A stretch of DNA of 39,132 nt, taken from NCBI RefSeq assembly GCF_004115745.1, contig NZ_QXIL01000021.1, positions 1-39,132 of the forward strand, given 5' to 3'. Below are positions 1 through 39,132 of the stretch, piece by piece. Every line of letters begins with the position of its first letter. Positions within the stretch are counted from its first letter, which is position 1. The position numbers and the translations under genes are program-made. The notes below the pieces were generated by a model that saw only the letters and a list, made by a program, of their open reading frames with translations, was not told where the DNA came from and made no database searches. The stretch is from Levilactobacillus suantsaii. GTDB lineage: Bacteria; Bacillota; Bacilli; Lactobacillales; Lactobacillaceae.

Positions 1-57
1 CAAAGAGCTTTTCTCCGCTGCTTCCGCCGGTTAAGTTAAGTCCATAAAATATGAATA

Positions 58-924
58 TTAATGAAAATACTGATTTAATAGGATTTGTCGTGTGGCTAAT
101 TTGTTCTTGCAATTTGGGACTTGTTTTCGTTTTGCAGCAATTTCTCGCTGTAACGCCTTTTCTTCACGTTCTTTTTCACGTTCCTCACGAAGAGTTTCTT
201 TTTCATCTTCAACTTTTTGTCGATATTCAAAGGCAACATTTAATTCCTTTATTTTTAAATCTAGGTAGGCATAATTTAGCTGAATATCTACTACCCTATA
301 CATTTTATTATGCTGGTCGAAGGAACGTTTTATGCGCTTGACGATTCGATCATAATTGGAATAAGTCGTTTTTCCAATAGCTTCAGTACATTCATTATTG
401 AAACTACGCAAGATGGCCTTAATGTTATTTCTATTCATTTTTCGGCCTTCGGTTTTACTGTTATTGACTAACCAGTTCGGATTGAATGATACAGCGGTTT
501 TATTTTTGATCATTGATTTTTGATCATCTCTTATCATCTTGAGCATGTCTTTATATCCTAATGAAGTTGAAAAATCATATTGTGGTCTATAAAGTCCGTA
601 TGAGCTCATTTCCAAGTCGGGTGTTAAATCATTTATATCGGCTCGAATATTATTTAAAGAGTCGGTTGATTCGGCAATTTTTTTAGAAATTTCTTCAAGC
701 GATTTGTTCTTTTCTGCTATCTTAGCATCTACTTCTAAGGCAGTGTTTTTCTTTTGTTTAATTAATTCGTCTAGCTTGAGGGGTTCCATTTCATGTATAG
801 ACAGTTTTAAGTTAGCTTTGTTTTTTAAGTCATTGTTCTCCTGCGTTAGAGAGGATATGTTCTCTTTAAGACTAGCAATGTCTTTTTTAAATTCAGAAGT
901 TTTAAAAATATCACCAAACGCCAT
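58..924 (-). CDS. DUF4041-like coiled-coil protein, C-terminus shortened
   Basis: The start is the ATG at 924, preceded by GGAGGA; a longer reading from 972 has no ribosome site. Residues 1-15 (MAFGDIFKTSEFKKD) and the Lys/Glu-rich coiled coil up to about residue 100 are followed by a DUF4041-like globular part (GLYRPQYDFSTSLGYKDML) and a second charged helix. Family members I know usually continue into a T5orf172/GIY-YIG-type nuclease domain. Here the protein stops about 20 residues after the charged helix with an unrelated tail, so the nuclease part is absent. It is the last gene of the leftward lysogeny arm in the window. The function of the DUF is unknown; a DNA-related role is inferred only from the usual nuclease fusion. 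Confidence 0.7.
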   Translation of the reverse strand: MAFGDIFKTSEFKKDIASLKENISSLTQENNDLKNKANLKLSIHEMEPLKLDELIKQKKNTALEVDAKIAEKNKSLEEISKKIAESTDSLNNIRADINDLTPDLEMSSYGLYRPQYDFSTSLGYKDMLKMIRDDQKSMIKNKTAVSFNPNWLVNNSKTEGRKMNRNNIKAILRSFNNECTEAIGKTTYSNYDRIVKRIKRSFDQHNKMYRVVDIQLNYAYLDLKIKELNVAFEYRQKVEDEKETLREEREKEREEKALQREIAAKRKQVPNCKNKLATRQILLNQYFH

Positions 925-1017
925 ATATAGTCCTCCGCATTCTGTCATTTTCCAGATGCACTCATCCTGCAAAAATTAATAAGTGGGTGCTAAAAGCCGA
1001 TTAAGAGATTTGGGTCA

Positions 1018-1251
1018 TTAGCCGAAGTACATAACGGCTACAATGACAGATATGACTAGTGTGATAATCCAGAGAGCCATACCCGCATATTTATGGTCAC
1101 GGTATTTTACTTGGATAATAATTCCGATAACCACGGCAACTAGCTGGCAAATCGTTCCGTAGTTGGTCAAGATGAAGCTAGCTGCAAAAAATATCCAGCC
1201 GACAGCCAGCCATATTCCCCAAGCCGAAGACTGTTTTGCTTTTTCTTGCAT
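1018..1251 (-). CDS. small integral membrane protein
   Basis: A 77-residue protein with three hydrophobic stretches: about residues 10-28 (GIWLAVGWIFFAASFIL), 32-47 (ICQLVAVVIGIIIQV) and 56-76 (MALWIITLVISVIVAVMYF), separated by a short basic loop (KYRDHKY). The start has a good ribosome site (GGGAGGAATTTACT-ATG). It lies downstream of the repressor/ImmA genes in the leftward lysogeny transcript, where phages often carry superinfection-exclusion membrane proteins. That role is inferred from position and topology only; I recognise no specific family. Confidence 0.7.
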   Translation of the reverse strand: MQEKAKQSSAWGIWLAVGWIFFAASFILTNYGTICQLVAVVIGIIIQVKYRDHKYAGMALWIITLVISVIVAVMYFG

Positions 1252-1347
1252 AGTAAATTCCTCCCATGATATGTACAGCTTTTAACGTCATCAGTTTTGG
1301 ACACGTTATATTTTTTCCAGAATGGTAAGTATATCAGGCAGGCTTAC

Positions 1348-1461
1348 CTAATCAAAATCGTAGGGCAGGCCATATTGGCGTGCTAAGTCTTTGTACGAAG
1401 TCGGCATATGATCGTTATCTTCGATAAACAGTAAACCCATCAGAGCGACTGAGAATTCATT
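1348..1461 (-). pseudogene. immA: ImmA/IrrE metalloprotease gene, 3' fragment
   Basis: Read on the minus strand from 1461 to the TAG at 1348, this gives 37 residues (NEFSVALMGLLFIEDNDH and onward to GLPYDFD) with no start codon of its own. It is the missing C-terminus of the ImmA gene at 3464-3763. Joining GAAGCA (right of the insertion) to AATGAATTC (left of it) restores one frame through LETEA-NEFSVALMG, the conserved E..A..FA helix that follows HExxH in this family. The fragment lies directly outside the left end of the IS605-like element. Confidence 0.85.
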
Positions 1462-1478
1462 AAAATTTTGGCGGGAAA

Positions 1479-1498
1479 CCCATGATTTCAATCATGGG
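1479..1498. repeat. left-end subterminal hairpin of the IS605-like element
   Basis: CCCATGAT-TTCA-ATCATGGG is a perfect 8-bp stem with a 4-nt loop, 17 bp inside the inferred left end. Such imperfect or perfect palindromes are the single-stranded DNA sites that TnpA Y1 transposases of this family bind. Confidence 0.8.
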
Positions 1499-1521
1499 AG
1501 GAACGCCCATGTTTCGCAACG

Positions 1522-1968
1522 TTAGTTGCGTTTTAGCAGAGGCCTTCCCGCCTTCCCCCTTTCTGTTCGTTGGTTCTCAATGTAGTGTTCGACTGTTTCT
1601 TTTGACATATCCCCTAAAGTGCCCATGTAATAGCTTGGCGACCAAAGGTGACCGCCCCAAACTATTTGTTGTGTTTCTGGGTGAATTTTGAACCATTCGC
1701 GTGCTGAGACCCCCTTTAATACCTTGACAATATTGGCCGGCGCGTACTTTGGTTTAAAGCTGATTAGCAGATGGATATGATCAAGCATGACTTCACCTTT
1801 CTCAATTTCAATTTCGTTTTGATTCGCAATGTTTTGCAAGATTGTCAACATCTCCTTTGCTAATCTTGGTGTGTTAAATATTTGTTTCCGATACTTCGTT
1901 ACCCAGACTAAATGGAAGTGAAAGTTATAAACATATCCGCGTTCGTGTTTCACATTTTCTTTTGACAT
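1522..1968 (-). CDS. tnpA: IS200/IS605 transposase TnpA (Y1, HUH family)
   Basis: A 148-residue protein of the usual TnpA length. It shows the N-terminal strand HLVWVTKYRKQIF, the HUH motif HIHLLISF near residues 64-71, and the catalytic tyrosine in TVEHYIENQ near residue 127. It acts as a dimer that cuts and rejoins single-stranded DNA at the element ends ('peel-and-paste' transposition). It is transcribed divergently from tnpB, with about 90 bp between the starts. The C-terminus is intact, ending in a basic tail, so it is likely functional. Confidence 0.95.
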   Translation of the reverse strand: MSKENVKHERGYVYNFHFHLVWVTKYRKQIFNTPRLAKEMLTILQNIANQNEIEIEKGEVMLDHIHLLISFKPKYAPANIVKVLKGVSAREWFKIHPETQQIVWGGHLWSPSYYMGTLGDMSKETVEHYIENQRTERGKAGRPLLKRN

Positions 1969-2060
1969 ACGATTTACTCCTAACGTTTATAGATAAACGA
2001 CTTTGTTATTTAAATGTGGTGACAGTCGTATAATAATTATAGTCTAAGGAGGTGATATAT

Positions 2061-3305
2061 GTGACTAAGAAAATGTCTGAGTTCAAATACCATTACGGAA
2101 TTAAAATGCGAATATTCCCATCTCGTGAGCAGAAACATCAGCTTGACAACAATATCAACGCAAGCCGTTTTGCTTACAACGAGATGGTGGCCATCGACAA
2201 AGAACTATTTCAATTGCGTAAAGTAAAGTGTTACATTGCTTCGGTTGTTAATCGCATTGCCTACCTGCAGAAACGTAAAAACAACACACAAATGTTGTTT
2301 GCACTACATCCTTGGTTATCAGGTACCAATGTAGGTACCGACGTTGTAGATCAAGCACGACGAGCTTATCAGAGCGCGTGGCGTTTATTTCGACAAGTAC
2401 ACAGATCTGGCACACCAAAGTTCCATAAAAAGCAGATGAGTGGCAGCTTTCAGCTCCCAAATCGCTATGCTAAGGTTAAGCCGAATTTGTTCAATGGCAG
2501 TTGCCGTTTTCTCGATTCTAAGCATGTGAAAATTAGCTTGATTGGCCGATTGCGTGTGTCTGGGTCACATAGACGCTTGTTTAGTTGTGGCAATGATGTT
2601 CGTATTGGAACAATCACTGTCTCGCGCGATGTCACTGGGCGTTACTACTTATCTATGCAACTAGGATCGGACACCCCGTTTGTTGCGGGTGGCAAGCAAC
2701 AGATCTCTCCAGTAGGCATTGACCTAAATACTGACAATTTCCTAACTGATTCAAACGGCAACATCGTTGCCAACCCACGTTACTATCGCTCTATCAAGGG
2801 CAAGCTAGCCAAAGCCCAACGTAAACTTTCTCGTCGTGCGCTACGGGCTAAAAAAGAAAATCGGCCGCTTCGTGAAGCTAAGAATTATCAGAAACAACGT
2901 GTATTGGTGGCCACCCTCCAGCGAAAAGTTGCTAATCAACGTAACAACTTTCTACATCTTGTCTCAACAACACTTATCAAGAACCACGATTTAGTTGTTG
3001 CAGAGGAGTTGCGGAGTAAGAATATGTTACGAAACCATGCATTGGCAATGAGCATTGCTGATGTTGGCTGGCGAACTTTTTTAGGCATGCTGGCCTATAA
3101 AGCCGACCTATACGGCCATAAATTTGTCACCGTTAATCCGCGTAACACGACACAAACCTGTAGTGAGTGTGGATATTTGATGTGCGGTGATAAAAAATTG
3201 ACCTTAAAAGATCGTGAATGGACTTGCCCGCAGTGCGGTAATCACCACATTCGCGATTGGAATGCTGCTAAAAACATTCTCAAAAAAGGCTTGGCAAGTG
3301 CTTAA
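2061..3305 (+). CDS. tnpB: TnpB RNA-guided nuclease of IS605 element
   Basis: I use the GTG at 2061, six bases after AAGGAGGTG; upstream codons overlap that ribosome site. The 414-residue protein has the full TnpB layout: N-terminal HTH-like region (IKMRIFPSREQKHQLDNN), RuvC-I Asp in GIDLNTDN, RuvC-II Glu in VVAEELRSKNML, a four-Cys zinc ribbon (CSECG...CPQCG), and RuvC-III Asp in HIRDWNAAKNIL. All catalytic and zinc residues are present. TnpB proteins use an RNA from the element's right end as guide and cut DNA next to a target-adjacent motif. That activity is family knowledge, not shown here. Confidence 0.95.
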   Translation: MTKKMSEFKYHYGIKMRIFPSREQKHQLDNNINASRFAYNEMVAIDKELFQLRKVKCYIASVVNRIAYLQKRKNNTQMLFALHPWLSGTNVGTDVVDQARRAYQSAWRLFRQVHRSGTPKFHKKQMSGSFQLPNRYAKVKPNLFNGSCRFLDSKHVKISLIGRLRVSGSHRRLFSCGNDVRIGTITVSRDVTGRYYLSMQLGSDTPFVAGGKQQISPVGIDLNTDNFLTDSNGNIVANPRYYRSIKGKLAKAQRKLSRRALRAKKENRPLREAKNYQKQRVLVATLQRKVANQRNNFLHLVSTTLIKNHDLVVAEELRSKNMLRNHALAMSIADVGWRTFLGMLAYKADLYGHKFVTVNPRNTTQTCSECGYLMCGDKKLTLKDREWTCPQCGNHHIRDWNAAKNILKKGLASA

Positions 3306-3463
3306 CTTGTTTGTCCGTCTGGCAACCTGCGGGCATAAAAGGCTTTGGTAATTAGCACGTAAGACCTGCATGCAGGCAATTGCTGTATCTAAGCAAATTG
3401 TGGTCGTTGCACCGTTAGGTGCAGTTCTCACAAGCTTCCGACTTTAGTCGGGAGTGGTTGACC
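3306..3463 (+). ncRNA. candidate omega (right-end) RNA with terminal hairpin
   Basis: The 158 bp between the tnpB stop and the inferred right end contain no ORF. They include a GC-rich segment and the palindrome CCGAC-TTTA-GTCGG at 3438-3451, 12 bp from the end. In this family the right end is transcribed as the TnpB guide scaffold, with the guide taken from the flanking DNA just past the element. Here that flank is immA sequence (TGCTTCGGTTTCGAGCTGAC, 3464-3483). The existence of the RNA is inferred from family knowledge. Confidence 0.5.
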
Positions 3464-3763
3464 TGCTTCGGTTTCGAGCTGACCGTGTGCGCGGATACTA
3501 CTTGTATAGTAGCCTACTAGACCCTCTTGTAGAATGGTGTGGCCTAGTTCGTGACCCATAACAAAATATTGGTCTGGCGTATGCCTAATTGCCTCATCGA
3601 GCATGATAATAGGTTGTCCATCATCATAAATCGTTTTTCCTAATGGTAAACGATCAAAATAGCACCATTCTACCTGAATATTAAGTTTTTCAGCAATAGT
3701 GAAAGGGTTGGCAGTGTGATACCGATTCGTCACTGTTTTAACAACGTTACTAATCTTTTCCAA
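3464..3763 (-). pseudogene. immA: ImmA/IrrE metalloprotease gene, 5' part (IS-disrupted)
   Basis: The TTG at 3763 is the likely start (AGGGG upstream, 11 bp after the repressor stop). The 100 host-encoded residues contain the ImmA N-terminus (RYHTANPFTIAEKLNIQV) and the zinc-protease motif HELGH near residue 72. Translation then runs into the insertion element and ends at 3428 after eleven foreign residues. With the 37-residue fragment at 1348-1461 the ancestral protein would be 137 residues, normal for phage ImmA. Such proteases cleave the cognate repressor (ImmR in ICEBs1) to trigger induction. The truncated form keeps HExxH but lacks the downstream helix with the third metal ligand, so it is probably inactive. 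Confidence 0.88.
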
Positions 3764-3774
3764 ATAATCAGCCC

Positions 3775-4137
3775 CTAGTCATGCTTGTGGCGCTTCCAGA
3801 ATATTGCTGTCATAGCCACACGCACTTGTTCTTTTTGCTCTTCTGTCAGGTCTTCACCGCCATAAGTCATAGACCCTTCATTATCATTGAGAAACTTTTC
3901 TAGATCATTAGTATCCTTTGAGTTGGCCCATTGGGGAGTTTGATTTTCTCCAAGAAGGTAGTCTGTGGTGACCTCGAATCTTTTTGCGATTGCTGAGAGC
4001 ACTTCAAAGTCCGGCTGCCTTTTTCCTTGTTCATAAGATGCTAGGGTGGTTTTCGCGATTCCTAATTGCTTGGCCAATTTTGCTTGTGTGAGGCCAGGTT
4101 CTTGTTTTCTAAGTTCTTTAAGCCGAGCTGCAAACAT
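3775..4137 (-). CDS. cI/ImmR-like phage repressor, XRE family
   Basis: A 120-residue protein starting at ATG 4137 after GGGGGAG. Residues 3-62 form an XRE helix-turn-helix (LTQAKLAKQLGIAKTTLASYEQGKRQP then FEVLSAIAKRFEVTTDYLLG). The acidic/basic C-terminal half is short and has no peptidase domain, unlike LexA-type repressors, which fits a repressor removed by an ImmA protease. It is transcribed leftward, divergent from the Cro-like gene, and probably autoregulates through the dyads at 4169-4287. Confidence 0.9.
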   Translation of the reverse strand: MFAARLKELRKQEPGLTQAKLAKQLGIAKTTLASYEQGKRQPDFEVLSAIAKRFEVTTDYLLGENQTPQWANSKDTNDLEKFLNDNEGSMTYGGEDLTEEQKEQVRVAMTAIFWKRHKHD

Positions 4138-4161
4138 GGATAGCTCCCCCTTTTATGGTAA

Positions 4162-4190
4162 ATATTACTACGCAAAACGCGTATGTTGAA
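4162..4190 (-). promoter_or_regulatory. leftward lysogeny promoter (PL)
   Basis: On the minus strand, -35 TTCAAC (4185-4190) and -10 TAATAT (4162-4167) are separated by exactly 17 bp, 25 bp upstream of the repressor ATG. The 15-bp dyad TACGCAAAACGCGTA fills the spacer, so a bound regulator would block the promoter. Confidence 0.65.
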
Positions 4191-4287
4191 GCTGTTTCAG
4201 AAATATACTCAAAAAGAGTACTTTTCTATTGACTAGGTACGCGTTATGTATTACACTTATTTATGTTGAGAGTACGCGAAACGCGTT
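4169..4287. promoter_or_regulatory. operator array of 15-bp dyads (O1-O4)
   Basis: Four related sites lie in the divergent region: TACGCAAAACGCGTA (4169-4183), TACTCAAAAAGAGTA (4206-4220), the half-site TACGCGTTATGTATT (4238-4252) and TACGCGAAACGCGTT (4273-4287). The shared form is TACKC-N5-GMGTA, with centres about 37, 32 and 35 bp apart. The first sits inside the leftward promoter, the third inside the rightward promoter spacer, and the fourth between that promoter and the cro ribosome site. They are the likely binding sites of the repressor and the Cro-like protein. Confidence 0.7.
4229..4257 (+). promoter_or_regulatory. rightward early promoter (PR)
   Basis: TTGACT (4229-4234), a 17-bp spacer and TACACT (4252-4257) form a strong sigma-A-type promoter directed at the Cro-like gene 50 bp downstream. 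The spacer carries operator half-site TACGC (4238-4242). Confidence 0.75.
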
Positions 4288-4306
4288 CATAAGGAGATGA
4301 TAATTT

Positions 4307-4558
4307 ATGAGAATGTGGTTGAAACGCTGGAGAGACGTGAATGGTCTTACGCAAAAGCAAGCAGCACGAGCCGTTGAAATCCCTGAAACTACCTTCGCAT
4401 CATACGAGCAAGGGCATCGAAGCCCAAGCGTGGATCGCGCTAAAACTATTGCGGAAAAGATGAATGACATCTCTCGCGGCGAAGACGTAAAGTGGACATA
4501 TTTTTTTGATGACGTGGTACTCATATCGAGTACCAAACGCTCTGAGGAGGTGAGCTGA
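4307..4558 (+). CDS. Cro-like XRE regulator
   Basis: An 83-residue protein with ribosome site AAGGAGATGATAATTT-ATG. Residues 8-50 are an XRE helix-turn-helix (GLTQKQAARAVEIPETTFASYEQGHRSPSV read in pieces). It is the first gene of the rightward early operon, divergent from the repressor, as is typical of Cro. The C-terminal coding sequence contains a further dyad of the operator type (4518-4532). The stop overlaps the next start (TGATG). Confidence 0.88.
   Translation: MRMWLKRWRDVNGLTQKQAARAVEIPETTFASYEQGHRSPSVDRAKTIAEKMNDISRGEDVKWTYFFDDVVLISSTKRSEEVS
4518..4532. promoter_or_regulatory. fifth operator-like dyad, inside the cro-like gene
   Basis: TACTCATATCGAGTA matches the O2 form TACTC-N5-GAGTA and is extended by GG/CC to a 19-bp palindrome (4516-4534). 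It is about 240 bp from O4, a distance suited to looping. Confidence 0.5.
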
Positions 4559-4686
4559 TGAATGAAACGGTAAAAGCAATTCAGGAGGAGCTACAGAAGC
4601 AAGGACTTGAATCTCAACCAGGATCAATTAATTACTCGCTCGTATTGGCGATTGTTTTAGGACTAAAGAAAAAGCCGATTAAGTAA
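4558..4686 (+). CDS. 42-residue early protein
   Basis: Reads MNETVKAIQEELQKQGLE and ends LGLKKKPIK. It starts in an ATGA overlap with the cro-like stop, behind GAGGAGGTGAGCTG. A predicted amphipathic helix is followed by a short hydrophobic helix (SLVLAIVLGL). No family is recognised. It is probably real because of the overlap and the strong ribosome site. Confidence 0.6.
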   Translation: MNETVKAIQEELQKQGLESQPGSINYSLVLAIVLGLKKKPIK

Positions 4687-4706
4687 TAATCGATTTTCTC
4701 AGAAAC

Positions 4707-5117
4707 CTAGAAATGAAATTTGATGGTTGCAAGACCGTCGATCCCATCCGCAGTTAATTCAACTTCATAGACTTCTCCGTCAAAGCTAAGTCTAGTCAGA
4801 GAATTAATGGTGTTGCCTATCTTGGGGTCTGATACAAGATAGTTGGCCAGCTCTTCACAGTTAAAATCGAATTCTTCTTGATCATCTGTGGTAGTTGGTA
4901 GGTATTCTTTCAGTCCCCAGTCGTATTCAAGGTTCGAGACCATTAGATGGGTCTTCACCGTCTGTAGAAAATTTTCTGCACCGGAAACGATAGCAAGGTC
5001 ACCGTTCTCAAAGACAGTGTCGTTATCGAATCCAACCTTTAGGTCTTTGCCATACGTGTTGGCATCTACGCGGGGCTGGATGTCTGAAAGAATTGGTTTC
5101 TTAGAAATCCATTGCAT
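4707..5117 (-). CDS. orphan gp25/W-like (DUF2634-type) baseplate protein
   Basis: A 136-residue protein starting at ATG 5117 (AAGAGGTGATTAT upstream). The pattern FENGDLAIVSGAENFLQTVK, then YDWGLKEYLP, then ELANYLVSDPKIGNTINSLT and a final pair of strands resembles the gp25/W wedge family (NGDL..VsG.eN..Q.i...L.....E...d...G). The phage's own member of that family is at 38192-38578, yet the two share little sequence. This gene lies on the opposite strand, alone inside the immunity/early region. The assignment rests on motif order only and could be a convergent pattern. Confidence 0.5.
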   Translation of the reverse strand: MQWISKKPILSDIQPRVDANTYGKDLKVGFDNDTVFENGDLAIVSGAENFLQTVKTHLMVSNLEYDWGLKEYLPTTTDDQEEFDFNCEELANYLVSDPKIGNTINSLTRLSFDGEVYEVELTADGIDGLATIKFHF

Positions 5118-5134
5118 ATAATCACCTCTTTTCC

Positions 5135-5149
5135 GGTACTAATTGTACC
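5135..5149. promoter_or_regulatory. palindrome in promoter of the gp25-like gene
   Basis: GGTACTAATTGTACC is a perfect 5-bp inverted repeat with a 5-bp centre. On the minus strand it overlaps a possible -10 TACAAT that has a weak -35 TTAATA 17 bp upstream. It may be an operator for the isolated minus-strand gene. Confidence 0.4.
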
Positions 5150-5197
5150 AGAGAAGGCGATGAGTATTAATTTTTCAAAGAACAAGGAGGTGAGCTA

Positions 5198-5257
5198 ATG
5201 CTTAAAATTCCAGGCTTACTTTTAGTAGTAACTGTGTTAGCAAAGTCCTCTATTTAA
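5198..5257 (+). CDS. 19-residue hydrophobic peptide
   Basis: MLKIPGLLLVVTVLAKSSI follows a full-strength ribosome site (AACAAGGAGGTGAGCTA-ATG). It may be a leader peptide or a small membrane peptide ahead of the HTH gene at 5326. It is too short for a family call, and the ribosome site is the only positive evidence. Confidence 0.35.
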   Translation: MLKIPGLLLVVTVLAKSSI

Positions 5258-5325
5258 TTTAAGTTTAGAGCGGATGCTAGACAACTCGATTTTCTTAAAT
5301 TGCCAATTTCAAAGGAAGTGACAGC

Positions 5326-5841
5326 ATGCAAAACGAAAGTAAATTTGCCAAACAGCTCACGCTTGCACTTGATGGCGTACAGCAAGCGATGACCCACAAG
5401 GATGTGGCTGCTAAGGTCCACGTCTCAAACGGCCAGCTTACTCGCTTAGCCAATGGCCAACGAAAGGGCGACAAGAACACCCGGGTATCACTTGCAAAGA
5501 CTCTGCAGAGCGTCTGGCTTAACTTCTCCGGTGCCCGTAAGGACTATGGGACACCTTCCTTCATGAAAGACCGTACCAAGCACGATGACGTGATGGCGGC
5601 ACTCTTCCAGCAACGCAAAGAGGAGAACGACCGCCGAAGTCTTGAAGAGTCGTTCGATGAAGCGATGACCACTAAGCCAGAGCTTAGATCGCCACAGCAA
5701 ACGCTTCTCATCCGGGACTACTTCCGAGAATACGTCGAAGAAATCGGCGCGGAAGAGACTGATATCGCGATGAAAGCCAAGTACGCGGGTGAGGATATCC
5801 AAAGCGTCTTCGATGCTTATAACAAGCGAATAGGGGGGTGA
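5326..5841 (+). CDS. helix-turn-helix early regulator
   Basis: A 171-residue protein (ribosome site AAAGGAAGTGACAGC-ATG). Residues 10-60 form an XRE-like helix-turn-helix (MTHKDVAAKVHVSNGQLTRL then ANGQRKGDKN). The C-terminal 100 residues are acidic/basic helical with no recognised domain. It starts the dense part of the early operon and is followed 4 bp later by the DUF771 gene. Probably a transcriptional regulator of early genes. Confidence 0.75.
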   Translation: MQNESKFAKQLTLALDGVQQAMTHKDVAAKVHVSNGQLTRLANGQRKGDKNTRVSLAKTLQSVWLNFSGARKDYGTPSFMKDRTKHDDVMAALFQQRKEENDRRSLEESFDEAMTTKPELRSPQQTLLIRDYFREYVEEIGAEETDIAMKAKYAGEDIQSVFDAYNKRIGG

Positions 5842-5845
5842 AAAC

Positions 5846-6181
5846 ATGATTCAAGCACCGCAAAGTATCAAAGCAAATATCGAAATTGCCATTCCGGATA
5901 ACTTCGAGTTAGTCCAGCGTGACGAAATCGAGAGCCTTCGTGGTCAAGCACTGACCGGTCGAACGTGGACCATGCAAGATTTACGTGAGTGGGTCGGCAA
6001 GAAGTCAACGACTTGGATCAAAGCCAGCATCCTGGAGAATCCGCGGTACAGCCGAGAGATTCAACAAATGGTTGACCATCATGAAATCAAAGAGGCTGCG
6101 GGGCCCGGGACACGTTGGCTTTTCAAAGCTGGCCCCATGGCGGAGTTCTTAGACCGTCACTGGGAAGAATTACCTTGGTAA
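5846..6181 (+). CDS. DUF771 family protein
   Basis: A 111-residue protein. The C-terminal half is typical of DUF771: TWTMQDLREWVG, then TTWIKASILENPRYSREI, then RWLFKAGPMAEFLDRHWEELPW. This family occurs in early operons of Firmicute phages next to HTH regulators and is thought to be DNA-associated; its function is not established. The ribosome site is GGGGGGTGAAAAC-ATG, immediately after the previous stop. Confidence 0.85.
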   Translation: MIQAPQSIKANIEIAIPDNFELVQRDEIESLRGQALTGRTWTMQDLREWVGKKSTTWIKASILENPRYSREIQQMVDHHEIKEAAGPGTRWLFKAGPMAEFLDRHWEELPW

Positions 6182-6194
6182 GGAGGTGACAAGA

Positions 6195-6368
6195 ATGGAT
6201 TTGCTCTACTACATTGTCGGAGAATTCATGGTCTGGACCGCAATCCTGGCGTCGTTTATCGGCTTCGGATACTGGCTATCTGAATCGGTACATGAGATGG
6301 GCGGCTGGAAGCCCTGGGCAGACGATTTCTTCGGACTGACCTACAACGAAAAGGAGGATCACAAATGA
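6195..6368 (+). CDS. small single-pass membrane protein
   Basis: I chose ATG 6195, five bases after AAGGAGGTG; the in-frame GTG at 6186 lies inside the ribosome site. The 57 residues have one hydrophobic segment (about 9-30, GEFMVWTAILASFIGFGYWL) and an acidic C-terminus. No family is recognised. Its stop overlaps the next start. Confidence 0.65.
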   Translation: MDLLYYIVGEFMVWTAILASFIGFGYWLSESVHEMGGWKPWADDFFGLTYNEKEDHK

Positions 6369-6481
6369 TGCTTTGGCATAAAAAAAGAGCCCTGACCTGG
6401 ACGTCAGAACTCGAAGATAAATTGCATGTATCACATTTCTTTGACTTCAATTCTACTCTGAAAGGGTGGTGGATTCAATGA
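6365..6481 (+). CDS. 38-residue early protein
   Basis: MMLWHKKRALTWTSELED to FNSTLKGWWIQ, behind AAGGAGGATCACAA-ATG, overlapping the previous stop by four bases and the next start (ATGA). Tight coupling on both sides supports it; the function is unknown. Confidence 0.55.
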   Translation: MMLWHKKRALTWTSELEDKLHVSHFFDFNSTLKGWWIQ

Positions 6482-6756
6482 CTTTAGGTGGATTTGCACC
6501 ACACTATGATGAGTTAATGGCCGGCGACACTACCCCGCAAGACATCACCGGGTTACGACTGGTCGACGGAGAAGAATACCTGAAACTCGACGGTGGGGAT
6601 ATCTACGTGCCCCGCAACGCCGAAGCAATTCGGAGCTTCCTGTACGACTACAGCGACCGGGACACCGACGGCCTTCCGGACAACCGATCGGAACTAACTG
6701 ATTTAGTTGGCGAAGAGTTTGGCGACATGGAGGTGATCACATGGATCAAGTATTAG
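6478..6756 (+). CDS. acidic hypothetical early protein
   Basis: 92 residues from ATG 6478, which overlaps the preceding stop and follows AAAGGGTGGTGG. It is strongly acidic (GEEYLKLDGGDIYVPR, DYSDRDTDGLPD). No domain is recognised. The strong acidity fits small DNA-mimic or inhibitor proteins seen in early phage operons, but nothing here proves it. Confidence 0.6.
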   Translation: MTLGGFAPHYDELMAGDTTPQDITGLRLVDGEEYLKLDGGDIYVPRNAEAIRSFLYDYSDRDTDGLPDNRSELTDLVGEEFGDMEVITWIKY

Positions 6757-6965
6757 GCAAGCAAACTGCAAGCGGCCCCGTGATTCTTGTGGCCCAGGTT
6801 ACTAGCGAAAGTCGTAATCGGTTGGCCGATATTCGCGGCGAACTATTTAATCTTATCGAAGCGATCGACGAACCGGGACACCCAATCACCAACGAAGAAC
6901 TCGATCATTTGTATCGAATTAACGATCAGCTGGCAGAATGGCAACCCGAAGTGGAGGTTAAGTAA
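6741..6965 (+). CDS. hypothetical early protein
   Basis: 74 residues overlapping the preceding gene by 16 bp, with ribosome site GGAGGTGATCAC-ATG. One predicted long helix (SRNRLADIRGELFNLIEAID). Its stop overlaps the next ATG (TAATG). It lies immediately upstream of the Gp157 gene. Function unknown. Confidence 0.65.
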   Translation: MDQVLGKQTASGPVILVAQVTSESRNRLADIRGELFNLIEAIDEPGHPITNEELDHLYRINDQLAEWQPEVEVK

Positions 6966-7450
6966 TGAATCTTTATCAATTGGAAGACAATCTATACCAA
7001 GTCGTTCGATTAGCCGAAAGTGCCGATTCGAAAGATCAACAGGCGTTTGATGACACGATTCTCAGCCTGAAAGATGGCATTGCAGATAAGGCAATCGGCT
7101 ATGGCAAGGTAATCAAGCAGCTAACGTCCGATGAAAAGCAACTTGCCGAGAAAATGAAGGTCGATGCTGACCGAAAGGCTTCACTCGCTAGCAACATTAG
7201 ACGATTAAAGGACGCCTTACAGCAAGGACTAGAGGCGGCCGGTTTAGACCACGTTAAAGACGTTGACCTAGCAATCTGGATTCAGAATAACCCGGCCAGT
7301 GTCAATTTAACGGACGAGGAGAAAGTACCTGGTGACTTTGTTAGGACGACAACTAGTCTCGATAAGAAGTCCATTCTAGCCGCCCTGAAGGCCGGAGAAG
7401 AAGTTCCGGGGGCCGAACTCCAACAGAAGCGGTCCATCCGGATTCGATAG
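6965..7450 (+). CDS. Siphovirus Gp157-family protein
   Basis: A 161-residue protein with the Gp157 layout: N-terminal MNLYQLEDNLYQVVRLAESA, a long coiled coil about residues 45-95 (GKVIKQLTSDEKQLAEKMKV then RKASLASNIRRLKDALQQGL), and a C-terminal VPGDFVRTTTSLDKKSILAA then EEVPGAEL segment. Gp157 was linked to phage resistance in Streptococcus thermophilus phage work and is commonly placed just before ERF/SSB recombination genes, as here. Its molecular function is not settled. Confidence 0.88.
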   Translation: MNLYQLEDNLYQVVRLAESADSKDQQAFDDTILSLKDGIADKAIGYGKVIKQLTSDEKQLAEKMKVDADRKASLASNIRRLKDALQQGLEAAGLDHVKDVDLAIWIQNNPASVNLTDEEKVPGDFVRTTTSLDKKSILAALKAGEEVPGAELQQKRSIRIR

Positions 7451-7462
7451 GAGGGAAACATC

Positions 7463-8167
7463 GTGACCGAGGAAAAAGAACTGAATTTAATTCAAAAACT
7501 GAATGAGGCCTCAAAACACATTGGCCCAATTGGTAAGGACGGAAACAATTCATTTCAAAAATACCGTTTTCAAAGTGAAACGGCCATCAAGTATGCAGTT
7601 GAGTCTGCAATCCGTGAAGTTGGCATTCGAATCATTCCCCAGTATGAAGTCATTAACCAGTACGACAAGGCTTCAAAACGAGGCGGCGAGAATCATTTCG
7701 TCGACGTGATGGGGACCTTCACTATCACGGATGGAGAAAACACGGTTGTTGGAACCATGCCCGGTAGTGGTCAAGATTCCGGTGAAAAAGCAATGGCCAA
7801 GGCCTGCACGAGTGCTCAGAAATACTTCTACAAGCAGCTCTTTAACATTACCGACAAGGACGAAGATCCGGACGCTGATGATAGTCACCCGGGTGGAGGA
7901 TTTGGTGGGACGACTAGTACACAGGAATCACAAACTCCTGGTCCGGAACCGATAACTCCGCAACAGAAAGATACATTGAGCAAGTTGTTTAATGCCATTG
8001 CCGGTAAGGCGAAGGTTGATTTAAACGTTGTTGCCACTTCCTTCTTGAAGCAGGTTAATGGGGCAACGAGTATGGATCAATTAAATCATAAACAGGCACA
8101 GGAGATAGTCTCTGTGGCTACTAATAAGCTAAATAAACTTGTTACTGAAGGGAAGGAAACAGCATGA
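7463..8167 (+). CDS. erf: ERF-family single-strand annealing recombinase
   Basis: GTG start at 7463 behind GGAGGGAAACATC. The 234 residues contain the ERF core: NSFQKYRFQSETAIKYAV, then IRIIPQYEVINQY, and the signature PGSGQDSGEKAMAKACTSAQKYF with KQLFNI. A Gly/Asp/Ser linker follows (about residues 138-165), then a C-terminal helical domain. It anneals single strands in phage recombination together with the SSB encoded directly downstream, whose start overlaps this stop (ATGA). Confidence 0.92.
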   Translation: MTEEKELNLIQKLNEASKHIGPIGKDGNNSFQKYRFQSETAIKYAVESAIREVGIRIIPQYEVINQYDKASKRGGENHFVDVMGTFTITDGENTVVGTMPGSGQDSGEKAMAKACTSAQKYFYKQLFNITDKDEDPDADDSHPGGGFGGTTSTQESQTPGPEPITPQQKDTLSKLFNAIAGKAKVDLNVVATSFLKQVNGATSMDQLNHKQAQEIVSVATNKLNKLVTEGKETA

Positions 8168-8550
8168 GAGTAATTACAATTTCTGGAAACGTAGGTAAGG
8201 ACCCCGAGGTTCGGTCAACACAGAATGGACTGATGGTTGCTAACTTCAGCGTTGCAGTTCGTCAAAACCGCCAAGGCGACGATGGCCGGTATGGGACCGA
8301 CTGGTTCCGCTGTACTGTCTGGGGGAACCGGGCCAAAGTAATCCAGCAATACTTCCAAAAGGGGAGCCACGTTGTTGTATCTGGCGACCTAGAGGTTAGC
8401 GAGTACAACGGTCAAACGCAATTAGGCGTTAACGTTAGTGACTTTGATCTACCTGATCGTAATGGCGCAACGGCCCCGGACAATGCGTCAGCTCCATCTG
8501 TGAATAACAACGATTCAGTTACGATCAACGATGACGACCTGCCGTTTTAA
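8164..8550 (+). CDS. ssb: single-stranded DNA-binding protein
   Basis: A 128-residue SSB: OB fold from residue 1 (MRVITISGNVGKDPEVRS through NGLMVANFSVAV, then TDWFRCTVWGNRAKVIQQYF and KGSHVVVSGDLEVSEY), a short Asp/Asn/Ser-rich linker and the acidic interaction tip ending DDDLPF. All features of an active SSB are present. It is coupled to the ERF gene by a 4-bp overlap. Confidence 0.95.
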   Translation: MRVITISGNVGKDPEVRSTQNGLMVANFSVAVRQNRQGDDGRYGTDWFRCTVWGNRAKVIQQYFQKGSHVVVSGDLEVSEYNGQTQLGVNVSDFDLPDRNGATAPDNASAPSVNNNDSVTINDDDLPF

Positions 8551-8589
8551 ATAATCAAGTGGTGGGTGGGAGGCATAAGAGGTGTACCT

Positions 8590-9567
8590 ATGGCACGTCC
8601 GGTTAAGAAAGGACTGGAGTACTTCTCGATAGACGTTGACATGCTTCACCGAATGAAAGTTAGAAAAATAATGTTGAGCTGTGGCCCACAGTCAATCGCT
8701 GTACTAGTCGACCTGCTCGGTAATATCTACGGAGACGAGGGGTATTACATGCAGTGGGACGATGATGCCCGTTTCTTAATTTTTGACGATGTTGGGGTTA
8801 AGGAAGCGGCTGTACAGGAGATTGTGACTAAGGCGGCCCAAGTTGGATTCTTCGACCAGGGCATGCTTGATAAGTATTCAATTTTGACTTCATCCGGGAT
8901 TCAAAAGAGGTATCAAATGGCGGCTAGAAAGAAGAAAGATTCCACCATTAATCCCGAATATGACTTGCTTGACGGAGTTATCGACACCGATAACGAGGTT
9001 TCTGACGCGGAAACCCCAGTTTCGGGCGCCGACAATCCCCAAAGTAAAGCAAAAGAAAGTAAAGTAAATAAAAGTAAAAAAGAACCTAAGCGTCCGCATT
9101 CGGGCAAGCCGAAGTACGGACCCGATGATCCACCGTATCAAATTGCTCAGCACCTGCTCAAGGCCATTCGGGATAATGACCCTGAGTTCTCGCCTAAAAA
9201 CGACGAGCATAAGCTGCAGACATGGGCCAACGACATCCGCCTGGCTCATACCCAAGATGGTCATACCTACGACAAGCTGGACGGCATGGTCGAGTGGTGT
9301 CAGCACGACGATTTCTGGAAGTCGAACGTGCTTTCCGGGTCCAAGCTCCGGAAGCAGTTCGACCAGATGAAGATGCAGGCGGCATCACGCGGCCGTGGGA
9401 GCTCTAAGCCAACAAGGGCCAAGGAGACACTGCCAACGTGGGCTCAGAAGACGCCTGATAAACCTGCTTCGGACGGCAAGCTAAGCCCCGAACAGCAGGC
9501 AGCACTGGACGCGCGAATCAAAAAGTTCAAGGCACGGCGGCCGGAGAAAGAAGAGGCGACATCATGA
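8590..9567 (+). CDS. phage replication initiator-like protein (DUF4373 N-terminus)
   Basis: ATG 8590 follows AAGAGGTGTACCT; the in-frame GTG at 8566 has no ribosome site. Residues 1-110 are of the Lin1244/Lin1753-like DUF4373 type (MARPVKKGLEYFSIDVDMLH, VLVDLLGNIYGDEGYY). A Lys/Ser-rich linker (KESKVNKSKKEPKR) follows, then a C-terminal part with FWKSNVLSGSKLRKQFDQM near residues 240-260. Such proteins replace DnaD-like initiators in Lactobacillus phages. No separate helicase loader follows, so this may be the only replication-specific gene here. Confidence 0.8.
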   Translation: MARPVKKGLEYFSIDVDMLHRMKVRKIMLSCGPQSIAVLVDLLGNIYGDEGYYMQWDDDARFLIFDDVGVKEAAVQEIVTKAAQVGFFDQGMLDKYSILTSSGIQKRYQMAARKKKDSTINPEYDLLDGVIDTDNEVSDAETPVSGADNPQSKAKESKVNKSKKEPKRPHSGKPKYGPDDPPYQIAQHLLKAIRDNDPEFSPKNDEHKLQTWANDIRLAHTQDGHTYDKLDGMVEWCQHDDFWKSNVLSGSKLRKQFDQMKMQAASRGRGSSKPTRAKETLPTWAQKTPDKPASDGKLSPEQQAALDARIKKFKARRPEKEEATS

Positions 9568-9767
9568 AGAACGCAATCAGCTATGCTTTAGATAAATACG
9601 ATTTGTACGTTTTACAGAGAGGCATCCGATTTCCGGAAGAGGCAGAGGATTTTGAGGAACTGGCACAGGGCAACGTTGAATCTGATCTATGCCAGGATAT
9701 CTGGGACGCGATTTACGAGAAGCTTGAGGACAAGCTCAGTGAGCTAGACGAGGAGGAACAAGCATGA
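9564..9767 (+). CDS. acidic hypothetical early protein
   Basis: 67 residues overlapping both neighbours by four bases (ATGA on each side). It is acidic in its second half (NVESDLCQDIWDAI, EDKLSELDEEEQA) with no recognised domain. The double overlap supports expression as part of the replication transcript. Confidence 0.65.
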   Translation: MKNAISYALDKYDLYVLQRGIRFPEEAEDFEELAQGNVESDLCQDIWDAIYEKLEDKLSELDEEEQA

Positions 9768-10465
9768 ACGAATTAATCAAGACTTTCAAGCAAAATGACG
9801 GCACGGTGGCCGTCGATGCACGAGACCTGCACGACTTTCTGGAGGTCGGCAAGGACTTCACGTCGTGGCTCAAGGACATGATTGACTACGGCTTTGAAGA
9901 GGGTAAGGACTTTACCCCGTTTTCGGTGAAAAGTACTGGTGGCCGGCCCCGCGCCGGTTATGCGCTCACCCTGGATATGGCCAAGGAGTTGTCAATGATT
10001 CAACGGACCGATAAGGGCAAGCAGGCCCGTGAGTACTTCATCACGATGGAGAAACGGGCTAAGCAAGTCACCTTGCCGATGGCCCCCGAGGAAAAGTTGA
10101 TGCTGGTCATGGAGAACGCCAATCGGGCCAACAAACGACTAACTGGGGTTGAGGAGCGTATGGACGAATTCGAGGCCAATCAAAAAATGGACCCAACAGA
10201 GTACAGTACCGTCAGTCATGGCGTTACCCGCGCAGTTAATCGATATGTCGGTGAGCATCATCTTCAACTGACGCGTGATCAACGCGCGGAACTCTACAAG
10301 GATATCAGCACTGGGCTCAACAAGGTGTGTGGCGTTCACACGCGAACTCAAATTCGTGCTAAGGACTTCAACAGGGCCATGAAGTATATCTACGACTGGG
10401 AACCCAACACCGCAACCAAGATGATGATGCAGCAGGCCGGTGAGCAGACTGCCATGGAGGTGTAG
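9764..10465 (+). CDS. phage antirepressor, AntA/AntB + ORF6C
   Basis: A 233-residue two-domain protein. Residues 1-95 are AntA/AntB (VDARDLHDFLEVGKDFTSWL, YGFEEGKDFTPF, YALTLDMAKELSMIQRTDKG, KQAREYFITMEK). After a helical linker, residues 125-215 match ORF6C (VTRAVNRYVGEHHLQL and GLNKVCGVHTRTQIR). Antirepressors of this kind interfere with the lysogenic repressor. With immA broken in this phage, this gene is a possible alternative induction route (inference). Confidence 0.9.
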   Translation: MNELIKTFKQNDGTVAVDARDLHDFLEVGKDFTSWLKDMIDYGFEEGKDFTPFSVKSTGGRPRAGYALTLDMAKELSMIQRTDKGKQAREYFITMEKRAKQVTLPMAPEEKLMLVMENANRANKRLTGVEERMDEFEANQKMDPTEYSTVSHGVTRAVNRYVGEHHLQLTRDQRAELYKDISTGLNKVCGVHTRTQIRAKDFNRAMKYIYDWEPNTATKMMMQQAGEQTAMEV

Positions 10466-10468
10466 GAG

Positions 10469-11035
10469 ATGAGAGTTAAGGCGCTTAACCGGGACCCAGA
10501 CGGTAGCCTGATTCATCAGCACATTAACCATCCGGCAGGAGACGACGAAGAAGAGATTTTCTGGCCATCTGATACCGATAGAATCCGACGCGAGATGGAA
10601 GCGTACGCTGCGTTCGGAATTCGTGGGAATGCTTTGGCCCGCCTAGTGATTCACGGTGAACCAGTCCCAGCCGGGCGCCCGCGATTCTCAAACGGCCACG
10701 CGTTCGACCCTAAGCGGTCCCGGGACTACAAGCGCTTCGTCGGTCAAGAGGCCAAGATGAAATATCACGGGCCACTACTACGAAATGATCCGCTCAAGGT
10801 CGATGTCAAAGTGTACCGGCACGTGCAGCGGTCAGTCAGCAAGGTAGAGCGGACACGGCGCATCAGTGGTGAGCATCGGCCCATCGTTAAGCCGGACGCA
10901 TCAAACTACTTGAAGCTGATTGAGGACGCACTGACTGGCATTGTGTGGGAAGACGACAATCTTATCACGGATGTCTCCTGCAGCAAGTACTATTCGGACG
11001 AGCCGAGGATTGAAGTCACAGTTACAGAAGCTTAG
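10469..11035 (+). CDS. rusA: RusA-like Holliday junction resolvase
   Basis: 188 residues. An N-terminal extension of about 65 residues (acidic, DDEEEIFWPSD) precedes the RusA fold: VIHGEPVPAGRPRFSNGHAF, SRDYKRFVGQEA, and the catalytic signature KPDASNYLKLIEDALTGIVW followed by EDDNLITDV. The Asp residues of the signature are all present. It resolves branched replication and recombination intermediates before packaging. The extension is longer than in most members. Confidence 0.92.
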   Translation: MRVKALNRDPDGSLIHQHINHPAGDDEEEIFWPSDTDRIRREMEAYAAFGIRGNALARLVIHGEPVPAGRPRFSNGHAFDPKRSRDYKRFVGQEAKMKYHGPLLRNDPLKVDVKVYRHVQRSVSKVERTRRISGEHRPIVKPDASNYLKLIEDALTGIVWEDDNLITDVSCSKYYSDEPRIEVTVTEA

Positions 11036-11046
11036 GAGGAAGAACA

Positions 11047-11088
11047 ATGAACATCGTAGAACAGTTGGAGGTGACTGACGATGATTAA
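11047..11088 (+). CDS. 13-residue ORF overlapping the next ribosome site
   Basis: MNIVEQLEVTDDD, from ATG 11047 behind AGGAGGAAGAACA, ending inside the next start. The ribosome site of the following gene lies within it, so its translation could couple to the next gene. It may equally be a non-functional upstream ORF. Confidence 0.3.
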   Translation: MNIVEQLEVTDDD

Positions 11089-11278
11089 GTTTAAGGATTC
11101 AGATTGTTATCCAATAATGTTTGACCTGTTTGGACTGATTGCAATGTCTGACAAATTAACTTTTCCGATGGTTTGGCATGAAAAATATTACTTGAAGAAA
11201 GTTATTCAGATTGACAAAGACAGCATATTCATACTTGGGCGAAGCTTAGCGGAGGCAGATAATGAAGCACGGCGATAA
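11081..11278 (+). CDS. hypothetical early protein
   Basis: 65 residues from ATG 11081 (GGAGGTGACTGACG upstream). Mixed alpha/beta composition with no recognised domain. A/T-richer than its neighbours, marking the start of a lower-GC block that extends to about 12450 and probably reflects module exchange. Confidence 0.6.
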   Translation: MIKFKDSDCYPIMFDLFGLIAMSDKLTFPMVWHEKYYLKKVIQIDKDSIFILGRSLAEADNEARR

Positions 11279-11441
11279 GGTATATTACCACCCACGCCAT
11301 CACGTAAAGCAGCCTGCCACATGTCTATGCTGGATCAATCGTGGTGATAGACGGATAGCGATGGTAAAAGTTAAAGGCAGCCATAGGCATATTGAGGTGG
11401 CACCGAGTGATGTTGAGATTGGGAGGGCAAATGATGTTTAG
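11262..11441 (+). CDS. small basic hypothetical protein
   Basis: 59 residues from ATG 11262 (GGAGGCAGATA upstream), out of frame with and overlapping the previous gene. It begins MKHGDKVYYHPRHHVKQPAT and looks like a small SH3-like beta protein (GDKVYYHP, CLCWINRGDRRIAMVKVKG). Its end overlaps the next start. Not recognised as a named family. Confidence 0.55.
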   Translation: MKHGDKVYYHPRHHVKQPATCLCWINRGDRRIAMVKVKGSHRHIEVAPSDVEIGRANDV

Positions 11442-12048
11442 AGCATACATTGAAGATACTGATGATCTGGATTACAACGATGTTCCTCACAAGGGACACT
11501 TTGTTTATGGCAATCTTATTGAAGGAGGAAATAAGAGTAATACTGATGCAATTGTTGGGGATTTAATCGAAATAAATGACGAATATGTGAATGTTGAATG
11601 GTGGTGCTCCATTGAAAAAGGTTCGGCTGAACAGTATACCGGCTTAAAAGATGCTAATGGCAATTCCACTGAAAAGTTTAGACACACAGAAAAAGGGGTT
11701 ATAACTAATCTTTATCAAAAATTGAAGAAAAGAAATAAAAATAATGGATTTGGCAGCGTTCCGTTTAGTCTAAAAGATTTTTATGATTGGTCTATGAAAG
11801 ATAAAAATTTTCACCGGCTATTTAGAATGTGGGTTTTTGACAATTATAGCAAAATCTCAAAACCATCTGTTGACAGAATAGACCCGACAGTCGGTTATGA
11901 ATTTGACAATATGCAATGGCTTTCTTGGAATGAAAACTATTATAAAGGTATTCACGAGGTCGCCGAGAAAAAAGAAAAACCTGTCGATATGTACAAGGAT
12001 GGAATTTATATCGGAAAGTTTAAATTTTTTGAATATGCTGACCAGTAA
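11431..12048 (+). CDS. YopX N-terminus fused to an HNH/NUMOD-type endonuclease segment
   Basis: ATG 11431 after GGGAGGGCAA gives 205 residues. Residues 1-75 are YopX-like (HKGHFVYGNLIEGG, GDLIEINDEYVNVEWWC, AEQYTGLKDANG). From about residue 90 the protein changes to a phage HNH-type segment (FSLKDFYDWSMKDKNFHRLF, SKPSVDRIDPTVGYEFDNMQ, WLSWNENYYKG). It then ends in a partial NUMOD1-like stretch (PVDMYKDGIYIGKFKFFEYA). The YopX C-terminal end is found after the stop (12049-12141), so an endonuclease cassette appears to have invaded a yopX gene. The classical HNH histidines are not obvious; activity is doubtful. Confidence 0.72.
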   Translation: MMFRAYIEDTDDLDYNDVPHKGHFVYGNLIEGGNKSNTDAIVGDLIEINDEYVNVEWWCSIEKGSAEQYTGLKDANGNSTEKFRHTEKGVITNLYQKLKKRNKNNGFGSVPFSLKDFYDWSMKDKNFHRLFRMWVFDNYSKISKPSVDRIDPTVGYEFDNMQWLSWNENYYKGIHEVAEKKEKPVDMYKDGIYIGKFKFFEYADQ

Positions 12049-12141
12049 TTACTATTGGAAGATGGAGTTAACAAACGCGATTGGGATTTTGGGAAAATAT
12101 TAAATAACCCAGAACTATTGGAGGAACAACATGAAGATTAA
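12049..12141 (+). pseudogene. displaced 3' end of the yopX-like gene
   Basis: The same frame stays open for 30 codons after the TAA at 12046. It ends KILNNPELLEEQHED, which resembles the standard YopX C-terminus (.i..NPELLE). It has no start and is taken as the remnant separated by the endonuclease insertion. The preceding LLLEDGVNKRDWDFG may be the rest of the NUMOD1-like domain, which would make the TAA a point nonsense mutation. Confidence 0.5.
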
Positions 12142-12307
12142 AACATTTTGGACTGAATATTTTAAGGATGACGAATTTGAAACTTCCGTCAACGATTTCA
12201 TTAAAGACAAAAGAGTTATACAGATTTCAACTGGAGACTCATTGCCTACCAATGATGATTATGTCCATACACTAACGGTACTTTATGAGGAGGCACAGCA
12301 TGATTAA
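12131..12307 (+). CDS. Cse60-like small protein
   Basis: 58 residues from ATG 12131 (TTGGAGGAACAAC upstream), overlapping both neighbours. The pattern MKIKTFWTEYFKDDEFETSV, NDFIKDKRVIQIS, HTLTVLYE resembles the Cse60 family, named from a Bacillus sporulation gene but also common in Lactobacillus phage early regions. The function is unknown in phages. Confidence 0.6.
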   Translation: MKIKTFWTEYFKDDEFETSVNDFIKDKRVIQISTGDSLPTNDDYVHTLTVLYEEAQHD

Positions 12308-12794
12308 GATATACCGTAAAACAGTAACTATTAAGGCTGAACAATTTGACGGGTCACAGAAGATGATTAAAAAATATGGAATAGAAGATAGCGCAGAGAG
12401 TGGTTATAACGATTCAGATTGGGAAGATGAAGGATTATGTATTCCGACTAAAGAAGGGTGTCTAAGAATTAATAACGGTGACTGGGTTGCCACCGGCATT
12501 GAAGGTGAACACTGGCCGATCGCTGATGACGTTTTCCGTAAGACATATGCTGAGTTGCCAGTTATTCCTAAGGCCGTTGCTGACTGGATCGAGGAATGCA
12601 AAGATAAAAGCATTTCAATTGGGGATATGCTGTGCTCAGAGAGACGACCAGAAAAAATGCGTGATTGGATGGCACTTACACCGGGAACCTATCAATTTGA
12701 TTATGCTCGCTATCAGAAGCATCAGGAACTAATTGCCCGCGCGTGGCTAGATGGGTATCAAGTGGAGGCACAGCATGACACACGAACAGATTGA
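12300..12794 (+). CDS. DUF1642-like phage protein
   Basis: ATG 12300 follows GAGGAGGCACAGC; the upstream ATG at 12285 lies before that site. Residues 1-85 resemble a domain seen in many phage early genes (YRKTVTIKAEQFDG, INNGDWVATGIEGEHWPIAD, VFRKTYAEL). Residues 88-162 fit DUF1642 (VIPKAVADWIEECK and ELIARAWLDGYQVE). It is probably a fusion of two small phage modules. Role unknown. Confidence 0.75.
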   Translation: MIKIYRKTVTIKAEQFDGSQKMIKKYGIEDSAESGYNDSDWEDEGLCIPTKEGCLRINNGDWVATGIEGEHWPIADDVFRKTYAELPVIPKAVADWIEECKDKSISIGDMLCSERRPEKMRDWMALTPGTYQFDYARYQKHQELIARAWLDGYQVEAQHDTRTD

Positions 12795-12966
12795 GTATCG
12801 AAAATACGTGATGCAAGGCATGGCAAGCTATGGTGGCGATGTGGCACAGGCATTAGTGTGGTGTGGCAATCACTTTATCAAGTTGAGCAATAGCCAACGC
12901 AACGCGATTAACAAGCTGTCAGCGAAGGAACGCAACCAAGTTATTCATGAACTGACGATGGGATAA
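12775..12966 (+). CDS. hypothetical early protein
   Basis: 63 residues from ATG 12775, preceded by the same GGAGGCACAGC-ATGA start cassette used at 12300. It ends LSAKERNQVIHELTMG, and its C-terminus resembles that of the next gene (NVLHELTRPF), suggesting an ancient duplication. No domain is recognised. Confidence 0.6.
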   Translation: MTHEQIEYRKYVMQGMASYGGDVAQALVWCGNHFIKLSNSQRNAINKLSAKERNQVIHELTMG

Positions 12967-12993
12967 AATTATTATTTTACGTAGGAGATAAGC

Positions 12994-13209
12994 ATGGATA
13001 AAACACGCGACGAAATGAACGGTAACCAACGTATGCTGCTTAGATATCTGGAGGCGCTGGTGCCGAAAGACGATGTATTGATGGGGCTAGCCGAGTTTCA
13101 ATCCAGATTAAGCGATCACAGCGTGCCTAAGGAAGTTTACATTGCTTTGGGTATGCTGAGCAATGCGGAGATTACTAACGTGCTACACGAGCTTACGCGG
13201 CCATTTTAG
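12994..13209 (+). CDS. hypothetical early protein
   Basis: 71 residues with ribosome site GTAGGAGATAAGC-ATG. All-helical prediction. The C-terminal AEITNVLHELTRPF parallels NQVIHELTMG of the preceding protein. It is the last gene before the early/late boundary. Confidence 0.6.
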   Translation: MDKTRDEMNGNQRMLLRYLEALVPKDDVLMGLAEFQSRLSDHSVPKEVYIALGMLSNAEITNVLHELTRPF

Positions 13210-13214
13210 ACAGC

Positions 13215-13239
13215 AAAAAAGGGCTGACACAACAGCCCT
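13215..13239 (-). terminator. intrinsic terminator acting on leftward transcription
   Basis: Stem AGGGCTG (13220-13226) / CAGCCCT (13233-13239) with six A residues on its left side. Read on the minus strand this is a 7-bp stem followed by TTTTTT. In the plus direction there is no T run, so it should mainly stop leftward (antisense) transcripts. Confidence 0.6.
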
Positions 13240-13305
13240 CACCCAAATTATGCTTACTCAATGGTCAACAACTAATTATAGCATAACCAAGGGGTGGCAA
13301 GCGCT

Positions 13306-13785
13306 ATGGAAAGCATCTTTAAGAATGTGGATGAGGATAAGACGATTGAAAAAGCTGAGTCAGTGCTAAAAGATTATTGGAAGTGGGAATTGCGGGCACG
13401 GCGTGCGCGTTTCAACTTGCAGAGTCCTGCAATGGACGGCATGCCACAAAGTCCCAGCTTCGAAAACCGCGTTGATGAGAAGCATGTAAACAAGCTTAAC
13501 GCCGAATTTATGGCTAATCTGGTAGTCAACGTTATTAAGGCGATTGGCATTGACGAGCAGACTGACCGCTATTCACAGGCACTGTATTTCTTGTACATTA
13601 AGCGATATTCAAAGGTAAAGTGCATGGCCTGTATGGATCATATCTCAGATAAGACATTCGACAAGTATCTACATGAGGGCCAGCTTGCTTTTGCCGAAGT
13701 CTATCCTGACGCCGTTGAGAACTTAATCGTTAAAAAGCCACATAAGTATGATCCAGAGAAACGTGCAGAATTTAGCTTTGATTAA
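13306..13785 (+). CDS. ArpU-family late transcription regulator
   Basis: 159 residues from ATG 13306 (AAGGGGTGGCAAGCGCT upstream). The ArpU/RinA-like pattern is an N-terminal helical part with WKWELRARRARF, a middle basic region, and a C-terminal sigma-70-region-4-like segment (RYSQALYFLYIKRYSKVKCM, then SDKTFDKYLHEGQLAFAEVY). These proteins switch on phage late genes. Its likely target is the phased repeat block immediately downstream. Confidence 0.85.
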   Translation: MESIFKNVDEDKTIEKAESVLKDYWKWELRARRARFNLQSPAMDGMPQSPSFENRVDEKHVNKLNAEFMANLVVNVIKAIGIDEQTDRYSQALYFLYIKRYSKVKCMACMDHISDKTFDKYLHEGQLAFAEVYPDAVENLIVKKPHKYDPEKRAEFSFD

Positions 13786-13800
13786 TTACTCCGTGTTTTT

Positions 13801-13875
13801 TTCCGATAAAATTCCGGGAAAGTTCCGGGTTCACTCCGGATTATACATGGATTCGGGGTGTAAATTAGTAGTATC
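13801..13875 (+). promoter_or_regulatory. late promoter region with 11-bp-phased repeats
   Basis: TTCCGAT (13801), TTCCGGG (13812), TTCCGGG (13823) and CTCCGGA (13834) recur every 11 bp, one helical turn, so they lie on one DNA face. A/T-rich sequence with TATACAT (13842-13848) and TGTAAATTAGTAGTAT (13859-13874) follows and precedes the tRNA island. This is probably the ArpU-dependent late promoter; the exact -10 is uncertain. Confidence 0.55.
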
Positions 13876-13878
13876 GAA

Positions 13879-13907
13879 AGATGTAGGGAGGCCACCCCGC
13901 CTCATCT
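13879..13907 (+). other. hairpin at the start of the tRNA island
   Basis: AGAT (13879-13882) and ATCT (13904-13907) enclose GAGGC-CACCCC-GCCTC (13888-13903). It ends one base before the first tRNA and has no T run, so it is unlikely to be a terminator. It may be a 5' end-protecting or processing structure. Confidence 0.45.
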
Positions 13908-13908
13908 A

Positions 13909-13980
13909 ACACGCATAGCTTAGCCGGAAAAGCAGTGGTCTCCTAAACCACCGACGCGGGTTCGAATCCCGCTGCGTGCA
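13909..13980 (+). tRNA. tRNA-Arg(CCT)
   Basis: Cloverleaf: acceptor ACACGCA/TGCGTGC (first pair A-C mismatched), D-stem GCTT/AAGC, anticodon stem GTGGT/ACCAC with loop CTCCTAA (anticodon CCT), T-arm GCGGG-TTCGAAT-CCCGC, discriminator A. CCA is not encoded. It reads the rare AGG codon. Confidence 0.88.
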
Positions 13981-14008
13981 TTGTGGTGGAATGATGAACC
14001 GGCCACAA
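13981..14008 (+). other. structured spacer after tRNA-Arg(CCT)
   Basis: Starts directly at the tRNA 3' end: TTGTGG (13981-13986) pairs perfectly with CCACAA (14003-14008). The first of several spacers in this island closed by a stem that begins with TTG. Confidence 0.45.
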
Positions 14009-14026
14009 GATTACCTCCGATCAGGA

Positions 14027-14084
14027 ACGTGCATAGCTCAATGGCAGAGCAAAGAAGATACGGGTTCGACTCCCGTTGCACGTA
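14027..14084 (+). pseudogene. tRNA lacking the anticodon arm
   Basis: A 58-nt tRNA-like gene with a perfect 7-bp acceptor (ACGTGCA/TGCACGT), U8-A9, a perfect D-arm (GCTC-AATGGCA-GAGC), a perfect T-arm (ACGGG-TTCGACT-CCCGT) and discriminator A. Only AAAGAAGAT lies between the D and T arms, where about 23 nt are expected. The anticodon arm is therefore missing, while every other stem is undamaged. It cannot decode. It is either a clean deletion remnant or an RNA kept for another use. Confidence 0.75.
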
Positions 14085-14147
14085 TTGGCGAGTATTACAA
14101 AATGGGAGGCGACTCCCCTTCATTTAAACGCATGTTCAGCTCGCCAA
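14085..14147 (+). other. structured RNA spacer with 8-bp closing stem
   Basis: TTGGCGAG (14085-14092) pairs perfectly with CTCGCCAA (14140-14147). Inside is GGGAG-GCGA-CTCCC (14104-14117). It begins at the 3' end of the anticodon-less tRNA. It contains no credible ORF, T-loop or anticodon. Confidence 0.55.
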
Positions 14148-14189
14148 ACTCCTTCATAAAATTGACCGGCCTGCATAACCGGTCAGTAG

Positions 14190-14263
14190 GGACCTTTAAC
14201 TCAGTCGGCTAGAGTAGACGGCTCATAACCGTTCGGTCGTAGGTTCGAGTCCTACAAGGTCCA
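14190..14263 (+). tRNA. tRNA-Met(CAT)
   Basis: Acceptor GGACCTT/AAGGTCC perfect, D-stem ACTC/GAGT, anticodon stem GACGG/CCGTT with loop CTCATAA (CAT), T-arm GTAGG-TTCGAGT-CCTAC, discriminator A. No G-C run is visible in the anticodon stem, so it is not an obvious initiator. It could be elongator Met or a lysidine-type Ile(CAT). Confidence 0.9.
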
Positions 14264-14322
14264 TCGGGCGCAAATAAACCTTAGGAGATGGACCCTCCCG
14301 TTCATTGATTGAGTGTCCAAGT

Positions 14323-14404
14323 GTGATCGTAACTGGCGTTGGCCTGCCAGAAGAGGGCGGTTTGAATTTGAATCCGTGCGCGGTTCGATTCCACACCAAT
14401 CACA
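14323..14404 (+). other. tRNA-like element A
   Basis: Acceptor GTGATCG (14323-14329) pairs with CAATCAC (14397-14403) except one C-A. U-A follows at 14330-14331. CTGGC-GTTGGCCT-GCCAG resembles a D-arm with G18-G19. The 3' half has TTCGATT with a degenerate T-stem and discriminator A. No credible anticodon stem exists. Its last 26 bases (14382-14407) are identical to those of element B at 14733-14758. It may be a decayed tRNA or a tRNA-like RNA. Confidence 0.45.
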
Positions 14405-14445
14405 TTGACCTAAGCAAGTCGCTAAACTACTCAAGCACATAAAAC

Positions 14446-14519
14446 GTTCGCCTAGCTCATCTGGATAGAGCAACAGACTTCTAATCTGTAGGTGGTGGGT
14501 TCGATCCCCACGGCGAACA
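14446..14519 (+). tRNA. tRNA-Arg(TCT)
   Basis: Acceptor GTTCGCC/GGCGAAC, D-arm GCTC..GAGC, anticodon stem ACAGA/TCTGT with loop CTTCTAA (TCT), T-arm GTGGG-TTCGATC-CCCAC, discriminator A. All stems perfect. It decodes AGA, a rare arginine codon in most lactobacilli. Confidence 0.95.
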
Positions 14520-14523
14520 TAAC

Positions 14524-14597
14524 GGACTTTTAGCTCAGTTGGTTAGAGCCTCCAGCTCATAACTGGATGGTCGTAGGTTCGAGTCCTACATGGTCCA
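14524..14597 (+). tRNA. tRNA-Met(CAT), second copy
   Basis: Acceptor GGACTTT/ATGGTCC (one mismatch and one G-T), D-arm GCTC..GAGC, anticodon stem TCCAG/CTGGA with loop CTCATAA (CAT), T-arm GTAGG-TTCGAGT-CCTAC, discriminator A. The T-arm is identical to that of the first Met tRNA, so the pair probably arose by duplication. One of the two may be a lysidine-modified Ile tRNA. Confidence 0.88.
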
Positions 14598-14605
14598 TTG
14601 GTCAG

Positions 14606-14680
14606 CAACCACGGTATGGCGCAATACCCAAATGCGAGTTCTATACGCTAAGCTTAAAAGCGTAAGTCGACGGGTGGTTG
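14606..14680 (+). other. structured RNA segment that can pair with element B's acceptor
   Basis: CAACCAC (14606-14612) pairs perfectly with GTGGTTG (14674-14680). Inside are GGTAT-GGCGCA-ATACC (14613-14628) and TACGCT/AGCGTA. GTGGTTG is also the 5' acceptor strand of tRNA-like element B, so the two folds exclude each other. Confidence 0.4.
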
Positions 14681-14755
14681 AAACGTGGCTAAAATAGAAA
14701 AAGTCCACGTCAGGAGGCTCATTACCGCGTGTGGTTCGATTCCACACCAATCACA
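14674..14755 (+). other. tRNA-like element B
   Basis: GTGGTTG (14674-14680) pairs with CAATCAC (14748-14754; one G-T), discriminator A at 14755. The T-arm is perfect with six pairs (GTGTGG-TTCGATT-CCACAC), giving a 13-bp acceptor/T stack. Where D and anticodon arms should be there is a single hairpin ACGTGG-(16 nt)-CCACGT (14683-14710). No anticodon is recognisable. Confidence 0.45.
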
Positions 14756-14816
14756 TTGCCCCGCGGGTGGCCTTGTAACCTCGCGTTAGTCCTGATGAAG
14801 ACCGAAAATTCATCGT

Positions 14817-14950
14817 GTGCTTGTGGCGGAATAGGTAGACGCACTGGAATGAAGTAGGCTATGGCGGAGTCGCCTTATCGACTCACCCGCGCCACCACGG
14901 AACTTCATTTTGGATAAGGCATGTGGAGGTGCAAATCCTCACCAGGTCAT
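14817..14950 (+). pseudogene. tRNA-Leu-like element with expanded central helix
   Basis: The segment GTGGCGGAATAGGTAGACGC (14823-14842) is the D-arm signature of class II tRNA-Leu. Next, AATGAAGT (14848-14855) pairs perfectly with ACTTCATT (14902-14909) and encloses a second hairpin (TGGCG-GAGTCG-CCTTAT-CGACTC...CGCCA, 14862-14894). A T-arm-like GAGG-TGCAAAT-CCTC follows at 14926-14940. The acceptor strands do not pair well. It is either a pseudogene with a roughly 50-nt insertion in the anticodon arm or a different RNA with a Leu-like D-arm. Confidence 0.45.
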
Positions 14951-14952
14951 AG

Positions 14953-14975
14953 CAGTGGGCCCGGTAACCCCACTG
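14953..14975 (+). other. GC-rich hairpin in tRNA island
   Basis: CAGTGGG (14953-14959) pairs perfectly with CCCACTG (14969-14975), with a 9-nt loop. It is not followed by a T run, so a processing or stability element is more likely than a terminator. Confidence 0.45.
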
Positions 14976-15033
14976 TGAAACCTTCCTTCATTAGTATTCT
15001 CTTTCTTCCCCAGTCTTGCAGGGCCGGGGGCTT

Positions 15034-15106
15034 GAATCCTTAGCTCAGCTGGTAGAGCACCGGTCTTTTAAACCGGGGGTCGTGGGATTGAAGCCCACAG
15101 GGTTCA
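15034..15106 (+). tRNA. tRNA-Lys(TTT)
   Basis: Acceptor GAATCCT/AGGGTTC, D-arm GCTC..GAGC, anticodon stem CCGGT/ACCGG with loop CTTTTAA (TTT), T-stem GTGGG/CCCAC, discriminator A. The T-loop is ATTGAAG instead of the near-universal TTCRANY, so T54-T55-C56 is lost. That should weaken the D/T-loop contact. Only two bases (TT) separate it from tRNA-Asn. Confidence 0.88.
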
Positions 15107-15108
15107 TT

Positions 15109-15180
15109 GGAGTCTTAGCTCAGTGGCAGAGCGTCTGGTTGTTAACCAGAGGGTCGCAGGTTCGAATCCTGCAGGCTTCG
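15109..15180 (+). tRNA. tRNA-Asn(GTT)
   Basis: Acceptor GGAGTCT/AGGCTTC (two wobble pairs), D-arm GCTC-AGTGGCA-GAGC, anticodon stem TCTGG/CCAGA with loop TTGTTAA (GTT), T-arm GCAGG-TTCGAAT-CCTGC, discriminator G. Confidence 0.92.
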
Positions 15181-15237
15181 TTGGACACCATAATAATAAA
15201 AATAACTCAAATGGACTACAGACTTTGTGGTGTCCAA
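15181..15237 (+). other. structured RNA spacer with 10-bp closing stem
   Basis: TTGGACACCA (15181-15190) pairs perfectly with TGGTGTCCAA (15228-15237) around a 37-nt A/T-rich loop. It begins at the base after tRNA-Asn and has the same TTGG...CCAA frame as the spacer at 14085-14147. Confidence 0.6.
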
Positions 15238-15240
15238 AAT

Positions 15241-15289
15241 CTAACTAAAGTTTGGAGGCAAAACTCCTCTCTTTAGAAGTTAAAGTTAG
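15241..15289 (+). other. nested hairpin after the last tRNA
   Basis: CTAACT (15241-15246) / AGTTAG (15284-15289) enclose AAAG/CTTT, which enclose GGAG-GCAAAA-CTCC. The inner hairpin is similar to GGGAG-GCGA-CTCCC at 14104. It leads directly into the terminator. Confidence 0.45.
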
Positions 15290-15317
15290 GCCTCGGTGGC
15301 AGTCGCCGGGGCTTTTT
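15290..15317 (+). terminator. intrinsic terminator of the tRNA island
   Basis: Stem GCCTCGG (15290-15296) / CCGGGGC (15306-15312), with one G-T pair and a 9-nt loop, followed by TTTTT. It separates the tRNA transcript from the methylase-like gene. Confidence 0.85.
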
Positions 15318-15342
15318 AGATACATAAATTGAGGTGATTAAG

Positions 15343-16413
15343 ATGGGCAAGCTAGTCCGGGAAGAGTTCTACAAAATCGCTGGCGTTAAGCAACACGCCG
15401 AGTTTGAGCAGTATCTAAAGGACATCCTTTTCAAGCCAGACGAGCGCCAAGAGTTTTACAAGGCCATGCTGCGGATTAGCACAGACGTCTACGTCGACAG
15501 CTTCCGGGCCTACTTTGAAGAGTACGCCGCAGAGCGCAAGGCCAATCAGCAGGACTATACGCCGGACACCGTGGCCCACATCTTGGCGGCCATCACGCGC
15601 AACAACCTCCAGGATTCCAATGGATGGTCGGGATATGATCCAACGGCCGGGACAGGTTCATTACTGATTCAGAAGTGGAAGGACGACCAGCTAGCCGAGA
15701 ATCCGCTCACGACCTACGCGCCTCACAATTACTTGTACATGGCTCAAGAGATGGCTGACAACGCCATTCCGTATTTGCTACACAACCTAGCACTGCGGGG
15801 AATGAATTGCGTTGTGATACACGGAGACACGTTGGAACGGACGGCCAAACAAGTCTATTTCGTTCAGAACGACAATGACGATTTCTTAGGATTTTCGTCA
15901 ATCAACGTGATGCCCCACACCGATGAAATTAAGGAACAATTTGAAATCAGTGGGTGGGAAGAAGAGACCATTGACCACATTGAAAGTGGCTTGGTTAAGT
16001 TCTGGCCTACTTTGGCACCGATGCAGAAGAAAGCTTTAGAGATTAATCCGGACCCAATCGCTGGGACGTATGAGAAACCCAGTGACCACTTGCAACTGAA
16101 AGATATTGCCGCAGTCGAACGCGCGAAAGCAAAAAAAGTGTACCCCGCCGGGACGATAGTGATTCAGATGTCGGCGACGCGGGGGCAAATCGGTTTGCTA
16201 GAATCCAGTGGTAGGGTCGGTACCCAGTACGCTTGTATCCAAACACCGTTCACACCGGGCTTCGTCTTCTACATGCTAAAAGTGCGGGCACCGCGCTGGT
16301 TCCATCGGGTTCAGGATGGTCTAAACCTCAAGTTGAAGGACATCGAAGATATTTCGGTGGCCATCACATTAGCAACACGGGAAGAAGAGTACGAGCAGTT
16401 ATCATTATTTTAG
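15343..16413 (+). CDS. DNA methylase-like/HsdS-like fusion without NPPY motif
   Basis: ATG 15343 lies seven bases after GAGGTGA. The 356 residues begin like type I modification subunits: a helical N-terminus, a SAM-binding motif YDPTAGTGSLLIQKW near residue 98, then YLYMAQEMADNAIPYLLHNL and HGDTLERT. The catalytic NPPF/Y expected next is replaced by SSINVMPHTDE. From about residue 246 the sequence looks like half an HsdS specificity subunit (LQLKDIAAVERAKAK, YPAGTIVIQMSATRGQIGLL, DGLNLKLKDIEDISVAI). It could bind SAM and a DNA half-site, but methylation is doubtful. No restriction subunit is nearby. Confidence 0.72.
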   Translation: MGKLVREEFYKIAGVKQHAEFEQYLKDILFKPDERQEFYKAMLRISTDVYVDSFRAYFEEYAAERKANQQDYTPDTVAHILAAITRNNLQDSNGWSGYDPTAGTGSLLIQKWKDDQLAENPLTTYAPHNYLYMAQEMADNAIPYLLHNLALRGMNCVVIHGDTLERTAKQVYFVQNDNDDFLGFSSINVMPHTDEIKEQFEISGWEEETIDHIESGLVKFWPTLAPMQKKALEINPDPIAGTYEKPSDHLQLKDIAAVERAKAKKVYPAGTIVIQMSATRGQIGLLESSGRVGTQYACIQTPFTPGFVFYMLKVRAPRWFHRVQDGLNLKLKDIEDISVAITLATREEEYEQLSLF

Positions 16414-16425
16414 GAGGTGGCCGGC

Positions 16426-16602
16426 ATGGCCAGAATGCTGAAAACTAAATTCGGCCTGGTCAGCCCGGTCGAGGCGCGATGCTTGGGTGACTTGGAACGT
16501 CAGCTTAAAGATGGACGGTGGCAACGTAAAAAGCCACAGCGACCACATAAGCCGCGTATTACAGTGTGGAGAAAAAACAGGGTAACAAGCGTGAAAAAAT
16601 AA
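16426..16602 (+). CDS. small basic hypothetical protein
   Basis: ATG 16426 follows TTAGGAGGTGGCCGGC; the in-frame GTG at 16417 is inside the ribosome site. It has 58 residues and is very basic (WQRKKPQRPHKPR, VWRKNRVTSVKK). It starts 12 bp after the methylase-like gene, so the two are probably co-expressed. A nucleic-acid-binding role is possible from charge only. Confidence 0.6.
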   Translation: MARMLKTKFGLVSPVEARCLGDLERQLKDGRWQRKKPQRPHKPRITVWRKNRVTSVKK

Positions 16603-16627
16603 AAGAAGACCAGATTTTGGTCTTCTT
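16603..16627. terminator. bidirectional intrinsic terminator
   Basis: AAGAAGACC-AGATTTT-GGTCTTCTT is a perfect 9-bp stem flanked by A-rich sequence on the left and short A/T on the right. It lies between the convergent methylase/basic-protein genes and the CsbD gene. The A/T flanks allow use from either side. Confidence 0.75.
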
Positions 16628-16639
16628 AAAAATGATAAT

Positions 16640-16855
16640 TTATTTATCGTCTTTATCTAACTTTTCCTTTACGTCATCAACCGTATCTTTAACAGCATCT
16701 TTGGCATCTGACAGTTTATCTTTAGCCTTACCTAGAATACCTTGACCCTTACCTTCAGCTTCACGGGCCTTGTCGTTCGTAACCTTGCCTTCAACTTCTT
16801 TAGCTTTTCCACTTACCTTATCTTTGGTGCTATCAATCTTGTCATCTAGACTCAT
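16640..16855 (-). CDS. CsbD-family stress protein (cargo gene)
   Basis: ATG 16855 follows GGGAGGTTATATT. The 71 residues match CsbD: MSLDDKIDSTKDKVSGKAKE, then EAEGKGQGILGKAKDKLSDA and a Lys/Asp-rich helical tail. CsbD proteins are small hydrophilic general-stress proteins of unknown mechanism, usually chromosomal. Here the gene sits between phage modules on the opposite strand with its own promoter and terminator, so it is a probable lysogenic-conversion (moron) gene. Confidence 0.9.
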   Translation of the reverse strand: MSLDDKIDSTKDKVSGKAKEVEGKVTNDKAREAEGKGQGILGKAKDKLSDAKDAVKDTVDDVKEKLDKDDK

Positions 16856-16891
16856 AATATAACCTCCCATAATGTAATTTGTTACAACAGT

Positions 16892-16920
16892 ATTATTCCA
16901 CATTTTAATTTGCTTGTCTA
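16892..16920 (-). promoter_or_regulatory. promoter of the CsbD gene
   Basis: On the minus strand, -35 TAGACA (16915-16920), a 17-bp spacer and -10 AATAAT (16892-16897); each hexamer has five of six consensus bases. It is 37 bp upstream of the CsbD start and allows expression from the prophage independent of the late genes. Confidence 0.6.
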
Positions 16921-17050
16921 ATAAGGAGATCCTGCAAGAGATAGTGTAAATGACACTTATAAATTTAAATTTTCAGATTTTGAATCAAGCATCACTCGCA
17001 AAAGAGTGGTGCTTTTTCTGTTGAAGAAAGATTGGGAAAGGATGTTAGGA

Positions 17051-17332
17051 ATGAAAAATCAATTAAGTGATAAAGAAAAAGCTAAACTGTGGGACGATCT
17101 ACCGAACTACGTCACAGTCACTCGACCTAACGGGGAGCTGATTAGTTATATCCCGCTTAAGCCCGAAGCTGGTTCCAGTGATGGCATGATTGTCAACAAG
17201 GACTATATCTTCACTGAGAGCTATAACAAAGAAGAAGCTCATTTTGCTGATATCGATGGCAAGGTTTACTACGAAGGTGCCATGACATGGGGAAACCACA
17301 AGCAGGCACAGGAGGTTGTTGATCGTGACTGA
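17051..17332 (+). CDS. hypothetical protein upstream of terminase
   Basis: 93 residues from ATG 17051, eight bases after AAAGGA; earlier in-frame starts lack ribosome sites. Beta-rich (YVTVTRPNGELISYIPLK), with no recognised domain. It overlaps the next gene by eight bases. Small unknown genes in this position are common before terS. Confidence 0.6.
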   Translation: MKNQLSDKEKAKLWDDLPNYVTVTRPNGELISYIPLKPEAGSSDGMIVNKDYIFTESYNKEEAHFADIDGKVYYEGAMTWGNHKQAQEVVDRD

Positions 17333-17708
17333 TAAAGAAAATAAGCACTCAATCCGGGTTAGCGACGGTGCATTCATTAGCCTTTTTGACCCAAAGTATT
17401 TCCATGTCTTGATCAATGATGAAGAACTAAACAGTCTTAGTAGTGACGTGGCAGTTAGAGTCGTTGACTCTGGATCAAACTACGTAGACAAGCTGGTTCA
17501 GATTATGGTCCCACTGGGCAAGCCTTCGGATGAGCTGCTAAAGAGCTTAGTCCGGCAAGAGAAGCCAATTCACTTGGCTATCAAGGATGACAACACTGGC
17601 AACTTGTACGAGAGCCATTCGGGATATATCAAGTACGGTCCGAACGTTGTGTACGGTAAGGGATTTCCGATGGGTCAGTTTACGATGGCCTGTGTATTTA
17701 TGAATTAG
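17325..17708 (+). CDS. hypothetical protein upstream of terminase
   Basis: The start is the GTG at 17325, nine bases after AGGAGG. The 127 residues are mostly beta with no recognised domain (KHSIRVSDGAFISLFDPKYF, IQIMVPLGKPSDELLK not exact family motifs). It is co-transcribed with the terminase genes; 11 bp separate its stop from terS. Confidence 0.6.
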   Translation: MTDKENKHSIRVSDGAFISLFDPKYFHVLINDEELNSLSSDVAVRVVDSGSNYVDKLVQIMVPLGKPSDELLKSLVRQEKPIHLAIKDDNTGNLYESHSGYIKYGPNVVYGKGFPMGQFTMACVFMN

Positions 17709-17719
17709 GAGGCGCCCCC

Positions 17720-18313
17720 ATGGGTAAAGGCAAGTATCAAGATTGGTTGACCCACGAGGGCTTGACCAAACTAGAAGGGTGGGCCCGAGATGGCCTAACC
17801 GATGAACAAATTGCTAATAATATTGGCATTGGTACAACGACTCTTTACAATTGGAAAAAGCGTTATGTGGAGATTGTGGAGGCCCTAAAAAAGAGAAAAG
17901 AAGTCGTTGATCGTGAAGTTGAAGGTTCACTTTTGCGGCGTGCCAAGGGATATACGACAGTTGACCATCAGTACAAAGTAGTTGATGTTGATCCGGATGT
18001 GCTGCATGCACGACGTCGTAAGGTGGCCAATACTTACAAGCTAGACCATCCGGAAGCAAACAAGCAGGAAATTGATGACTATGCTGCCGAAAAGGTCCCA
18101 ACGCGAGAAAGCATTGAGCTATTTCAGAATCAGCATGAGGTACCACCAGACACTACAGCAGCTATCTTCTGGTTAAAGAATCGTAAGCCAGATGAATGGC
18201 GTGACCGTAAGGAGACCGAGTTATCTGGTGGCGTAGGCGTACAGGTCAGTGACCCCTACAAGAATTTATCTGAGGAGCAGTTAGCCAAGCTAGCTGATGA
18301 TGACGATGGCTGA
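17720..18313 (+). CDS. terS: terminase small subunit
   Basis: 197 residues with ribosome site TTAGGAGGCGCCCCC-ATG. Residues 8-60 form a phage-type helix-turn-helix (LEGWARDGLTDEQIANNIGI, GTTTLYNWKKRY). The body has EVEGSLLRRAKGYTTVDHQY and the C-terminal PPDTTAAIFWLKNRKPDEWR typical of terminase small subunits of this type. It recognises the phage packaging site. It overlaps the large-subunit gene by 17 bp. Confidence 0.92.
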   Translation: MGKGKYQDWLTHEGLTKLEGWARDGLTDEQIANNIGIGTTTLYNWKKRYVEIVEALKKRKEVVDREVEGSLLRRAKGYTTVDHQYKVVDVDPDVLHARRRKVANTYKLDHPEANKQEIDDYAAEKVPTRESIELFQNQHEVPPDTTAAIFWLKNRKPDEWRDRKETELSGGVGVQVSDPYKNLSEEQLAKLADDDDG

Positions 18314-19760
18314 CATGCAGCTTATCAGACAAGGCGCGCGGGTTGAACTGGCTCGGCGCCATTTCTTTTCCTATGCTCGGTTAATGGCCCCAGACTTTTA
18401 CAAGCGGAGCCGGGGCTATTTAGTAGAGATGTGTGATTCCCTGCAAGACTTCGTTAAATCCGACGATGATATCCTAGTCATCAATGAGCCACCCCGACAC
18501 GGAAAATCGCGCACAGCAGGGCTTTTCGTTCAGTGGTTGTTGGGTAAAGACCCATCGATAAAGGTCATGACTGGTTCTTATAATGAGACGCTTTCAACGA
18601 CTTTCTCGAAGGGGGTACGGAACGCTATTCAAGAGGTTAAGGCGGACCCGGATATCCCGGTGTTTTCGGATGTTTTCCCAGGCGTCGGCATCAAGCAAGG
18701 TGACGGAGCCATGAACTTGTGGTCACTGCAAGGCGGATACAATAATTATTTGGCCACGTCACCAACTGGTACCGCGACAGGGTTCGGGGCTGACGTCATG
18801 ATCATCGATGACCTTATCAAGAACGCCCAAGAAGCTTTCAACGAAGTAGCCCTAGACGCGCAGTGGTCATGGTTCGTCAACACGATGCTCTCCCGGCTCG
18901 AATCTGGTGGAAAAATCATTATCATCATGACTTGGTGGTCATCACAGGACCTCGCAGGACGTGCTCTGGACGAATTGCCCGTATTAGGGTATAAGGTCAA
19001 GCACATCAGTATGAAAGCTCGCCAGGACGACGGGACGATGCTTTGCGAGGACATCTTGTCACGAGCACAGTACGAACGGACCTTTAAGACCCAGTCGCCT
19101 GAGATTGCGGCGGCCAACTACCAGCAAAAACCAATTGACCAAGAAGGACGATTGTACAAGCACTTCAAAACTTACGACGAAATCCCACGAGATGAGCAGG
19201 GCAATCCGCTCTTTCGGGGGATTTTTTCATACACCGATACTGCCGACGAAGGCTCTGACTGGTTGGCTCATTACGTCTATGGGGTATACAACGACGAGGC
19301 CTATATCTTGGACGTAGTCTTCTCGCAAGACCCAATGGAGATGACAGAACCAGCTGTGGCCCAATCGCTATTCGAGAATAAGGTCAACGCGGCCACAATC
19401 GAATCTAACAACGGTGGGCGTGGGTTTGCCCGGCAGGTTGAGCGGAGATTGCATGAGGAGTATCACAGCAACGTCACTAAAGTTCAATGGTTCCATAACG
19501 GGCAGAACAAGATTGCTCGGATTCTGTCGAACTCAACTTGGGTCATGGAACACATCTACTTCCCAGGAAATTGGCGTAATCGTTGGCCAGACTTGTTTGA
19601 TTTTCTGACGCGATACCAGCGTGAGGGGAAGAATGAGCATGATGACGCCCCTGATGCTCTCACTGGTGTGGCTGAATCGGTTCAAAACAAGGTAAACATC
19701 AGCAAGCGTCCTAGCCGTCGTAAGCAAGCCAAAACATTAAGAAGGATGGGATTAGTATGA
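18297..19760 (+). CDS. terL: terminase large subunit
   Basis: About 487 residues. Walker A variant NEPPRHGKSRTAGL near residue 62, Walker B MIIDDLIK near 167, coupling motif IIIMTWWSSQDLAG, and RNase H-like nuclease residues in FSYTDTADEGSD (about 310), ATIESNNGGRGF and HDDAPDALTG (about 445). All key acidic residues are present. The exact start is uncertain: ATGs at 18297, 18300 and 18306 are all possible and none has a strong ribosome site, suggesting translational coupling to terS. Confidence 0.95.
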   Translation: MMTMADMQLIRQGARVELARRHFFSYARLMAPDFYKRSRGYLVEMCDSLQDFVKSDDDILVINEPPRHGKSRTAGLFVQWLLGKDPSIKVMTGSYNETLSTTFSKGVRNAIQEVKADPDIPVFSDVFPGVGIKQGDGAMNLWSLQGGYNNYLATSPTGTATGFGADVMIIDDLIKNAQEAFNEVALDAQWSWFVNTMLSRLESGGKIIIIMTWWSSQDLAGRALDELPVLGYKVKHISMKARQDDGTMLCEDILSRAQYERTFKTQSPEIAAANYQQKPIDQEGRLYKHFKTYDEIPRDEQGNPLFRGIFSYTDTADEGSDWLAHYVYGVYNDEAYILDVVFSQDPMEMTEPAVAQSLFENKVNAATIESNNGGRGFARQVERRLHEEYHSNVTKVQWFHNGQNKIARILSNSTWVMEHIYFPGNWRNRWPDLFDFLTRYQREGKNEHDDAPDALTGVAESVQNKVNISKRPSRRKQAKTLRRMGLV

Positions 19761-20050
19761 CGAAGAAAATGGGCCACGTTAGCGCGATGGTTGCCAATGC
19801 ACTGGACCGATACGCGTTAGGTCGCGATGGTGGTCAGATTACTATTGTTGACCGTGAAATTGGTGAAGCGTTTGTGCTAAAGCTATCTGGTAAGAAGGCC
19901 GACATAGTGTGGCAGGTGCTGATTAGCACACACCCCAATCGCGATATCGGTAAGATTGAATTCGGTACAAAGAAAGGGCCACGCACCATTGATGAGTTAA
20001 TCAAGACGGGGCCAGACGGAACACTTAAATCGAAACTGGGGCTGATCTAA
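19757..20050 (+). CDS. hypothetical protein between terminase and portal
   Basis: 97 residues overlapping the terL stop (ATGA) and the next start. A short alpha/beta protein (ITIVDREIGEAFVLKLSGKK) with no recognised domain. Position suggests a packaging-associated accessory, but that is inference. Confidence 0.65.
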   Translation: MTKKMGHVSAMVANALDRYALGRDGGQITIVDREIGEAFVLKLSGKKADIVWQVLISTHPNRDIGKIEFGTKKGPRTIDELIKTGPDGTLKSKLGLI

Positions 20051-20319
20051 TGGCTGATGTACCTGTATTTGAGTGGAAGGGCGTTAGCATTGCTTCAATG
20101 AGTAAGCACGAGCTACTGGTGGCCATTAAAGATAACGAGCAAGGACGCAACTATCCAGATAGTGCCACAACAATCCTGTTGGGTGAAGCAATGAAGCGAT
20201 TTCTTAATGAAGATGTTGATTTAGAAGATAAACGAGCTGAGGAACGAGAACGAGTGGTTAACGAAATGCTAGCCGGAACTGATGAGAAAGGGGATGAACT
20301 AGATGGCGGAAACGAATGA
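20050..20319 (+). CDS. hypothetical protein upstream of portal
   Basis: 89 residues, start overlapping the previous stop (TAATG). The C-terminal half is a highly charged helix (DLEDKRAEERERVVNEML). It overlaps the portal start by 17 bp. No family recognised. Confidence 0.65.
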   Translation: MADVPVFEWKGVSIASMSKHELLVAIKDNEQGRNYPDSATTILLGEAMKRFLNEDVDLEDKRAEERERVVNEMLAGTDEKGDELDGGNE

Positions 20320-22027
20320 TCTACAAGCCCATGGCATGTCTTTGCCGTGGCCTGATCGTAAGAGTATCTACATGCTTCGTGGTGGTTCACGTTTTGGATT
20401 CGATGCCAACCAAGATTATCAAATGCCAGCTGATGAATGGAATGCCATCAAAGCTAACCCAGACGCTATCAAACCGATTCTTTCCTGGTTCGTTAACGAC
20501 CATTACACCAACCAGCTTCCACGCTTGCTGACCCTCGAACGCTATTATCAGGCTGAAAATGACATTCACTTCTGGCGATCAGACAAGGCTCCTGACCGGG
20601 CTGACAACCGCATCACATCTGGTTTGCCACGGTACATTACGGACCAAAAGGTAGGCTATCAGTTTGGAAACCCACTAAAGTTTGCGTACAGTGACCCCGA
20701 TAATCCTGACGACAGCGGAGAAGACATTGTGAACGCCATTGCGGCATTCAATGACGCGGTAGATGAGCCTTATCACGAGAAGGTGATGAGTAAGAACCTC
20801 AACAACACGGGCCGAGCGTACGAGTTGACCTACGTCAAACAGGGAACCAATGACTTAGCCTTACGTGCTATTGATCCGGCCCATTGTTTTGTGGTATATG
20901 ACACCACTATTGACCTAAACTCGCTATTTGCGGTGCGGTACTACATGGTCAAATTTATGGAAACTACCACTTATTACGTTGAAGTCTATACTAACTCCAA
21001 CGTTTTTTATTACACCAGCACAGATAGCCCAAACGGTGAGTATACATTGACCGAACAGTCGCCACATTTCTTCGGCACGGTTCCGATCACCGAGTACAAG
21101 CTCAACGACGAGCGACTAGGTGCATGGGAGCCAAAGCTGGACGAAATTGACGCTTACGACAAGTCTATTTCCGAAATGTCAAACAGTCAGGAAGATTTCA
21201 ACAATGCCATTCTAGTGATTAGCGGGGATGTTGACGATGAAGATGATCTCGACAATGCAATTCCACTGACAGACGTTGCCGGTGAGCAGGTCACTGATAG
21301 TGAAGGAAATCCGATCTACAAAGTCGATAGCATCAATCCGGAGAACCGCATCTTATTTATCAAGCCATCTATTATTGATAATCTGAATGGGGGCCCAACC
21401 ATCGTACCTACCACGGCCGAGTATCTGACCAAAGAGCTTAACGCTCAAGGTTGGCAGACGTACAACGACCGCTTGCTGGCTGATATCCATAAGGACACCA
21501 ACACCCCGGACGTCACGGACCAAAACTTTGCGGCTAACGCCAGTGGTGTGGCCATGTCCTACAAGCTGTGGGGTTCTGACCAAGAACGGGCGACACAACA
21601 ATCCTTATATACACGGGGAATTAAGCGTCGAATTCGTTTGCTGGCCACTTACTGGGCAAAGACGTCACTTATCAAGTCCGCAGACGAGGCTGAGCACGTC
21701 AACCCCAGCTATACACCTAATCTACCGAAGAACGATAACGAAGTCATCACGAACGCAGCCGTATTGCTTAAGACCGGTGCCATCTCTAATCAGACGTTCT
21801 GGGAAGCGGTTGAATCAGCTACCGGGGTCAAGCCTGATGGCGAAGAGAAGCGCATGAAAGACCAGAAAGCTCAGGATAAACAGGATGGATTAGATTACAT
21901 GGATAAGATAGATGGCTCCGACCAAGATAAAGCTCAAGGTGGTGTAAGTGATGGCGAAGACGATAGTGACCGACCAACAGGAGGGACAGCGAATAAGCCA
22001 GCTCCTAAGCTCGGACAAACGGTTTAA
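20303..22027 (+). CDS. portal protein, SPP1 gp6-like
   Basis: 574 residues, ATG 20303 after AAAGGGGATGAACTAG. The portal signature runs through DRADNRITSGLPRYITDQKV, GYQFGNPLKFAYSD, NLNNTGRAYELTYV, and KLDEIDAYDKSISEMSNSQE near residue 300. The acidic C-terminal tail (DQDKAQGGVSDGEDDSDRP) is normal for this family. It forms the dodecameric DNA channel at the capsid vertex. The minor head protein gene begins inside its last 77 bp. Confidence 0.94.
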   Translation: MAETNDLQAHGMSLPWPDRKSIYMLRGGSRFGFDANQDYQMPADEWNAIKANPDAIKPILSWFVNDHYTNQLPRLLTLERYYQAENDIHFWRSDKAPDRADNRITSGLPRYITDQKVGYQFGNPLKFAYSDPDNPDDSGEDIVNAIAAFNDAVDEPYHEKVMSKNLNNTGRAYELTYVKQGTNDLALRAIDPAHCFVVYDTTIDLNSLFAVRYYMVKFMETTTYYVEVYTNSNVFYYTSTDSPNGEYTLTEQSPHFFGTVPITEYKLNDERLGAWEPKLDEIDAYDKSISEMSNSQEDFNNAILVISGDVDDEDDLDNAIPLTDVAGEQVTDSEGNPIYKVDSINPENRILFIKPSIIDNLNGGPTIVPTTAEYLTKELNAQGWQTYNDRLLADIHKDTNTPDVTDQNFAANASGVAMSYKLWGSDQERATQQSLYTRGIKRRIRLLATYWAKTSLIKSADEAEHVNPSYTPNLPKNDNEVITNAAVLLKTGAISNQTFWEAVESATGVKPDGEEKRMKDQKAQDKQDGLDYMDKIDGSDQDKAQGGVSDGEDDSDRPTGGTANKPAPKLGQTV

Positions 22028-22898
22028 AGGCCAGACTGATAACCTATACTACCAAGCACTAAAACTCATCAGTGACAATATCAGGGCTTTCTACGCTCGA
22101 TATGCCAGTAGTAAAGGATTGACCGCTGATGTGGTTCGCGAACGGGTCACTCACTGGGACTTAGACCAGTTCATGCACGCTATTGACCTGTTGATGAACG
22201 GTGATCAGTCCAGTGCTGACTTAAAGAAGCGGCTTAAGCTGACAAAGTATCAAGCGGCTGGCGGTGACCATGCTGACGCAGTTGCGGCCCTTATCGGTGC
22301 AACCATTGCCGTCACAACTGAGAAAGTCCACAAGACTAGTCGCCAGCACCTCGCTAACGACTATGTGTCTGAGCAAAAGTATCAGCAAGCCATTGCATCG
22401 AAGCACCTCACTTGGACGCTTCCACGTACCCAAAACGCTCAAATCACACCAGCCATTGGCCATGCGGTCGATGGCTCGGACTGGTCAGACCGTTTGTGGG
22501 TGCGCTCAGATGACATGGTCGCCGACATCCAGAAAGTGGTACGCGATTCACTTAGTGGTGGATTAGATCAAGACCAGCTCGAAAAGCTCCTACATTTTGG
22601 CGCTACAGGTATGGTACCAAAGGGCATTCAAGCAGCTGGTGAGACTGAAATGTGGATGGTCGACCGCCTTATTCGAACTGAATCGGCACGATTAGTTGAC
22701 AAGGCTACCATGGATTCGTTAAAAAACAGACGCGTAAAACGCATTGATATTGTGACAGAGCCGGACGCCTGCGAAAAATGCCGCAAGCTGGCAGCTCAAG
22801 GACCATTTTCGCTTAGTGAGTGTCCAGATTTACCATGGCATCCTAATTGCCGATGTAAGAAACGAGAACATCAGGAGGAAAACGATGAAACACATTAA
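21951..22898 (+). CDS. minor head protein, SPP1 gp7/Mu gpF-like
   Basis: 315 residues from ATG 21951 (AAGGTGGTGTAAGTG upstream). The C-terminal part is the phage head morphogenesis domain: MVDRLIRTESARLVDKATMD, then CEKCRKLAAQGPF, LPWHPNCRCKK. The four-cysteine/histidine cluster is intact. In SPP1, gp7 binds the portal and is packed into the procapsid. It overlaps the portal gene. Confidence 0.9.
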   Translation: MAKTIVTDQQEGQRISQLLSSDKRFKGQTDNLYYQALKLISDNIRAFYARYASSKGLTADVVRERVTHWDLDQFMHAIDLLMNGDQSSADLKKRLKLTKYQAAGGDHADAVAALIGATIAVTTEKVHKTSRQHLANDYVSEQKYQQAIASKHLTWTLPRTQNAQITPAIGHAVDGSDWSDRLWVRSDDMVADIQKVVRDSLSGGLDQDQLEKLLHFGATGMVPKGIQAAGETEMWMVDRLIRTESARLVDKATMDSLKNRRVKRIDIVTEPDACEKCRKLAAQGPFSLSECPDLPWHPNCRCKKREHQEENDETH

Positions 22899-23040
22899 AC
22901 GTTACTTATAGTTTATCTGGAAGTCGCAAGACTTCATGGAAGGATACAATTCCGTGTGGGTATTTTTCCGGTCCCGTAATCTGGGAATTGGATTCTGTAA
23001 GCGTATGAGTCAAGACGACAAAATGTACAAGCACTCTTAG
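22885..23040 (+). pseudogene. small gene with an in-frame amber codon at position 9
   Basis: AGGAGGAAAACG-ATG starts MKHIKRYL, then TAG (22909-22911). The same frame then stays open for 42 codons (FIWKSQDFMEGYNSVWVF, FRSRNLGIGFCKR, MSQDDKMYKHS) up to TAG 23038. The coding look of the rest and the strong ribosome site suggest a 51-residue protein with one nonsense change, or a gene read through by suppression. No tRNA with anticodon CTA is seen here. No family recognised. Confidence 0.5.
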
Positions 23041-23053
23041 CGAGTGCTTTTTT
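23029..23053 (+). terminator. intrinsic terminator between minor head and scaffold genes
   Basis: AAGCACTC-TTAGC-GAGTGCTT followed by TTTT. The stem overlaps the end of the amber-interrupted small gene. Inside a late operon it probably gives partial termination that sets portal/capsid expression ratios. Confidence 0.75.
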
Positions 23054-23132
23054 ATGCCCTTTTTTCGGCAGTGGGCGTTAAAGAAAGCTGATGAGATATG
23101 CAATCTCTAAAAGGCATTTAAGGAGGATTTTT

Positions 23133-23786
23133 ATGTTAAAACGCGATTTATTCAACTCAAAGATGTTTGAAGCTCCAGATGACAATACCGGTGCCCCAAC
23201 CGATGGTCAAAAGCCAACGGAGCCAACACCATCATCAGATCCCAACCCGGATGATGGTCACAAAGATGGTGAACCTAATAAGGTTCCCATCAAGGACCAA
23301 CGGCGAATCCGCCAGGACGCTGTTGATCAGTTTATGAACTCTGATAAGTTCAAAGGATTCATTGATGAAGCTATTGCTAAGGGGGAAGCCCGAGCCAAGA
23401 TGTCTGCTGAGGAAAAAGCAGAAGCCGATCGTAAGGCGCAAGAACAACGGGATCAGCAAGAACGGGATAACTTCCACAAAGAACAAGCCCATTTTTATGC
23501 ACAACAGGAACTTGCTAATCGGAAGCTGCCTGCTACCTTTGCTGACTATGTTGCCGATCAAGATCACGACACTATGATTGCAAACGTTGATTCTTTTGAA
23601 AAGTCTTTTAACGAAGCCGTTCATGATGAAACGTTGAAGCGCATGCAAGGGGACCAAACGCCAGCGGCTGGTACTCAAACACCCGGTGCAACAGTCACAC
23701 AAAAGGACTGGGACGCTATGAGTTTTACGGATCAATACACGTTGATGCAAAAGAATCCTGAGTTGGCAAAAAAGTTTACGAAATAG
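23133..23786 (+). CDS. scaffold protein (DUF4355-like)
   Basis: 217 residues from ATG 23133 (TTAAGGAGGATTTTT upstream). Acidic Pro/Asp N-terminus (residues 10-45) followed by a long charged coiled coil (MSAEEKAEADRKAQEQRDQQ), then a short C-terminal helix (WDAMSFTDQYTLMQKNPELA). This layout and the position directly before the major capsid gene are typical of DUF4355 scaffolds, which guide capsid assembly and leave before maturation. Confidence 0.88.
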   Translation: MLKRDLFNSKMFEAPDDNTGAPTDGQKPTEPTPSSDPNPDDGHKDGEPNKVPIKDQRRIRQDAVDQFMNSDKFKGFIDEAIAKGEARAKMSAEEKAEADRKAQEQRDQQERDNFHKEQAHFYAQQELANRKLPATFADYVADQDHDTMIANVDSFEKSFNEAVHDETLKRMQGDQTPAAGTQTPGATVTQKDWDAMSFTDQYTLMQKNPELAKKFTK

Positions 23787-23803
23787 AAAAGGAGTGATTC
23801 ACA

Positions 23804-24847
23804 TTGGCAGATAATTTCACACAACTGGCCGGCATGCTTCAATCGCCATTGTTTGGTCAGAACGTCATTAACAAGTCCACCAAGACTAACCGATTCTTAG
23901 CGTCTGGTATTTTGACACCAGATGCACAGTTTGGTGCTCATTTACTGGATTCCACAGAGGATTACATGACTTTGCCATTCACCAATGATTTAGCCGGCGA
24001 TCCTGATCCATGGACCGATTTGACTGATATCGAGGTAAGCAACGTCACGACTGGCAAGCAACGTGCTATGCGAATGCGGCTAGTTAAGGCATTTGGCTAC
24101 ACCGATATTGCACAAGAATTTTCAGTATCTAACCCTGCAAATGTTATTGCAGCAAACTTTAGTGACTTCTGGGCTCGTGCAGAACAAAAAATGTTAGTGC
24201 AAATGTTGGCCGGTGTTTTTTCAAATACAGATATTGCCACAGCCAAGTTATTTGACGATTCAGCCAAGCAATTCGGTCCTCGTGGTTTCTTGGCAACCAT
24301 CGGTCTATTAGGTGACTTGCAAGATCAAACGTTTAGCAAGATTGCCGTTAATTCCAGTGCTTATTCGGAAATGAAGGCACAACAGATGATTGATACAGCT
24401 AAGCCAAATGAAGCTGTTGGTCCTTTCGGAAACTATAATGGTATGCAGATCGTTGTCGATGACGACTTGCCACTGGATGAAAACGGAGTGGCCACTAGTT
24501 ACATTTTTGGTAATGGATCAGTTGGCTATTCTGTGGCTAACCCAGCTAGTTCTACCGAAGTTGAACGAGAAGCCCGCAAGAATGGTGGTCGTACCAATGT
24601 CATTAACCGGCGTGTTGAAACCATGCACGTTATGGGAACATCGGTGGCTCCTAGCTTTCATTCAGCAGGTCAAACAGTCACCATGGCCGAACTGGCGTCA
24701 CCAGATACTTGGGAAGTCGTCAAGGATGTCGACCCACGGAACATCAAGGTTGTGGCATATAAGGCTAAGGTATCAACCGAATTCTTACCTAAGAAGAAGG
24801 CATCTAGTGGTTCTGGGTCAGGTTCTGGAACAACTACAGGTAAATAA
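23804..24847 (+). CDS. major capsid protein
   Basis: TTG start at 23804 after AAAAGGAGTGATTCACA. 347 residues with the SPP1-type HK97-fold capsid pattern: FTQLAGMLQSPLFGQNVINK, DYMTLPFTNDLAGDPDPWTD, RMRLVKAFGYTDIA, AVNSSAYSEMKAQQMIDTAK, MQIVVDDDLP. The C-terminus ends in a low-complexity SSGSGSGSGTTTGK tail after KKKA, unlike the rest of the protein. Such tails may be surface-exposed linkers. Confidence 0.92.
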   Translation: MADNFTQLAGMLQSPLFGQNVINKSTKTNRFLASGILTPDAQFGAHLLDSTEDYMTLPFTNDLAGDPDPWTDLTDIEVSNVTTGKQRAMRMRLVKAFGYTDIAQEFSVSNPANVIAANFSDFWARAEQKMLVQMLAGVFSNTDIATAKLFDDSAKQFGPRGFLATIGLLGDLQDQTFSKIAVNSSAYSEMKAQQMIDTAKPNEAVGPFGNYNGMQIVVDDDLPLDENGVATSYIFGNGSVGYSVANPASSTEVEREARKNGGRTNVINRRVETMHVMGTSVAPSFHSAGQTVTMAELASPDTWEVVKDVDPRNIKVVAYKAKVSTEFLPKKKASSGSGSGSGTTTGK

Positions 24848-24860
24848 GAGGTGAACCGCA

Positions 24861-25211
24861 ATGGCCGATAACAAGACGACACTCGATAAGCTAAAAAAAT
24901 ACCCGCTGGCGTCTGATTTGGACGATGACGAGTATCTGCAGCAGCTTATCAATGATTCATGGGTAACTGTGCAAGATGACCACATCAAACCTATTAAGCA
25001 AGAAGAGGCCAACCGCCTGCTGGTGCTTAGTGAGCTGTATGTGGATACCTTGGTGGCTAACGGCGGCGTTCAGTCTGCCAGCCATTTAGGTGAATCTCAG
25101 ACCATGTTTGACTGGTCTAAGGGCAACGATCCGTACATGTTGCGGTACCAAGCCTTGGTTAATCAATTCGGACGTAGTTATCACCGTGGCCGGGCATTCA
25201 GTCGGGATTGA
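24861..25211 (+). CDS. head-tail connector protein
   Basis: 116 residues, ribosome site AAGAGGTGAACCGCA-ATG. All-helical prediction with the connector-like pattern LDDDEYLQQLINDSWVTVQD, ANRLLVLSELYVDTLVA. Its place right after the capsid gene fits the SPP1 gp15-type adaptor that docks on the portal. No motif is diagnostic, so the assignment is partly positional. Confidence 0.7.
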   Translation: MADNKTTLDKLKKYPLASDLDDDEYLQQLINDSWVTVQDDHIKPIKQEEANRLLVLSELYVDTLVANGGVQSASHLGESQTMFDWSKGNDPYMLRYQALVNQFGRSYHRGRAFSRD

Positions 25212-25220
25212 GGTGGTTAG

Positions 25221-25820
25221 GTGGCAAGCTTTAATCACATTTCAGAGTGGGTTGAGCGATCTAAACGGCTTAATCAAATGGATTTGATTGTTGGCGTCCC
25301 CATCGATAATTCGTTCTTACAGATGGTTGCCCGGGTCAATGAACATGGCATGGTGATTCATGCTAAAAAGTCATTTTTGACCATTCCCACGGCTGCAGCC
25401 AAGGGACGAAAGCCAAGTGAGATACCTGGCCTGTTCCAACCTAAGGGTGCTCACAATCACGTCCTAGTGGTCGCCGACAAGTCGGTCCCATACGGCATGA
25501 CTATCATGTTCGTACTCAAAGAGAGTGTTCGGATTCCACCAAGACGGTTTCTGAATATTGCCTTTGAACGCAATCATGATGAGTGGGGGCAACTTGTGGC
25601 CGATGGCTTTCTTCGAGTTATGGACGGCAAGCTATCCCCAGAAAGTCTTGAAAATCAGCTAGGGCGAAGAATATCAAATGATATCAAGAAAACTATCCGT
25701 GACCTGCACACGCCGCATAACGCGTCGCTCACTGTTGACCGTAAGGGATTCGATGATCCGCTACAGGACACAGGAAAATTAATTGGGTCAATCACATGGA
25801 CCCGTGAAAGGAAGCTATAA
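25221..25820 (+). CDS. neck/tail-completion protein (gp10/Mu gpG-like)
   Basis: GTG start at 25221 after TGAGGTGGTTAG. The 199 residues contain LIVGVPIDNSFLQMVARVNE, IPPRRFLNIAFERN, and a C-terminal part SNDIKKTIRDLHTPHNASLT with DTGKLIGSITW, the usual end of Mu gpG/HK97 gp10-type virion morphogenesis proteins (TPN...R..L.DTG.L..SI). It joins head and tail. Confidence 0.82.
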   Translation: MASFNHISEWVERSKRLNQMDLIVGVPIDNSFLQMVARVNEHGMVIHAKKSFLTIPTAAAKGRKPSEIPGLFQPKGAHNHVLVVADKSVPYGMTIMFVLKESVRIPPRRFLNIAFERNHDEWGQLVADGFLRVMDGKLSPESLENQLGRRISNDIKKTIRDLHTPHNASLTVDRKGFDDPLQDTGKLIGSITWTRERKL

Positions 25821-25823
25821 AAA

Positions 25824-26108
25824 ATGGCTCAAAAATTAGCGATTTACAAGAAGGGTGAAACGACACCCTTAGCAACTGGTGATCCATCTGAAAAGGTATC
25901 CGTAACTGGATTAGCAGCAGGCACGGTCGTTGCCAATGGTGATTATCAAGCCGCCGTTATTGATGATACTAATGCCGAAAATCCATCAGGTAAGGTTGAT
26001 GTACCAGGATGGACGGTGCTAAAAAAAACTGAACCAGAGCTAACTAACGTAAAGGCTACGGCAACGGAAGATGGAGCAGATGTCACCGCTGACGTAACTA
26101 ATGCCTAA
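25824..26108 (+). CDS. decoration-like Ig/beta-sandwich protein
   Basis: 94 residues, beta-rich: KLAIYKKGETTPLATGDPSE, KVSVTGLAAGTVVANGDYQA, VDVPGWTVLKKTEPE. The first 75 residues resemble small Ig-like or decoration proteins of Lactobacillus phages; the last 20 (DGADVTADVTNA) are low complexity. It overlaps the next gene by 8 bp. It could be a head decoration or neck protein; this is inference. Confidence 0.6.
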   Translation: MAQKLAIYKKGETTPLATGDPSEKVSVTGLAAGTVVANGDYQAAVIDDTNAENPSGKVDVPGWTVLKKTEPELTNVKATATEDGADVTADVTNA

Positions 26109-26562
26109 TTTTCAAAACCTGAATACTTTTCACTATATGTTTGACCGCAACAAAGAACCGCTGACAATCACACCATATCTTGGTAATGATGGTAGCGACC
26201 CGTTAGGAATAGGTGGTCAGTCGTGGGGAACACCGCGTGATGTGGTTGAACCCCTCACAACAACATCTAATCCAGCTATTACATACCAGCAAGGCTCTGG
26301 TGGTGAGATGGAAGTTAGCATTTTGGTCTGGTCTTCACGTACATCGGGGTACAAGAAGGGCACCAAGGTTTTTCGGAAAAACACGGGTGAAACGTATGAG
26401 GTAACTGGTGTAGCGCCATTGACGCATAGCCAGCTGACTTATTACACGCTTCAACGGAATGGAGATGGTAATGATGAACAACCGACAAACGGTGACAGCT
26501 CTGGTAACGGAGCTGAACAAGTATCCAATGAACCAGGGGGAGAAGATCCCTTGGGTCTATGA
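26101..26562 (+). CDS. hypothetical head-tail joining protein
   Basis: 153 residues overlapping both neighbours. The central part is predicted beta (MEVSILVWSSRTSGYKKGTK, VFRKNTGETYEVTGV). The C-terminal 40 residues are Gly/Asn/Glu-rich and lie over the start of the next gene. Position between neck and tail-terminator genes suggests a connector; no family recognised. Confidence 0.65.
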   Translation: MPNFQNLNTFHYMFDRNKEPLTITPYLGNDGSDPLGIGGQSWGTPRDVVEPLTTTSNPAITYQQGSGGEMEVSILVWSSRTSGYKKGTKVFRKNTGETYEVTGVAPLTHSQLTYYTLQRNGDGNDEQPTNGDSSGNGAEQVSNEPGGEDPLGL

Positions 26563-26959
26563 GAAGGTGATTGACGAAAAACGTCAGTTGCCTTTTTTTA
26601 GTTGGACGATTGCCAATGTTCATCAACGAAGCACCTTTAAGCACGTAGGTGAACCATTTCTTAAGGTTATTCAGTTAAAGGTCCACTGTGATGACCCACT
26701 GGAAGCTAGCGATCGCATCGAATGGTTGCAAAACGTCTTAGGTTCCATGCAACCACAGGTCGACTTGGCCCAGCAGGGCATTTCAATTGTGGAAGTGAGT
26801 GACCCTGAGCCACTTGACGAAGATTGGACGATCGCTGTTGAAAATCAGGTTGGTGTCACAGTCACGCTGATGATCAACCCTGACTATCGTGATCAGACAC
26901 AAGTGGGCGAGCTCGATTCCGTTGAACCGAATATCAAGATTACAAAGGAGGAATCATAA
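26471..26959 (+). CDS. tail terminator/neck protein (LIC_12616-like)
   Basis: ATG 26471 after GGAGATGGTA gives 162 residues. RQTVTALVTELNKYPMNQGE, PFFSWTIANVHQRSTFKH, LKVIQLKVHCDDPLEASDRI and VTVTLMINPDYR match the phage neck-terminator group found just before sheath genes in contractile phages. It caps the tail and contacts the neck. The gene overlaps the previous ORF by 92 bp. Confidence 0.75.
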   Translation: MMNNRQTVTALVTELNKYPMNQGEKIPWVYEKVIDEKRQLPFFSWTIANVHQRSTFKHVGEPFLKVIQLKVHCDDPLEASDRIEWLQNVLGSMQPQVDLAQQGISIVEVSDPEPLDEDWTIAVENQVGVTVTLMINPDYRDQTQVGELDSVEPNIKITKEES

Positions 26960-26962
26960 ACA

Positions 26963-28078
26963 ATGCCTATTGCAAAGATTATTAAGCAGCCCTCGGATTT
27001 AATCACAACTACGACGGTTGCCCCACTTAATACGGGATCGGATACTGCAGCCGTTGCTTTGCTACGCCGGGGAACTGACGCAACCGAAAGCGTGCTGCTA
27101 GTTCATGATCCAGAAGAAATGCCAGATGCGGGTTTTGATGAAACAACTGAGGAATATGCGCTTGTCGAAGCAATGTTTGATGTTAAGAATTTCGAAGGTC
27201 CAGTTATGATTGGCACTTATCCAAACACCGATGTCATTAGTCTAAATGACGTCAGCGTGACGCCAACTTCTGATGGTGCGACAGTATCTGCTACTATCTC
27301 TGGTGTGCAAAAGTGGTTGGAAGACCATTTAAACGATGGCCCTCGGTGGTTTATTCCGGTTGGGATGACGGATGACGACATCAAAACAGCTGCTGATATT
27401 ATGTACGTCAATGCACACAGTGAGTTGGTATTGCAGGTCGACAACATTGCTGATTTACAGAAATGGCATGATTACGCGGTTGCAACGCAAACCGATAAGG
27501 ACAAGCTTGGACACCTGCGGGCAATTGTCGAAAAGAGTGCTGAAAATAAGCCGGCCGCACAAGCAGTGGCTTACGCTTCAACTCTGACATTGCTTGACTG
27601 GATGCGGATTGGCAATCTTAGCCAGTTCGTACCAAACGACTGGACCCAAGTTGAACTCGATATGATCGAAAACCTAAATAGTTTGACTGTCGTGAATAAG
27701 GCGGATGACCTCATGTTGAGCGCTGACAAAGAGTTAAATGGCAACTACATTGACAACTCTTTCAATGCGCAATTCAACACTGATTTTCTGCGATACCGGA
27801 TTCAAAAGTGGATGAACAGTAAAAACTTTACCGAGATTACTGATGACAATATCAGTGAACTAGTTACGACCGCACAAGCAGCCGGCGATGACTTGTTCAA
27901 ACTGGGAACCATCGCTACCGGGGACGATGGCAAGGCCGATTTCCATGTAACGGCCAAGTTACGTTCACAGTTATCTTCTTATGAAATCTCGCACCGTAAG
28001 TACAAGTCATTAGATGTTCAGATGGGATTGCCTAACCCATTTGAAAAGGTCTACTTGAACAATGCCATTACACTCTAG
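26963..28078 (+). CDS. tail sheath protein (DUF3383-like)
   Basis: 371 residues after AAAGGAGGAATCATAAACA. The layout fits DUF3383 sheath proteins: N-terminal strand that donates to its neighbour, TAAVALLRRGTDATESVLLV, a middle NDGPRWFIPVGMTDDDI domain, and the C-terminal part with NYIDNSFNAQFNTDFLRYRI and SSYEISHRKYKSLDVQMGLP. This gene shows that the tail is contractile. It is followed 13 bp later by the tube gene. Confidence 0.88.
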   Translation: MPIAKIIKQPSDLITTTTVAPLNTGSDTAAVALLRRGTDATESVLLVHDPEEMPDAGFDETTEEYALVEAMFDVKNFEGPVMIGTYPNTDVISLNDVSVTPTSDGATVSATISGVQKWLEDHLNDGPRWFIPVGMTDDDIKTAADIMYVNAHSELVLQVDNIADLQKWHDYAVATQTDKDKLGHLRAIVEKSAENKPAAQAVAYASTLTLLDWMRIGNLSQFVPNDWTQVELDMIENLNSLTVVNKADDLMLSADKELNGNYIDNSFNAQFNTDFLRYRIQKWMNSKNFTEITDDNISELVTTAQAAGDDLFKLGTIATGDDGKADFHVTAKLRSQLSSYEISHRKYKSLDVQMGLPNPFEKVYLNNAITL

Positions 28079-28091
28079 GAGGTGGAGCTAA

Positions 28092-28571
28092 ATGATTCAA
28101 CGCGTTCAACTCGATGACGGGAGTTACTTTGTCCTAAAGGATTCTCGCTTTATTCACGTTTACGTGATTGTTGATGGCACTCCAACGGAACTCAGCGGGT
28201 TCCAGTCTGGTGAAGCCGTTAACTGGTCTAAGACTGATAACGATGTCGATGTGGCATCTGACTTTAAGGGCGTTCCACTGGGCCTGATTAATCACTCGAA
28301 GTTAGGGCAATTTGTTGCTCACCTTAACGACGGCGCCCCAGCCCATGACATCATCTACAGCTGCTACTACCGGCAGATGAACCACTCTTCCGATGTCGTC
28401 CCAACCTTTGGATTTAAGGTCCAGAACGACAATAACGGTGAAGTAGTCAAGTCTTCAGTTTGCTTGATCCAGAAGATGCCGAATGGTTCCGTCTCTAACG
28501 GGATCACCACGCGCGACTGGACCTTGCTGGCTTGCCAGTACGAAGATACGTTCGGCAATAACGCGGCTTAA
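28092..28571 (+). CDS. tail tube protein
   Basis: 159 residues, ribosome site TAGGAGGTGGAGCTAA-ATG. Beta-rich with the order expected for the inner tube of contractile tails: VYVIVDGTPTELSGFQSGEA, VNWSKTDNDVDVASDFKGVP. Position directly after the sheath gene and before a terminator supports the assignment; sequence evidence alone is moderate. Confidence 0.82.
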   Translation: MIQRVQLDDGSYFVLKDSRFIHVYVIVDGTPTELSGFQSGEAVNWSKTDNDVDVASDFKGVPLGLINHSKLGQFVAHLNDGAPAHDIIYSCYYRQMNHSSDVVPTFGFKVQNDNNGEVVKSSVCLIQKMPNGSVSNGITTRDWTLLACQYEDTFGNNAA

Positions 28572-28592
28572 TCGGCACTATAGAAGAACTCT

Positions 28593-28618
28593 GCGGGTCT
28601 GCTACGGGCCCGCTTTTT
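28593..28618 (+). terminator. intrinsic terminator after the tail tube gene
   Basis: GCGGG (28593-28597) / CCCGC (28609-28613), extended by a T-G pair, followed by TTTTT. It probably reduces transcription into the chaperone and tape-measure genes relative to sheath and tube, which are needed in many copies. Confidence 0.75.
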
Positions 28619-28650
28619 ACATACCCATTTTGAAAGGATGGAGATTAATT

Positions 28651-29277
28651 ATGACTGAACAAATGCCAGCACCAAAAGTAGACGTAACCAAGTTAGCGGA
28701 GAAGGACGAACACGCAACCATCAAGTATGGGCCGCTCGATGATAAGGGTAACCCCACCAAGTCCAAGGAAGTAACCTTCCGGGACCCTGGCTATGGGGTT
28801 CTTATGCAAATTCGGTCTAAGCAAAATGTTGGTGACAACGAACGCGACTTCGGTGAAATGGCCAATCTGATCAACGAAAACGTGATCGTCCACCCACGCT
28901 ACGCCTTCGCTGACCTTAACAAGTCCGTTTCCAAGAAGGATGAATCCAAGGTGGTCACGCTGGACGGACGTAAGGGCAAGAAAGTTCAAATTCTGATGAA
29001 ATTTCCGGGGTATCGGGAAGCCATTAACCTTGTTACTGATATCCGTGGTGCTAATGGCGCCGACATGTCACTAGGCGTACTAAACGCACTTGACCAAGAT
29101 GTTTTTCGTCATGCAGACAAGCCGGACAATCCCTTAGACATTCAGTTCTGGGGCGATAACGGGGGCGGTGTGCAGGCCATCAGCGAGGCGCTTACTTACT
29201 TTACCGAAGTCATGGACCGCGAAGGGTACTTGACCATCTTCGGTAAGGCTGTGACGTTTCTGCAACCGCTCTACTAA
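28651..29277 (+). CDS. tail assembly chaperone, first frame (gpG/XkdN-like)
   Basis: ATG 28651 after AAAGGATGGAGATTAATT gives 208 residues. Features are KEVTFRDPGYGVLMQIRSKQ, VKFPGYREAI-like KFPGYREAINLVTDI, and ALTYFTEVMDREGYLTIFGK near the end. It lies between the tube and tape-measure genes, as tail chaperones do, and its last 25 bp overlap an open second frame that has no ribosome site. The protein wraps the tape measure during tail assembly. Confidence 0.82.
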   Translation: MTEQMPAPKVDVTKLAEKDEHATIKYGPLDDKGNPTKSKEVTFRDPGYGVLMQIRSKQNVGDNERDFGEMANLINENVIVHPRYAFADLNKSVSKKDESKVVTLDGRKGKKVQILMKFPGYREAINLVTDIRGANGADMSLGVLNALDQDVFRHADKPDNPLDIQFWGDNGGGVQAISEALTYFTEVMDREGYLTIFGKAVTFLQPLY

Positions 29278-29545
29278 TCACTCGATTTACTACAACTCCG
29301 AAGGTGAGTTTGACCAGAAGCGACTAAACGCTGATGTGGATCACCTTTACGAGCTGTATGAGCCGGTGCTTGCTGGCTTGGCTAAGTCAATCGATGAGGT
29401 CATGAGCTGGACGCTCGACCAACGAATCTTGATGGGGAATCTGGCTCAACGAATCATCGACGAGCGGACTCAGCAACAAAGTATGGCGGTTCAAATGGGG
29501 GCTACGGAGTTCTGGAATGCCCTGCAGAAAGCCAATAGCAGATAG
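29255..29545 (+). CDS. tail assembly chaperone frameshift extension (gpT part)
   Basis: This frame (+1 relative to the first) opens after the TGA at 29252-29254 and runs to the TAG before the tape-measure gene: SIYYNSEGEFDQKRLNADVD, LYELYEPVLAGLAKSIDEVM, then MGNLAQRIIDERTQQQ. The first possible independent start (GTG 29336) has no ribosome site, so expression by frameshift is likely. In the overlap TTT-C (29257-29260) is the only place where P-site re-pairing works well for +1 (TTT to TTC). Confidence 0.6.
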   Translation, partial: RFCNRSTNHSIYYNSEGEFDQKRLNADVDHLYELYEPVLAGLAKSIDEVMSWTLDQRILMGNLAQRIIDERTQQQSMAVQMGATEFWNALQKANSR

Positions 29546-29556
29546 GAGGTGTGCCA

Positions 29557-32500
29557 ATGGCTGGAGAAATTAGACGTGAGGACGTCGCAATCGGCTTTAA
29601 TATCGACTACCAGAAGTTGGAAAAAGTCGATGCGGGAATCGACAAGATCGTGGATAAACTTGGATCTTTGGGCCATAAGTTTGAACCGGTCAATCAGCAG
29701 GTTAAGACTTTTGGCACTACCTTCGTCGATACCATCGATAAGGCTTTGGGCGCCAACAAGAAGCTTGACGCTTCTAATTCCGAGGTCAGCAAGGGAATCC
29801 AGAATAATTCTCGTGTGGCCACCACTTTTCGTGACAAGATGGCGAACATCAACTCGGTTACTGACAGCTACACTGCGTCACAAGAGCGGCACTATCATCA
29901 AGTCGGCACCGCCATGGATCAGGTCACTAAGCACGCCAGCATCTTAGGCAAGAAGCTACACGACTTGCCGAAGGAAACGACGGCTAAGGTCAGCTTCGAC
30001 ACTAACGGCGTTCAAGCTACTGACCTAACCGGCCAGCTTCACAAGGTCGATAAGTCTATGGACAAGACGGCTAAGAAGAGCCGCCGGCTGCACGACATCA
30101 TCATGGGGACCTTTGTCGGTACTGCAATTTCTAACGGAATTGCGGGTATCACCAACGGCTTACACGAGGCCGCTCAGGCTGGTATGGAGTACAACAAAGA
30201 GCAAGACACGATGAAGACTGTGTGGACGTCCCTGACTACTGAGGCACCTAAGGATGGGAAAAATTTAGTCAAGTACATCAACTCCATGTCTCAGCATTCC
30301 ATTTATGCCGCTGATGCTCTGAATGAGATGGCTCAGTCCTTCTACCACGTTCATTCAAACGAAAAGGAAACCAAGAACTGGACCAATGATTTCATCGCTT
30401 TAGGTTCCACGCTGCACATGTCTAATGACGCACTAGCCGAATCTGGTGAGCAATTTGCAAAGATTGTTGCTGGTGGTAAGGCGTCATCCGAAGATATGGC
30501 GGTCATGATCAACCGATTCCCAATGTTCGGTGAAGCCTTGCAGAAGGCGACGGGCAAGTCAATGAAACAGTTGTATGCCATGTCCGCAGCTGGGAAGCTA
30601 TCGGCTAAACAATTTACTGATACGCTGACCTATCTTGGCAAAAAGTACGAAGGTGGGACTAAAGAGGCCATGACTTCATTCCTAGGGATGAGCATGTACT
30701 TGAAGTCTCGTTTTAGCACTCTAGCCGGGGACGTCATGAAGACCAGCTTCGAAATGGATAAGAAGACGGCCAGCTCCATGCAAGACCTTCTATCTGACAA
30801 GATGATGAAAAAGTACGCTAAGGGGATTAGTTCCGCCTTGGGCGTGGTCACAGGCGCCGCGGTTCATATGATTGGGTACCTTGATAAGCACAAAGACACC
30901 GTCATTGACGTGTTGGGGACCACGGGGGATATTGCTGGCGTTTTCGGTAAGGAAGTTTGGTCTGACACAGTCGATATCTTAGATGATATCGGCTCTGCAT
31001 TCGGATTAGTCGATAAAAACGGGCAAGCCGCTAAGGACCCACTGGAGCAAATCGATGACCTGCTAAAGGGTATCGACAAGCATAAAGAGGGCATTCGAAT
31101 CGCCGCTAAGCTGATGGTCGGATTCTTTGCCATCAAGAAGGCGACCGAGTTCGTCAAACTGCTCAAGGAAGTCAACACCCAGCTTAAAATTTCAGCGGCT
31201 CTAAACGCTATTGGTTCGTTCGGTGGTTCAAAGACGCCTAAGGGGACGCCTGAAATTCCTGCCGAAATTCCTACCGGGTCAGCGCCTAAAGCCGAGGCAT
31301 CGGCTGGTGGTGGATTGCTGACCAAAGGAAAAGGGCTGCTAAGCGGTGCGGCTGGATTGGTTAAAGGCAGTTTGATTGCCGCAGGAGTTACCACAATCAT
31401 CGACCGGCTTCCATCAGCGATTGCTGGGCAGGCCAAGGGGGTTAAAGAAGCTTCACAGGGTAAAGATGTCAGCAAGTCGACGAAGAAACAGTTTCTAGGC
31501 GGCGTCGGTTCTGACGAGTGGATTGGGAACAAACTTGGGTCTCTCTGGAAATGGGCCACCACGACCCGATACCCAGAAGGCCAAGGCCCTAAGAAGGCCA
31601 CCCCAAAGAAAGAAACCACGAAGTCGAACCCCTACAGCGGTGTATCCAAGGACACTAAATCTTTCCTGAAATCTACACGCTCACAGATCAAGACGGCCAC
31701 CAACGGGTACCTAGACATCATGGCGACGGGGTCGAAGAAAGCTATCTCCAAGAATAAAACCACTTACTCCCAGCTGCTTGCCAACGTGGACAAGTATGCC
31801 GGATCACAGAAAAAGTCGGCTGATGGCAGTGTGAACTATCTTCGTAAAATCGGGGCCATTACGGCTACAGAGCAAACTAAAGCCCTGCAGAAAGAAGACT
31901 CCGGGTCTGCCAAACGGGTCGCCAGTGTCAAGAAAACCATTGCTCAAATCGAACGTGATGAGAAGAATGGCGGAGGCAAGCGAAGTCAGCTGGTTGCTAA
32001 ACTTGACGGCCAACTCCTTCGACTGACTGACACCGGTGCGAAGAATCAGCGCAAAATTTACAAGCAATTGCACGATGGCGTGACGTCACTGACTTCTAAG
32101 CAGTACTCAGCGGTTATGAAGAAGAGCCGCCAGGCACGGACTAGCACTGTCACGGACGCTCGTAAGCAGTACGACGCTCAGATATCGAGCGCTAGCAAGA
32201 CTTACAGCAAAACACTGAAGTCCGCCAAGGCTACTTACGGTGTCCATTCCGACATGTACAAGAAGATTAAGAAGTACGCCGACCAGCAGTACACCGATAC
32301 GACTAGCGCTGCTCATCAGCAGTACAAGGACACGGTCAAGTGGGCGAATAAATCCGAAAAGGCCGTCGAACTAGCCGCTGCTAATGCAGCTGGCGGCGTC
32401 TACGGAATTATGGGCGTCATGTCCGACAACATCACGATTCTTGGCAAACAGCTTGCCACGGCGGTTGGTGGGACTTGGCACAAGCCTAAGACCAATGATC

Positions 32501-35232
32501 AAGCGATTCATGATAACACCGACCCTGCTGGGAACTTAGCCAAGGGTGCTAGGAAGCTCCAAGGCAAGACGACCGTGCTCAAGAGTGGGCAGGCAGGAAT
32601 TCAAATGCCTGACCCACTTACTGGTCACGCGTCTGGTGGTTCAATCGCAAAGCCGGGTATGGCCATGGTGGCCGAGGCCGGTACTGAAATCGGGTACGAT
32701 TCTCGCTCTGGGAAGTATCAGATTTTCGACCACGGACCGCAGCTGGTGCACCTCACGGCTGGTATGCACATCATGAATCATCGTGACAGCATGAAAGCTA
32801 TGCGTGGTGGCCTCGGACGAGGCCGGATTCTACCGGGCTATGCCAAGGGGACTGGGTCTGTTGGCGCTGCTTCTGTAGCTACGACAGTCAAGGTGAAGTG
32901 CGTCAATGACGCTACCATGAAGAATACTGAATACAAGACCAAGCGGTCGGCTGATCAGATTGGTACTGATATTGTATCTGGGTATGGTAAGGGTACCAAG
33001 GGCGCTCAAAAGAAACTGACTAGTCTTAACAAGAAGTCGAGTCAGATCCTGAAGGACACGAAGAATGGAACCAATAAGCAAACAGATCTGATTCGCAAGC
33101 AAATGATTGCTGATTTTGACGCCGCTCAAAAGGGTGCCGACAAGCAGCTAGCCCAGCTCAAAAATGGTGGGCTCAAAACCATGGGCAAATTGCAGGATGG
33201 CATGGCTAAGGCAGACCAGACCATCGTTTCAGACTTCGGCAATAACTTCGGCAAGTTACCAGGGCTAGCTAAGTCTGCTATGAAGGGCGCTATTACGTCC
33301 TTGAATGGTGGTTTTACGGGAATCGACTCGGCCCTGTCCCAATTTGGTGGGAACAAGCAGGTTCTGCGACCAATCCACTACGCAACCGGGTCTAATGGCC
33401 CGATTGACAGTGACCAGCTTGCCGTCCTCAACGATGCGTCGGTTGGGCCGCGGCAAGAGCTTGTCGGTCGTGGCAGTCAACTGCTACGGCCTGTCGGTGA
33501 TAACGTCGCCGTTCACTTAAAGAAGGGTGACGAGGTCTTCAACGGAACACAAGTAGAGCGCGCCAAGTCTTACCTGCCGCACTTTAAGAAAGGAACCGGT
33601 GCTAGTGATAGCAAACTGCGTTCACTGGCCTCTAGCAACGCCTCAGCCCCATCTAAAGCGTTTAGCCAAGAGTTCACTGTCAACGTCAAAGCGAATGGCG
33701 CTAACTTGCAGAAAGGTTTGACCTCTACAGCTAGTGCTGGTGCTAAGACGATCGGCGTTCCTTGGGAGAATGCGATGTGGGGCTACATCGAGTCACTGAT
33801 CAATTCTGGTGGTGGCGTCGGTGGCGGCCCTGTGCTTCATTCTCCCGGTTCCGGTTGGATGAAAACGTCCGGATTCGGGAATCGTGGTGCTGTCGGTGGT
33901 GGGTTCAGCAGCCATGACGGGAACGACTTTTCGGGTGCTAAGGTGGTCCATGCCATGCAAGACGCTGTCGTCACCCGAGTTGGTGGCGCACCTAGCGGCT
34001 GGGGTGGTAGTGACGGGATTGGTGAGTCTGTCGCGACTAAAGGCGGCAACCTCAGTCTTATCTACCAAGAGCTTAACGGCAAGAGCAATTCCGGCGCGAC
34101 TATTCTTGTCCACAAGGGTGAGCACGTCAAGCAAGGCCAAGCAATCGCCAAACTAGGGCCTAGTGGCACTCACGTCCACGTCGGGGCTTCCACTGAGGGG
34201 CTTTGGTCTCACGGTGGGGATTCAACACGTGGTTGGTTGGATGTCACCAAGCTACACAGCAGCTTTGGCAATTCGGAAAGTAAGAAATCTAAGGATAAGC
34301 CGAAGGTAAGCAAGGCCATGACTTCGCTGGTCAAGTCCCAACTGGGGCCAACAGCAGTCAAGTGGATCAAGAAGAACCTTCAAGATTCCATCGGCGATGC
34401 TGACATCGGTAACCTGTCTGGAAGCATGATGCATCGGGCTAAAGCTTTAGCAGCTGCCATCAAGAAGATGTACGGTTCTGCAACTAACGCCGGAATCGCC
34501 GCTGTGCTGGGAAGCTGGGAGTTTGAGTCCGGCTTGAACCCATCAGCGGTTAATCCCAGTGGTGGTGCGTCTGGCCTGGGCCAATGGCTCGGTGGACGTA
34601 AGACGGCCTTAATCAACTACTCGAAACGCCATGGCAAAAACTGGAAGTCTGCGGAAGCTCAGCTGGAATTCGCCCTTAAAGGCGATGGCTCTGATAGCTC
34701 TGTCTTGAAGAGCGTTTTACGCGGTTCTGGGTCCGTAGCGTCCTTAGCTAACAAGTTATCATCACAGTGGGAACGTGGGGGCTACAACGCACAACACGTC
34801 GCAGGAGCCCGCAAGATTGAGGCCGCTTTGCATGATGAAGGTGGCTGGTCTAAGAAGGGGAAGCTCAACATCTTCGGTGAAAAATCCAAAGAGGTTACCA
34901 TTAACCCTCGTAAGGCTAGCGCTGATGGACTTATCGACAGCGCCATTAAGGCCCGTTCAAAGGTCGATGGTAGCGGCTTGGCTGGAACCCTTAACCAGGT
35001 TTTAAGCTCTAAGCCTGCCAGTCGAGTTCAGCCAGCTAAGGTGGCCGGTTCCGCCGGCGGCCGAAATGTCACTATCAAGATGACCAATCACATCAAAATT
35101 GAAGGGGCTGGCGATGACTCGGCCATTAAGAAGTCAGTTGAAGCTGGCTTGCAAAGCGGTAGTGAAAAAATGATTGACATGGTTCGTCGAGTAATCGGCA
35201 CTGACCAGGGCCGGGAAGGATTCGTGATCTAA
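29557..35232 (+). CDS. tape measure protein with M23 and tail-lysozyme domains
   Basis: ATG 29557 after ATAGGAGGTGTGCCA; 1891 residues. Residues about 215-370 are the tape-measure domain (YINSMSQHSIYAADALNEMA, EQFAKIVAGGKASSEDMAVM). A Lys/Ala/Ser-rich coiled region spans about 690-940. Two repeats around HASGGSIAKPGMAMVAEAGT and LLRPVGDNVAVHLKKGDEVF follow. An M23 peptidase has HDGND near 1453 and GTHVHV near 1536. A phage tail-lysozyme domain runs about 1640-1760 (VLGSWEFESGLNPSAVNPSG, ASGLGQWLGGRK). It sets tail length and probably opens peptidoglycan on DNA entry. Confidence 0.95.
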   Translation: MAGEIRREDVAIGFNIDYQKLEKVDAGIDKIVDKLGSLGHKFEPVNQQVKTFGTTFVDTIDKALGANKKLDASNSEVSKGIQNNSRVATTFRDKMANINSVTDSYTASQERHYHQVGTAMDQVTKHASILGKKLHDLPKETTAKVSFDTNGVQATDLTGQLHKVDKSMDKTAKKSRRLHDIIMGTFVGTAISNGIAGITNGLHEAAQAGMEYNKEQDTMKTVWTSLTTEAPKDGKNLVKYINSMSQHSIYAADALNEMAQSFYHVHSNEKETKNWTNDFIALGSTLHMSNDALAESGEQFAKIVAGGKASSEDMAVMINRFPMFGEALQKATGKSMKQLYAMSAAGKLSAKQFTDTLTYLGKKYEGGTKEAMTSFLGMSMYLKSRFSTLAGDVMKTSFEMDKKTASSMQDLLSDKMMKKYAKGISSALGVVTGAAVHMIGYLDKHKDTVIDVLGTTGDIAGVFGKEVWSDTVDILDDIGSAFGLVDKNGQAAKDPLEQIDDLLKGIDKHKEGIRIAAKLMVGFFAIKKATEFVKLLKEVNTQLKISAALNAIGSFGGSKTPKGTPEIPAEIPTGSAPKAEASAGGGLLTKGKGLLSGAAGLVKGSLIAAGVTTIIDRLPSAIAGQAKGVKEASQGKDVSKSTKKQFLGGVGSDEWIGNKLGSLWKWATTTRYPEGQGPKKATPKKETTKSNPYSGVSKDTKSFLKSTRSQIKTATNGYLDIMATGSKKAISKNKTTYSQLLANVDKYAGSQKKSADGSVNYLRKIGAITATEQTKALQKEDSGSAKRVASVKKTIAQIERDEKNGGGKRSQLVAKLDGQLLRLTDTGAKNQRKIYKQLHDGVTSLTSKQYSAVMKKSRQARTSTVTDARKQYDAQISSASKTYSKTLKSAKATYGVHSDMYKKIKKYADQQYTDTTSAAHQQYKDTVKWANKSEKAVELAAANAAGGVYGIMGVMSDNITILGKQLATAVGGTWHKPKTNDQAIHDNTDPAGNLAKGARKLQGKTTVLKSGQAGIQMPDPLTGHASGGSIAKPGMAMVAEAGTEIGYDSRSGKYQIFDHGPQLVHLTAGMHIMNHRDSMKAMRGGLGRGRILPGYAKGTGSVGAASVATTVKVKCVNDATMKNTEYKTKRSADQIGTDIVSGYGKGTKGAQKKLTSLNKKSSQILKDTKNGTNKQTDLIRKQMIADFDAAQKGADKQLAQLKNGGLKTMGKLQDGMAKADQTIVSDFGNNFGKLPGLAKSAMKGAITSLNGGFTGIDSALSQFGGNKQVLRPIHYATGSNGPIDSDQLAVLNDASVGPRQELVGRGSQLLRPVGDNVAVHLKKGDEVFNGTQVERAKSYLPHFKKGTGASDSKLRSLASSNASAPSKAFSQEFTVNVKANGANLQKGLTSTASAGAKTIGVPWENAMWGYIESLINSGGGVGGGPVLHSPGSGWMKTSGFGNRGAVGGGFSSHDGNDFSGAKVVHAMQDAVVTRVGGAPSGWGGSDGIGESVATKGGNLSLIYQELNGKSNSGATILVHKGEHVKQGQAIAKLGPSGTHVHVGASTEGLWSHGGDSTRGWLDVTKLHSSFGNSESKKSKDKPKVSKAMTSLVKSQLGPTAVKWIKKNLQDSIGDADIGNLSGSMMHRAKALAAAIKKMYGSATNAGIAAVLGSWEFESGLNPSAVNPSGGASGLGQWLGGRKTALINYSKRHGKNWKSAEAQLEFALKGDGSDSSVLKSVLRGSGSVASLANKLSSQWERGGYNAQHVAGARKIEAALHDEGGWSKKGKLNIFGEKSKEVTINPRKASADGLIDSAIKARSKVDGSGLAGTLNQVLSSKPASRVQPAKVAGSAGGRNVTIKMTNHIKIEGAGDDSAIKKSVEAGLQSGSEKMIDMVRRVIGTDQGREGFVI

Positions 35233-36515
35233 TGGTGAACATCACTTTAAAAAAGAACGTTTCCAGCTCGGTTGATAACGCAATTCGACGTTATCTTAAT
35301 GTCCCGGGCCACAAGTTGGTTCGCTTTAAAACGGACCAAATTGCACCGGACCAGCTTACAGATAAGCAGCTTACTAGCGAGTACAACAAGAATAAAAAGA
35401 AGGTGAAGACTGATGCGACAGGCATTAAGAATACCCAAACCACGATTACCAAGCAGCAAGCGGTAATCGATAAGGCTGATGATTTTCTGTCTAAGCAAAA
35501 TGGCTATAAGACCCGTAAGGCAGCGTATGACCATGCTGATAAGACGGTGGCCGACCTTCAAAAACAGTTGGCCAAGGCCAAAACTGCTAAGGATAAAAAA
35601 TCTATCACCGCTAAGATTAAGGATGCCAAGAAAGACCAGACGGCGGCCTACAAGGATTTGAAAAAGGTAACGAGTTCAAAATCCTATCAGGCCAAACTTA
35701 GCGAGCAGAGTAAGGCTCGGAGAGCCTTGAAAAACGCCAAGAAAAAACTGGCCAATCTTAAATCCAAGAAGAAAAAGGATAAGGCCGCATACAACGTCTA
35801 CAAGAAAGAGAAGGCCAAGCGTGCCGCGGCGGCCAAACGCAAGAAACAGAAGGCCAATCTTTCTAAAATTAAGTCAAAAATCAAAGCACACAAAAAACAA
35901 CCGCTCGTCGGGCAAACTGCGCTGTATCGCGCAGACCTGATGAGTTCGGTTGTTTATTTTTTGGGTGAAGTTCAACCGACGGAAACAGATACCAACGAAG
36001 TGACTTCGATCGGTGTCGACAATTCGGACCCACGGGCCGGTAAGTCAACACGGACAAGCAAAGAGCTATCCGGGACTTACTGGCTTTTTGGCAAGAGCTA
36101 TGCGGCGGCCTGCAAGCAATTTAATGCGATCCAGAAGTTACAACGACTGGACACTGAGTTTGTGATCAAGGGTTTCTCCAACTGGAATCACGTCAAAATT
36201 TCCTCAATCAGTAAGACAGTCTCAGGACTCGCCCGTTCCAATGCCTTAGAGCTTAGTATCACTTTTGAGTACGTCAAACAGGGGAGAATCCTGTATGGCA
36301 AGGCTAAGAAGAAGACTAAGAAAAAGGGCGCCGTCAAGAGCACTAAGAAGAAGGGCTCCGACAAAGGGAAGTATAAGTCTTATACGGTCAAGTCCGGTGA
36401 CACGTACTGGGGGCTTGCTCAGAAGAACCACACGACCGTGGCCACCTTGACTAAGCTCAATGGGTCACGGTTTAAGACAATGTTCCCTGGTCACAAGCTA
36501 AAAATCCCAAAGTAG
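35232..36515 (+). CDS. XkdP/gp53-like LysM tail protein with Lys-rich coiled coil
   Basis: 427 residues, start overlapping the tape-measure stop (TAATG). Residues 40-225 are a very long Lys/Ala coiled coil (KKVTSSKSYQAKLSEQSKAR, RALKNAKKKLANLKSKKKKD). Residues 230-345 are the baseplate domain (YRADLMSSVVYFLGEVQPTE, KELSGTYWLFGKSYAAACKQ). The C-terminal 45 are LysM (SYTVKSGDTYWGLAQKNHTT, FPGHKLKIPK), a peptidoglycan-binding module. PBSX XkdP has the same place and LysM end, but it lacks this long coil as far as I know. Confidence 0.82.
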   Translation: MVNITLKKNVSSSVDNAIRRYLNVPGHKLVRFKTDQIAPDQLTDKQLTSEYNKNKKKVKTDATGIKNTQTTITKQQAVIDKADDFLSKQNGYKTRKAAYDHADKTVADLQKQLAKAKTAKDKKSITAKIKDAKKDQTAAYKDLKKVTSSKSYQAKLSEQSKARRALKNAKKKLANLKSKKKKDKAAYNVYKKEKAKRAAAAKRKKQKANLSKIKSKIKAHKKQPLVGQTALYRADLMSSVVYFLGEVQPTETDTNEVTSIGVDNSDPRAGKSTRTSKELSGTYWLFGKSYAAACKQFNAIQKLQRLDTEFVIKGFSNWNHVKISSISKTVSGLARSNALELSITFEYVKQGRILYGKAKKKTKKKGAVKSTKKKGSDKGKYKSYTVKSGDTYWGLAQKNHTTVATLTKLNGSRFKTMFPGHKLKIPK

Positions 36516-36526
36516 GAGGCGATTAG

Positions 36527-36880
36527 ATGCCAAAGCATGAAACGATCGAATTTGACCTAAGCAGCTTGCCAAGTCGAATCCAAGTGGACTTTGAAAATGT
36601 CAGCGCGGAGCTCACTCTGCAGTATAGCGAGCTCTCACAGACCTTCACGGTCGATTATGAGGACCTTGACGACGATACCCATAAGATCATGGGCGAGCCG
36701 CTCACTTACGGCGTCCCGCTTTGGTACTGGGCCTCTTACGATTGGCTGCCGGTCGAACGGCTAGTCCCGATGGACGAATCCGGCTTGGAGTCCTCAGTGA
36801 CTAAGGGCAACCTCCAAAAGACGGTTTTCGTCATGGACCAGGATAGTGTTTATGAGAGCGGTGATGGTAATGGGTCTTAA
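36527..36880 (+). CDS. hypothetical baseplate protein
   Basis: 117 residues, ribosome site TAGGAGGCGATTAG-ATG. Acidic beta-rich protein (VSAELTLQYSELSQTFTVDY, LTYGVPLWYWASYDW, ERLVPMDESG). The GxPL...L.P.D.SG arrangement is reminiscent of baseplate plug proteins, but similarity is too weak to assert. It overlaps the XkdQ-like gene. Confidence 0.65.
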   Translation: MPKHETIEFDLSSLPSRIQVDFENVSAELTLQYSELSQTFTVDYEDLDDDTHKIMGEPLTYGVPLWYWASYDWLPVERLVPMDESGLESSVTKGNLQKTVFVMDQDSVYESGDGNGS

Positions 36881-37814
36881 AGTCACCAATCCCAAGGGGA
36901 AGACCTGGTACGGGGCGAAGGTGGAATTTGATCTGGTACTTAAATCCGGTACCTATCGATTCACTAATTTCCACCCCAAAGGGTACGGCGTCCAGATCAC
37001 CGGTGAAATCAGCGGCGGCGATGGGGGAACTCCAGCCACCAACACGTTCAACATTTATAACCTATCGAAGGCTCACCAGAACCTCTTCAAGTCTAAGGAG
37101 CACGTGATCGTGAAAGCTGGTGGGTATGACCTCTTCGGCATCATTGGCGCTGGAAATATTACCAAGGTTGCTCCTGCGGTCCGCGATGGTGAGGACACTT
37201 ACATTGCCATCACGTTCGTAGCTGGAAAGGATTACGCCAAAAACAAGAAAATTTACAATCCCTATTCTGGCAGTAAGAAAGTCAAGCACTCTTACAAGAC
37301 CAAGAGTGGGCGAACTATTACATGGACCACCACGAAAAAGAAGAACATCAATTTACGCTTTAAAAATGGGGTTAAAGCCAAGACGATTATCCAGCGAATC
37401 TCGCGTGAGGCGGGCATTCCTATCGCCGCCCTGCACCTCAAAAAGAACAAAGTGTACAAGAAGGGGTATCGGCTGTCCAGCAAGCCAGAGACGGCCATCA
37501 AGGCCATTGTCAAGGACTGCGGCAGCCGTTTCCAGTATCGGATGGACGACATCGTAATTGACTACGACGAGAAGCCGAAACTGTGGCAAACGCACCTGTA
37601 TCTGACTCTTAAAGATGGTCTGGTCAACATGCCGACTATTTCTGACGAGGACGGGAAGAAAGCAACCTGGACGGTGGTGACCTACCTTAATCCGCTGGTG
37701 GCTAACGGGTCCGTTTTCTATGTGGCCGAAAACATCAAGAGCTTGGTGCGGGTCAAGAACTACACGCACAGCTTGGATGATATGCAAACGACTTGTGAAG
37801 TGGAGGCGGTTTAG
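36870..37814 (+). CDS. XkdQ-like baseplate hub protein (gpD/gp27 fold)
   Basis: ATG 36870, seven bases after the AGAGCGGTG ribosome-like site; ATG 36864 is an alternative. 314 residues: ITGEISGGDGGTPATNTFNI, VIVKAGGYDLFGIIGAGNIT, GVKAKTIIQRISREAGIPIA and IVKDCGSRFQYRMDDIVIDY match the late-control/XkdQ hub pattern, a ring that carries the spike. An extra Lys-rich strand insertion is at about 135-165. Confidence 0.82.
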   Translation: MGLKVTNPKGKTWYGAKVEFDLVLKSGTYRFTNFHPKGYGVQITGEISGGDGGTPATNTFNIYNLSKAHQNLFKSKEHVIVKAGGYDLFGIIGAGNITKVAPAVRDGEDTYIAITFVAGKDYAKNKKIYNPYSGSKKVKHSYKTKSGRTITWTTTKKKNINLRFKNGVKAKTIIQRISREAGIPIAALHLKKNKVYKKGYRLSSKPETAIKAIVKDCGSRFQYRMDDIVIDYDEKPKLWQTHLYLTLKDGLVNMPTISDEDGKKATWTVVTYLNPLVANGSVFYVAENIKSLVRVKNYTHSLDDMQTTCEVEAV

Positions 37815-38195
37815 ATGAGTAAAGATAGAAACGACGCTTTAAAGCTGCTAGTCGATGAACTGCTTCCATACTTTCAAGCCGACGTTCATAGTCATATGAA
37901 AGGAAAAGTGGTCTCCATCAAAAGTGGGAGTCCCATGTATGCAGACGTCCAGCCATTGCCGGAACAGTCTGACGGTGAGATCCGTGCTATCTATGGTAAC
38001 TGCCTAGTCTTGGCCAGTGCAGCCGAATATCTCAAAGATGGCAAACCCACAAAGCTAAAGCGTGGGGACATCGTCGAGGTAGCGTTTGATGACCGGGACC
38101 AAGATAATTTTGACGGCGGTTCTGGTAGCTACAGCCTAGCCAGCCGTCGAATGCACAGCGAAAACGACGGAATAATCATGGGGGTGATCCGATGA
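37815..38195 (+). CDS. XkdR-like baseplate protein (DUF2577)
   Basis: 126 residues beginning directly at the previous stop (TAG-ATG), ribosome site GTGGAGGCGGTT. GKVVSIKSGSPMYADVQPLP, LKRGDIVEVAFDDRDQDNF and SASRRMHSENDG-like SLASRRMHSENDGIIMGVI match DUF2577, an OB-fold baseplate protein between hub and wedge genes. Confidence 0.85.
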   Translation: MSKDRNDALKLLVDELLPYFQADVHSHMKGKVVSIKSGSPMYADVQPLPEQSDGEIRAIYGNCLVLASAAEYLKDGKPTKLKRGDIVEVAFDDRDQDNFDGGSGSYSLASRRMHSENDGIIMGVIR

Positions 38196-38578
38196 GTATG
38201 GATATAGCGACTGACGAAACCGGTGATGTGATCATTGACCCAGAAACCGGCGACTTTGTCATGGTTGATGATGCAGACCAAGCTGTGGCCACCAACATTG
38301 CTTTAGGCACCAACGAGGGCGAACTATCTTGGAACCCCGATTTTGGTCTTAATCATCTCCACGTCATTGAAAACTTGGATGACATACCGAGCTTAGAAGC
38401 TGAGATTGAAGACTATCTCGAATCTCAATTTGATAATTTTGTTAGTGCTGAGATCAAAGACATTAAGCGTAATGGGCGTACGGCAACGGTCGACTTAGCC
38501 GTTACTTATTTGGATGATTCTGGCGAAGAAACAACGGTAACCGCAGGAACGGAGGTGGATAACATTGGGACTGACTGA
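38192..38578 (+). CDS. gp25/XkdS-like baseplate wedge protein (DUF2634)
   Basis: 128 residues overlapping the previous stop (ATGA). NGDL-type motif as DPETGDFVMVDDADQAVATN, then IALGTNEGELSWNPDFGLNH and SLEAEIEDYLESQFDNFV. This is the normal family member in the baseplate operon and is the proper comparison for the minus-strand gene at 4707-5117. Confidence 0.88.
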   Translation: MSMDIATDETGDVIIDPETGDFVMVDDADQAVATNIALGTNEGELSWNPDFGLNHLHVIENLDDIPSLEAEIEDYLESQFDNFVSAEIKDIKRNGRTATVDLAVTYLDDSGEETTVTAGTEVDNIGTD

Positions 38579-39132
38579 TAAAGGATTTGACCGGGAAGAG
38601 CTGGACGACATCCGCGAGGGCGTTAACCAGCGTTTTAAAGAATCCCTAGGCGATAGTCTGGCCACCGATGATGCTCACCGATTTGGCCAGTTTGCTGGGG
38701 CTATTTCGGTAGGCAAGAACCTCGTCGAACAGTTGGCTGAGCTAACTTACAACTCACCTTACACGCTACGCGGACGGGACCAAGACTTAGATATCAGTGG
38801 ATCAGACATCGGAGTTTCTCGGACGCCCGCGACGGCTGCTACCGTTTACCTGCAGATTGATGCTGATCCAGATACCGTAATTCCCGAAGGAACTCAGTAC
38901 AGCACGGCTGATGGGGTCGTCTTCAATACACTCGATGAAGCAAAGGTCCCTGGGGTAGCTACCGTAAAGGACGACACTGGGGCTGACGTTCCACTGACGG
39001 ATGACGACGGCAACGAGATTGGTCGGGTGACCGTACAGGCCCAGGCAAATGAACCGGGAGTGAGTGGCAACGTTAGCGCCGGAACCATCACGGATGAAGG
39101 CGGTAGTGATGGTTCCGAGGGAATTGCGGGAG
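38565..39132 (+). CDS. baseplate J-like protein, 5' part (runs off the window)
   Basis: TTG start at 38565 after GGAGGTGGATAACA, 14 bp inside the previous gene, open to the end (189 codons). LTDKGFDREELDDIREGVNQ, LTYNSPYTLRGRDQDLDISG, DPDTVIPEGTQYSTADGVVF, then VQAQANEPGVSGNV follow the gpJ/XkdT pattern of strand-rich repeats after a helical start. It links wedge and tail fibres in the baseplate. The C-terminus lies outside. Confidence 0.88.
   Translation, partial: MGLTDKGFDREELDDIREGVNQRFKESLGDSLATDDAHRFGQFAGAISVGKNLVEQLAELTYNSPYTLRGRDQDLDISGSDIGVSRTPATAATVYLQIDADPDTVIPEGTQYSTADGVVFNTLDEAKVPGVATVKDDTGADVPLTDDDGNEIGRVTVQAQANEPGVSGNVSAGTITDEGGSDGSEGIAG

Follow-up and report, generated by a model that had tools for sequence, protein, structure and literature searches.

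The immA gene of a prophage in Levilactobacillus suantsaii is interrupted by an element of the IS200/IS605 family. The window, meaning the whole stretch of DNA analysed here, is the entire contig C13 (39,132 bp) of a 2.43 Mb genome assembled in 70 contigs, whose completeness was estimated with a software tool at 99.88%. We locate the exact boundaries of the element and its target motif, observe neither duplication nor loss of bases at the insertion site, and find open tnpA and tnpB frames and no other immA in the assembly. The explanation that we consider probable is an ordinary insertion that breaks immA, leaving an inactive remnant so that cleavage of the repressor is lost or weak and the lysogen is more stable, with a TnpB that might cut intact immA. 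The insertion itself is a known kind of event; the TnpB guide directed at intact immA is the part worth testing. A literature search found no publication on an IS605 element in immA. An insertion sequence has reportedly turned a temperate phage of Lactobacillus casei into a virulent one.

The interrupted gene, its relatives and the element boundaries

Both parts of immA lie on the minus strand. The 5′ part (3463..3763) contains codons 1-100 and the first base of codon 101; the 3′ part (1348..1460) holds the remaining two bases of codon 101 and everything up to the stop, and in uninterrupted relatives the two parts adjoin without a gap. The N-terminal piece (3464-3763) scores 23.2 bits with Pfam Peptidase_M78 against a cut-off of 22, and its HELGH is an HExxH motif within an M78 domain encoded next to an HTH repressor. 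By fold comparison, ImmA / Peptidase_M78 has an IrrE/PprI-like fold; a sequence search of solved structures with a relative's ImmA returned one match only, at an uninformative E of 0.8. A preliminary description of this DNA had proposed that the right piece is the N-terminal part of ImmA, that the left piece (1348-1461 by the limits given there) is its matching tail, and that the protease is an ImmA of the ImmR/ImmA kind. Pfam M78, the relatives and the position of the M78 gene beside a short HTH repressor bear this out.

Searching with the N-terminal half of immA retrieved 74 related loci, 10 from genomes and 64 from viral contigs. Near-identical Lactiplantibacillus alleles account for many of them, and some represent a single strain that appears in two collections, so that independent cases are fewer; the closest relatives with a named host are Levilactobacillus. 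The reading continues through the junction in 72 of the 74 loci, giving proteins of 136-138 aa, in agreement with the 137 aa that had been predicted for the uninterrupted protein. Residue 101 is D in all 72, where the relatives read ETEA-D-EFS. Thus the expected alignment around LETEA-NEFSVAL holds for the continuity of the frame and fails at the junction residue, since the N had been read from a base of the element. The two other loci, L008 and L011, are broken by other causes. The allele carrying the 2002-bp element is the only one of its kind among the 75 loci read, counting the window with the 74, and is seen in one genome. Because 72 of 74 loci run through the junction and TCAT precedes the left end at every site read, the split is not a matter of chance.

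Alignment to empty sites places the boundaries to the base. The window flanks stop at 1460, restart at 3463 and are contiguous in six loci (L004, L012, L013, L014, L022 and L121), which amount to four distinct cases, as L004, L013 and L121 are identical across the junction and probably one strain. No base was lost or duplicated, 1460 and 3463 being directly joined in the relatives, and the insertion is as precise and scar-free as had been claimed. The element occupies 1461..3462 (plus strand, 2002 bp, no target duplication), as defined by the empty-site alignments and by full-length copies 98.8-98.9% identical; the limits given previously, 1462-3463, were off by one base. The identification as an IS605-type element is upheld by a Y1 transposase and a TnpB within the 2002 bp that separate the gene halves.

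Directly 5′ of the left end lies the target TTCAT (1456..1460, plus strand), with TCAT as the core common to 5 of 5 sites read: TTCAT in immA, L077 and L115, ATCAT in L078 and CTCAT in L079 (L082 is the L078 site, L117 repeats the L079 site and L116 starts inside the element). TCAT reads ATGA on the opposite strand, and two plasmid copies (L077 184-399, L078 1-399) stand immediately ahead of a reverse-strand gene, at its annotated start. On the right, the element ends in TTGAC, with TTGAT in L079, and one of these two endings is also present in 23 more distant copies read at the right end only (L083-L107 without L085 and L097). Plasmids of two Secundilactobacillus paracollinoides strains and of L. 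brevis M10, and an IMG/VR contig, carry the 98.8-98.9% identical full-length copies; the H4 and H6 plasmids, read in part, carry further copies at 2 and 3 places. Sequence related to the element is present in 17 of 35 genomes of the genus, and a full-length near-identical copy only in the genome studied and in G005. At E 0.001 its own assembly contains no second copy of the element.

The preliminary description had also named a second intact immA as a possibility that would undermine it. Across the 70 contigs at E 0.001, none was found: a relative's ImmA matches only the two halves, and the Pfam M78 search hits a single place.

Other disrupted immA genes were seen among the relatives. In a Lactiplantibacillus prophage titled L. 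herbarum (L008, 5296-5328, read with L163, 1-40), the gene is broken at the same codon by the end of an IS5-family element with TGA on either side, an apparent 3-bp target repeat. As this is one further case only among 74 loci, we do not regard codon 101 as an insertion hot spot. L011 holds a degenerate L. huananensis immA with, by eye, an inverted repeat where the frame breaks (about 5090-5150), and the pieces of immA in L159 (211-345), L160 (771-905) and L161 (2468-2578) are restricted to the C-terminal part, beginning near residue 91-97. In the window's own gene, residues 118 and 121 differ from six close relatives, which might indicate relaxed constraint on a broken gene; we dropped this argument. 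H118 is the residue in 55 of the 72 uninterrupted loci and T121 in none.

Transposase, TnpB and a presumed guide against immA

The tnpA gene (1522..1968, minus strand) encodes a Y1 (HUH) transposase of 148 aa, with Pfam Y1_Tnp at 137 bits over residues 13-133; its solved homologues, the best chain being 2xm3 (E 3.9e-32), include the ISHp608 transposase. The tnpB gene (2052..3305, plus strand) encodes a member of the RNA-guided nuclease family of up to 417 aa that matches Pfam Cas12f1-like_TNB and OrfB_IS605 and the solved TnpB 8h1j/8bf8 (E 4.9e-38). The RuvC residues D, E and D, which we take to be catalytic, are conserved by eye in one alignment to an AI-designed TnpB-like nuclease. Compared with four close copies, tnpA differs by 1 to 4 residues and tnpB by 3 to 5; with so few differences, the element may well be active. 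Each end has a subterminal hairpin with a modest z-score. At the left end (1470..1507, plus strand) the single-stranded DNA folds at -10.7 kcal/mol (z -2.04; equalled or bettered by 3 of 200 shuffles). At the right end (3434..3455, plus strand; centroid structure) the minimum is -6.0 kcal/mol (z -1.94; 11 of 200 shuffles at least equal), and this helix covaries.

The element resembles ISDra2 and IS608 in its Y1 transposase, TnpB and subterminal hairpins, and in inserting on the 3′ side of a fixed short motif with no duplication of the target. It differs from them in the motif TCAT, in the right end TTGAC/TTGAT and in the divergent tnpA and tnpB, which is the IS605 arrangement. The target motifs of ISDra2 and IS608 are other than TCAT. 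Like IStrons, the element is of IS605 type and lies within a gene; unlike them, the window has no group I intron match, Rfam at gathering scores over the whole window yielding seven tRNA matches and nothing else. RNA-level repair of immA is therefore not expected.

The last 140 bases of the element (3323..3462, plus strand), starting 17 bases after the tnpB stop, form the presumed omegaRNA scaffold. A 46-pair structure is common to this segment in 29 right ends, of which 28 are distinct; L078 and L082, which share a site, were excluded. In this consensus 98.6% of cells are paired, compared with 33.6-40.7% when the partners are slid, and 73 cells are changed on both sides, compared with at most 14; none of 500 shuffles reaches either value. 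Two measures are weaker: the 11 pairs with both-side changes are reached by 12 of 500 shuffles and the pair types by 260 of 500. The shuffle control is lenient, as the right-end sequences are related. The right-end hairpin is helix 5 of the consensus, with both-side changes in 4 of its 9 pairs. Overall, the structure agrees with what a presumed omegaRNA scaffold should look like.

RNA running on from the right end into immA would carry the first bases of the flanking gene as its guide. For this copy the presumed 20-nt guide (3463..3482, plus strand) is antisense to immA. TTCAT followed by all 20 guide bases occurs in L004, L013 and L022, that is, in 3 of the 74 loci, representing two distinct prophages; L012 matches at 19 of 20. 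TCAT occupies the guide-adjacent place in 61 of 74 loci, and 57 of these 61 have 5 to 8 mismatches to the guide. An isolated phage of L. brevis, JNU_P2, encodes an ImmA 97% identical to the L012 protein; it has TTCGT where TTCAT is expected and so would be a poor target for TnpB. With up to three mismatches allowed, the own genome contains motif plus guide at a single place, the right end of the element itself (3459-3478), where the 2 mismatches both fall in the motif; the pattern run backward as a control also gave one match.

From how IS605-type elements work, TnpB so guided might cut relatives with intact immA: alleles that bear TCAT would be cut, the interrupted allele, which has no motif beside the guide, would be spared, and cutting of intact alleles would retain or spread the element. 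The available text of a preprint (PMC11870625) describes such a gene drive by IS200/605 TnpB on multicopy plasmids, where the guide comes from the insertion site and element-free copies are cut. The likeness to the present case would lie in the origin of the guide and in the fate of element-free copies; the difference is that the predicted target here is the intact immA of related phages rather than copies of a multicopy plasmid.

The prophage and the expected effect on induction

Contig C13 is a contractile-tailed prophage in which an Erf-like annealing protein, replication initiation, terminase, portal, major head protein, sheath, tape measure and baseplate are recognised. The lysogeny module at the left end of the contig comprises a 120-aa HTH repressor, immA and a divergent HTH gene. 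The ImmR-like repressor (3775..4137, minus strand) scores 60.6 bits with Pfam HTH_3, and only HTH families exceed the Pfam cut-off, in keeping with the earlier view that it has no self-cleavage domain. The divergent gene (4307..4558, plus strand; HTH_3 36.5 bits) is Cro-like by position. Further to the right a predicted anti-repressor (9764..10465, plus strand; phrog_373, E 8.9e-52) offers a possible ImmA-independent route to induction.

Several further features of the contig were observed. Six (ARAGORN) or seven (Rfam) tRNA genes cluster at 13909-15181, adjoined by a DNA methyltransferase-like gene (15334-16413). At the contig end, downstream of immA, lies a gene for a DUF4041 protein (58-972; phrog_1847); seven relatives compared by eye have other genes at that position.

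The ImmR/ImmA systems of ICEBs1 and of Gram-positive prophages likewise pair a short HTH repressor with an adjoining M78 metalloprotease, the difference being that immA in the window is interrupted. The ImmA of ICEBs1 cleaves its repressor. Among 30 distinct readings of the repressor beside immA (L002-L075, the window's included; some differ in the assumed start alone), the HTH half has been swapped while the C-terminal half is nearly constant, a pattern that would fit an ImmA acting on the C-terminal part.

The element entered on the 3′ side of a TTCAT that lies on the strand antisense to immA, splitting codon 101. The frame that is now open (3428..3763, minus strand) encodes 100 native residues and 11 more, the first of these across the junction. 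In the model of a close relative the break falls inside helix 93-116, which comes after the HELGH helix, and 37 residues are missing from the C-terminus, so the 111-aa remnant is probably inactive. Loss of ImmA function, and hence weaker induction, is likely: on DNA damage the repressor would be cleaved weakly or not at all, making the lysogen more stable. The pneumococcal ImmAR prophages have the same pair of HTH repressor and M78 metalloprotease, and the available text of PMC12637031 reports that prophage phi08B02743 no longer excised and responded less to mitomycin C once its immA was disrupted; the same source also reports an ImmAR-independent route of activation in pneumococcus. With that route and the anti-repressor predicted here, we expect induction to be weak rather than absent. 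The earlier proposal of poor induction is thus reasonable in the light of phi08B02743, and its wording of a "locked" lysogen is too strong.

Competing explanations and significance

Might the truncated protein still work, leaving the insertion nearly neutral? It retains HELGH and the glutamates before codon 101, and confidence in the model is lower immediately ahead of the break (block 91-100, mean pLDDT 76). The lost part, however, is modelled at high confidence (blocks 101-130, mean pLDDT 93-96) and has 15 positions invariant in 20 chosen relatives, and we judge a working remnant very improbable. Hardly more credible is the genetic switch put forward in the preliminary description, in which precise excision in some cells, chiefly after DNA damage that exposes single strands, makes immA whole and induction possible. 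Precise excision is a property of the IS200/IS605 family, the insertion is exactly scar-free, and tnpA, with its frame open, encodes a protein only 1 to 4 residues away from those of four close copies. Irradiation with UV or gamma rays raised the excision of ISDra2 derivatives about 10-fold, according to the available text of PMC2806898. Yet what speaks for a switch is the general ability of the family to excise; the interrupted allele is found in 1 of 75 loci read, in one genome and with no trace of excision at the site, and nothing seen links the element to phage control, near-identical copies sitting at other sites on plasmids.

A prophage already in decay, in which the insertion is one of several losses and has no effect of its own, is a possibility that we take more seriously while doubting it, and one compatible with the ordinary insertion that we prefer. 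Other immA copies are broken too, L008 by the IS5-family end and L011 by degeneration, with more copies partial, and searches of the assembly with Pfam PF00589 and PF07508 revealed no recognisable phage-type integrase. PF07508 gave no match and PF00589 four places: two frames on C33 (319 and 302 aa), XerC/XerD-like by size only, and matches on C70 and C42, rejected as phage integrases because by eye their surroundings are not phage-like (metabolic genes on C70; arsenic-type genes on C42, a 4.6-kb contig). Against decay, there are open, recognisable genes for replication, packaging, head, sheath, tape measure and baseplate, and the missing part may fall in an assembly gap, the phage interior being reached by both ends of C13. 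For the same reason the prophage may be incomplete on grounds unrelated to immA. An improbable extension of the TnpB argument would make the element in immA a weapon on related temperate phages: an incoming relative with TCAT and a matching immA would be cut and then either lost, amounting to a form of superinfection exclusion, or repaired from the prophage, gaining the element and losing immA. Together with precise excision stimulated by damage, the element would then be an induction lock and a gene drive among phages.

The ordinary insertion that we favor offers a clean example from nature of an ImmA-type induction protease put out of action by a transposon, and thus a gauge of how far a prophage depends on ImmA. 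A strain with a poorly inducible prophage would be of practical interest for fermentation. If TnpB truly targets the intact immA of relatives, the gene-drive result obtained on plasmids would be extended to temperate phages.
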